DNA of 41,056 nt from Lachnospiraceae bacterium (GTDB taxonomy: Bacteria; Bacillota; Clostridia; Lachnospirales; Lachnospiraceae), in assembly GCA_029227035.1 (NCBI GenBank), contig JAQXZD010000116.1, forward strand, positions 1 to 41,056, given 5' to 3'. The translations under genes were made by a program, and so were the position numbers. The notes below the pieces were generated by a model, which made no database searches, had not been told where the DNA came from, and saw only the letters and a list, made by a program, of their open reading frames with translations. Shown here piece by piece: positions 1 to 41,056 of the stretch; position 1 is the stretch's first letter, and the number at the start of each line of letters is the position of its first letter.

Positions 1-408
1 ACCGCCGATTAACGCACAGCCGGACTGCTTACAGCCCTCTGCCACACCGCTTACGATTGTGGCAATTTTCTCCGGATAATTCTTACCGCATGCAATATAG
101 TCTAAGAAAAATAACGGCTCGCCGCCCGCACATGCAATATCATTGACACACATTGCCACACAGTCAATTCCTATGGTATCATGCTTGTCCAGCAAAAATG
201 CAAGCTTAATCTTGGTTCCGACTCCATCCGTACCGGATACCAGAGTCGGCTTCTCCATATCCTTAAATGCTTCCATGGAAAAAGCACCGGAAAATCCGCC
301 CAGTCCAGTCAGTACCTCCGGACGCATGGTTCCCTGCACATGCTTCTTCATAAGCTCCACCGACTTGTAACCGGCCTCAATATCAACACCAGAATTCTTG
401 TAATCCAT
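1..408 (-). CDS. purM: Phosphoribosylformylglycinamidine cyclo-ligase, N-terminal part (cut by window edge)
   Basis: AIR synthetase, the ATP-dependent cyclisation step of purine synthesis in the cytoplasm. The 136 residues visible begin [20 protein letters not shown] and contain the family's Gly-rich and metal/ATP segments: [14 protein letters not shown] near residue 58-71, [12 protein letters not shown] near 80-91 and the [10 protein letters not shown] segment near 95-104. The start ATG at 408 is preceded by GAGGAGG at good spacing. The frame stays open to base 1, so the C-terminal two thirds lie outside the window. It begins 14 nt after the purE stop, so the two are almost certainly co-transcribed. 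The identification is firm; only completeness is unknown. Confidence 0.95.
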
Positions 409-422
409 TTATCTTTCCTCCT

Positions 423-923
423 CTAATAATTCTTGTATCCCACTTCCTGTAATCTCTGATCTTTTGCTTCTACCTGTTCTTTTAAATTCTTTGAATAATC
501 CTTCAGTCTCTGTAAAAGTGCTTCATCCGAAGTTGCCAGTATCTTGGCTGCAAGGATTCCTGCATTGGCTCCCCCGTTGATTGCAACGGTCGCAACCGGA
601 ATTCCTGTCGGCATCTGTACAATACTGTACAGAGAATCTCTTCCTCCCAGTGATGTTGTATGCATCGGGATTCCGATGACCGGCATCGGGAAAATTGCCG
701 CACACATACCAGGCAGATGTGCCGCCATGCCTGCACCCGCAATAATTACCTTAAAGCCTTTCTCCTCTGCACTCTTTGCATACTCAAAGAAGACATCCGG
801 CTCGCGATGTGCCGATATAATTGTCATCTCATAACTTACACCAAGCTGATCCAGAATATCTGCCGCCTTTGCCATAACCGGCATATCTGAATCACTTCCC
901 ATAACGATTCCTACCTGTGCCAT
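423..923 (-). CDS. purE: N5-carboxyaminoimidazole ribonucleotide mutase
   Basis: PurE class I enzyme of 166 residues, the usual length for the stand-alone form. It moves the carboxyl group from N5-CAIR to C4 to give CAIR in purine synthesis. The N-terminal GSDSDMPVM motif (residues 9-17), the SAHREP active-site segment (about 38-43) and the GAGMAAHLPG segment are all present. AGGAGG lies just upstream of the ATG at 923. It sits between the aminopeptidase gene (26 nt gap) and purM (14 nt gap). No purK or other pur gene is visible on its upstream side, so these pur genes appear to ride on a transcript that starts further upstream, possibly at pyrE. Confidence 0.96.
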   Translation of the reverse strand: MAQVGIVMGSDSDMPVMAKAADILDQLGVSYEMTIISAHREPDVFFEYAKSAEEKGFKVIIAGAGMAAHLPGMCAAIFPMPVIGIPMHTTSLGGRDSLYSIVQMPTGIPVATVAINGGANAGILAAKILATSDEALLQRLKDYSKNLKEQVEAKDQRLQEVGYKNY

Positions 924-949
924 TTTTTATCCTCCTGTTTTATCATAAA

Positions 950-3001
950 CTAAATGGTTTCTTTATCCAATAACCCTAAAGGCTCATTTAACGGTTCCGT
1001 TCCCGGCACAACAAAGCGCCCGCCTGCAATAATATCCTCTGTGGTTCCGTCCTTACGGATTACCGTAATACGGTCCAGCTCATCATACGGAATCGTAATG
1101 TCCGTGTGGCAGTTAAAATATGCCTTTGAAATATCCTCCTTACGAAGTTTTGATATCTCATTCTCCCTGGCAACAATCGCTTTGCCGTCCGGGTTATAAG
1201 TCATCATATCTTCCTCGTAAGTATAACAGGTATCTCCCACCGCAAAATGCGGTCCGGTCTTCTCTGCAATCAGAATCGGAAGCTTGTCCGCAATATGATA
1301 TTTGCGCGCCATCCGGTATGCAGTCGTATTGGTTCCGATTGCGAACTCGCCCATCGGAAGCGTCTTGTGATGAAAAAGAAGATTATCTTCGATATACTTT
1401 CTGTTTTTCTCCTCCTCGGCAAAGTTTGTGCAGAAATAATCGGTAATTCTTCCGTCCTCAAAATCCAGTTCCAGATTCTCATATTTGAAATCCTGAAGAT
1501 ATACCTGCGTGACATGAAGCTTTCCTTTGGTTCCCTGCAACACCGGCGAAGTAAAGACCTCACCCACCGGAATATTGACATCCGCCACACAGTTTTCAAA
1601 GGCGGTCTCCTTATCGGGATCCGAAAGAGGATATATTTTCACATACAAATCGGTCCTGTTCTCCCCGGCTCCCGTTATGTGAACCACATCCGCCGTATCC
1701 AGCACATCAATCAGCTTCTGCTGCATATCCCGGTACAACATGTAATCCAGCGTATTGATTTTCACGGTCTCCGCAAAAATCTGCGGATAGTCTTCCCCGA
1801 TTGCCGGAACCGGATAGGCAATAATAGTAAAGCTCCGCTCTTCTCCGTGAATATAACGGTTAACCAGACGGCTCTTCTCGCTTCTTTCATGCACCGAGAG
1901 CTCCTGCTGCCTGTCCGTATAAGTAAGGCGTTCCTCCTTCTGTTCCGGCGAAAACGGCTCCATGCCAAAGACATCAATCACTGCAGGTCCGCCGTAATCC
2001 GGAGCCTGCTCCTTTACTTTTTCCCATACACTCCGGTCTACTTCCAGACTTCTCTCCACAAAAGCCTTATCCAGCCAGAGGGCACTGTCCTCTTTATGGT
2101 CATACTGATACTGCCGGTTGACAGAGATGGAAAAAGGCTTCATCACGGATTTTAATCCGATTTTCTCAAAATTGCCTGCCGCAACGCGAATCATTCGCTC
2201 AAATCCAATCGGGTAACGAATTTCCACAACGGATTTCTTTGTGATATCCTTACCTGTTGTCCCGAATCCGATACGGTATCCTTCCGTAAAAGTATCTGCC
2301 ATGGCCTGTATTTCTTCCCCGGAAAAGCTCATCAGAAACTTTGCCGACTCCAGTTCATCACTTCCGACCACCATACCGTAACGATACAGATAAGACAAAT
2401 CCGTCAAATCCGAATCCATAACCAGATGCGTGCAATAATCATACTCCGGATCAATCAGGCTTTTGATATTCTCCTCATTGAAAACCTCCGTGTAATCATG
2501 CATAAAAGAACTTAGAATATTCTGTATCTCCCGCGCATTCAGTTCTTCTTTATCTTCAAAACAGTTAAATATCTCCACAAACAGTTCCGCATAAATGCAA
2601 AGATAACGAATATCTCCCTGCATACAGTGTCTGCATATCGTATGCAGCTTTGCATCCAGCGCACTGAGCATCTGCCCGAACTCCCTGCCCATGCGCTGCA
2701 CGGCACATGCCGGATTCGCATAACTGTCCTTATAGTCCGGCTCCTGTATATCCAGAAACAGTCTGCGGTTTAACCGCTTTCCTTCCGGCAGGGAAAGCTG
2801 CTCCAGCTTTCCGGAAAGAGCATCTTCCGCCACCTGATACAGCACAAGAAGAAACTCTGCCATCTCAAGGAAAAAGCCTCTGTATGTTTCCTCCACACTT
2901 GCAGCCTCATCCTCGCTGATCTCACCGATGCGCTCCATGACAAGTTCCAGCCGCTCCCAGTATTCCGCATTCGTGTTGTGACAAATCTCCTTATAACCCA
3001 T
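950..3001 (-). CDS. M29-type metallo-aminopeptidase with long N-terminal extension
   Basis: The C-terminal half matches the thermophilic M29 aminopeptidase fold. All expected metal or catalytic positions can be read in order: Glu in NIPVGEVFTSP, Glu in PMGEFAIGTNT, His in EKTGPHFAVGDT with a Tyr a few residues on, and His and Asp in FNCHTDITIPYDEL. M29 enzymes are usually near 370-410 residues; this protein is 683, with roughly 300 extra N-terminal residues that I cannot assign. They are rich in acidic, Leu and aromatic residues and look helical. I chose the ATG at 3001 (MGYKEICHNTNAEYW) because it follows an AAGGCGGAAG ribosome site; a start at 3067 would overlap the upstream gene by 43 nt. 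It probably removes N-terminal residues from peptides in the cytoplasm, as no signal peptide is seen. It is embedded in the pyrE-to-purM run. Confidence 0.85.
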   Translation of the reverse strand: MGYKEICHNTNAEYWERLELVMERIGEISEDEAASVEETYRGFFLEMAEFLLVLYQVAEDALSGKLEQLSLPEGKRLNRRLFLDIQEPDYKDSYANPACAVQRMGREFGQMLSALDAKLHTICRHCMQGDIRYLCIYAELFVEIFNCFEDKEELNAREIQNILSSFMHDYTEVFNEENIKSLIDPEYDYCTHLVMDSDLTDLSYLYRYGMVVGSDELESAKFLMSFSGEEIQAMADTFTEGYRIGFGTTGKDITKKSVVEIRYPIGFERMIRVAAGNFEKIGLKSVMKPFSISVNRQYQYDHKEDSALWLDKAFVERSLEVDRSVWEKVKEQAPDYGGPAVIDVFGMEPFSPEQKEERLTYTDRQQELSVHERSEKSRLVNRYIHGEERSFTIIAYPVPAIGEDYPQIFAETVKINTLDYMLYRDMQQKLIDVLDTADVVHITGAGENRTDLYVKIYPLSDPDKETAFENCVADVNIPVGEVFTSPVLQGTKGKLHVTQVYLQDFKYENLELDFEDGRITDYFCTNFAEEEKNRKYIEDNLLFHHKTLPMGEFAIGTNTTAYRMARKYHIADKLPILIAEKTGPHFAVGDTCYTYEEDMMTYNPDGKAIVARENEISKLRKEDISKAYFNCHTDITIPYDELDRITVIRKDGTTEDIIAGGRFVVPGTEPLNEPLGLLDKETI

Positions 3002-3024
3002 AAACTTCCGCCTTTTCACATATT

Positions 3025-3354
3025 TTACAGTGCATAAATCCCCCACGCATAAGTTCCTACCCAGCAAAGAATGTCCACAAACGATAATACAAATCCAAGT
3101 CTCGGAAAAATCTTAAAGGTGTCTTCTTCCCTAAGGCTCATCACGGCTCCCACCAGAGAAATAAACGAAATCAGCATCGCCATCACCCCTGCGCTTCCAT
3201 AATAAGCTGAGAGTTGTCCGTTTCCGTGAACCGCAAGCCCAACAAATACCAGATACCAGGCAAGGAGTACTCCTGCCAGTATTGAAACCAGGATTCCCCT
3301 CTTTGAATGCGTTTTCTCTGTAAATTTGTACCCACGCCGTCTCCTGTTTCTCAT
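3025..3354 (-). CDS. Small three-helix membrane protein (DUF6142-like)
   Basis: A 109-residue protein with a basic N-terminus (MRNRRRRGYKF) followed by three hydrophobic segments at about residues 20-43, 52-71 and 84-106. The basic start suggests the N-terminus faces the cytoplasm. It resembles the small membrane proteins called DUF6142 in Lachnospiraceae, but I give that name from memory. No catalytic motif is visible. It lies 7 nt after the VanZ-like gene and 23 nt before the aminopeptidase gene, so it belongs to the same transcript. Function unknown. Confidence 0.7.
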   Translation of the reverse strand: MRNRRRRGYKFTEKTHSKRGILVSILAGVLLAWYLVFVGLAVHGNGQLSAYYGSAGVMAMLISFISLVGAVMSLREEDTFKIFPRLGFVLSFVDILCWVGTYAWGIYAL

Positions 3355-3361
3355 GCGACTT

Positions 3362-3826
3362 TTATCCCTTCTGTCTTGACGTCCTGTCTGTTATTTTATC
3401 ACAAATCCAATAAATCATGTATCCAAGCAGTCCACCCAGTGTATTTAAAAGCAGATCATCCACATCAAAGCAGCCCAGCTTAAAGACAAGCTGAATCACT
3501 TCCACCAGAAGACTGACCAAAAAACAGTTTAACACCACCGCAAATCCGTTTTTTGACTTCCGGCTGAGTGCCGGAATAAAAAAGCCCAGTGGCATGAAAG
3601 CAATCAGGTTACCGAATACATTTAACAAAAAAGCCCGATTTCCGACAATATGTCTGTATTTTGTAAAGCGCCTGATTTCCCGAAACAGAACCAGATTGTA
3701 ATGATACTCATTCGCTCCCTGCATTCTGCCGAAGCCTTCTGAAAAAAACAGAAAATAGAACAGCAACACCAGATACGCCACAAACAATACAGAAAATATG
3801 CCTCTGTGTTTCTTAATTGCAGCCAT
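3362..3826 (-). CDS. VanZ-like family membrane protein
   Basis: The protein has four hydrophobic helices and the VanZ-family pattern: NLVLFREIRRF with a following polar loop, GNLIAFMPLGFFIPAL, a helix containing EVIQLVFKLGCFDVDDLLLN, then GGLLGYMIYW. The conserved DVDDLLLNTLGGLLGY stretch is the best evidence. VanZ gives weak teicoplanin resistance in enterococci, but most chromosomal members have no known role. The start is uncertain. ATG at 3826 (MAAIKKHRGIF) overlaps the pyrE 3' end by 14 nt, and upstream Met codons up to 3871 lie deeper inside pyrE. No strong ribosome site precedes either, which suggests translation coupled to pyrE. Confidence 0.82.
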   Translation of the reverse strand: MAAIKKHRGIFSVLFVAYLVLLFYFLFFSEGFGRMQGANEYHYNLVLFREIRRFTKYRHIVGNRAFLLNVFGNLIAFMPLGFFIPALSRKSKNGFAVVLNCFLVSLLVEVIQLVFKLGCFDVDDLLLNTLGGLLGYMIYWICDKITDRTSRQKG

Positions 3827-4493
3827 ACTGCTTATAATATGCATCGATGGCATTCTTAATATCATCATCAATTACCACTCTGCCCTGGCAATCGTGATTA
3901 TACAAATGCTCCACCACTTCCTCCATCGTAACAATGGCACGCGCCTCAAAACCGTATTTCTCATGAATTTCATCCAGCGCACTCATTTTTCCGCCAAGTC
4001 CTACCTCCATGCGGTTCAGTGAAACCATAAGTCCTTTTATCGTGACATCTGCTGCACCTTTTACCTTTGGCACAGTCTCTTCCATGGATTTTCCGGAAGT
4101 AGTTACATCCTCAATCATAATTACCCGGTCTCCATCTTTCAACTTGCTTCCCAGAAAGCTTCCCTTGTCTGCGCCGTGATCCTTCTCCTCTTTGCGGTCG
4201 GAACAGTAACGAATTTCTTTTCCGTAAAGATTGCTGTATGCAATTGCAGTCACTACCGCAATCGGAATACCCTTATATGCCGGTCCGAACAATACATCGA
4301 AATCATCTCCGAAATTCTCATGAATTGCCGCAGCATAATACTCCCCCAGCTTCATGAGCTGATGCCCGGTCACATAAGCACCCGCATTCATAAAGAACGG
4401 CGATTTTCTGCCGCTTTTCAGGGTAAAATCGCCAAATTTTAAAACATCACTCTCTACCATAAACTCGATAAACTCTTTTTTATATGCTTCCAT
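3813..4493 (-). CDS. pyrE: Orotate phosphoribosyltransferase
   Basis: PyrE converts orotate and PRPP to OMP in pyrimidine synthesis. The 226-residue protein has the type I PRTase signature VIMIEDVTTSGKS with its paired acidic residues in the PRPP loop, the GPAYKGIPIA loop, and the SGRKSPFFMN segment near residues 27-36 that is diagnostic for OPRT. AAGGAGG lies 10 nt before the ATG. It is the first gene of the leftward run reaching purM. The other pyr genes pyrC, pyrF, pyrK and pyrD lie 11.5 kb away, past the signalling genes and behind a terminator. No clear sigma-A promoter was found directly upstream. Confidence 0.96.
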   Translation of the reverse strand: MEAYKKEFIEFMVESDVLKFGDFTLKSGRKSPFFMNAGAYVTGHQLMKLGEYYAAAIHENFGDDFDVLFGPAYKGIPIAVVTAIAYSNLYGKEIRYCSDRKEEKDHGADKGSFLGSKLKDGDRVIMIEDVTTSGKSMEETVPKVKGAADVTIKGLMVSLNRMEVGLGGKMSALDEIHEKYGFEARAIVTMEEVVEHLYNHDCQGRVVIDDDIKNAIDAYYKQYGCN

Positions 4494-4513
4494 TCTATTA
4501 AATCCTCCTTATT

Positions 4514-4633
4514 TTAAGCCATTTCAAGGCATCTGTATTTCATTTCTATGTCGTTCTGTGCCAATTTGCACCCTATAGCCGCTCTCTCAAACTGCTCCAT
4601 TCCTTCAAATAATGACTCTTGGGTAACGTACAT
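4514..4633 (-). CDS. Possible short protein or gene remnant
   Basis: A 39-residue frame starting MYVTQESLFEGMEQFERAAI and ending with a stop just upstream of the pyrE ribosome site. The predicted peptide is a plausible amphipathic helix, and an AAAGAGAT sequence lies near a usable distance from the ATG. The frame extends upstream to 4726 with less protein-like sequence. No relative is recognised. It could equally be chance or the tail of a decayed gene. Confidence 0.2.
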   Translation of the reverse strand: MYVTQESLFEGMEQFERAAIGCKLAQNDIEMKYRCLEMA

Positions 4634-4816
4634 ATAAAGATCTCTTTTTATCGTACCATCTATACACTCTGATATCACACAAACCCAAAAGCTAAGTATA
4701 GATATGCTTTTACAGTATATCACCAAATCATCCTTCTTTCAACTGACAAATCACAAAATATATCTCTCCAAAAAGCCGTTGATGATATTTCCAAAATGCA
4801 GCAGTCATAATAATTA

Positions 4817-4857
4817 AGAGGTGTTTCTTCTATAAATAATATAGTAGATTCACCTCT
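4817..4857. repeat. 41-nt imperfect inverted repeat (long hairpin)
   Basis: The arms AGAGGTG (4817-4823) and CACCTCT (4851-4857) enclose two further paired blocks, TCT/AGA and CTATA/TATAG, separated by an AA/AA internal loop and one mismatch, with a 5-nt loop. It can fold in RNA from either strand. On the minus strand no long U-run follows, so it is not a classical terminator. It may close the pseudo-receiver transcript, act as a leader structure for pyrE, or be a relic of a mobile element. Confidence 0.6.
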
Positions 4858-4981
4858 CTTTTGATTAAACATATGTTCTATAGGATGCCTATTCTTGTTC
4901 ACTGTTGCCGCAGCTTTCTTCGACTTGGTATTGTATTCATATATGTAGAGTTTATTGCCTTTCCTGTTTTGTTCTTAACTA

Positions 4982-5335
4982 TCAGAACTCCGAAAACGGC
5001 AATATCTGTCTTATCTTTTCTATGGTAACCGGCTTTACCAGATACCCATCTGTCTTTTCTTCCATAGCCTGCCTGCAGTAAGCATCATCATCTGCCATAT
5101 ATACAAGTCTTGCTCCTGGCTGTACCTCCCGCATTCTCCGCCCAAGCTGAATCCCACTCATATGCAGCATCGGCACTTGTGTAATCAGAACATCCACAGC
5201 GTTATCCTCCAAATACTTCTGTGCTGCCCCCGGCTCCACAAACATGACCGTTTCACAATCGGAAAATACAGCTTTGACACATTTTATTTCATTATGCAAT
5301 GCTTTTTTATCCGGATCTACCACTGCAATCCTCAT
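4982..5335 (-). CDS. Stand-alone pseudo-receiver protein (CheY-like fold without phosphorylation site)
   Basis: The 117 residues cover one receiver fold and nothing else. It aligns without gaps at the key positions with the receiver of the regulator encoded at 8812-9603. There the acidic pair is D7/D8, the phospho-acceptor D53, the switch residue T81 and the lysine K101. Here the same positions are D7, P8, Q53, A81 and K101. The local sequences are DVLITQVPM where DVAFLDVRM is expected, and YMADDDAY where FATGYDEY is expected; DGYLVKPV is kept. It therefore should not accept phosphate from a kinase in the normal way. GGAGGAGG precedes the ATG by 5 nt. Its promoter carries the double heptamer described at 5386-5419. 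Likely a binding partner, decoy or ligand-independent adaptor; function is inferred, not known. Confidence 0.82.
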   Translation of the reverse strand: MRIAVVDPDKKALHNEIKCVKAVFSDCETVMFVEPGAAQKYLEDNAVDVLITQVPMLHMSGIQLGRRMREVQPGARLVYMADDDAYCRQAMEEKTDGYLVKPVTIEKIRQILPFSEF

Positions 5336-5385
5336 GAACCTCCTCCTTTCTTTTTCTGCTTCAGAAAAGACTTCTTATCTGTTAC

Positions 5386-5419
5386 AGTATAGCAAAGTTA
5401 GTGTACCCAAACTGTACCC
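5386..5419 (-). promoter_or_regulatory. Promoter with SARP-type double heptamer, in front of the pseudo-receiver gene
   Basis: On the minus strand two GGGTACA heptamers (5419-5413 and 5408-5402) are separated by GTTT, giving an 11-bp period. They are followed by 10 nt and a TATACT -10 box (5391-5386). The repeats occupy the place of a -35 box. The gene start lies about 45 nt downstream. The 18-bp core is identical to that at 8773-8790. This spacing is the textbook layout for SARP-family activators, and a SARP-like regulator is encoded 3.4 kb upstream. Confidence 0.75.
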
Positions 5420-5433
5420 CAAATCCACTATTT

Positions 5434-6348
5434 CTATTTTTTATGCACATTTGTCTTTCCTAATATCAATAGTTCTGCAAAAATATTCACAACAATTAAA
5501 AAGACTCCGGTCAACAATGCTGGTGCTATATCTTTCCATGTAACCGTCACTTTCTCTCCATGGATGACCAGATACCAATTCAGGCTGTCCACATACCTCA
5601 TCACCACATACTCCCCATTTTCATTGGTATAAGCATAACCATCCTTTTCTTTGCCATACTGGACGTCATAAAGGTAAGCATTTTCAATATTTACAGAATC
5701 AGTATCAATCTGGACAACACCTTCGGAATTAATGAAGTTAATTTTCACATTGTTCTGATCTTCATAATCTTTAATGATCTGTTGAAGCTTCTCCATGGAT
5801 ACCCCGATGCCGCAGACCCCTAGCAGTTTCTGATTTTCATCCTCTATCCGCGCATTTACAAATACAGTCCAGCAGTTTCCGTTCACTTCATCCGTATCCA
5901 CATCCAGATCATATGCCTTTCTTGAGTTTTTAAAAATGGAATACCAGACATCATGGGCATCCTTCTGTGTGTCAATCACTTTATTTAATCCATCATAGGA
6001 ATAGTATCTTCCTGTCTTTTCAGATACAACAAAGGCTGTCTGTGCCTCAAACACCTCTTTTTGCCTTGACAGATAAACTGCCATTTTATCCACCATTTCC
6101 TGTTCTGTATAGTTGCCTTCGCTTTCCAGCATATCTGTCATAAAGGTATCATTGGCCATCGACAAAGATATGGATATCGGTCTTTGGATTTCACTTTGCA
6201 CCGATTCATATACGCTGGAGGTGATAAGAGCATATTCGTTTTTTCCGCTGCCAAGTTTTCTTTGGGCAGTTTCCGCGATGAATACACCCATAAATATGAT
6301 AATCGAAATGATTGATATCATCATTACCACTAATTTTTTTCTTTTCAT
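5434..6348 (-). CDS. Membrane-anchored Cache-domain sensor protein without output domain
   Basis: The 304-residue protein has a transmembrane helix at about residues 8-26, a large extracellular region of about 240 residues with a double-Cache look (VWYSIF, CWTVFVNARI, LLGVCGIGVSMEKLQQII, followed by a second lobe ending in YVDSLNWYLVIHGEK), a second helix at about 272-295 and only a seven-residue tail (KTNVHKK). Similar N-terminal halves usually head GGDEF cyclases or chemoreceptors; here HAMP, GGDEF and kinase parts are all missing. It starts 18 nt after the diguanylate cyclase stop with a GAGGTAAGAAG ribosome site, so the two are co-expressed. It may supply ligand sensing to the neighbouring cyclase, or be a truncated receptor. 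No frameshifted remainder is visible in the DNA after its stop. Confidence 0.8.
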   Translation of the reverse strand: MKRKKLVVMMISIISIIIFMGVFIAETAQRKLGSGKNEYALITSSVYESVQSEIQRPISISLSMANDTFMTDMLESEGNYTEQEMVDKMAVYLSRQKEVFEAQTAFVVSEKTGRYYSYDGLNKVIDTQKDAHDVWYSIFKNSRKAYDLDVDTDEVNGNCWTVFVNARIEDENQKLLGVCGIGVSMEKLQQIIKDYEDQNNVKINFINSEGVVQIDTDSVNIENAYLYDVQYGKEKDGYAYTNENGEYVVMRYVDSLNWYLVIHGEKVTVTWKDIAPALLTGVFLIVVNIFAELLILGKTNVHKK

Positions 6349-6366
6349 ATTCTTCTTACCTCGGTT

Positions 6367-8673
6367 TCATTCCATTTTTATTTCTACTTTATTCCGGTAC
6401 ATTCTTTCATCCGCCACTTTGAATACTGCATCATAAGTATCCCCGTCCATGCCCAGCTTTGCCATGCCGGAAGCAATACACACCTCCATGATATCGTCTT
6501 TACCGCTTACTGCTTCCATATGATGATGAAAATCCTGCATTTTCCGGTCTATCATATCAAAGTCTGTCCCATCTGCAATTGCCACAAATTCATCTCCGCC
6601 GATTCTGAATACCGAACTGTGTGAGAAAGTCTGACAGATAAATTTTCCTGCTTTTTGGAGCAGTTCATCTCCCTTTTCATGTCCGAGATTGTCATTTACC
6701 TTTTTCAGATTATTGACATCCATCACAACAACCGCCATTTTGCAATCCGCCCATACTTCCTCTCCGATACACTTTTCAATATACATCAAATAGTCATTTC
6801 TGTTCCGCAATCCTGTTAGTCCATCCTTCTCTGCCAGATTCTTCAGTTTTGAAATATATTCTTTGGTTTCGTTTGCCATAATTGTAATGTTATCCGCCAA
6901 TTCTCCAATCTCATCCTCGGCATTGCATGAAACCTTCGCATCCCAGTTACCAACGGCATACTGCTTGGTGGCTTCTATAACTTCAAATAAAGGTTTTACC
7001 ATGTTTCTGCTAAGCCTGAGAGACAAAATCAATGTGATGGCAAACACAATAATGAACACCATAACTCCGATGACAATAATGGAATACAATTGACTATTCA
7101 TGTCTGATGCCTTGGCATAAGTGACAAGCTTCATATGATTTTCCAACGTCGTGAAATAGATACCGTATTTTTCTCCCTTTCTATTGATAAACTGTATCTC
7201 TTCCGACTGCTCCCTGCTTTGCAACTGGGAATAAATATCACTATCAAAAGAATTTCCCAATAAATTTCCTTTCTGATAATGAATTTCACTGTTGCTCATA
7301 CTGCCTAAAGCAACGCCACTGCTTTTATAAATATTTAACTCATCCAAAATTTCTTCAAATTTTGTAAAGTCGATATCCATACCGATGACACCTACAAGGT
7401 CACTGCCATCGTAAACCGGAATGGCATAGGAAACCATTTTCACATTGATATTTGCATTATCATATGGTTCTGTCCAAATTGGCTTTCCTGCCCAGACCGG
7501 AAGGTAATACCAGCCTACATGTTCTGTATCATTTACATCATAAACATTTAAGTCTGTCGGTTTTAATTTTTGAAATCTGCCGTTCTCTCCGGACCTTGTA
7601 CAAAAGAATCCTGAGTTTCCATTGCCCGTAATGTCAGGATTCAGACGATAATACACTGCCACCGCACCATCTGTGTTATATGCAGCAGAAACAGCAATTT
7701 CTGCCATTTGATCCATATACTCGGAAACAATTGTTTCATCTTTCAGTTCCTCTAACGACGGACGGGACTTTTCGGAAATATCATACAAATTATTTACTGT
7801 CAGTTCCACAAGATTTAATTGGTCGTTTAATTTCAAAGCCAGGGAATAACAACTCTCACGCATCATAATTTCAGCATTCTGTGACGATATATTGCCCGAA
7901 ATAAGCAGGGTAATGGAAAGAAGCAATATTGCCAAAGTCAACATACTACCGGAAATAAGATAATTGATTTTATTTTTTATCGAACTTTTTACCAGTTTGA
8001 TCTGTCCGTTTATACTCACAGTCAACATCAGAAATGCAACCACCACAGAGCCTAGAAGTATAAAAAATATTCCATAAAACAGTAACGATGCCAGACTGGC
8101 AAGCACCATGATACAACTATATGCTGTCAGTGCAGTGCACTCCCTTTTTGTTAAACTTTTTCTATGTAAGAAGATTACAATAATATTTGCAAGCAATGAT
8201 GTAACTGCAAGTACACTTGAAAGCCAGAAAAATTCTCCTCTGTGATACATGGAGTCTGCATCAATCACATAAAGCCATCCCGTAAATTGCGAAATAATTA
8301 CAAGTGCTTCTCCCAACAGGGCTATAACAGATGCAACAATATACCAGACACGAAGTTTTTTGTTTTCCCTTCCTCCTAGAACATGAAGAATATAAAGCGA
8401 AAATAAAAAAGAAAGCAAAAATCCGGAAAAAAATTCTCCAAAGTTGGATATCCGCACAAGATGCCATCCAAGAGAACTCGTCATTCCCTTCGTCAAAAGT
8501 CCGGCTATATTGCACAATAAATCGATTAGCAGACATATAAAAATAGAAATAAAGTGTCTGCCTGTATGCTTTTCTATCTTTGATTCAATGAACACTACTG
8601 CAAGGGCAGCTATACATATCAGTACACCCCAGCTTTCCAAAACTATATTGATGTATTTTAGTGTATTCGACAT
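6367..8673 (-). CDS. Diguanylate cyclase with seven-helix sensor, dCache, HAMP and GGDEF domains
   Basis: A 768-residue membrane enzyme predicted to make cyclic di-GMP. Residues 1-225 form a seven-helix membrane sensor, a further helix lies at about 238-260, the extracellular double-Cache region spans about 262-528 (with GWYYLPVWAGKPIWTEPY), a helix lies at 529-553, then HAMP to about 605. The GGDEF domain begins at DGLTGLRNRN (617) and has the intact GGDEF active site at 692-696. The inhibitory RxxD site is absent: Phe and His stand where Arg and Asp are expected before the active site. The first 220 residues match the sensor of the kinase at 9608-10888 (RISNFGEFFSGFLLS against RITNFCEFASGYLVS; IISQFTGWLYVID against ILSQFNGMYYIIN). 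Its own promoter with a double heptamer lies at 8757-8790, and AAGAGG precedes the ATG. Confidence 0.9.
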   Translation of the reverse strand: MSNTLKYINIVLESWGVLICIAALAVVFIESKIEKHTGRHFISIFICLLIDLLCNIAGLLTKGMTSSLGWHLVRISNFGEFFSGFLLSFLFSLYILHVLGGRENKKLRVWYIVASVIALLGEALVIISQFTGWLYVIDADSMYHRGEFFWLSSVLAVTSLLANIIVIFLHRKSLTKRECTALTAYSCIMVLASLASLLFYGIFFILLGSVVVAFLMLTVSINGQIKLVKSSIKNKINYLISGSMLTLAILLLSITLLISGNISSQNAEIMMRESCYSLALKLNDQLNLVELTVNNLYDISEKSRPSLEELKDETIVSEYMDQMAEIAVSAAYNTDGAVAVYYRLNPDITGNGNSGFFCTRSGENGRFQKLKPTDLNVYDVNDTEHVGWYYLPVWAGKPIWTEPYDNANINVKMVSYAIPVYDGSDLVGVIGMDIDFTKFEEILDELNIYKSSGVALGSMSNSEIHYQKGNLLGNSFDSDIYSQLQSREQSEEIQFINRKGEKYGIYFTTLENHMKLVTYAKASDMNSQLYSIIVIGVMVFIIVFAITLILSLRLSRNMVKPLFEVIEATKQYAVGNWDAKVSCNAEDEIGELADNITIMANETKEYISKLKNLAEKDGLTGLRNRNDYLMYIEKCIGEEVWADCKMAVVVMDVNNLKKVNDNLGHEKGDELLQKAGKFICQTFSHSSVFRIGGDEFVAIADGTDFDMIDRKMQDFHHHMEAVSGKDDIMEVCIASGMAKLGMDGDTYDAVFKVADERMYRNKVEIKME

Positions 8674-8756
8674 CTTCAGACCTCTTTCGTTATCCGTACC
8701 TGTTCAGATTCCTCACAAATACTGTGACTCTACATCTTGTTTTCTTAATTGATTTC

Positions 8757-8790
8757 ATTATAGCAGGGCAAATGTACCCAAACTGTACCC
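8757..8790 (-). promoter_or_regulatory. Promoter with SARP-type double heptamer, in front of the diguanylate cyclase gene
   Basis: On the minus strand GGGTACA (8790-8784), GTTT, GGGTACA (8779-8773), then 10 nt and a perfect TATAAT box (8762-8757). The 18-bp core, the 4-bp spacer and the 10-bp distance to the -10 box are the same as at 5386-5419, while flanking bases differ, which argues for a selected site rather than a recent duplication. It lies between the regulator gene (stop at 8812) and the cyclase start (8673), giving a leader of about 75 nt. Confidence 0.78.
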
Positions 8791-8811
8791 AGACTCCGTT
8801 TTTTTTCTATT

Positions 8812-9603
8812 CTATTGTTTTTGGAATAATATTCCTGCCAATGTAACCTCTCCCCAACTGTAACCGGACATATATTCCCCGCCAAATGCTCGCAGTGCCT
8901 CTGTGCTGCCATCCAGCATCTGCCAGTAATCACAGCTCATTTTCGTCTTGTCCACCGACAAACTCCTGTTTTCTTCCTTGAGGATTTCCTCTATCCCTGC
9001 CCTTTTCAATGAGTTTTTCAGACTGACCTTCGCCTTTCGTACCTGTGCCAGTGAAGAAGCTTCATTGTCACTGTCTTCATACATCGCTGCCGCAATTACA
9101 TTATTGTTCACTGCTGCACCGTTCCTGTCAATCAAAAAGGCAAGTAACTCTTTACATCTTGCATTTTCAAAGGAAACAGAAACGCCCTCTACAAAGAGTT
9201 CAAAATGTCCGAATGTACTTGCATGAATATGTTTTTGCCTTACTGCTACCGGGTTTCGCAGATTTTGCAATTCTTCCCTCACCGCATCACTCTGTACCGG
9301 CTTTAACAGATACCCGGAACAACGCATATTCACAGCAGGCAACAGGTATTCATCGTATCCTGTAGCAAATATGATATTGATTCCCGGCCAGAAATTTTTC
9401 AGGCGGAGTGCAAGCTCCAACCCCGTCATTCCACGCATACGAACATCCAAAAATGCCACGTCAGCTATGTTTTTCTCTGCCCACGCGAGTACTTCCCTGG
9501 GACTTTGAAAGGCAAACAGCTCTGCCTCCGGTGATGCCTCCCTTATGGCATCTGTCAGGGAATCCAGTGCCAGTTTTTCATCATCAACTGCCAATATTCT
9601 CAT
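8812..9603 (-). CDS. Response regulator with SARP/OmpR-like DNA-binding domain
   Basis: The receiver (residues 1-115) has all catalytic positions: D7, D8, D53 in VAFLDVRM, T81 and K101 in GYLLKP. The C-terminal part (about 125-263) begins FGHFELFVEGVSVSF, continues CKELLAFLIDRNGAAV and ends with a helix-rich stretch; this is the winged-helix type found in SARP and related regulators, with only a very short tail instead of a full BTAD domain. It starts 4 nt after the kinase gene, so it is the kinase's cognate partner. I infer that it binds the GGGTACA double heptamers in front of the cyclase and pseudo-receiver genes, because these have the repeat length and spacing SARP proteins use. Not proven by sequence alone. 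Confidence 0.85.
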   Translation of the reverse strand: MRILAVDDEKLALDSLTDAIREASPEAELFAFQSPREVLAWAEKNIADVAFLDVRMRGMTGLELALRLKNFWPGINIIFATGYDEYLLPAVNMRCSGYLLKPVQSDAVREELQNLRNPVAVRQKHIHASTFGHFELFVEGVSVSFENARCKELLAFLIDRNGAAVNNNVIAAAMYEDSDNEASSLAQVRKAKVSLKNSLKRAGIEEILKEENRSLSVDKTKMSCDYWQMLDGSTEALRAFGGEYMSGYSWGEVTLAGILFQKQ

Positions 9604-9607
9604 GTTC

Positions 9608-10888
9608 TCACATCCTTTCCCTGAAGATTGTTACCGTAACCACTGTGCCATGCCCCACTTCGCTTTTTATCTCCAGTTTTCCACCGCACACTGAGGCAAG
9701 CCTTTTTCTGATATTTTCTATTCCTATATGTTCTCCGTTGCCCTTCGTTTCGCCCGATACAAAACCTACCCCGTCGTCAGTGACTGTGACGATATATCGG
9801 TCTTTTTCTTCCCTTGTTGCTATGGTAACCGTTCCGCCATCTTCCTTATCGCCCAGTCCATGCTTCACCGCATTTTCCACAAGTGGCTGAACAGACAGAA
9901 CCGGCAGTAGAAAGTCATCTGCCTGTATATCATATTCCACACAAAGCAGTTCCCCAAACCGCAGTTGTTCCAATGTCAGATAAGCTTCTATGTGCTTTCG
10001 TTCCTCCGAAAAAGCAATCATTCCTTTTCGTTTCAGTGAATTGAGATTGCCACGCAGATAGGTGGAAAAGGAAGCCAATGCCTTCCGTGCCATATTCACA
10101 TCCGTTTTGCAAAGCTGGTCTATGACGGTAAGGGAATTATACAAAAAATGCGGCTGCATCTGGGAAAGCATGATATTTACCTTCATATCCTGCAAATCCT
10201 GTTCTCTTTTATAGTAGTCCTGCGTCTGAACCATATGCATCATCAGAAACATAAATACAAGTACCATGGTATTAAGCAGCAAAATAATATTTACGCCATA
10301 AAACATGATCTGCAACAGCATACCAATTACCGGAATACATAAGTAGCAGATAACCGGAATATACAGTCTTTTATCCAACCTGTCCTTATACCGCACCAGA
10401 ATATAGGCAGATACGATTACCGCAAAAAATGAAAACACCAACGATAACGGATACCAGTTGCCTCTTTGATACAGATTATTTTCATTTATGATATAGTACA
10501 TTCCGTTAAACTGGGAAAGTATCAGCAATCCCATTGCCACAAGAAGTGCAATGCCTATCCTCCTTTTCCATCTCTTAAACTCTTCTTCTTTTTCTACATA
10601 CTGAATCATATACAGGATAAACAGTGCACTAACCAGATACCCACTTGCAAACTCACAGAAATTGGTTATGCGAAGCACCACATATATATGATTTCCTCCA
10701 TTTCCCTTAAAGGTAAGTCCCAAAAGATTCGACACAAGCTGCAGGGTATGGGCTCCAAATACATACAGAGCATACCTCCCGCTTCTTCCCAAGGTCTTTC
10801 CCCAGAAAAATATAATCAAAATACCGATAAGGCTGATAAATATACAGCAAATATCGGTTGTAATGCTAAACACTCTCAAGTAATTCAT
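9608..10888 (-). CDS. LytS-type sensor histidine kinase with seven-helix membrane sensor
   Basis: The 426-residue kinase has seven hydrophobic helices in residues 1-220, then the His_kinase motif QMQPHFLYNSL with the phosphorylated His at about 247, a membrane-proximal dimer helix, and an ATPase domain with N-box (LVENAVKHGLGD), GVGF and GIENIRKRL motifs. The whole sensor is homologous to that of the diguanylate cyclase at 6367-8673. It starts 18 nt after the LuxR-type regulator gene and is followed after 4 nt by its own regulator. The ribosome site is weak (AGGGCAG), which may mean coupling to the upstream gene. The signal is unknown; the sensor has no large extracellular loop, so a membrane-soluble or membrane-state signal is possible. 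Confidence 0.88.
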   Translation of the reverse strand: MNYLRVFSITTDICCIFISLIGILIIFFWGKTLGRSGRYALYVFGAHTLQLVSNLLGLTFKGNGGNHIYVVLRITNFCEFASGYLVSALFILYMIQYVEKEEEFKRWKRRIGIALLVAMGLLILSQFNGMYYIINENNLYQRGNWYPLSLVFSFFAVIVSAYILVRYKDRLDKRLYIPVICYLCIPVIGMLLQIMFYGVNIILLLNTMVLVFMFLMMHMVQTQDYYKREQDLQDMKVNIMLSQMQPHFLYNSLTVIDQLCKTDVNMARKALASFSTYLRGNLNSLKRKGMIAFSEERKHIEAYLTLEQLRFGELLCVEYDIQADDFLLPVLSVQPLVENAVKHGLGDKEDGGTVTIATREEKDRYIVTVTDDGVGFVSGETKGNGEHIGIENIRKRLASVCGGKLEIKSEVGHGTVVTVTIFRERM

Positions 10889-10906
10889 AGTTATCTGCCC
10901 TGTCCC

Positions 10907-11536
10907 TTAACCTTTCCTTCCGGTCAGATAATAGACCGCCAGTGCCGTCCTGTGCGACAGCCCCTCCTTTGCCAGAATGGTGGTAATATAATTTTTTACC
11001 GTTCCCTCACTCAGATACAGCTTCGCCGCAATCTCTTTATTGGAAAGTCCATCGGCAACCGCACGGATAATGTCCATCTCTCTTGCCGTATACCCCTCCT
11101 CGCAAAAAGGCTTCTGCTCCTGCTGTGCACTCGTCAGATGCTCCAGAAAATTTTCCTCCACAACGGCAGTTCCATGGTAAACGGATTTAATCATCTGTTT
11201 CAGGTGCTCCGGGGTGTGATTTTTTATCAGATACCCCTTCGCTCCGCACTTTAGAGCCTGCTGCACCAGCGCATCATCATCAAAAGTTGTAAGAATCAGC
11301 ACCTTGCCAAGCTCATGCTCCACAATATATTTTGTCGCTTCAATGCCATCCATCTCCGGCATCTGAATGTCCATAAGAAATACATCCGGCGGCGTCTTTT
11401 TTGCAAGCTCGATTGCCTTTTTCCCGTTTTCCGCGCAGCCGAGCACCTCAAATTCTTCATCCACGCTCAGAATAATCCGCATTCCGTCTCTGACAAAATC
11501 GCTGTCATCGGCAATTATTACCTTAATTTTCTCCAT
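10907..11536 (-). CDS. LuxR/NarL-type response regulator
   Basis: The 209-residue regulator has a receiver with D10/D11, phospho-acceptor D56 in FLMDIQMPEMDG, T84 and K105, then a LuxR-type helix-turn-helix at about 148-205 (TAREMDIIRAVADGLSNKEI, then SEGTVKNYITTIL). It lies 11 nt after the HisKA_3 kinase gene and is surely its partner; the pair follows an ABC exporter, a common arrangement in which the regulator controls the exporter. A TGAC-N4-GTCA palindrome upstream of the exporter is a candidate target. The next gene, a second kinase, starts only 18 nt further on. Confidence 0.92.
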   Translation of the reverse strand: MEKIKVIIADDSDFVRDGMRIILSVDEEFEVLGCAENGKKAIELAKKTPPDVFLMDIQMPEMDGIEATKYIVEHELGKVLILTTFDDDALVQQALKCGAKGYLIKNHTPEHLKQMIKSVYHGTAVVEENFLEHLTSAQQEQKPFCEEGYTAREMDIIRAVADGLSNKEIAAKLYLSEGTVKNYITTILAKEGLSHRTALAVYYLTGRKG

Positions 11537-11547
11537 ATTCTCTCCCT

Positions 11548-12690
11548 TCAGGAATCTTTAAGCGGCAACAGCATATTGATTGCAAAGCCGGTTTCCGCAT
11601 AAAAATCAATAATTCCGTTCACACTCCGCATGCGTTCCCGCATCCCGGAAAGTCCCATGCCATCCGTGATCTGTGCACAACCCACACCGTTATCCGCAAT
11701 CGAACAGCGCAGCATCCGGTTCATTACAATAATCTTAATCTCAATCTTTGTACAGTTGGCATATTTGAGAGCATTGGATACCGCTTCCACCGCATTGTCC
11801 AGAATAATCTCCAGATACCGGTCCGGCACAACAGACAAATCCCCCTGTGTCTCAAGACCTGCGTCAATCTTCATCTGTCTGCACTTTTCGCAGAGCTTTT
11901 CAAGCTGCAGCAAAGCCAGCTTGTATTTTTGCGGACGCTCTCTTCTTAAAATGAACCGAATCTCATCCATGCCGCTGCGAAGCTCATCTATCACCGCCTG
12001 TATCATTTTCTCTGCGGTATCCGGCTCCTGCTTAAGCACCACCTTCACCGCCTCCAGTTGATAGATGGAACCGTTGATATTGTGCCCAAGCTTATCGTGA
12101 AGCGTCTGGGAAAGCTTTGCCCGCTCTTCCAGCATCTGATTTTCCGCTTCGGCAAGTCCTCTGGACATCTCCCGCTGCAATTCATTCTCCCGAAAAGACA
12201 TTTTCTTTTTTAAAAGCTGCTCCGCATTGATATTATTCTCAATCTGTCTGTGATAGGAATCCACCAGAAAATCATTCTGTATATAAAGCAGTCCCATAAA
12301 CAAAACCGCAAGGCTCTCTCCACCTGACATCCGCAGCATCCCAAGAAAAGGCAGAAAATACCACAAAATTCCCATATTCGGAAAACGAAACTGCCGGCAG
12401 ATGGACAAAAGCTCATACAAAAGCAGGACTCCCAGCAGATATACGGAGCTTCCCAGCTCCCTCACCAGCAGCAAAAAAGTCAAAACGGACAGGCTCCACA
12501 ATATCGCTTTTCCCAGTTTCTCCGCAACGGCCTCCCATGCAAAAAGTCCAAAAAGAATCGCGAAAAGCAGGAACACCTCCACGGATGTCCCTGCCTGTCC
12601 TGTCTGCGTGAGCAGCAGATAAATCTCTCCTGCCAGCATCAGTATCACTTTTACTGCCATAAAATAATGATCCCGAATCTGTTCTGTCAT
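11548..12690 (-). CDS. HisKA_3-type sensor histidine kinase
   Basis: Starting at ATG 12690 (MTEQIRDHYF) the protein has 380 residues: several hydrophobic helices in about 10-140, a coiled linker, the HisKA_3 motif SQTLHDKLGHNINGS with His at about 198, and an ATPase domain with EIILDNAVEAVSNAL, DNGVGC and GLSGMRERM. I prefer 12690 because it gives an ATGA overlap with the permease stop (12687-12690). A longer frame to 12828 would run back through the permease gene. There is no extracellular domain, so it may sense the membrane or the exporter itself, as intramembrane-sensing kinases do. Partner is the LuxR-type regulator that follows. Confidence 0.88.
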   Translation of the reverse strand: MTEQIRDHYFMAVKVILMLAGEIYLLLTQTGQAGTSVEVFLLFAILFGLFAWEAVAEKLGKAILWSLSVLTFLLLVRELGSSVYLLGVLLLYELLSICRQFRFPNMGILWYFLPFLGMLRMSGGESLAVLFMGLLYIQNDFLVDSYHRQIENNINAEQLLKKKMSFRENELQREMSRGLAEAENQMLEERAKLSQTLHDKLGHNINGSIYQLEAVKVVLKQEPDTAEKMIQAVIDELRSGMDEIRFILRRERPQKYKLALLQLEKLCEKCRQMKIDAGLETQGDLSVVPDRYLEIILDNAVEAVSNALKYANCTKIEIKIIVMNRMLRCSIADNGVGCAQITDGMGLSGMRERMRSVNGIIDFYAETGFAINMLLPLKDS

Positions 12691-13946
12691 GCTTCGCTCT
12701 CTTTCATTTTTAATCCGACTGCGCCGATTCCAAGAATGACAATCACATATGCCAGGGTAATCCCACAAATCATCGGATATACCGACTGATCCCCTCTCAT
12801 AATCATCTCCGTTCCCTTGATAAACCAATGCTGAGGCATCAGATCGGATATCGCCTGAATCATCTTCGAGGAACCGTCCAGGGAGAAATAACAGCCCGAC
12901 AGAAGCGCTGACACCACCCAGATTGCAAGTACTGCATAGTTTGCACTCATGACATCTCCCACCATAATTCCCGCAACAAGGCTTAAAATATTGAAAATCA
13001 TACCCAGCAGAAATGCCATAAACAAAAGATTTCCTCTGGAGATTCCAAAGTCCATGTTCCGAAACAGCAGCATGTACAGTGCCATAACCCCTGTCTGCAG
13101 AACAGATACCAGTATTGCCACCGCAAACTTGGATATCAGGTACTCGGTTCTTCCTACCTTTGACAACATGATTCTAGTATACACCTTATTGTCTCTTTCT
13201 TCAATCATGGTGTAAGCCACACATACCCCGCAGAACAGGAATCCCAGCGAAAGAATTGCATATGCCATGCCGGCAAGCTGCTTTTTGTTTTCCTGCTCTC
13301 TGGTCAGACTCTCTTCCTTGCTGCTCTCCAGCATGACAACCTCTTTTTCCGGGAAATTTTCTTTCATCTGCCGGATAGAGGAAACCATCTGCTTCGGTTC
13401 CTGTCCGCTTTGCGCCAGCCTTTGAATAACGGAAATCTCCTCGGTAAGAACCCTTTCTGCCAGTTCAAAACGCTCGTCATCCGAGGTCTCATAAAGCCGG
13501 AAAGCCTCTTTCCAATCTCCCTCCGTGACCTTCTCGTCAAATTCCGGTCGCAGATATAAGGAAGCCCCTACCCGGTCCTTTGTAGCATCCTCCTTCACGA
13601 TTTCTTCCACATCCGCTTCGCTCATTTCGGATGCATCCACACGAAATACCCGGATCATTCCGGCCTCGGCCAGTTCCTGCTGCACATATTCCGCCAGTTC
13701 TGACTGCGCGGCATCATAAACCTTTACGGCATAAGAAGTCCAGTCATTCTGATATACAATTTTTTCCTGCGGCTTTTCGAGTTCGATAATTCCACGTTCT
13801 CCCTCATCGTAAGAGGTTGACGCATCGTTTTTCAGGTTCAGGATAACCAGTGACAATAACGGCGCCAGCAGGAGAAAGAACAGAAATCCTCTGTTGCGAA
13901 CCAAAAGCTTTAGATTGATTTTTAACAGTTCCATAAAATGATTCAT
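12687..13946 (-). CDS. ABC-2 type exporter permease (second)
   Basis: A 419-residue protein with one N-terminal helix (about 18-38), an extracellular domain of about 190 residues rich in charged residues, and five to six helices from about 225 to the end, as in ABC-2 export permeases (NatB/YhaP type). It overlaps the first permease by 4 bp (13943-13946) and the kinase by 4 bp, so four genes are translationally linked. With the other permease it should form the membrane channel of an exporter powered by the ATPase at 15062. The substrate cannot be read from sequence; drugs, peptides or sodium are typical for the group. Confidence 0.87.
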   Translation of the reverse strand: MNHFMELLKINLKLLVRNRGFLFFLLLAPLLSLVILNLKNDASTSYDEGERGIIELEKPQEKIVYQNDWTSYAVKVYDAAQSELAEYVQQELAEAGMIRVFRVDASEMSEADVEEIVKEDATKDRVGASLYLRPEFDEKVTEGDWKEAFRLYETSDDERFELAERVLTEEISVIQRLAQSGQEPKQMVSSIRQMKENFPEKEVVMLESSKEESLTREQENKKQLAGMAYAILSLGFLFCGVCVAYTMIEERDNKVYTRIMLSKVGRTEYLISKFAVAILVSVLQTGVMALYMLLFRNMDFGISRGNLLFMAFLLGMIFNILSLVAGIMVGDVMSANYAVLAIWVVSALLSGCYFSLDGSSKMIQAISDLMPQHWFIKGTEMIMRGDQSVYPMICGITLAYVIVILGIGAVGLKMKESEA

Positions 13947-15031
13947 GACTTACTCCTCCTTCTGAGCTTGTTGATGCCGATTGCAAGGACACTTCCCACC
14001 ACGGTAATCACTGTCATATACAACAGACATCTTCCTGTATAATCACTCTTTCCCATGCAGGAATACTCCACCAGTGTGCGGTTGACATAATATATGGGTG
14101 AAATCTCCTTAATTTTTTCCGGTATGTTGGAAAACAGATAGGTTTCAAACGAACCTCCGATAAATCCCATTCCCCATACAAAGGAAAAAAGTACGATAAT
14201 CAATACGGCAAAATTATTGACGATGGCATACAAAAGCATTCCCACAGAGATTGCTGCCATGATGCAGGCAAGAATCACCACGATACTCATGGGATTGGTT
14301 CCCCAGGACACTCCAAACAGGAGAATGGATAACCCAACTGTTACCGCTGTTGTGACAATGACTATCAGCACTGCCGGAACCCATCTTGCCAAATACAGCT
14401 TCGTCTCTGCGATACCGGATACCCGAAACCGCTCTTCGATTCCATTCTTCTTCTCCGCCGTCAGAATTCCCGCCGTACAGAGAACTCCCAGCCATGCGAA
14501 GTAAATCGCCTCAATGATTCCATAATAATCTTTGGAATCAACGGCCGGCATATACTCCGTCTCCTGTACCGGAAGCGTAATCTCATCATTTTCTCCCGGA
14601 ATCATGGCACGAACCGCTTCACCAAAGCTCTGCCTGTCCACCTGTCCCATAAAATACTCCAGGATTCCGCCCTGTATCTCATAATCATCACTCCGATACA
14701 AGGTGTATTCGTCTTTTCCGATATCAATGAAGCCCTTCAGGTCATTCTGCTCCATAATTTCCTGCGGTTCCCCCTCCGGAAAATTTTCCAGTTGAATTCC
14801 GGCTTCCTCTCCCGCATCCTTGATTTCGTCCATATACGCAGCATAGCTGCTCTCACTGCTGATGCGGTAACCTGCCCGAAACTCATCCGCCTCCTCATAG
14901 GACTCCATCATATTCGCAAAGGCACTTGAAAGAACGGCAATCACAAGAATCGGTCCTACCAGCATCAGGGCAAGCACCCACTTGTCCCGAAACATCAGCT
15001 TAAAATTATTCTTAATCAGATATCGAATCAT
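13943..15031 (-). CDS. ABC-2 type exporter permease (first)
   Basis: A 362-residue permease with an N-terminal helix near residues 18-40, a soluble extracellular portion to about 165, and a C-terminal block of helices from about 170 to 355 containing AEKKNGIEERFRVSG, the cytoplasmic coupling segment typical of ABC-2 proteins. It starts 30 nt after the ATPase gene and overlaps the second permease by an ATGA. The two permeases share topology but not close sequence, so the exporter is predicted to be a heterodimer. Confidence 0.87.
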   Translation of the reverse strand: MIRYLIKNNFKLMFRDKWVLALMLVGPILVIAVLSSAFANMMESYEEADEFRAGYRISSESSYAAYMDEIKDAGEEAGIQLENFPEGEPQEIMEQNDLKGFIDIGKDEYTLYRSDDYEIQGGILEYFMGQVDRQSFGEAVRAMIPGENDEITLPVQETEYMPAVDSKDYYGIIEAIYFAWLGVLCTAGILTAEKKNGIEERFRVSGIAETKLYLARWVPAVLIVIVTTAVTVGLSILLFGVSWGTNPMSIVVILACIMAAISVGMLLYAIVNNFAVLIIVLFSFVWGMGFIGGSFETYLFSNIPEKIKEISPIYYVNRTLVEYSCMGKSDYTGRCLLYMTVITVVGSVLAIGINKLRRRSKS

Positions 15032-15061
15032 CTTCTGTTCCTCCCTTTTCCACTGCCTGTT

Positions 15062-15829
15062 CTATTCCGCATAATCTCTCAATTTCTTTCCGGTCAGTGT
15101 GAGGAATACTTCCTCCAGTGTAATGTCCTGCTCCTGATTTTCTCCTGCAACCATCTGCTTTAATTCCCTGCTGGTTCCGCAGGCAATCATCTTGCCGTTA
15201 TCCATGATGGCAATCCGGCTGCAGACAGCCTCGACTTCCTCCATGTAATGACTGGTATAGATAACGGTTGCACCGTTTCTGTTGGATTCCTTGATTTTCT
15301 CCAATATAAAATTTCTGGACTGCGGATCGATTCCCACCGTCGGCTCATCAAATATGAGCAGATCCGGCTGATGACCAATGGCACAGGCAATATTGAGTCT
15401 GCGCTTCATTCCGCCGGAGAAATTTTTTGCATATTCGTTTCTCCGTTCCTGAAGTCCCACATATTCCAGGGAATTCTCCACCGTCTGCTTTAATTTTTCT
15501 CCGCGAATGCCGTACAGTGATGCAAAAAGCTCCACATTTTCCCACGCTTTGAGCTTTCCGTGTATCGCAAGCTCCTGCGGAATATATCCGATTCGCGGAA
15601 TCACTTCACTTCGATATTTCTTTGCATCTTTTCCAAACAGTTCAATCTGTCCTGCCGTAGGTTTTTTAATGGAGCAGACCATATTCATGGTCGTGCTTTT
15701 TCCTGCCCCGTTCGGTCCTAAAAGACCAAAGATTTCTCCCTTTCGGATTTCAAGATTCAGATTATCCACAACTGTCTGGTTTCCATACTTTTTTGTCAGG
15801 TTCTTTGCCCTGAGTATCACTTCTTCCAT
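15062..15829 (-). CDS. ABC exporter ATP-binding protein
   Basis: A 255-residue ATPase with Walker A GPNGAGKST (about residues 38-46), Q-loop in IPQELAIHG, signature FSGGMKRRLN (about 137-146), Walker B LLIFDEP (157-163) and the switch His in YTSHYMEEVEAV. This is the DrrA/NatA-like subfamily that works with ABC-2 permeases. It is the first gene of a five-gene unit: ATPase, two permeases, kinase, regulator. The upstream 150 bp hold a palindrome (15931-15942) and the pyrD terminator. Confidence 0.94.
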   Translation of the reverse strand: MEEVILRAKNLTKKYGNQTVVDNLNLEIRKGEIFGLLGPNGAGKSTTMNMVCSIKKPTAGQIELFGKDAKKYRSEVIPRIGYIPQELAIHGKLKAWENVELFASLYGIRGEKLKQTVENSLEYVGLQERRNEYAKNFSGGMKRRLNIACAIGHQPDLLIFDEPTVGIDPQSRNFILEKIKESNRNGATVIYTSHYMEEVEAVCSRIAIMDNGKMIACGTSRELKQMVAGENQEQDITLEEVFLTLTGKKLRDYAE

Positions 15830-15930
15830 AACCTTATCCTCTCTTTTCCGGTTTTATGATCGCTTTGAACAATTCTATTGTATCCGGACTCTGCCTTTTC
15901 GGGTAGTGAAAAAAGGCAGGAAAACCGATA

Positions 15931-15942
15931 TGACTTTTGTCA
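15931..15942. promoter_or_regulatory. TGAC-N4-GTCA palindrome upstream of the ABC exporter operon
   Basis: TGACTTTTGTCA is a perfect 4-4-4 inverted repeat about 100 bp before the ATPase start. On the minus strand a TACAAT sequence further downstream could be a -10 box, but no good -35 box pairs with it. Dimeric LuxR-type regulators often bind such sites upstream of a poor -35 box, so this is a candidate operator for the operon's own regulator. Evidence is positional only. Confidence 0.35.
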
Positions 15943-15956
15943 CATTCAAAACAAAC

Positions 15957-15985
15957 AAAAAAAGCATGGCAAGCCATGCTTTTTG
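15957..15985 (-). terminator. Rho-independent terminator after pyrD
   Basis: Arms AAAAGCATGGC and GCCATGCTTTT pair perfectly around a 2-nt loop, and on the minus strand a run of seven T follows. It lies immediately after the pyrD stop (15986) and ends the dapA-to-pyrD transcription unit. It also isolates that unit from the exporter genes that follow. Confidence 0.9.
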
Positions 15986-16894
15986 TCAGGATTGTACTGC
16001 ACCAATCAGTTCCCGGATATCGTTTACCTGATAGCGCTCCATATAATCTTCAATTCCTTTTACGATTTCTTCTGTCACGGACGGACGATAGAAATTTGCC
16101 GTCCCGACGGATACGGCAGTCGCTCCCGCCAGTATCATCTCTATGGCATCCTCAGCAGATGCAATCCCGCCCATACCGATGATCGGAACCGACACTGCCT
16201 GCGCCGTCTGGTAAACCATCCGGACCGCAATCGGATGTATGGCAGGACCGGACATGCCTCCGGTTTTATTTGCCAGCACAAATGCCCTGCGATGAATGTC
16301 TATCTTCATTCCCGTAATCGTGTTAATCAAAGAAAGTGCATCCGCGCCTCCCGCCTCCGCTGCCCGTGCCATCTCCGTAATGTCCGTCACGTTCGGGCTG
16401 AGCTTCATAATCACCGGCTGCTTCGCATGGCGCTTCATCTCCTTCGTAATGGCTTCCACCGCTTTGGCATCCTGACCGAAAGCGATACCGCCCTCTTTTA
16501 CGTTCGGACAGGAAATATTGATTTCCAGCAAATCCACCGGTTCGTCAGAAAGCCGTTCCACCACCTCGATATATTCCTCTGTGGAATGCCCGCATACATT
16601 CACAATAATTGCGGTATCATATCGCTTCAAAAAGGGAATGTCCCTCTTACAGAAAAGCTCAATTCCCGGATTCTGAAGTCCCACGGCATTCAACATTCCG
16701 CCGTATACTTCCGCCACACGGGGTGTCGGATTTCCCGGCCACGGTACATTTGCCACGCCCTTCGTCACTACCGCACCAAGCTTATTCAAATCCACAAATT
16801 CACTGTACTCGGCTCCCGAGCCAAAGGTTCCGGAGGCTGTCATCACCGGATTTTTCAGTGTGACTCCGCACAAATCAATACTGGTATTTCTCAC
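15986..16894 (-). CDS. pyrD: Dihydroorotate dehydrogenase B, catalytic subunit
   Basis: Class 1B enzyme of 302 residues, which oxidises dihydroorotate to orotate with NAD via PyrK. The class 1 hallmark catalytic Cys is present in EINISCPNVKEGG (C129), the FMN phosphate-binding part in IIGMGGIASAEDAIEMILAGA and the TASGTFGSG N-terminal segment are clear. It overlaps pyrK by 4 bp, which agrees with formation of the PyrDB/PyrK complex. It is the last gene before a strong terminator. Confidence 0.96.
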   Translation of the reverse strand: MRNTSIDLCGVTLKNPVMTASGTFGSGAEYSEFVDLNKLGAVVTKGVANVPWPGNPTPRVAEVYGGMLNAVGLQNPGIELFCKRDIPFLKRYDTAIIVNVCGHSTEEYIEVVERLSDEPVDLLEINISCPNVKEGGIAFGQDAKAVEAITKEMKRHAKQPVIMKLSPNVTDITEMARAAEAGGADALSLINTITGMKIDIHRRAFVLANKTGGMSGPAIHPIAVRMVYQTAQAVSVPIIGMGGIASAEDAIEMILAGATAVSVGTANFYRPSVTEEIVKGIEDYMERYQVNDIRELIGAVQS

Positions 16895-17679
16895 AGCTCT
16901 ACCTCCTTTGCATCAAAAACCGGACCTTCCTTGCAGATTCTTTTATTCTTCACATTGGAATGTCCGTCCTTATCCGTGGAATTACAGACACAGGCAAGAC
17001 AGGCTCCGATTCCGCATGCCATACGTTCCTCCATGGAAACATAACAGTCCATTCCCTGTTCCAGAGCATACTGTTTCAGTGCCCGAAGCATCGGCTTTGG
17101 CCCACAGGCGTAGATAATTTCTGCCTCCAGTCCCTGTTCCCGTATAGCATCCAGAACATTTCCTTTCGTTCCGACGCTTCCATCTTCCGTTGCCGCAAAA
17201 CTCTCGCCCTGTCCGGCAAACTCATCCAAGAGGAAAGTCTGTGCATCGCGGTATCCCATTACAACCTGAAATTCTTCCCCGGCTGCTTTCATCTCCTTTG
17301 CAAGCTGAAGCATCGGAGGAACGCCGATTCCGCCTCCTATCAGAAATGCTTTCTTTCCGCTCTGCACCGTGAAACCGTTTCCCAGAGGTCCCAGAATCTG
17401 CACGGTATCTCCCGGCTTAAGCTTTGCAAATTCCGCAGTTCCGGCTTTTTCCGCCGTCACCCGGTAGACCAGCCGAAGCGTTCCCGTTTCCCTGTCAATT
17501 CCGCACAGACTGATGGGACGCGGAAGAAGCTTTGACGCATCCCCCGTATACAGCGAGATAAACTGTCCCGCCTTTGCATGTCCTGCAATCTCTTTTGTCT
17601 GTATCGTAAGGTCATATATCTGATTTCCAAGACAGCTCTGCGACAATACCGTTGCCGTCTCCTGAAATTTTTCCTTCAT
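16891..17679 (-). CDS. pyrK: Dihydroorotate dehydrogenase B, electron transfer subunit
   Basis: A 262-residue ferredoxin-reductase-like protein. It has FAD-binding RPISLCGID (about 54-62), the NAD-binding GGGIGVPPM segment (about 115-123) and a C-terminal [2Fe-2S] cluster motif with Cys at about 222, 227, 230 and 249 (ERMACGIGACLACVC). These are the family's expected cofactors. It passes electrons from PyrD to NAD. It starts 15 nt after pyrF and overlaps pyrD. Confidence 0.96.
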   Translation of the reverse strand: MKEKFQETATVLSQSCLGNQIYDLTIQTKEIAGHAKAGQFISLYTGDASKLLPRPISLCGIDRETGTLRLVYRVTAEKAGTAEFAKLKPGDTVQILGPLGNGFTVQSGKKAFLIGGGIGVPPMLQLAKEMKAAGEEFQVVMGYRDAQTFLLDEFAGQGESFAATEDGSVGTKGNVLDAIREQGLEAEIIYACGPKPMLRALKQYALEQGMDCYVSMEERMACGIGACLACVCNSTDKDGHSNVKNKRICKEGPVFDAKEVEL

Positions 17680-17694
17680 TCCGGTCTCCTTTTA

Positions 17695-18630
17695 CTATCT
17701 TGCGCTTTGCAATGCACCTGCAATATCCGCAATCATATCCTGTACTGCCAGACGCGATGCATCTGCAAAATTTTCTTCCGTGATTCCCTGTTCCTTATAC
17801 TTAACCTGCCGGTAAGCGGTGATGATTCCCCGAGAAGAATTCACGATTGCACCCAGCCCATCCTGATCAAAGAAATGCACCAGATCCTTTCCCTGTCCGC
17901 CTTGTGCACCGTATCCCGGCACAAGAATAAAGGATTTTGGCATCAGCTTGCGAAGAACCTCTCCCTGCTTCGGATAGGTTGCGCCTACCACGGCTCCCAC
18001 ATAACTGTAAGAATCGCCCATGCAGGTACTTCCCCATTCCGCTACTTTTTCTCCAACCAGCTCATACAACGGTCTTCCGTCAATCTCACGATCCTGGAAC
18101 TCCCCGCTGGATGGGTTTGAGGTCTTAACCAGAATAAAGATACCCTTTTTTTCCTCTCTGCACACATCCACAAACGGCTTGATTCCGTCGGTTCCCAGAT
18201 ACGGATTGACCGTCGCAAAATCCTCGTCAAAGCCTGCATATCCGGTATTTCCAATCTGTACTTTTCCCAAATGTCCCACGGCATAGGCTTCGGAAGTGGA
18301 GCCGATATCGCCCCTCTTTACATCCCCGATTACCACAAGATCCTTGCTGTGACAGTAATCCACAGTCTTCTGAAAAGCCTTGATTCCTTCCACACCAAAC
18401 TGCTCATACATTGCAATCTGCGGTTTCACAGCCGGAATCAGATCATATACAGCATCCACAATCGCTTTATTATACTGCCAGATTGCCTCCGCTGCCCCTT
18501 CCGGTGTCTCTCCGAACTGTTCATACGCCGCTTTTTGTATATGCTGCGGCACATAGGAAAGCATCGGATCCAGTCCGACCACAATCGGTGCATTTGTCTT
18601 CTTTATCTTGTCCACCAGTTTATTAATCAT
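17695..18630 (-). CDS. pyrF: Orotidine 5'-phosphate decarboxylase (long type 2 form)
   Basis: A 311-residue OMP decarboxylase, longer than the ~235-residue B. subtilis type and matching the type 2 family found in clostridia and mycobacteria. The active-site motif is DVKRGDIGSTSEAYA; the N-terminal IVVGLDPML and the LVPGYGAQGG phosphate-binding loop are also seen. It makes UMP in the last step of the pathway. It overlaps the pyrC stop by 8 bp and precedes pyrK by 15 nt. Confidence 0.96.
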   Translation of the reverse strand: MINKLVDKIKKTNAPIVVGLDPMLSYVPQHIQKAAYEQFGETPEGAAEAIWQYNKAIVDAVYDLIPAVKPQIAMYEQFGVEGIKAFQKTVDYCHSKDLVVIGDVKRGDIGSTSEAYAVGHLGKVQIGNTGYAGFDEDFATVNPYLGTDGIKPFVDVCREEKKGIFILVKTSNPSSGEFQDREIDGRPLYELVGEKVAEWGSTCMGDSYSYVGAVVGATYPKQGEVLRKLMPKSFILVPGYGAQGGQGKDLVHFFDQDGLGAIVNSSRGIITAYRQVKYKEQGITEENFADASRLAVQDMIADIAGALQSAR

Positions 18631-19969
18631 CTTTTTCGTCCTCTTTCATCTGATATACAATTCTTCCGTCACAGACAGTGTATTTCACACGTCCCGTCAC
18701 CCTGCGTCCGTCAAAAGGCGTATTTCTTCCTTTGGAAGCAAAGGTATTCTTATCAATCCGGTACGTCTCATGGGGATCAAAAATCACCAGATCCGCCACT
18801 TTGCCGGGCTGAATATCTCCTTTGTCAATCCCGATAATCTTTGCCGGATTATAACTCATCTTCTCTGCCATCTGCATCGGTGTCAGATAACCTTCCCGTA
18901 CAAGCTCCGTATAAGTCAGACTTGCCGCCGTCTCCAGTCCCACAATGCCAAACGGAGCTTCCCGCATGGTCGTGTTCTTGTCCTCAAAGGTATGAGGTGC
19001 ATGATCCGTAGCGATGACATCCATAATACCGTCCCGCAGTCCTTCTTTCAATGCCTGTACATCCTCTGCGCTTCGAAGCGGCGGATTCATCTTATAATCG
19101 GTATCCTCATCCATCTCATCCGAGATGACAATACCTGCACCGCGCTGGGATCTGTATTCCGGAATATCATCTGAGGTCAGTGTAAAATGATGCGGACAGA
19201 CCTCCGCAGTAACCGGGATGCCTTCTTCTTTCGCCACCTTCATGATCACCACCGATTCCTTTGTGGAACAGTGGCACAGGTGAAGCTGTACCCCGGTATC
19301 CGCAGCCAGCAGAATATCCCTTGCCGCAATCACATTCTCCACGGCGTTGGAAATTCCCGGCATACCAAGCTTTTTCGCTTTCTCATCATCATTGACAACA
19401 CCGTTTTTCCGCAGATTGATATCCTCGCAGTGTGCCAAAACCGGGATTCCAAGCTCTGCCGCCTTGAGCATTCCCTGCCGGTACAGGCTGGCATCCATCA
19501 CGGATTTTCCATCCTCACTGATTGCCGGGATTCCGGCTTTTACCATCTCTTCGATATCCGCAAGTTCCTTGCCCTGCTGTCCTTTTGTGATGGCTCCCAC
19601 CTGCATCACATGAATGCAGTTTCCGGCTTTTGCCTTATTGTGCACATAATTGATCACGTCCGTACAGTCGGCCACCGGCTTTGTGTTCGGCATGGTAAGC
19701 ACCGTTGTATAGCCGCCGTGTGCCGCTGCCTCCATTCCGGTAAAAATATCTTCCTTTGCCTCGTATCCCGGATCCCTGAAATGCACATGCATATCAATGA
19801 ATCCCGGCATCACATAGCAGCCTTTTGCCGAAATCGTCATGTCCGGATTTTCTTTCTTTATGTGCTTTTCGATTTTGACAACCTTATCATCCTCAATCAG
19901 GACATCCGCCGTCTCATCCATCTTCGTGGCCGGATTTACCACATGACCGTCTTTAATCAATAATGTCAT
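18623..19969 (-). CDS. pyrC: Dihydroorotase
   Basis: Zinc amidohydrolase closing carbamoyl-aspartate to dihydroorotate. Motifs: DMHVHFRDPGYEAKEDI (metal-binding HxH near the N-terminus), LTMPNTKPV, AHCEDINL, HLCHCSTKESV and ATDHAPHT. The length, 448 residues, fits class I bacterial dihydroorotases. I chose ATG at 19969 (MTLLIKDGHVVNPATKMDE), which follows AGAGAGGTG, instead of the further upstream start at 19996, which would leave no room after the protease gene. The Thr-Lys-Ser surroundings show no sign of decay, so it is likely active. Confidence 0.95.
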   Translation of the reverse strand: MTLLIKDGHVVNPATKMDETADVLIEDDKVVKIEKHIKKENPDMTISAKGCYVMPGFIDMHVHFRDPGYEAKEDIFTGMEAAAHGGYTTVLTMPNTKPVADCTDVINYVHNKAKAGNCIHVMQVGAITKGQQGKELADIEEMVKAGIPAISEDGKSVMDASLYRQGMLKAAELGIPVLAHCEDINLRKNGVVNDDEKAKKLGMPGISNAVENVIAARDILLAADTGVQLHLCHCSTKESVVIMKVAKEEGIPVTAEVCPHHFTLTSDDIPEYRSQRGAGIVISDEMDEDTDYKMNPPLRSAEDVQALKEGLRDGIMDVIATDHAPHTFEDKNTTMREAPFGIVGLETAASLTYTELVREGYLTPMQMAEKMSYNPAKIIGIDKGDIQPGKVADLVIFDPHETYRIDKNTFASKGRNTPFDGRRVTGRVKYTVCDGRIVYQMKEDEKDD

Positions 19970-19999
19970 ACTGACACCTCTCTGTCTTGTACTCAAATC

Positions 20000-21814
20000 C
20001 TATTTTTTTGTTTTTACCGATACCGCAGAAGAAAGCTTTCCCTGAATCTTCGTTCCGTTCGCATTCTTATATGCGCGTACCTTATAATAATAAGTCTTTC
20101 CGGCTTTGCAGGTCTTATCCGTATAACTCTTTGATTTTACAGTTGCAAGCTTCTTATAGGTACCGTTCTTACTGGTAGCACGGTATACCTCATAACCCTC
20201 CGCAGAGCTTACTCCGCTCCAGGAGATTTTAGCGCTCTTTCTGGTAACAGAAGAACTCTTTGCCTTTTCTACTTTACCGATACTGCCGTCTGCCTTGTCC
20301 GTAAAGCCCTTAATGCAAAGATTTCCGACTCTGTAAAAGCTTCCTGCCTCCGCAAGATCTTCCCATCTTCCGTTGTAATATACCAGACTCTGGTTAAAGT
20401 CCGCATATGCCTTTGCTGTAAAACCGTTCCCGGAACCGGAACATTCCATATCAATTCCGGTGTTTCCTTTTCCAAGCTCCACAACCACCGAATAGTATGT
20501 CCCCTTCGGGATGGATACCGCCTTATTCAAAGGAACGGTATAAGTTCCGGCATAACTTGTCTGTCCGCTCACCTTTGCCGCAAGCACACCGCTTCTTGGC
20601 TTGGACGGGCTCGCCAGATTGGTATAGACCTTAATCGTGTAAGGAACATTGACATCTTCATTCAGGGTAATGGAAACTGCTCTTAACAGCTCGTTGGCAG
20701 ACCCCTGCGTCTTGAACACGTTTGCCGTGGTCGGACAGGTCATTGCCTTATATACATAGCTGCAGCCGTCATACTGATAATTGTAATCATAGTTGTCTGC
20801 CGGCTCAAAATCAAAAATCCACGCTTCATCTTCCAGTGTCTTATCGTAATAAGAGAGCCAGAAATAACTGTTCTCACTATTTTCCGCAGTCTCCGACCAA
20901 CTGTTTCGTATCAGCCACGCCCCGTTTCCCGCAGGCTGGTTCTTGAATGCCGAAGCCGGAAAATTGTCATCCCAGCCCACAATATTTACGGCATGATTTG
21001 GCAGATAACTTTTTCCGGAATACGGACAATAATACGTTGCCACGTTCTCCCCTGTCTTGTCATACACTGCCGTATTGGAGAAAATTCCCGTCTCATCCGC
21101 ATAATATCCGACTCCCGCCGCGCCGTGCGCCATAATCTCTTTCTTCACGGAAGCCGCGTCCTTGTGAAGATTGATGACATAAGCATTCTGCAGATGTGCG
21201 ACATCCTTATCAAACGCATACTCTTTTCCAAGACTTCTTGTCTCCGCCGCCTTTGCATACGGTGCCTCTGATTCCGGAATCAGCCCTTCCCACTGTAACA
21301 GGGTACGCGAAGCATAATAAAGATTCCCGCTTGTGAGATAGTTCCCCGATACCTTAAAGCTGTCCCCGAAAGTTCCGCCAAAGGCATCCTCCTGATTGTT
21401 GTACGAGAAATAAGCAAGCTGTACCTCGCTTAAATCAATGCTCTTATCCGCAACCTTGTCATCATGAATCAGATCAAATTCCGCCAGTCCCGTGGCACTG
21501 AACGCCCAACAGGTCGCATACTTTCCCTGGTTGTGTGTTTGCGGATACTCCTGTGTAAGCTGCGCAAGCGTATTCATATATGCAGACGGAACCGATGTTC
21601 CGCCCTTGCGGTTTCGCATTTCCGTGCTGCCTTCCGCTGAAGGGACGCTCTCTCTGTCCTCTGTGTGCAAAGACATCTGCGGAACATTCCATTCCACCTC
21701 TTCATACCACGGCTTCTCCGCCGCACTGACCGTAACCGGTGCTGTCGCAATACTGCTGATTCCCATCACTGCTGCCAGTAAAGCAGCAGACATTCTTCCT
21801 GTTGTTCTACTCAT
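20000..21814 (-). CDS. Secreted papain-like (C1) cysteine protease with lectin-like and fibronectin III domains
   Basis: A 604-residue exported protein. A signal peptide covers about residues 1-31 (hydrophobic LLAAVMGISSIATAPVTV, then SAAE). The C1 peptidase core has Gln at 96 and catalytic Cys102 in NQGKYATCWAFSA, His274 in LPNHAVNIVGWDD and Asn304 in RNSWSE. After about residue 340 a beta-rich region with YDGCSYVYKAMTC resembles the lectin-like domain that follows such peptidases, and residues 520-604 form a fibronectin type III domain (KISWSGVSSAEGYEVYRATS). No sortase motif or cell-wall binding repeats. It lies 17 nt after dapB and 30 nt before pyrC, an odd place for an extracellular enzyme. 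It could take part in peptide scavenging or wall-protein processing. Confidence 0.9.
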   Translation of the reverse strand: MSRTTGRMSAALLAAVMGISSIATAPVTVSAAEKPWYEEVEWNVPQMSLHTEDRESVPSAEGSTEMRNRKGGTSVPSAYMNTLAQLTQEYPQTHNQGKYATCWAFSATGLAEFDLIHDDKVADKSIDLSEVQLAYFSYNNQEDAFGGTFGDSFKVSGNYLTSGNLYYASRTLLQWEGLIPESEAPYAKAAETRSLGKEYAFDKDVAHLQNAYVINLHKDAASVKKEIMAHGAAGVGYYADETGIFSNTAVYDKTGENVATYYCPYSGKSYLPNHAVNIVGWDDNFPASAFKNQPAGNGAWLIRNSWSETAENSENSYFWLSYYDKTLEDEAWIFDFEPADNYDYNYQYDGCSYVYKAMTCPTTANVFKTQGSANELLRAVSITLNEDVNVPYTIKVYTNLASPSKPRSGVLAAKVSGQTSYAGTYTVPLNKAVSIPKGTYYSVVVELGKGNTGIDMECSGSGNGFTAKAYADFNQSLVYYNGRWEDLAEAGSFYRVGNLCIKGFTDKADGSIGKVEKAKSSSVTRKSAKISWSGVSSAEGYEVYRATSKNGTYKKLATVKSKSYTDKTCKAGKTYYYKVRAYKNANGTKIQGKLSSAVSVKTKK

Positions 21815-21831
21815 AATCCCCTCTTCCGACT

Positions 21832-22593
21832 CTATTTTGCTGCGATTACATCTGCCATATCATAATGCCCCGCAGGCTTTCCCTTAAGAAACTTTGCCGC
21901 CTCCACAGCACCTTTTGCAAATACAGCTTTGGAATAAGCGGTATGCTTAAACTCAATGACCTCGTCCTGTCCTGCAAAAATCACCTCATGCTCACCGACA
22001 ATATTTCCTCCACGGACCGCAGAGATTCCAATCTCATACTTATCTCTCTTCTTGCGTTCCTGACTTCTGTCATATTTGTAGGTATAAGCTTCATCCAGTG
22101 CTTCATTCATGGAATCTGCCAGCGCAAGAGCCGTTCCGCTCGGTGCATCCACCTTCTGATTATGATGCTTCTCAACAATCTCCATATCGAATCCTGCCGG
22201 TGCAAATACCTGCGCCGCCTTTTTCAAAAGCTCCAAAAGTGTATTGATTCCCAGTGACATATTTGCAGATTTTAAGATTGCCACCTTTTCATATGCCTTC
22301 TCCACTTTCGAAAGCTGCTCCTCCGAAAGTCCCGTGGTACACAATACCACCGGAATCTGCTTCTCTTCGCAGTAATCAATCAAGGTATCAATTCCTTTTG
22401 CGTTTGAAAAATCAATGATAACATCTGCTTCCACATCACATTCCGCAAGACTCTTAAATACCGGGTAATCATTCTTGATTCCGTCATAAGTATCTATACC
22501 AGCCACCAGCTCAATCTCATCATCCCCGGCACAGATTCCGGTAATGCACTGTCCCATTTTGCCATTACAGCCATTCATAATTGCTCGTGTCAT
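21832..22593 (-). CDS. dapB: 4-hydroxy-tetrahydrodipicolinate reductase
   Basis: Second step of the lysine/diaminopimelate branch. The 253-residue protein shows the nucleotide-binding NGCNGKMGQ loop, the DFSNAKG and CTTGLSEEQL segments, and the active-site motif EKHHNQKVDAPSGTA. The ATG at 22593 is preceded by AAAGGAA; an upstream Met at 22626 would extend only by 11 low-quality residues. It follows dapA after 37 nt. Product feeds both lysine and peptidoglycan, and dipicolinate in spores. Confidence 0.95.
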   Translation of the reverse strand: MTRAIMNGCNGKMGQCITGICAGDDEIELVAGIDTYDGIKNDYPVFKSLAECDVEADVIIDFSNAKGIDTLIDYCEEKQIPVVLCTTGLSEEQLSKVEKAYEKVAILKSANMSLGINTLLELLKKAAQVFAPAGFDMEIVEKHHNQKVDAPSGTALALADSMNEALDEAYTYKYDRSQERKKRDKYEIGISAVRGGNIVGEHEVIFAGQDEVIEFKHTAYSKAVFAKGAVEAAKFLKGKPAGHYDMADVIAAK

Positions 22594-22630
22594 TTTCTTA
22601 TGTTCCTTTCTCTCCGCTTCTGCCAACTCT

Positions 22631-23515
22631 TTAAAGAATTCCGTACTGCTTCATAACTTCTGCCATCTTCTTCGCATTCTCATCACTCATCTCGCAAAGC
22701 GGTGCACGAAGTGAGCCCACATTCATTCCCATCAGATTAAGCGCCTTCTTGACCGGAATCGGATTCACCTCGGAAAACAGGGCATCAATCAGTGGCAGTG
22801 CCTCAAGCTGAAGCTTTCTTGCCGTTTCCAGATCTCCCTTAAAGAAGCTGTAGCACATTGCATGGACTTTCGCCGGTGCCACATTACTCCATACGGAAAT
22901 CACTCCCATTGCTCCGATGGAAAGAAGCGGAACCACAAGCCCGTCTTCTCCGGAGTACAGCTCCAGTTTGCCGTCTGTCAGATTCATGGTCTTGGAAGCC
23001 TGTGCCAGATTGCCGGTAGCCTCCTTCAATCCCACGATGTTTTCCTTGGTCTTAAACAGCTCTGCAACCGTTTCTGGCAACAGATTACAGCCGGTTCTGC
23101 TCGGCACATTATACATGATAATCGGACATTTTGTACTGTCCGCAATCTGCGAATAATGTGCAACCAGCCCTGCCTGGGTTGCTTTATTGTAATAAGGAGT
23201 CACAATCAGAAGTCCGTCCGCACCGGCCTCTTCCGCTTCCCTGGAAAGCTGTATTGCCGTACGCGTGCAGTTGGAACCAGTTCCTGCGACAACCGGAACA
23301 CGATGTTTTGTAAACTCGATTGCAGCCTTAATCACATCCCTGTGTTCTTCCATGGTAAGGGTTGCACTCTCACCTGTTGTTCCGGCGATAACAATCGCAT
23401 CCGTACCATTGTCAATCTGCTGGTTAATCAGCTCCTCCAGTTTATCATAGTTCACCTCATAATTGTCCTTCATCGGTGTGATAATTGCCACACCTGCTCC
23501 CTTAAATATTGCCAT
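22631..23515 (-). CDS. dapA: 4-hydroxy-tetrahydrodipicolinate synthase
   Basis: A 294-residue lyase that condenses pyruvate with aspartate semialdehyde. The Schiff-base Lys is in NIVGLKEATGN, the GTTGESATLT segment binds pyruvate, and YYNKATQAG and YNVPSRTGCN carry the active-site Tyr and Arg. ATG 23515 (MAIFKGAGVAIITPMKDN) follows GGAGAAC; the frame continues upstream but only through the leader terminator. Expression is controlled by the lysine riboswitch at 23588-23766. Confidence 0.96.
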   Translation of the reverse strand: MAIFKGAGVAIITPMKDNYEVNYDKLEELINQQIDNGTDAIVIAGTTGESATLTMEEHRDVIKAAIEFTKHRVPVVAGTGSNCTRTAIQLSREAEEAGADGLLIVTPYYNKATQAGLVAHYSQIADSTKCPIIMYNVPSRTGCNLLPETVAELFKTKENIVGLKEATGNLAQASKTMNLTDGKLELYSGEDGLVVPLLSIGAMGVISVWSNVAPAKVHAMCYSFFKGDLETARKLQLEALPLIDALFSEVNPIPVKKALNLMGMNVGSLRAPLCEMSDENAKKMAEVMKQYGIL

Positions 23516-23539
23516 TTGTTCTCCTTTCCCATAAGCGTC

Positions 23540-23566
23540 AAAAAAACCAGCCCAATCTGAGCTGGT
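23540..23566 (-). terminator. Leader terminator of the lysine riboswitch
   Basis: ACCAGC and GCTGGT pair around a 9-nt loop and are followed by seven T on the minus strand, 25 nt before the dapA start. It lies directly after the aptamer, so it is the expression platform: when lysine is bound the terminator should form and dapA transcription stops. Confidence 0.88.
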
Positions 23567-23587
23567 CAATCTAACATGTTCCCTAAG

Positions 23588-23766
23588 ATTTGATAGCTCT
23601 CCATCCACGCATATACGCTTCTGACAGTCATGTGGCTCTTAACCTCATGCCCAAGAACAAAACTGCAGACATTCCATTCTTTCGGCGCTCTTCCCTTTCC
23701 CCTGTGTTCCTCTGTCTCTGCCACATCCCACAGGCTACTCTTGAATCGCGCGACCTCTACCATATA
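23588..23766 (-). ncRNA. Lysine riboswitch (L-box) in the dapA leader
   Basis: Read on the minus strand the leader has the L-box landmarks in order: GTAGAGGTCGCG, TTCAAGAGTAGCCT, GGAAAGGG, GCGCCGAAAG, GACTGTCAG and TGGAGAGCTATC. They match the B. subtilis lysC leader in order and nearly base for base. The outer helix P1 is formed by GGTAG at the 5' end and CTATC at the 3' end. The size, about 175 nt, fits. A terminator follows and a consensus promoter precedes it. The short open frame that covers this stretch is an accident of the RNA sequence. Confidence 0.93.
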
Positions 23767-23777
23767 TTCTATAACCG

Positions 23778-23806
23778 ATGATAGCACTTTGTGCATCATT
23801 CGTCAA
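23778..23806 (-). promoter_or_regulatory. Sigma-A promoter of the dapA operon
   Basis: TTGACG (23806-23801), a 17-bp spacer and TATCAT (23783-23778) place the transcription start a few bases before the riboswitch aptamer. It is the only strong promoter found for dapA, dapB, the protease gene and the pyr genes. Confidence 0.75.
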
Positions 23807-23809
23807 TTC

Positions 23810-24295
23810 TTATTTTTCCGGTGCAATATTATAGATTTCATCTGCATATTCCCGCAGTGTGTCATCCAGTACACGCCCCGTGCAGATCAGTGTCATATCC
23901 TCCGGTTTATTCTGAAACAGTCCCTGCATCTCCTGCGGTGTGATTACTTTCTCATCCACCACTCCGAGCACCTCATCCAGGATTACCATATCGCAGGCTC
24001 CCGTTGTCACGACCTTTTTTCCGTAATTAAAACCGTTGCGGAGATTCATCGTTTCCTCCTGTTTCTCGGATTCCGAAAGAGACGCAAAACTCTGATCCGA
24101 TTTTGCAAACCGGAATACCTTTATTTCAGGCTCCAGACGGTTCAGAAAAGCCAGTTCATTCTCATTCTTTCCCTTGAGGAACTGGATAATGATGACACTC
24201 TTGCCCTCACTGGCACAACGTATTGCATTTCCGATTGCAGCAGTGGACTTGCCGTGTCCCTCTCCGTAGTAAATCTGTATGACACCTTTACTCAT
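23810..24295 (-). CDS. cobO: Corrinoid (cob(I)yrinic acid a,c-diamide) adenosyltransferase, CobA/BtuR type
   Basis: A 161-residue P-loop protein that adenosylates cobalt in corrinoids. It has the Walker A GEGHGKSTAAIGNAIR (usually GxGKGKTTAA), VIIIQFLKG, the conserved DMVILDEVLGVVDEKVI Walker B region and ICTGRVLDDTLREYAD. GGAGG lies 5 nt before the ATG at 24295; the ATG at 24307 would overlap this ribosome site. No other cobalamin gene is nearby, so it probably serves corrinoid salvage. The change of the usual Lys-Gly-Lys-Thr to His-Gly-Lys-Ser in the loop is mild. Confidence 0.9.
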   Translation of the reverse strand: MSKGVIQIYYGEGHGKSTAAIGNAIRCASEGKSVIIIQFLKGKNENELAFLNRLEPEIKVFRFAKSDQSFASLSESEKQEETMNLRNGFNYGKKVVTTGACDMVILDEVLGVVDEKVITPQEMQGLFQNKPEDMTLICTGRVLDDTLREYADEIYNIAPEK

Positions 24296-24358
24296 ATCTG
24301 CCTCCATAAAATTCCATTTATACGATGAATTTATGTAACTACTAAAACAGTCCTAAGT

Positions 24359-24387
24359 AAGATACCACAAACGTACAAAATAATCAA
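24359..24387 (-). promoter_or_regulatory. Likely sigma-A promoter of the corrinoid adenosyltransferase gene
   Basis: TTGATT (24387-24382), a 17-bp spacer and TATCTT (24364-24359) lie about 65 bp before the start codon, just after the SSB-like gene (stop at 24391). Confidence 0.5.
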
Positions 24388-24390
24388 GAC

Positions 24391-25017
24391 TCACTCCAAA
24401 AATTCGATTTTGCTGACAGACACTTCGTAAGCCATCCTCTGCTCCACTTCCGTCTCGCTGAGCTTTTTCACATACTCCCTGCTCTGAATCCTGCCCCATA
24501 TCTGCACATGGCTTCCCACCTCAAAACCGGCTGCAAAACGCGCATTTCTGCCCCAGCAGATACAGGGAATGTAATCGGACTTTCCGTAAGAACGGTTCAC
24601 TGCCACCAGAAGATCCGCAATCTCCCGTCCCAGCGGCGTCTTCCGGTAAACGGAATCCTTGCATATGAAGCCGTCCAGAAAAATCTGATTGGTTGCATTC
24701 TCCTCATCCAGCTCATCCACAATCTCAAACTCCCTTGCAAAAACAGACAGAACCAGGCGGTTCTTGTGCTCCTCGTGCCGATTAAAGGACCGAAACTGAC
24801 CTGTGATATAAACGAACTGTCCGCAACAGTTCTGCTGTACATCGATAATCCGTTCCGACACCATAACCGGAATGTAATCCACGAAATTGGACAATCGGTT
24901 GACGGAAACCTCTACCGTATAGAAGCCCTCCCCATACACCTCGTGACTAAACACAAAATCGGACACAATTTCTCCCATAATTGTCACCTGATTGTTTTCA
25001 AACATTTTATCTGCCAT
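24391..25017 (-). CDS. Single-stranded DNA-binding protein family member with two OB folds
   Basis: The 208-residue protein contains two SSB-like OB folds in tandem. The first is about residues 5-100 (NNQVTIMGEIVSDFVFSHEV, then FYTVEVSVNRLS, YIPVMVSERI, FVYITGQFRS); the second is about 108-205 (NQIFLDGFICKDSVYRKTPL, IADLLVAVNRSYGKSDYIPC, HVQIWGRIQSREY). It lacks the acidic C-terminal tail used by housekeeping SSB to recruit partners. It is therefore more like an accessory SSB/PriB-type protein; the cell's main ssb should be elsewhere near rpsF/rpsR. Divergent from typA with 219 bp between starts. Confidence 0.8.
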   Translation of the reverse strand: MADKMFENNQVTIMGEIVSDFVFSHEVYGEGFYTVEVSVNRLSNFVDYIPVMVSERIIDVQQNCCGQFVYITGQFRSFNRHEEHKNRLVLSVFAREFEIVDELDEENATNQIFLDGFICKDSVYRKTPLGREIADLLVAVNRSYGKSDYIPCICWGRNARFAAGFEVGSHVQIWGRIQSREYVKKLSETEVEQRMAYEVSVSKIEFLE

Positions 25018-25151
25018 GAATCTTCTCCCTTCCTTTTGTGGAAATATTTGATAGGTTTTCTTTTTACCATTATCTGGTTGGTAGAAATCATCAAAGCCTG
25101 TCGATAAAGATATTGAAAAATGTGCAAATCTCTTAAATGCTATAAAATCTC

Positions 25152-25179
25152 TTGCGAAAATGCGTTTTTATGATAAAAT
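25152..25179 (+). promoter_or_regulatory. Likely promoter of typA
   Basis: TTGCGA (25152-25157), a 16-bp spacer and TAAAAT (25174-25179) lie 58 bp before the typA start. The rest of the 25018-25236 gap between SSB-like gene and typA shows no other clear site. Confidence 0.5.
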
Positions 25180-25236
25180 AGTACAGGTTGACATATAATA
25201 AGAAGAAGTGACTATTCAGAAAAAGAAGGTATCAAT

Positions 25237-27081
25237 ATGACTACAACAAGAGATGATGTTCGTAATATTGCAATCATTGCCCATGTCGATCACGGAAAAA
25301 CGACACTGGTCGATGAACTGCTTAAGCAGAGCGGTGTATTCCGCGCCAATCAGGAAGTACAGGAGCGCGTAATGGATTCCAATGATATCGAGCGCGAGCG
25401 CGGTATCACCATCCTGTCCAAGAATACCGCCGTATTTTATAAGGATACAAAGATTAACATTATTGACACACCGGGACACGCGGATTTCGGTGGCGAGGTG
25501 GAACGTGTTCTTAAGATGGTAGACGGAGTTGTTCTGGTGGTGGACGCTTTCGAAGGCACCATGCCACAGACCAAATTCGTTCTGATGAAGGCACTTGCCT
25601 TAAACCTCCCGGTTATCGTCTGCATCAACAAAATTGACCGTCCGGAGGCAAGACCGAACGAAGTTATCGACGAAGTTCTGGAGCTTTTCATGGATCTGGA
25701 CGCTTCCGATGAGCAGCTTGACTGCCCGTTCGTGTTCGCCTCTGCAAGAGACGGATACGCCATGTATAATCTGGATGATGAGAAAAAGGACATGGTGCCG
25801 CTTTTTGAAACAATTATCAATTATATCCCTGCACCTACCGGAGATCCGGATGCAAATACGCAGGTACTGATCAGCACCATTGATTACAATGAATATGTTG
25901 GTCGTATCGGTATCGGAAAAGTGGATAACGGCTGCCTTAAGGTAAATCAGGAGGCTGTGGTGGTTAACCATCACGATCCGGACAAGCTGGAAAAAGTCCG
26001 CATCAGCAAGCTTTATGAATTTGATGGTCTGAACAAGGTGGATGTCACGGAAGCCAAAATCGGCTCCATCGTTGCCATCTCCGGTATTGCAGATATCCAT
26101 ATCGGTGATACCATTTGTTCCCCGGAGAATCCACAGGCCATTCCGTTCCAGAAGATTTCAGAGCCGACCATCTCCATGAACTTTATCGTCAATGACAGTC
26201 CGCTCGCCGGACAGGAAGGTAAATTCGTCACCTCCCGCCATATCAGAGACCGCCTGTTCCGCGAGCTGAACACGGATGTTTCCCTGCGTGTGGAAGAGAC
26301 GGAAAGTGCCGACAGTTTAAAGGTATCCGGTCGTGGTGAGCTGCATCTGTCCGTTCTGATCGAGAACATGCGCCGCGAGGGTTATGAGTTTGCCGTCAGC
26401 AAAGCGGAAGTATTATATAAAACTGACGAAAACGGCAAGAAGCTGGAACCAATGGAAATTGCCTATGTAGATGTTCCGGATGAATTTACCGGTGCAGTCA
26501 TTTCCAAGCTGCAGCAGCGAAAGGGCGAGCTTTTGAACATGGGCTCCATCGCCGGCGGTTACACCAGACTCGAATTCAAGATTCCTTCCCGCGGACTCAT
26601 CGGCTACCGTGGTGAGTTCATGACCGACACCAAAGGAAACGGTATCATCAATACCATATTTGACGGCTATGAACCATTCCGCGGCGAGATTGCCTACCGT
26701 TCCACCGGTTCCCTGATTGCTTTCGAGACCGGCGAGTCTGTAACCTACGGACTCTTCTCTGCCCAGGAACGCGGTACCCTCTTTATCGGACCGGGCGAGA
26801 AAGTATACTCAGGCATGATTATCGGACAGAGTTCCAAAGCGGAAGATATTGAATTGAACGTATGCAAGAAGAAGCATCTGACCAATACCCGTTCTTCTTC
26901 TGCCGATGAAGCCCTGACTCTTGTTCCGCCAAAGATTTTAAGTCTGGAACAGGCTCTTGACTACATCGACACGGATGAACTTCTCGAGGTTACTCCGACG
27001 AGTCTTCGTATCCGCAAGAGAATTCTGGATCCGACGCTCCGCAAGAGAGCTTCCATTGCAAGAAAAAATGCTGCAAAATAG
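25237..27081 (+). CDS. typA: Translational GTPase TypA/BipA
   Basis: A 614-residue ribosome-associated GTPase of the EF-G family, involved in 50S assembly and stress growth. G1 AHVDHGKTTLVDELL (about 15-29), G2 region ERGITILS, G3 DTPGHADFGGEV, G4 NKIDRPEAR and the C-terminal RSSSADEALTLVPP signature are complete. AAGAAGG precedes the ATG. It is transcribed alone, opposite to its neighbours, with its own promoter and terminator. Confidence 0.97.
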   Translation: MTTTRDDVRNIAIIAHVDHGKTTLVDELLKQSGVFRANQEVQERVMDSNDIERERGITILSKNTAVFYKDTKINIIDTPGHADFGGEVERVLKMVDGVVLVVDAFEGTMPQTKFVLMKALALNLPVIVCINKIDRPEARPNEVIDEVLELFMDLDASDEQLDCPFVFASARDGYAMYNLDDEKKDMVPLFETIINYIPAPTGDPDANTQVLISTIDYNEYVGRIGIGKVDNGCLKVNQEAVVVNHHDPDKLEKVRISKLYEFDGLNKVDVTEAKIGSIVAISGIADIHIGDTICSPENPQAIPFQKISEPTISMNFIVNDSPLAGQEGKFVTSRHIRDRLFRELNTDVSLRVEETESADSLKVSGRGELHLSVLIENMRREGYEFAVSKAEVLYKTDENGKKLEPMEIAYVDVPDEFTGAVISKLQQRKGELLNMGSIAGGYTRLEFKIPSRGLIGYRGEFMTDTKGNGIINTIFDGYEPFRGEIAYRSTGSLIAFETGESVTYGLFSAQERGTLFIGPGEKVYSGMIIGQSSKAEDIELNVCKKKHLTNTRSSSADEALTLVPPKILSLEQALDYIDTDELLEVTPTSLRIRKRILDPTLRKRASIARKNAAK

Positions 27082-27085
27082 CATC

Positions 27086-27123
27086 AAAAAAACGAGAGTT
27101 TCGGTTGAGAAACTCTCGTTTTT
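27086..27123. terminator. Bidirectional terminator between typA and hflX
   Basis: A perfect 12-bp core stem (AACGAGAGTTTC with GAAACTCTCGTT) and a 6-nt loop, with A-runs on one side and T-runs on the other, so it can stop transcription from both directions. It lies between two convergent stop codons. Confidence 0.92.
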
Positions 27124-27141
27124 ATTATGTCTCCACTATTT

Positions 27142-28389
27142 TTATTGAAGCTTTCCATACACTTCCATCGGAACATAGGCTTTGATGGCAATGCCTTCCG
27201 GCACATATTCCTCCTCCATCAGCTCTCCCGCTTTCCTTACAAGCTGCAGAATTCCGGCCTGCGTATATGGGATAACGCGCTCCACATAGATTTTATCCTC
27301 TCTCAGCATCTCCAGAAGAAGTTCTTTCACTTCTTCCAGACCCTTATCTTCCGCCGCGGAGATTTCCAGCACATGATCCGCCCGAAAATCCTGAAGCGGC
27401 TCGTCCTTGTCGATCTTATCCATCTTATTAAAAAGAGTCACTATCTTCTTATCCTTCACTCCCAGCCTGTCCAGCGTCTCATACACAATGTGCATCTGCT
27501 TGTCATGCTGCGGATTGGAAGCATCTACCACATGAAAAATATAATCTGCGTACTTTGCTTCCTCCAGTGTACTCTTAAATGCCTCAATCAGATGGTGCGG
27601 AAGCTTACGGATAAATCCTACCGTATCGGTTAGAAGCACCTGCTGCTGCCCCTCCAATTCCAAAATCCTCGTGGTCGGATCCAGGGTTGCAAACAGTTTA
27701 TCCTCTTCCAGAACCTCCGCATTGGTCAGATGATTTAAGAGCGTCGATTTTCCCGCATTGGTGTACCCCACAATGGCCACAACCTTCACAGGATTTTTAT
27801 CTCTCTTGGCTCGATTGATTTCCCGATGTCTGACCACTTCCTTCAGCTCACGATTCAACTGGGCAATGCGGTCGTTAATCAGTCGCCTGTCTATCTCCAG
27901 CTTTTTCTCTCCCGGTCCTCTGGTTCCGATTCCTCCCCCCAGACGGGACATGGATTTTCCAAGTCCCGCAAGACGGCTCAGACGATATTTCAACTGTGCC
28001 AGCTCCACCTGAATCTTTCCCTCACTGGTGGTTGCCCGTGCCGCAAAAATATCAAGGATAATAAGCGTCCGATCCATCACCTTTGTTGCAAGAAGTGTTT
28101 CAAGATTTTTGAGCTGTGCAGGAGATAATTCATCATCACAGACAATGCCGGTGGCTCCCGTCTGCTCGATAAGCTCTGCAATCTCCTGTACTTTTCCGGT
28201 TCCCACATAAGTCCCCGGGTGAATCAGCTCCCGCTTTTGAATCAGCGTTCCGACAGTCTCAGCTCCAGCCGTGTGCACCAGCTCTGCAAGCTCCGCAAGG
28301 GAATCCTCCGCATCGTCGCCCTCCTGCTCACTGATTCCCACCAATATTACTTTTTCCACGATTTCTTCATTCCGATATATCTCAGCCAT
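27142..28389 (-). CDS. hflX: GTPase HflX
   Basis: A 415-residue ribosome-binding GTPase that splits stalled ribosomes. It shows the N-terminal HflX domain (AELVHTAGAETVGTLIQ), the glycine-rich hinge SRLGGGIGTRGPGEKKLE, G1 GYTNAGKST, G3 DTVGFIRKLP and G4 NKMDK. It starts within the last codon of the upstream lipoprotein gene (TAATG overlap at 28389), so the two are coupled. It ends at a shared terminator. Confidence 0.96.
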   Translation of the reverse strand: MAEIYRNEEIVEKVILVGISEQEGDDAEDSLAELAELVHTAGAETVGTLIQKRELIHPGTYVGTGKVQEIAELIEQTGATGIVCDDELSPAQLKNLETLLATKVMDRTLIILDIFAARATTSEGKIQVELAQLKYRLSRLAGLGKSMSRLGGGIGTRGPGEKKLEIDRRLINDRIAQLNRELKEVVRHREINRAKRDKNPVKVVAIVGYTNAGKSTLLNHLTNAEVLEEDKLFATLDPTTRILELEGQQQVLLTDTVGFIRKLPHHLIEAFKSTLEEAKYADYIFHVVDASNPQHDKQMHIVYETLDRLGVKDKKIVTLFNKMDKIDKDEPLQDFRADHVLEISAAEDKGLEEVKELLLEMLREDKIYVERVIPYTQAGILQLVRKAGELMEEEYVPEGIAIKAYVPMEVYGKLQ

Positions 28390-29354
28390 TATCTTGTCTC
28401 CAAAAAAATGCTCTCTCTCTTCGCGTCCTCATCCGACGGATAGAGACTTAAGTATTCTTTCATTACTTTTTTGGCAGAATCAAAATCTCCACGGTATTCA
28501 TAAGCTGCAATCGTGCTTTTCATCAGATTCTGCTTGTTCGGAACTTCCTCCAGGGCAAGCCCCGCCTCAAAATAAGTGATTGCCTGCTTATAATGGCTTT
28601 TCTCCATCTCATTCATTCCCAGGTCATACAACTCATAAGAAGTTGCCACACCACTGTCAATGTATTCCTGAATGCAGGCCTGATACTTTTCCTTGTCGCC
28701 CTCTGCCTCATACACCAGTCCAAGATAATAAGAAGCCAGTTCCTCTTTTCCTTCCTTTGCCTTGGTCAGATAATCCACGGCTCCTTTATTGTCTCCAAGG
28801 AGATAGCTGATTCGCCCCTTGTACAGACAGTCTTTTGGCTTATCGCCTTTCCTGTCCAGAGCCTGATTTAAGTATTTCTGTCCGTCTGCCTCCATGCCCT
28901 GACTGCACATGGACTCATAGATGCCGATATAGAGTTCGTAATCGTCTTCTGCACGCTCCGCAGCTTCCTGATAGTCTGCCAAAGCCTTCTCCTGATCACC
29001 CAGATCAAAATAAAGCTTTCCGCGCAGATAGTATGCCCGCGCATCTTTATTATATTTAATAATGGCATTGTAAGTTTCAAGCGCATCCTCCGTATCTCCG
29101 TTCAGATACTGCGCCCGCGCTTTATAAAAGCAGATATCCAGTTCCTTTTTGCCCACTTTTCCAAGGGACTGATCCAGTGCTTTCTGGAAAGATTCCACTG
29201 CCGCCTCATAATCTCCGCTTTCCAGACAGGTAATCCCATACTGGCGAAATGCATCCTGCTCTTTATGATCTTTCTTTGTACACGCACCCATGTTCAATGC
29301 CAGTGCCGCAATCACGACAATCCCGGCAGCCTTACATAATACTTTTTTACTCAT
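28389..29354 (-). CDS. TPR-repeat lipoprotein
   Basis: A 321-residue exported lipoprotein. The lipobox is NMGAC with Cys at about 25, after a hydrophobic signal stretch. The mature part is a series of tetratricopeptide repeats, e.g. YGITCLESGDYEAAVESFQ, YNGDTEDALETYNAII-like, YYLRGKLYFDLGDQEKALA and YELYDLGMNEMEKSHYKQAI. Such proteins are anchored at the outer membrane face and act as scaffolds. It has a perfect consensus promoter (29399-29427) and is coupled to hflX by a 1-bp overlap. Partner unknown. Confidence 0.88.
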   Translation of the reverse strand: MSKKVLCKAAGIVVIAALALNMGACTKKDHKEQDAFRQYGITCLESGDYEAAVESFQKALDQSLGKVGKKELDICFYKARAQYLNGDTEDALETYNAIIKYNKDARAYYLRGKLYFDLGDQEKALADYQEAAERAEDDYELYIGIYESMCSQGMEADGQKYLNQALDRKGDKPKDCLYKGRISYLLGDNKGAVDYLTKAKEGKEELASYYLGLVYEAEGDKEKYQACIQEYIDSGVATSYELYDLGMNEMEKSHYKQAITYFEAGLALEEVPNKQNLMKSTIAAYEYRGDFDSAKKVMKEYLSLYPSDEDAKRESIFLETR

Positions 29355-29398
29355 CTTCTATACCGTTTCATTTATCCCATTTATACCTAATACTAATT

Positions 29399-29427
29399 AT
29401 TATAGTCTTACCCTCTCCATTTGTCAA
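29399..29427 (-). promoter_or_regulatory. Consensus sigma-A promoter of the TPR lipoprotein-hflX operon
   Basis: TTGACA (29427-29422), a 17-bp spacer and TATAAT (29404-29399): both hexamers are perfect. The -35 box overlaps by two bases the T-run of the terminator that ends the preceding small gene, so the promoter and terminator are packed together. Confidence 0.88.
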
Positions 29428-29466
29428 AAAAAGACGCCTTCCGTCAGAGACAGAAAACGTCTTTTT
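29426..29466 (-). terminator. Terminator after the DUF4190-like gene
   Basis: AAAAAGACG and CGTCTTTTT arms with a 21-nt internal loop region and a seven-T run on the minus strand, right after the stop codon of the small membrane protein gene. Confidence 0.75.
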
Positions 29467-29474
29467 AACCCCTG

Positions 29475-29780
29475 TTATATCGCCATCCTCAGCATTACAC
29501 CTGCAATGGAATTGAGCAGTGTAAGAATTAATCCGATTACAGAACAAACAATTCCGGCAATTGCCATACCTTTGCCGCCTTTTTTCATTCCGAGAGCTCC
29601 CATAACAATACCAACAATGGTTACCGGATATCCAAACAATGGAAAAATCCATGCAATAAAACTACAAATACCGAGTACTAAGGAAGCAATTGACTGTCCT
29701 TTTTTCTCCGGCATCGGTGCCGGGGCACCGTAACCAAACTGCTGGCTGGAATTTGAATCATAATTATTGTAATCTGCCAT
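29475..29780 (-). CDS. DUF4190-like small membrane protein
   Basis: A 101-residue protein with a low-complexity Asn/Ser/Gln-rich cytoplasmic start (MADYNNYDSNSSQQFGYG), then KKGQSIASLVLGICSFIAW and a second helix from about 70, separated by GALGMKKGGKGMAIAGIV. This two-helix pattern with SxASLVLGI and GMAIAGIV is the DUF4190 signature. GGAGG is well placed before the ATG. A monocistronic gene flanked by terminators. Function unknown. Confidence 0.85.
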   Translation of the reverse strand: MADYNNYDSNSSQQFGYGAPAPMPEKKGQSIASLVLGICSFIAWIFPLFGYPVTIVGIVMGALGMKKGGKGMAIAGIVCSVIGLILTLLNSIAGVMLRMAI

Positions 29781-29879
29781 AACTAATCCTCCGTTTTTGT
29801 TTTATTCCCCTGCAAACTATAACATTCTTAGCATTATTATACAAGAGAAAATCATAAAAATACGCATAAAGTACCAGAA

Positions 29880-29918
29880 AAGACAGGCAGACTCGCACAT
29901 GCATGACGAATCTGCCTA
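29880..29918 (-). terminator. Terminator after the phosphorylase gene
   Basis: AGGCAGACTCG (29885-29895) pairs with CGAATCTGCCT (29907-29917), an 11-bp stem with one wobble pair, followed on the minus strand by a short T-rich stretch (CTTTTCT). It lies about 40 bp after the phosphorylase stop. Confidence 0.72.
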
Positions 29919-29958
29919 TCCTATTCCAAGGAGGATCTAATAGTTACCTGATATAAAA

Positions 29959-32208
29959 TTAGAGTTTCCAGATTTCCTTGTTGTACTGCTCGATGGTTCT
30001 GTCGGATGAGAAGAATCCTGCCTTACTGATGTTGACAAGCATCTTCTTTGCCCATGCCTTGCGGTCTGTATAAGCGGTATAAGCTTTTTCTCTGGTTTCA
30101 ACATATGCATCGAAATCCGGGAAAGTCATAAACCAGTCCTTATTCAGAAGCTCATGATACAGACGCTCCAGATTTTCACTGCATCCAACTGCTTTTACCG
30201 TGTCGCTTACGATAAAGTCAACCGCTCTCTTTAAGTTCTCATTCGCATCATAATAAGTCTTGGACTTATAGTCGCCTCTTGCATAACGATCAATAACTGT
30301 CTGTGAATCCTCACCGAAGGTATAGATGTTGTCATCTCCAACCAGTTCTGCAATCTCTACGTTTGCTCCGTCCATGGTTCCCAGTGTCACTGCACCGTTT
30401 AACATGAACTTCATATTACCGGTTCCGGAAGCCTCCTTGGATGCCAGTGAAATCTGCTCAGAGATATCACATGCCGGAATCATCTTCTCAGCCAGAGTTA
30501 CATTATAGTTCTCAACCATAAATACCTTGAGGTATGGGCTTACTTCCGGATCGTTGTTGATAATCTGCTGCAGGCAGAGAATCAGGTGAATGATATCCTT
30601 TGCAATAATGTAAGCAGGTGCTGCCTTTGCTCCGAAGAATACCGTAATCGGAGTTGCCGGCTTCTTGCCTTCCTTAATCTCAAAATACTTGTGGATGACA
30701 TACAGTGCATTCATCTGCTGTCTCTTGTACTCATGAAGTCTCTTAACCTGAATGTCAAAGATGGAATTCTCGTCGATATCCATGCCCTGAGTCTTCTTTA
30801 AGTAGTTCTTCAGATCTGTTTTCTTGCCGGCCTTAACTGCCAGAAGACGATCCAGTACCGCATCATCATTGATATAATTGCCAAGCTTCTCCAGCTCGTT
30901 TGCATCCTTCTTCCAGCCTTCGCCGATCAGCTCCGTAATCATTGCGGACAGCTCCGGGTTGCAGGACATCAGCCAGCGGCGGAAAGTAATACCGTTTGTC
31001 TTATTGTTGAACTTCTCCGGATAAAGCTTGTAGAAATTATTCAACTCACTGTTCTTTAAGATTTCCGTATGCAGGTAAGCAACACCGTTTACACTGTATC
31101 CGTAATGGATGTCCATATGTGCCATGTGTACAAGACCATCCTTGATAATGTAGGTGCTCTCGTCACTTACTTTTCCGCGGACACGGTTGTCTAACTCGCG
31201 GATAATCGGCATAAGCTGCGGAACTGCCTTATCCAAAAAGTGGATTGGCCACTTCTCCAGAGCCTCAGCAAGGATTGTATGATTGGTGTACGCACAGACC
31301 TTAGATACAATCTCAATTGCCTCGTCCATCAGGATTCCTCTTTCCTGAAGAAGACGGATCAGCTCCGGAATAACCATAGACGGATGGGTATCGTTAATCT
31401 GAACTGTTGCATAATCAGCTAGGTCATGTAAATTGGATCCCTTTGCAACCGCCTCATCGAGAATCAGTCTTGCCGCATTGCTTACCATGAAATACTGCTG
31501 GTAAACGCGAAGCAGACGTCCCTTATCATCCGAATCATCCGGATATAAGAAGAGAGTTAAATTCTTCTCGATTTCATCCTTGTTAAAATCAATCGTGTCA
31601 CCTACGATATTCTCATCTACCGACTCGATATCAAAAAGGCGCAGCTTTGTGGTACGATTGTTATAACCAACAACATCAATATCATACAGTCTGGACTGAA
31701 CCGTAAATCCGCCGAACTGTACCGGATAAGTAATATCTGTCTTTGTCAGCCAGCTATTGTCTGTAATCCAAGGGTTTGGTGTCTCTTTCTGCAGATTGTG
31801 GTCAAATACCTGCTTGAACAGTCCGAAGTGATAATTCAGTCCAACACCGTCACCGTTGAGACCAAGTGTTGCAATGGAATCTACGAAGCAGGCAGCCAGA
31901 CGTCCAAGTCCACCGTTACCCAGTGAAGGCTCCATCTCAATTTCCTCGATCTCTGCAAGAGATTTTCCGGATGCTTCAAGCTCTGACTTGACACTGTCAT
32001 AAATTCCCAGATTAATAAGGTTGTTGGATAAAAGCTTTCCAATCAGAAACTCTGCGGAAATGTAATACAGCTTCTTCTTTCCCTCATTGCTGACCTTATC
32101 CTCAGCCATCTGCTTTGTCATCTCAAGAAGTGCAAAATAGATTTCTTCATTACTGCACTTTTCAATCGTCTTGTTGTACTTTGTAGATACTACTTTTGCT
32201 AATGTCAT
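29959..32208 (-). CDS. glgP: Glycogen/starch (alpha-glucan) phosphorylase
   Basis: A 749-residue PLP enzyme that releases glucose-1-phosphate from alpha-1,4-glucans. The PLP-lysine motif is in [26 protein letters not shown], with [19 protein letters not shown] near residue 90 and the RRWLMSCNP and [12 protein letters not shown] segments. ATG 32208 ([12 protein letters not shown]) follows GGAGG at 8 nt; the Met at 32235 would not. The gene is divergent from an AraC-type regulator and ends at a terminator. It is shorter than E. coli MalP/GlgP (about 800), which is normal for this clostridial group. Confidence 0.95.
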
Positions 32209-32458
32209 GTGTTTTTCCTCCCGAAAAAATTTCACTGTCTTCCGGTTTGCACCGGTTTGTTTTTTGATGATTTCAGTATATACTCTTTCCCCGGAATCAT
32301 CTTGTCATATTCCCTCAAAAACTAATACTATTCTATCATTTTTTCTTGCAGTAAAATTCATAACTATGATTTTTAGACAATTTTCGTATGCCGGAATTGG
32401 TGCTTTTCACCAAAAGGACTCGATTTACAACAAAAGGGAAATTTGCTAAGATACTGAT
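32209..32458. promoter_or_regulatory. Divergent control region between glgP and the AraC-type gene
   Basis: Toward glgP a TATACT box (32280-32275) has no good -35 partner, as expected for an activated promoter. Just downstream lie two direct CCGGTTTG repeats (32242-32249 and 32252-32259, 10 bp apart). Toward the AraC gene TTTACA and TAAGAT (32447-32452) are 17 bp apart; TAAGAT ends only 6 bp before the start codon. Confidence 0.45.
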
Positions 32459-33343
32459 ATGAATATATTAGAATATGAGAATTATCATGAAAACGTGACA
32501 CACGGGGATATGGTCTTCCCCTATAATACCTACATCTGCTCCATTCCTCTGGATTTTCCGCTGGTGCCCCTGCACTGGCATGATGAAATGGAATTGATTT
32601 ATGTAAAAAAAGGCTGCGGAAGCATCACGGTAGACTTCCGCCAATACAAAGTAAAGGGACCGACGCTTGTACTGATTCTTCCCGGGCAGTTGCACTCCAT
32701 TGGCCAGTTGGAGGACTTTTCCATGGAGTACGAAAATATCATTTTCAATCCCAGTATGCTGATGTCCAAGCAGACCGACGTTACGGCAACCGAATTCCTG
32801 CAGCCGCTTATCGCGCGAAAAATCACAGTTCCAACGGTATTTACACCGGTTTATCCTTATTACAGGGATGTCATTGCGCCCATTGACGCCTGCGATGAGA
32901 TTTGCAAGACAAAGCCTCAGGGATACGAGCTTTTTATCAAGAGCCAGCTCTATCAGTTCCTGTTTATTCTCAGCAACCGGTGCCGGAATCTCAGCAACAC
33001 CAAGCCAAACCGGAAAGCTCTGGACAAAACAAAGGTGGTACTCAAATACATTGAGAACAATTACATGCACCGGATTACCATTGCCGATGTATCCGCTGCC
33101 ATAGATTTTTCCGAATCACATTTTATGCGCTACTTCAAGGATACCATGGGCACCTCATTTACGGACTACCTCAGGGACTACCGACTTACCATGGCTTCCC
33201 GGCTTCTGACCTCCTCCGATTCCGCCATCCTGGACATTGCCGCCGAAGTGGGATTTGAAAACCTCTCCTACTTCAACCGTGTATTCAAGCAGCGGTATCA
33301 TATGACTCCAAGCCAGTTCCGCCGCGAAAGTCAGAATACATAG
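32459..33343 (+). CDS. AraC-family transcriptional regulator with cupin-like sensor domain
   Basis: A 294-residue regulator. The N-terminal domain (about 20-120: MVFPYNTYICSIPLDFPLVP, LHWHDEMELIYVKKGCGSIT) is the AraC cupin that senses a small molecule, usually a sugar. The C-terminal helix-turn-helix pair is at about 190-290 (ITIADVSAAIDFSESHFMRY; ILDIAAEVGFENLSYFNRVF). A stop codon in frame 12 nt before the ATG fixes the start, and no ribosome site is visible. Divergent from glgP, so glycogen or maltodextrin control is the obvious guess. Its last 13 bp overlap the convergent PAP2 gene. Confidence 0.93.
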   Translation: MNILEYENYHENVTHGDMVFPYNTYICSIPLDFPLVPLHWHDEMELIYVKKGCGSITVDFRQYKVKGPTLVLILPGQLHSIGQLEDFSMEYENIIFNPSMLMSKQTDVTATEFLQPLIARKITVPTVFTPVYPYYRDVIAPIDACDEICKTKPQGYELFIKSQLYQFLFILSNRCRNLSNTKPNRKALDKTKVVLKYIENNYMHRITIADVSAAIDFSESHFMRYFKDTMGTSFTDYLRDYRLTMASRLLTSSDSAILDIAAEVGFENLSYFNRVFKQRYHMTPSQFRRESQNT

Positions 33344-33831
33344 AATCCGATTAACCATGCCAGCGCTGCGAATCCCCATGCCGCCAGCACATCGCTGATA
33401 AAATGCACTCCGGATACCACACGGATTACGGAGATGGCTGCCGCCGCAATCAAAAGCAGAATTCCGGCAGGCAAAAAGCCCGGCTGTGCCAGAAAAGTCA
33501 GTGCAATCACCGCCGCCGAAAAAACATGGCGGCTTGGACAGGACTTTCCTCTGGTTTCCTTTGGAATAACCGGTGCGACTTCGTATTTTTCATAAGGTCT
33601 TGGTCTGTTAATCAGGCAGCGCACTACCGAGATTACCAGAAATCCATCCAACGGAACCAGCACCGCCTTAATCACTGCCGGACTCCTCTGCATGAAAAGC
33701 CATACCACAAGCAGCGGATAGGCCACGAAAACCGCTGCCGCCAATATTTTGTTGCATATATGTAATGACTTAGCCCGTTTCGGATTGTCTCGAAACGGCT
33801 GAGTCATTTTTAAATAAGTTTCTTTTGTCAT
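33331..33831 (-). CDS. PAP2-family membrane phosphatase
   Basis: A 166-residue protein with four to five helices and the PAP2 signature: CLINRPRPYEKYEV, CPSRHVFSAAVIAL and SVIRVVSGVHFISDVLAAW. These carry the catalytic Arg, His and His. It should dephosphorylate lipid phosphates such as undecaprenyl pyrophosphate or phosphatidate. It lies 17 nt after the Asn-rich lipoprotein gene and overlaps the 3' end of the AraC gene on the other strand. Start chosen at ATG 33831; the ribosome site is weak. Confidence 0.92.
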   Translation of the reverse strand: MTKETYLKMTQPFRDNPKRAKSLHICNKILAAAVFVAYPLLVVWLFMQRSPAVIKAVLVPLDGFLVISVVRCLINRPRPYEKYEVAPVIPKETRGKSCPSRHVFSAAVIALTFLAQPGFLPAGILLLIAAAAISVIRVVSGVHFISDVLAAWGFAALAWLIGFYVF

Positions 33832-33848
33832 AAAGCGTCTTTCTCTCT

Positions 33849-34244
33849 CTAGCGCCCTCCGGTGGCGTTTCCTGCTCCGTTTGCAGTCCCGTTGGTATTT
33901 CCTGTTTTGTTATTTCCGTTGTTGTCCGCTCCGTTGTTGTCTGCTCCGTCCACAACATCTTCTACACCGTCCACAACTGCATCTCCCGCATTCTCTACAC
34001 CGTCTACAACCGCGCCTCCGATATCTTCCACATCATTGCCAAGGTCATTCAGATCGTCCCCGACATTATTGTTATTGTTGCCGGTGTTGTTATTATTGTC
34101 GGTATTCGGTGTGACTGTATTGTTTTCCACCGCATTGGTATCCGGATTGTTGTTCATATCCTTATTGCCTGTGCCACATGCGGTAAACAGGCAGATACCT
34201 GCAGCCAACATACAACTCATCATCAGAACTCTCAATTTTTTCAT
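33849..34244 (-). CDS. Asn/Asp-rich low-complexity lipoprotein
   Basis: A 131-residue predicted lipoprotein: hydrophobic signal and lipobox CLFTACGTG with Cys near residue 23, then an almost wholly Asn/Asp/Gly/Thr/Val mature part. It has Asn runs (DNNNNTGNNNNN), a repeated GAVVDGVENAGDAVVDGVED block, and an NNG-rich tail ending ATGGR. No fold can be predicted. ATG 34244 follows AAAGGAG; a GTG three bases earlier gives one more residue. It lies 57 nt after the TetR gene. The repeats are DNA-level low complexity and prone to slippage. Confidence 0.8.
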   Translation of the reverse strand: MKKLRVLMMSCMLAAGICLFTACGTGNKDMNNNPDTNAVENNTVTPNTDNNNNTGNNNNNVGDDLNDLGNDVEDIGGAVVDGVENAGDAVVDGVEDVVDGADNNGADNNGNNKTGNTNGTANGAGNATGGR

Positions 34245-34300
34245 CACACATATCTCCTTTTATTATACTTACGGAAATAGTGTGTGCCTTTTTTCCTGTA

Positions 34301-34828
34301 TTATACATCATACAGCAAATGTTCCAGCAAAAAGATAAAAAAGCGGCAGTTATTTTCTCCTGCCTGCAAAAGTGCCATCAGATTCACAAACACATACTCG
34401 GCAAAAGCATCCTGATTCAGTTCCATATTCCAGATGGAAGGATTCACCTTCGGATCCTCCTCCAGCACTCTCCGAAGAAGCGACACCGCTTCCTTTCTCT
34501 TGGTTCTCCCGTTCATCTGTGCCAGCCAGCTCTTGTCATAATCGGAAAGCCTTCCATATAAAAAGCCGTAATACTGTTCCAGAAACCCCGTAAATCCCAT
34601 TCCCCGCCGGTAAACCTTCTCCTGGTCACTTAAAATCGTATCCCAGAATTGCTCCGCCACCGCAGAAATCAAAGACTCCTTGTCCGGATAATAATTGTAC
34701 ATGGATCCGACTCCGATATCGCATGCCCTTGCCAGCTTACGTATACTGACGTGATCCACCCCCTCCTGCACGGCAATCTCCATGGCTGCTTCCAAAATCT
34801 GTTCTTTTGATGTCACTTTCTTACGCAT
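34301..34828 (-). CDS. TetR-family transcriptional regulator
   Basis: A 175-residue repressor. The N-terminal helix-turn-helix is EQILEAAMEIAVQEGVDHVS followed by IRKLARACDIGVGSMYNYY, the TetR signature, at about residues 8-50; the rest is the ligand-binding domain, not further assignable. The promoter TTGATG-17-TATTAT and a TGAAC-N3-GTTCA palindrome lie just upstream, so it is likely autoregulated. It precedes the Asn-rich lipoprotein gene and follows spoVAE on the same strand. Confidence 0.93.
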   Translation of the reverse strand: MRKKVTSKEQILEAAMEIAVQEGVDHVSIRKLARACDIGVGSMYNYYPDKESLISAVAEQFWDTILSDQEKVYRRGMGFTGFLEQYYGFLYGRLSDYDKSWLAQMNGRTKRKEAVSLLRRVLEEDPKVNPSIWNMELNQDAFAEYVFVNLMALLQAGENNCRFFIFLLEHLLYDV

Positions 34829-34848
34829 AATCTGCCCCCGCCATTATC

Positions 34849-34889
34849 TGAACTCTGTTCATAATATCACCTGGGCGAAAAAACATCAA
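34849..34889 (-). promoter_or_regulatory. Promoter and putative operator of the TetR-family gene
   Basis: TTGATG (34889-34884), a 17-bp spacer, TATTAT (34866-34861). The palindrome TGAACTCTGTTCA (34849-34861) covers the predicted start of transcription, a typical repressor position. Its 11-bp core GAACTCTGTTC differs by one base from the core found in front of apt. Confidence 0.7.
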
Positions 34890-35245
34890 TACTTTTTCAT
34901 CTTTGGCTGGCAGATTAAAGAAGCAAGATAGGAAAATACCAGTGCTGCCGACAGTCCGCCCGCACAGTTCTTAAATCCTCCCAGAAAGATTCCCAGGAAG
35001 CCTTTTTCATCCACCATTTCCCTGACTCCCTTCCAGAGATTGTTTCCAAATCCAAGCAGCGGCACACCGGCTCCCGCCTTTGCCCACTGTGAAAAGGGCT
35101 CATATACTCCGATTGCCCCAAGCACCGCTCCCAGACACACGAAAAGCACCATAATTCTTCCCGGCATCATTTTGGTCTTCTCCATCAGAATCTGGGCAAG
35201 TGCACAGATGATACCGCCTGTCACAAATGCAATTACATAATCCAT
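34886..35245 (-). CDS. spoVAE: Stage V sporulation protein AE (SpoVAE/SpoVAEB)
   Basis: A 119-residue integral membrane protein of the SpoVA channel that moves dipicolinic acid into spores and out on germination. Helices at about 4-22, 29-50, 60-75 and 92-112, with the family's GGIICALAQILMEKTKMMPG start and GFGNNLWKGVREMVDEKGFLGIF loop. It follows spoVAD after 14 nt. The downstream TetR promoter overlaps its stop codon. Confidence 0.93.
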   Translation of the reverse strand: MDYVIAFVTGGIICALAQILMEKTKMMPGRIMVLFVCLGAVLGAIGVYEPFSQWAKAGAGVPLLGFGNNLWKGVREMVDEKGFLGIFLGGFKNCAGGLSAALVFSYLASLICQPKMKKY

Positions 35246-35259
35246 CTCTCTTTCCCTCC

Positions 35260-36279
35260 TTACTTACAGGTTTCCAACACGACTCCATGTGCAATTCCCG
35301 GGATTGTCTCTCCCTCATTGAAGCTGACCGTCGAAAGAAGCGCCCCGGTGGGAACAAACAGAATCCGTTTCAATTCCCCGGTTGCAAGCTTTGGAAGAAA
35401 ATGAGCACTTAAGGTGGACGCCGCACAACCGCATCCGCTGCCGCCCGAACCGGTTCCCTGCGTTTCGCTGTCATAAATCAGCATGCCGCAGTCCTCATGA
35501 ACGCTGCGAATGTCATAGCCTTTTTTATCCAACAGGTCAAACAGAATCTCCTGTCCGATGCTTCCCAGATCTCCCGTAACGATTCTGTCATAATACTCCG
35601 GCTGCCGGTCAAAATCCGCAAGATGCTGTGCAATGACCTCACAGGCCGCCGGTGCCATAACCGCTCCCATATTCATGGAATCCTTGATTCCAAAATCGAC
35701 TATTTTACCGGTTGTGATGCCGGCAATCTTTGCAAGCGGTTCTTTGCCTGCCCGCGCAAGAATAAATGCGGCTCCGCCCGTCACCGTCCATGTTGCGGAT
35801 ACCGGTCTCTGATTCGCGTACTCCAACGGAAAACGGAACTGCTTCTCTGCGCTTGCAAAATGGCTGGAAGTAACCGCCGCCGCATAATCCGCATAACCGG
35901 CAGCCACAGCCATGGCGCTCAGGGACAATGCCTCGCCGCAGGTGGAGCAAGCTCCATACAGTCCAAACAGCGGAATCTCAAAGGTTTTCAGTCCGAAGGA
36001 TGATGCAATCAACTGCCCCAGAAGATCCCCCGCAAAGAGATAACGCATATCCTCCGGCTGCATGCCGGACTTGCCGAGAGCCAGCGTCAGCGCCTCCTTC
36101 TGCAGGCTGCTCTCCGCCGCTTCCCATGTATCCTGCCCGAATTTATCATCCGCTCCGATACAGTCAAATTCTTTTGCCAGAGGTCCTTCCCCCTCCTTCG
36201 TCCCCACAACGGACGCACTGCCTATAATAAAAGGAGCCTCCGAAAAACAGAGACTCCCTTTCCCAATCTGCTGGTTCAT
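35260..36279 (-). CDS. spoVAD: Stage V sporulation protein AD (SpoVAD)
   Basis: A 339-residue thiolase-fold protein that binds dipicolinic acid on the spore inner membrane. It opens GKGSLCFSEAPFIIGSASVVG and has the YGACSTCGEALSLSAMAVAAGY, TGDLGSIGQEILFDLL and GSGCGCAASTLSAHFLPKL segments typical of SpoVAD. GGGAGAG precedes the ATG. A sigma-G-like promoter (36309-36338) lies 30 bp upstream. Its usual neighbour spoVAC is 4 kb away. Confidence 0.94.
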   Translation of the reverse strand: MNQQIGKGSLCFSEAPFIIGSASVVGTKEGEGPLAKEFDCIGADDKFGQDTWEAAESSLQKEALTLALGKSGMQPEDMRYLFAGDLLGQLIASSFGLKTFEIPLFGLYGACSTCGEALSLSAMAVAAGYADYAAAVTSSHFASAEKQFRFPLEYANQRPVSATWTVTGGAAFILARAGKEPLAKIAGITTGKIVDFGIKDSMNMGAVMAPAACEVIAQHLADFDRQPEYYDRIVTGDLGSIGQEILFDLLDKKGYDIRSVHEDCGMLIYDSETQGTGSGGSGCGCAASTLSAHFLPKLATGELKRILFVPTGALLSTVSFNEGETIPGIAHGVVLETCK

Positions 36280-36308
36280 ACAATCTCTCCCTTTCTGTCA
36301 TTTGGAGA

Positions 36309-36338
36309 TAGTATGTATCTTCTTCAGCAACTTTATAC
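36309..36338 (-). promoter_or_regulatory. Sigma-G-like forespore promoter of spoVAD-spoVAE
   Basis: GTATA (36338-36334), an 18-bp spacer, CATACTA (36315-36309). The -10 element fits the sigma-G/F consensus CATNNTA and the -35 element fits GHATR. It lies in the 66-bp gap between apt and spoVAD. Confidence 0.65.
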
Positions 36339-36345
36339 TTTCCTT

Positions 36346-36870
36346 TTATTTTCCTTCAAACTGTACCACGGATTCCACATCATAATCCTTTAACACTTCG
36401 CGGCCGTTCAAATCTGAAAGCTCAATTAAAAACAATGCTTTTACCACTTCACCGCCCAGCTCTTCAATCAGCTCTGCAGCAGCCTTCATGGTTCCGCCCG
36501 TTGCAATCAGATCATCCAACAGTACTACCTTATCGCCCTTGCTGATGGCATCCTTGTGAATCTCTATGGTTGCCGTACCGTATTCCAAGTCATAAGTCTT
36601 CTCTACGGTCTCACACGGCAGCTTGCCTTTCTTGCGAATCGGCACAAACGGCTTATGAAGAAGATACGACAGTGGCATTCCAAACAGAAATCCTCTGGAT
36701 TCTGCACCTGCAATAATATCAAAATCCAGTCCCTCCAGCTTTGCGGCAAGCTCATCAATTGCAAGCTTTAAACCGTCCGCATCCTGCAGTATGCTTGTCA
36801 CATCACGGAAAATAATTCCCTTCTCCGGAAAATCCGGAATATTTCTTATGTACTCTTTTAACTCTTTCAT
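36346..36870 (-). CDS. apt: Adenine phosphoribosyltransferase
   Basis: A 174-residue purine-salvage enzyme making AMP from adenine and PRPP. The PRPP-binding motif KVVLLDDLIATGGTMKAA, the DIIAGAESRGFLFG loop and the N-terminal IRNIPDFPEKGIIFRDVT are diagnostic. ATG 36870 (MKELKEYIRN) follows GAGAGGGAG; the frame open to 36945 has no such site. It has a good promoter and a palindrome in its leader. Confidence 0.95.
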   Translation of the reverse strand: MKELKEYIRNIPDFPEKGIIFRDVTSILQDADGLKLAIDELAAKLEGLDFDIIAGAESRGFLFGMPLSYLLHKPFVPIRKKGKLPCETVEKTYDLEYGTATIEIHKDAISKGDKVVLLDDLIATGGTMKAAAELIEELGGEVVKALFLIELSDLNGREVLKDYDVESVVQFEGK

Positions 36871-36886
36871 GGTCTCCCTCTCAATC

Positions 36887-36945
36887 ACGAACCCTGTTCG
36901 TCTGTAATTCGTTATCATTATAAGACATTCTTTCTGCAAGTGCAA
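36887..36945 (-). promoter_or_regulatory. Promoter and palindrome in front of apt
   Basis: TTGCAC (36945-36940), a 17-bp spacer, TATAAT (36922-36917). The inverted repeat ACGAAC-CCT-GTTCGT (36887-36901) lies just downstream of the likely start of transcription. It could be an operator or an RNA hairpin. Confidence 0.68.
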
Positions 36946-36946
36946 G

Positions 36947-37642
36947 TCACTTCACGCGCTTCCACTTCCCGTCTCTTCTTTTGACATCCTTCACCGTAAT
37001 CTGCCCATCCGCCACCACAAACCGGATATCATAATCCGCAAATGCCATGCCATACACATAATCCGGTTTCTTGTTATAGGCGGCCCTGGGATCCTGCGCA
37101 AGAACCTCCGTCACGGTCTGCCGCAACTCTTCCGGAAGCTTTTCCAACAGTTCCTGGGAAAAATCCACCTTTATCCGGTTATCCTTATACGCCTCCGCGA
37201 ATCCGTTTACCGCCTCCGGATGTGCGTCTGCATAAGGCAGATAGGGTTTGATATCATACAGCGGTGTACCGTCCAGCATATCCACCCCGGACACCGTAAG
37301 AACCGGTCCCAGCTTTTCATCCAGCCGCACCTGCTCCAGTTTTACACAGGATAATCCGATTGAATTCGGACGAAACGGCGAGCGCGTCGCAAAGACGCCC
37401 CGCCGCTCCTTTCCTCCGAGACGGGGCGGTGCCACCGTCGCATGAAATTCTTTTTGTTTTGCTCCAGAAAAATCCCACAGAAGCCACAGATGGGAAAATT
37501 CTTCAATTCCCTTCACTGCATCAGGATTTCGAAACTGCGGTTCAAAAACAATCTCGCCCAACGCATCCGGAACCAGTCCGCTCTGTCTTGGAATTCCGAA
37601 TTTCTCCGGAAACGGTGTATGAATATATGCAATGTATTCCAT
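36947..37642 (-). CDS. trmO: tRNA (N6-threonylcarbamoyladenosine37-N6)-methyltransferase, TrmO/TsaA family
   Basis: A 231-residue protein with the TsaA-like beta-barrel: IAYIHTPFPEKFGIPRQSGL, EFSHLWLLWDFSGA, RRGVFATRSPFRPNSIGLSCVKL and the DMLDGTPLYDIKPYLPYADA segment. It methylates t6A37 in some tRNAs using SAM. The C-terminal ~75 residues match the extension found in the longer members. It starts 24 nt after the 747-residue protein gene. Confidence 0.92.
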   Translation of the reverse strand: MEYIAYIHTPFPEKFGIPRQSGLVPDALGEIVFEPQFRNPDAVKGIEEFSHLWLLWDFSGAKQKEFHATVAPPRLGGKERRGVFATRSPFRPNSIGLSCVKLEQVRLDEKLGPVLTVSGVDMLDGTPLYDIKPYLPYADAHPEAVNGFAEAYKDNRIKVDFSQELLEKLPEELRQTVTEVLAQDPRAAYNKKPDYVYGMAFADYDIRFVVADGQITVKDVKRRDGKWKRVK

Positions 37643-37666
37643 CCTGTCCTCTCACGCTTCCTATCC

Positions 37667-39910
37667 CTACAGTTTGCAGAAACGCAGGTTTTCTTTCAAT
37701 TCCGGCGTAATCTCGCCGCCTGCCGCTTCATACTTGTTGTACAGGGAAACCAGCCGCTGCTCGCGCTTCTGATTATCGATATCCACCTTGCGGAATACCG
37801 CCTGATACTGCGGATTGGACAACAGTCCATCCCGGATTTCCTTGGCAAACGGACAATACTTTGCAAGAATATTCCTCGCCACTTTTGTGAGACGGAAGCT
37901 TCCCTGTGACTCGTATTTCATCCATGCCTGATAATCCTTGACAAATACCTCTCGGTAGCTGTTGCGGGCTCTCGCCAGTGCAATTTTAATCTTCTCCTTC
38001 GTATCCGCAGAAAGCTCTGAATTCTTGCGGTAGAACTGTATGTAATCGCAGTATTCTGCGGTCAGAGACTTCTCGCTGATATCATTCCAGTACACACCCT
38101 GTACTTTTCTGCAGATTTCCCAACGGTATCTGCCGATGGTCTCCACCATCATCTCATCCACATCTGCTGCCGTAAAAATCGGGAAGATAAATCTTGCCGG
38201 TGTATCGCTCTTTACCCCGGAAGCTTCCTGCCACATCTGTGCCCGGACTCCGGCATTCGGCATAAGAATCACATCCGGAAGAATCTCTTTCTTAATCCAC
38301 TCCTGATTGATTCCCTTCTCCGGATCCGAGAAAAGAACATCATGGTACAAGGCGGAATAATCCACACGACGTACCTTGTTGATGGCATTCTCAATCCGCT
38401 CCTCCGTAACCGCCATACGCTCCACGGTATTGATAAAGTCTTCCTCCATGATAACCGGACAGAAGGTAGTAACACGGCCATAGGTGACACGGTTGGCAAG
38501 CTTGAACATATTGTTAATCTCAAACTCTACCTTCTTCTTTGTATCCTGCTTCATCTCGGTCATCTGCTGCTCTGTAATGTCCCCTTGACGCTTCAGCTCC
38601 AACAGATACGCATTGAAATCCTGATCGAACTCATTCCGGCACGGCTCCTTTTCTCCACGGTAAATGCACTTCAACCATTCATAAATCGTAAAGACATGCT
38701 CCGACTGGAATCTTCCCAGCGAATCGGTCAGATTATACAAAGCATTGGCATTCTCTTCTCCAGCCATCTGCACATCCATCACTCCGAAATTGAAGAACAT
38801 CAGCAGAATCGGAGACGGTCTGAGCAGTTCTTCCACGGAACGCATAAATGCTTTCTCATATACTTCATAAAATATGTTGGAAATCTCTTTTCTGAGTTTT
38901 CTTGCCTCATCATCCGTGGACAGCATGTCCGGAAGGCTTCGATAACTTTCCAGAAGTCCCTTGAAATGTCTGATTACTTCGGTATCATAGCCTGCATACT
39001 CCATAATAAAAGCAGTACAGTCTTCTTTTGTGATATTGATTCTTCCCTCGGACGCCTTCTCAAAATCGTATCCTTCACAGATACCCTCAGCTTCCTTTAT
39101 CTGCTTTTCGTCATAGATGCCCAGATTCTTCATCACATCCGTAACATAAGTCATCCGTCCCTTGACGTTTGCAATGTCCTGTTTTTTCTTCGACAACTGC
39201 ACTGCAAGGTCAAAGAACAGGTGGAAAATGTCATCTCTGGTGTCCGAAAACAAAATATCCTTGTTATACTGAAGATAATGCACCATCTCCGTGATTCCGT
39301 TTGTCACACGAATCATCTGTGCCGAAGCCTCCATGATTGCTCCCACGCACAGACTGTCATCCCTGATCATCAACTGCATATAATCCCTGAGATACTCTCT
39401 CACCAGACAATTGCTGTTGCTAATCTCCCAGTTCTCCACTCTGTGCTTCATGTTGATTGCTTCAAAGGCTTCAATATGCGAAAATTCCTGCTCGTCCAAA
39501 AGCATCTTCCCGCAGGTGGATCTGTACTCCTCATAAAGTTCCTCCACCACGCTATGTAAGAGGTTGGTCTTCTTTCGAAGGGACGCATACAGACAAAGCA
39601 TCTGATGTCTCTGCTCAATGGCCGTCCTCAGGAAAATCGGGCGGAAATTCTCATGCTCCGCCAGAATCTTATGCAGATCGTTTGCATCCTTTCCCGGAAT
39701 CACAATCAGCTTTGTGTCTTCATTGGCCACATAATCACTCTTATACCAGTCCCCGTCCAGGATTCCGATGATGGAGTTTTTCCGCATTACGACCTGTTCA
39801 AATGCGAACTTGCGAACAACGGAACCTTCCTGTATCAAGTACCACTCCACCACCTTGTCCTGCTTTTTAACTACCTCTTCGCCTGCTTTTACACTGATAA
39901 CATTATTCAT
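37667..39910 (-). CDS. Large protein with degenerate cyclic-nucleotide-binding fold, function unknown
   Basis: A 747-residue soluble protein, no signal peptide or membrane helix. Residues 1-90 have the cNMP-binding beta-roll rhythm (ISVKAGEEVVKKQDKVVEWY, LIQEGSVVRKF, NSIIGILDG, YVANEDTKLIVIPG), but the phosphate-binding cassette with its Arg is missing, so it probably does not bind cAMP or cGMP normally. The remaining ~650 residues have no recognisable domain; they look mainly helical and rich in aromatic and charged residues. ATG 39910 follows GGGAG at 6 nt. An extended -10 promoter lies upstream. It sits between spoVAC and apt in the split spoVA locus. It might be sporulation-linked but has a vegetative-type promoter. 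Confidence 0.75.
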   Translation of the reverse strand: MNNVISVKAGEEVVKKQDKVVEWYLIQEGSVVRKFAFEQVVMRKNSIIGILDGDWYKSDYVANEDTKLIVIPGKDANDLHKILAEHENFRPIFLRTAIEQRHQMLCLYASLRKKTNLLHSVVEELYEEYRSTCGKMLLDEQEFSHIEAFEAINMKHRVENWEISNSNCLVREYLRDYMQLMIRDDSLCVGAIMEASAQMIRVTNGITEMVHYLQYNKDILFSDTRDDIFHLFFDLAVQLSKKKQDIANVKGRMTYVTDVMKNLGIYDEKQIKEAEGICEGYDFEKASEGRINITKEDCTAFIMEYAGYDTEVIRHFKGLLESYRSLPDMLSTDDEARKLRKEISNIFYEVYEKAFMRSVEELLRPSPILLMFFNFGVMDVQMAGEENANALYNLTDSLGRFQSEHVFTIYEWLKCIYRGEKEPCRNEFDQDFNAYLLELKRQGDITEQQMTEMKQDTKKKVEFEINNMFKLANRVTYGRVTTFCPVIMEEDFINTVERMAVTEERIENAINKVRRVDYSALYHDVLFSDPEKGINQEWIKKEILPDVILMPNAGVRAQMWQEASGVKSDTPARFIFPIFTAADVDEMMVETIGRYRWEICRKVQGVYWNDISEKSLTAEYCDYIQFYRKNSELSADTKEKIKIALARARNSYREVFVKDYQAWMKYESQGSFRLTKVARNILAKYCPFAKEIRDGLLSNPQYQAVFRKVDIDNQKREQRLVSLYNKYEAAGGEITPELKENLRFCKL

Positions 39911-39973
39911 TCTCTTCTCCCACTCCACTCCTGCCGCAACGGAAAAGCTCCTCCGCCGCCATGTGATATCTCT

Positions 39974-39982
39974 ATTATACCA
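39974..39982 (-). promoter_or_regulatory. Extended -10 promoter of the large CNB-like gene
   Basis: TGGTATAAT on the minus strand (TG-N-TATAAT) about 65 bp before the start codon; the matching -35 region (GTGATT-like) is weak, as is common for extended -10 promoters. Confidence 0.6.
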
Positions 39983-40005
39983 AATTCCATCCCAAAAATC
40001 ACTAT

Positions 40006-40197
40006 TTATTTTGTATATCCAATCTCCGCGATACTGTTGACAAAAGTCTGCATCTCTTCTTTGGAGGTAATCGTGCGCGCAGCCTCAATTACCTGCCTTT
40101 TCTCATCCTCCTTAAGAGACGCAAAACCCTTCATGGCAGCCTCGTTCATCGCCAGTCCGAATCCCAGTCCCAGCGGAAGTCCGTCTTCTTTTATCAT
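40006..40197 (-). CDS. Small conserved-looking protein of 63 residues
   Basis: The protein starts MIKEDGLPLGLGFGLAMNEA, then KGFASLKEDEKRQVIEAART and a final SKEEMQTFVNSIAE helix. The pattern LPLGLGFGLAMN…FASL…EMQ…VNSI is shared with small proteins common in Firmicutes; I recall no function. GGGGGAG is well spaced before the ATG. It starts 12 nt after the spoVAC stop, so it is co-transcribed with spoVAC. Confidence 0.75.
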   Translation of the reverse strand: MIKEDGLPLGLGFGLAMNEAAMKGFASLKEDEKRQVIEAARTITSKEEMQTFVNSIAEIGYTK

Positions 40198-40209
40198 TTT
40201 TCTCTCCCC

Positions 40210-40701
40210 CTACATCCAGCCCAAAAGCTTAAGCAGCCAATAGATAAAACCCAATACCCAGCTTGAAAAAATTCCATAGAGAATAACCGGGCCCGCAATC
40301 TTAAAAATCTGACAGCCGATTCCGAATACCTGTCCCTCCTTCTGGAATTCCACCGCGGAAGCACATACCCCGTTTGCAAACCCCGTAATGGGAACCAGTG
40401 CCCCGGCACCGCCCCAGTTTGCAAGACGTCCGTAGACATTGCAGCTTGTCAGTATAACGCTCAGCAAAACCAGAATGATACTGCACCAGAGCGCCGCATC
40501 CTCCTGCTTCTGTCCAAAATTTTGCATTGCCATATTCGTAAGGAACTGTCCCAGCAGGCAGATTGCACCACCCAGCAAAAAAGCTTTTCCCATGTTTGCC
40601 CAGAGATTGTGGGTAGGCGTCACCTGCTTCACATAATCGTTGTACTCCTGATTGCGTTTTTCCTCCTGCTCCTGCGTCAGTTTCTGCTTTTTTTCTTCCA
40701 T
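40210..40701 (-). CDS. spoVAC: Stage V sporulation protein AC (SpoVAC)
   Basis: A 163-residue membrane subunit of the SpoVA dipicolinate channel; in B. subtilis it acts as a mechanosensitive channel. It has a charged N-terminus, then YVKQVTPTHNLWANMGKAFLLGG, a helix with LGQFLTNM, SCNVYGRLANWGGAGALVPITGFAN and a C-terminal helix, all typical. ATG 40701 follows GAGG; a GTG at 40710 is a possible alternative. It lies behind its own sigma-G-like promoter and is separated from spoVAD/E by four genes. Confidence 0.94.
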   Translation of the reverse strand: MEEKKQKLTQEQEEKRNQEYNDYVKQVTPTHNLWANMGKAFLLGGAICLLGQFLTNMAMQNFGQKQEDAALWCSIILVLLSVILTSCNVYGRLANWGGAGALVPITGFANGVCASAVEFQKEGQVFGIGCQIFKIAGPVILYGIFSSWVLGFIYWLLKLLGWM

Positions 40702-40733
40702 CCATGTCACCTCGTCTTCTCCTGATTTATAAT

Positions 40734-40762
40734 TAGGATGTCCGAAGTTTCATAAAAAATGC
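40734..40762 (-). promoter_or_regulatory. Sigma-G/F-like promoter of spoVAC
   Basis: GCATT (40762-40758), a 17-bp spacer, CATCCTA (40740-40734). The -10 element fits CATNNTA; the -35 element deviates at its last base. It lies immediately after a terminator and 33 bp before spoVAC. Confidence 0.5.
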
Positions 40763-40792
40763 AAAAAAAGAGAAACCCTTTTGGATTTCTCT
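40763..40792 (-). terminator. Terminator between the partial right-edge gene and spoVAC
   Basis: AGAGAAACCC and GGATTTCTCT pair with one mismatch around TTTT and are followed by seven T on the minus strand. Confidence 0.85.
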
Positions 40793-40795
40793 CCC

Positions 40796-41056
40796 TTACG
40801 GCTGATATCCGGTTGTGACGCTCCACAAATCCGGTTCCTTTTCGCCCCAATCAAACAGTTCCTTCATCTGTTCATCATACTCTTCCAGCACCTCATAATT
40901 TTTAATCATCGAAAGAAGGTACTTCTCCCTCTCATCCTGCGGCGCCAGTCCCTCCATCTGTTCTGTCAGCCCCGCAAACAGTTCTGCCGGCTGCATATCC
41001 CCGTCAAGTTGCAGTCCGTACAGCTTTTTGGCAAGCCCCGCCGCATAGTAAAACTC
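40796..41056 (-). CDS. C-terminal part of an unidentified protein (cut by window edge)
   Basis: The frame is open from the window edge to a stop at 40796, giving 86 residues: EFYYAAGLAKKLYGLQLDGD… then a helix-rich, acidic tail ending SVTTGYQP. It does not look like SigF, which often lies upstream of spoVAC. A terminator follows it directly. No family is recognised. Confidence 0.7.
   Translation of the reverse strand, partial: EFYYAAGLAKKLYGLQLDGDMQPAELFAGLTEQMEGLAPQDEREKYLLSMIKNYEVLEEYDEQMKELFDWGEKEPDLWSVTTGYQP

Follow-up and report, generated by a model that had tools for sequence, protein, structure and literature searches.

The pho box of Escherichia coli lies at a distance of 10 bp from the -10 box. 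In the accessible portion of the source describing it (PMC4971064), this box usually takes the place of the -35 region, and the system pairs a receiver (REC) and winged-helix protein, PhoB, with two 7-bp direct repeats and a 4-bp A/T-rich stretch. The SARPs (AfsR, ActII-ORF4, and EmbR) carry a DNA-binding domain of the OmpR type, and the partial texts of PMC10936776 and PMC10972967 describe heptamer repeats of an 11-bp period over the -35 region; in SARP promoters the distance between the 3' repeat and the -10 element is 8 bp (PMC10936776). A kinase, a response regulator, and an atypical-receiver protein whose gene that regulator controls make up CmrRST of Clostridioides difficile (PMC12548384, in part), and the BldM/WhiI heterodimer is an example of atypical receivers that pair (PMC12632262, in part).

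The locus described here shares features with each of these systems. It lies in a window of 41,056 nucleotides (the whole stretch of DNA that was analyzed) from a Lachnospiraceae bacterium. Its response regulator, with a receiver and a predicted winged helix, and its direct repeats resemble those of the PhoB system, and by analogy the regulator would be expected to act in the manner of PhoB at the pho box. In contrast to PhoB, the heptamer varies between regulators instead of being fixed, the kinase is a 7TM protein of the His_kinase type (PF06580), the regulator has an extra helical tail, and the targets would be a diguanylate cyclase and a pseudo-receiver. The period and position of the heptamers, along with weak AfsR matches, resemble the SARPs, whereas the regulator has a receiver and no BTAD that was found, the repeat is 10 nt instead of 8 bp from the -10 box, and the setting is a signalling cassette instead of an antibiotic cluster. 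Unlike CmrT, which is itself an OmpR-family regulator, the atypical proteins here are small receiver-only proteins, and the operators are direct repeats while CmrR binds an inverted repeat (PMC12548384, in part). Similarly, both partners of BldM/WhiI are gene regulators in the available part of PMC12632262, in contrast to the pseudo-receiver at 4982-5335, which is without an output domain. A literature search of limited range found no published account of this arrangement.

Gene and promoter organization of the cassette

The cassette genes are all on the minus strand, in the order of kinase, regulator, operator 1, cyclase, Cache protein, operator 2, and pseudo-receiver:

9608..10888, minus strand: sensor histidine kinase with a 7TM sensor (PF16927, PF06580, PF02518), separated by 4 nt from the gene for the regulator
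8812..9603, minus strand: response regulator with REC, an OmpR/SARP-type winged helix, and a short helical tail; proposed operator-binding activator
8773..8790, minus strand: putative operator 1, heptamers at 8784-8790 and 8773-8779, spacer GTTT, 22 nt past the regulator stop
8757..8762, minus strand: -10 box TATAAT, 10 nt past operator 1
6367..8673, minus strand: presumed target 1, diguanylate cyclase with an N-terminal membrane part, a Cache-type (PDC) sensor, HAMP, and GGDEF
5434..6348, minus strand: second gene of presumed target 1, Cache sensor protein in which no output domain was recognised
5402..5419, minus strand: putative operator 2, heptamers at 5413-5419 and 5402-5408, spacer GTTT
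5386..5391, minus strand: -10 box TATACT, 10 nt past operator 2
4982..5335, minus strand: presumed target 2, stand-alone pseudo-receiver (P replaces D8, Q replaces D53, and A replaces T81; D7 and K101 are retained)

The sequence GGGTACAGTTTGGGTACA is present in two minus-strand copies, at 5402-5419 and 8773-8790, each reading GGGTACA-GTTT-GGGTACA followed by 10 nt and a -10 box. The sequence-only reading had reported this 18-mer at the same two places, with unlike flanking bases and a -10 box exactly 10 nt from each copy, and all of these were exact. It had also claimed that the heptamer repeats replace the -35 box. A sigma-70 scan requiring a -35 hexamer listed neither operator-linked promoter of the window, and the comparison with relatives presented below agrees. 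Where the -35 region would be, both operators have a 7+4+7 direct-repeat box, as expected of OmpR/PhoB sites, and these are heptamer repeats with the 11-bp period over the -35 region that is expected of SARP sites. The heptamer GGGTACA itself occurs seven times in the window against 2.17 expected, a count reached in none of 100 shuffles.

The kinase, which is presumably of the LytS type, has a 7TM part related to the membrane part of the cyclase (28% identity over 216 residues, E 1e-27), and because of this relatedness the kinase and its presumed target cyclase may sense the same kind of signal. The Cache protein at 5434-6348 matches dCache_1 at 33.8 bits, under the cut-off of 45, and matches SiaA partially. 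Among 120 related loci of unequal length, a related kinase was found in 96, of which 29 have the 7TM part, while a GGDEF gene was found in 16 and a Cache match in 10. None of the GGDEF proteins in these loci matched the 7TM part at E 1e-6, so the fusion of 7TM part and cyclase appears peculiar to the window within this sample. One of the loci, L102, has a kinase, a regulator, a pseudo-receiver, and a Cache-GGDEF gene together on one strand, a gene set much like that of the window. Directly upstream of the kinase gene of the window, 10907-15829 encodes another two-component pair, whose regulator is of the LuxR type, together with genes that have the appearance of an ABC transporter.

Classification of the regulator

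The receiver of the window regulator was identified by PF00072 (E 1.4e-17), and its active site is intact, with D7, D8, D53, T81, and K101 present. In the output domain, the predicted order of strands and helices fits a winged helix. The Pfam family Trans_reg_C was absent from the matches of the window protein, and it was weak in 15 of 21 homologues and in 10 of 14 output domains. At E up to 10, the 14 output domains together matched 17 Pfam families, none of them a BTAD family, in a search in which the HMMER filters drop most very weak matches, and the tail of the regulator extends only about 40 residues past the wing. Among solved relatives, the output domain was matched best, though weakly, by a response regulator (1p2f, E 0.0047) and by AfsR (E 0.033), and EmbR was matched weakly at profile positions 5-119 (E 0.12). 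When the whole predicted model was compared with solved structures, receiver domains filled the list, and CosR alone spanned both domains, at a high rmsd.

The label SARP-like was thus apt with respect to the OmpR/SARP-like output domain, but not with respect to the BTAD, which was not recognisable, or to the distance between operator and -10 box, which is 10 nt instead of 8 bp at both window sites and at the peak of the family. The domain composition, with an OmpR-like winged helix, one receiver, and no BTAD found, suggests a placement between the OmpR and SARP types. Homologues were widespread: at E up to 1e-40, the regulator family was found in 125 of 397 family genomes.

Period-11 repeats adjacent to homologous regulators

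A first set of 120 neighbourhoods of homologous regulators was collected from related genomes, which together with the window included 123 REC-winged-helix regulators. An open scan of repeat period against -10 distance gave the strongest excess at period 11 and distances of 8 to 11, with 13, 19, 14, and 12 placings versus 7, 7, 7, and 5 in the reversed control. The excess was limited to this corner, as the grid totals were near equal (286 versus 271 in the reversed control). Exact heptamer repeats of period 11 were present within 220 nt past the regulator stop for 30 of the 123 regulators, whereas the other periods (8 to 40, minus 22 and 33) averaged 2.1 and reached at most five, and only one regulator had such a repeat inside its gene. 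When a -10 box was also required (threshold 12), 31 of 123 regulators had a downstream site versus 12 of 486 control genes from the same loci (Fisher p 2e-14, with genes that are not independent). With the -10 distance left free, 10 nt accounted for 16 of 34 placings of repeat and -10 box, and every other distance for at most three.

The common form of the operator, as read by eye, is TGTnnCn-nTTT-TGTnnCn-N10-TATAAT, and the window heptamer begins with GG in place of the usual TG. Within a site, the two heptamer copies agree, as the scan demands, while the heptamers vary between regulators. For about two thirds of the regulators no clear site was found within 220 nt, and 37 of 123 had one downstream at the loosest threshold. 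In a second set of 40 loci, some of them with near relatives of the first-set regulators, the regulator was found in 39, of which nine had period-11 repeats downstream; the other periods had a mean of 1.03 and a maximum of three. Loci L038-L066 (26 matches in 80,531 bases) had served as an earlier control, which was unfair, having been chosen for holding the perfect repeat, and was replaced. Judged by these comparisons, the arrangement in the window is one case of a family-wide arrangement.

Repeats upstream of the regulator were less common. A period-11 repeat was found there for 7 of 122 regulators, not much more than for the other periods (mean 1.7, maximum nine), and with a -10 box required, in 7 of 123 regulators versus 7 of 440 control genes (p 0.018). 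Because of this latter difference, some family members may autoregulate. The autoregulated circuit proposed for the window itself was not supported, as no site lies ahead of the kinase and regulator genes and the genome (85.6% complete) has only the two sites.

Distribution of the GGGTACA pair among genomes

Searches of the source genome and of related genomes had been proposed as checks of the sequence-only reading. In the source genome (2.40 Mb, 85.6% complete), the exact pair GGGTACA-N4-GGGTACA occurred only at the two window sites, in agreement with a local function. With up to two mismatches, seven places were found in all versus nine for the reversed-pattern control, and the five weaker matches are hence regarded as background.

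The outcome in other genomes was mixed. Sites were found, 31 in 28 of the 397 genomes searched (three in the reversed control), and 29 of these non-window sites were read, as two had no locus assigned. The spacer was nTTT in 19 of the 29, but 16 of these 19 run into a dispersed repeat with a common palindrome and not into a promoter of the window kind. This repeat, found in L038, L043, L059, L062, and others, starts with GGGTACA-nTTT-GGGTACA and continues with a CAGC-TTTGAA-like sequence and then a GTATCAAA-TGATAC-like palindrome. Since most nTTT sites sit in it, the bare motif elsewhere is not proof of a circuit of the window type, and exact-motif counts over the 397 genomes were dropped as a measure of conservation. 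A search of genome contigs found no close orthologue, the best family matches having an identity of about 45%, so that the window sites themselves are without conservation evidence.

Correspondence between the recognition helix and the heptamer

The relation between regulator residues and heptamer bases was analyzed in 37 of 42 rows, after removal of a duplicate of L108 and of sites with scores below 23. In this first set, with the window among the cases for both basic residues, base 6 was C in 12 of 14 cases with Arg189 and G in four of four with Asp189, and Lys/Arg192 occurred with A5 in seven of nine. The window regulator, with Arg189, Lys192, and the heptamer GGGTACA, fits both Arg189-C6 and Lys/Arg192-A5. 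The four strongest associations among the 37 regulators were 233 with base 5, 189 with base 6, 192 with base 5, and 192 with base 4, the strongest single one being that of tail position 233, outside the helix. Heptamer similarity was correlated with the helix when the rest of the protein was allowed for (partial r 0.279, p 0.0005), and weakly with the remaining protein once the helix was controlled for (r 0.14, p 0.029). Additionally, residues 223-243 correlated with the whole heptamer better than the recognition helix did. Shared ancestry therefore plays a part, since protein outside the helix also correlates with the heptamer.

In the second set, Arg189 occurred with C6 in eight of eight sites at a score of at least 21, a cut-off looser than the first-set 23 and picked after the list was seen; the counts were four of four at 23 and eight of 11 over all 27 candidates listed. 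Lys/Arg192 occurred with A5 in two of three. A further rule, I/V192 with G5, failed in the second set (two of six) and was rejected. A weak AfsR alignment places residues 189 and 192 in the DNA-contacting helix of AfsR, the residue match being our own reading, and residues of this helix contact DNA in the AfsR-DNA complex according to the available part of PMC10936776. Taken together, the correlations suggest that the heptamer is read by recognition helix alpha3 through residues 189 and 192 (window numbering), and that the sequence tags are partly predictable from the regulator protein.

Degenerate receivers near the regulators

The gene at 4982-5335 matches PF00072 (E 6e-11), yet it lacks D8, D53, and T81, residues needed for phosphotransfer. 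Including this one, 11 small receiver-only genes were found near regulators of the family. At least one of D7, D8, and D53 is missing in all 11, and D53 itself in eight, while each of these residues is kept in 121 of the 123 regulators. A clear operator (score of at least 22) lies directly upstream of six of the 11 receiver-only genes. Inspection added two more, in L142, where the start was called too early, and in L154 (the same as L224), where the -10 box is weak, giving eight of 11; no operator was seen upstream of the remaining three, in L067, L074, and L102.

The alpha4-beta5-alpha5 region is the usual dimer face of receivers. The receiver-only proteins are most like their own regulators in this region (38% versus 23-31% elsewhere), and because the likeness peaks there, the pseudo-receiver may pair with the regulator. 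The recurrence of a degenerate receiver behind these operators suggests possible built-in feedback, in which the pseudo-receiver would act on the regulator.

Proposed circuit and alternative explanations

The sequence shows directly where the sites lie and how they are spaced, that they have diversified, and that helix residues correlate with bases. The circuit that would join these observations would begin with phosphorylation of the REC-winged-helix regulator (8812-9603) by the membrane kinase (9608-10888). Two regulator molecules would then sit side by side on the heptamers, which are spaced by one helical turn (11 bp), and would stand in for the missing -35 contact of RNA polymerase, like PhoB at the pho box. 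Two promoters would thereby be switched on, one serving the genes for the diguanylate cyclase and the Cache protein and the other serving the pseudo-receiver gene, in a circuit that appears local, as the tag of the regulator was found only in this cassette (genome 85.6% complete). The heptamer, which differs among family members, would be read by alpha3 (189, 192). A probability of roughly 85% is assigned to this reading, from kinase and regulator to heptamer pairs that replace the -35 box at two local promoters and are read by alpha3. The comparison with relatives supports the earlier proposal on the targets: the regulator at 8812-9603 very probably activates the pseudo-receiver gene and the operon of cyclase and Cache genes.

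A protein bound at the operator, which overlaps the -35 region, could also be an obstacle, and the regulator might instead be a repressor that blocks the polymerase at both promoters. This is unlikely, as a -35 hexamer was listed for neither promoter and a 7+4+7 box in the -35 place is the arrangement of the pho box, an activator site in the accessible portion of PMC4971064. It is quite unlikely, too, that another regulator of the cell binds the repeats and that their nearness to this one is incidental. An adjacent response regulator gene does exist (the LuxR-type gene at 10907-11536), a regulator encoded elsewhere could also serve, and the genome has 27 receiver profile matches, only one of full length; however, period-11 repeats recur beside this family in many genomes and far less beside control genes, and the repeat sequence tracks the recognition helix of the REC-winged-helix regulator. 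Finally, the longer palindrome-bearing repeat shared by 16 of the 19 nTTT sites raises the prospect that the window copies are remnants of a dispersed GGGTACA-nTTT-GGGTACA repeat with an accidental fit to promoters. The window copies show none of the further sequence of that repeat, each is followed 10 nt on by a -10 box, and operator 1 is placed just behind the regulator gene like the operators of relatives, which makes such an origin highly improbable.

Beyond activation by the regulator at the two promoters, a broader interpretation is tentative and has somewhat less than an even chance: a large family of self-addressed two-component circuits, in which a tag beside the regulator gene would diversify with one or two helix residues and keep parallel circuits apart, and in which the operator would often drive a stand-alone pseudo-receiver that pairs with the receiver face of the regulator and feeds back. 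The analysis offers a sequence-only route to the binding site, and hence to part of the regulon, for a widespread regulator family, as well as a simple, testable residue-to-base rule for a winged-helix activator, and it provides pseudo-receivers linked to a defined regulator and promoter.

Additional operator copies and downstream genes

Three heptamer patterns were searched in 37 genomes with regulators. Most of these genomes were picked since a site near the regulator was known, so at least one match per chosen genome is expected by construction. The first pattern was found at 36 places in six of the genomes, the second at 39 in eight, and the third at seven in four, with zero in all reversed controls, and the informative part consists of the extra copies (for example, six in G056 and 14 in G211) and the fact that none were found elsewhere. 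The genomes with the first pattern included G063, G088, and G296, those with the second G279, and those with the third G439, none of which had been foreseen from the regulator-side operators that were read. Among 58 listed placings, some overlapping or repeated, in 47 loci fetched from the 82 places, the best -10 box (four of six or better) was at 10 nt in 34, at another distance in 15, and absent in nine.

The first genes behind the sites numbered 26 among those listed, the window's included, and seven, chosen by size, were scanned. Five of them gave matches to InlB-type repeats or to bacterial Ig-like domains, and two gave none. In L078, L106, L118, L145, and L182, the first gene behind the operator encodes a large protein with repeats or domains of these kinds.
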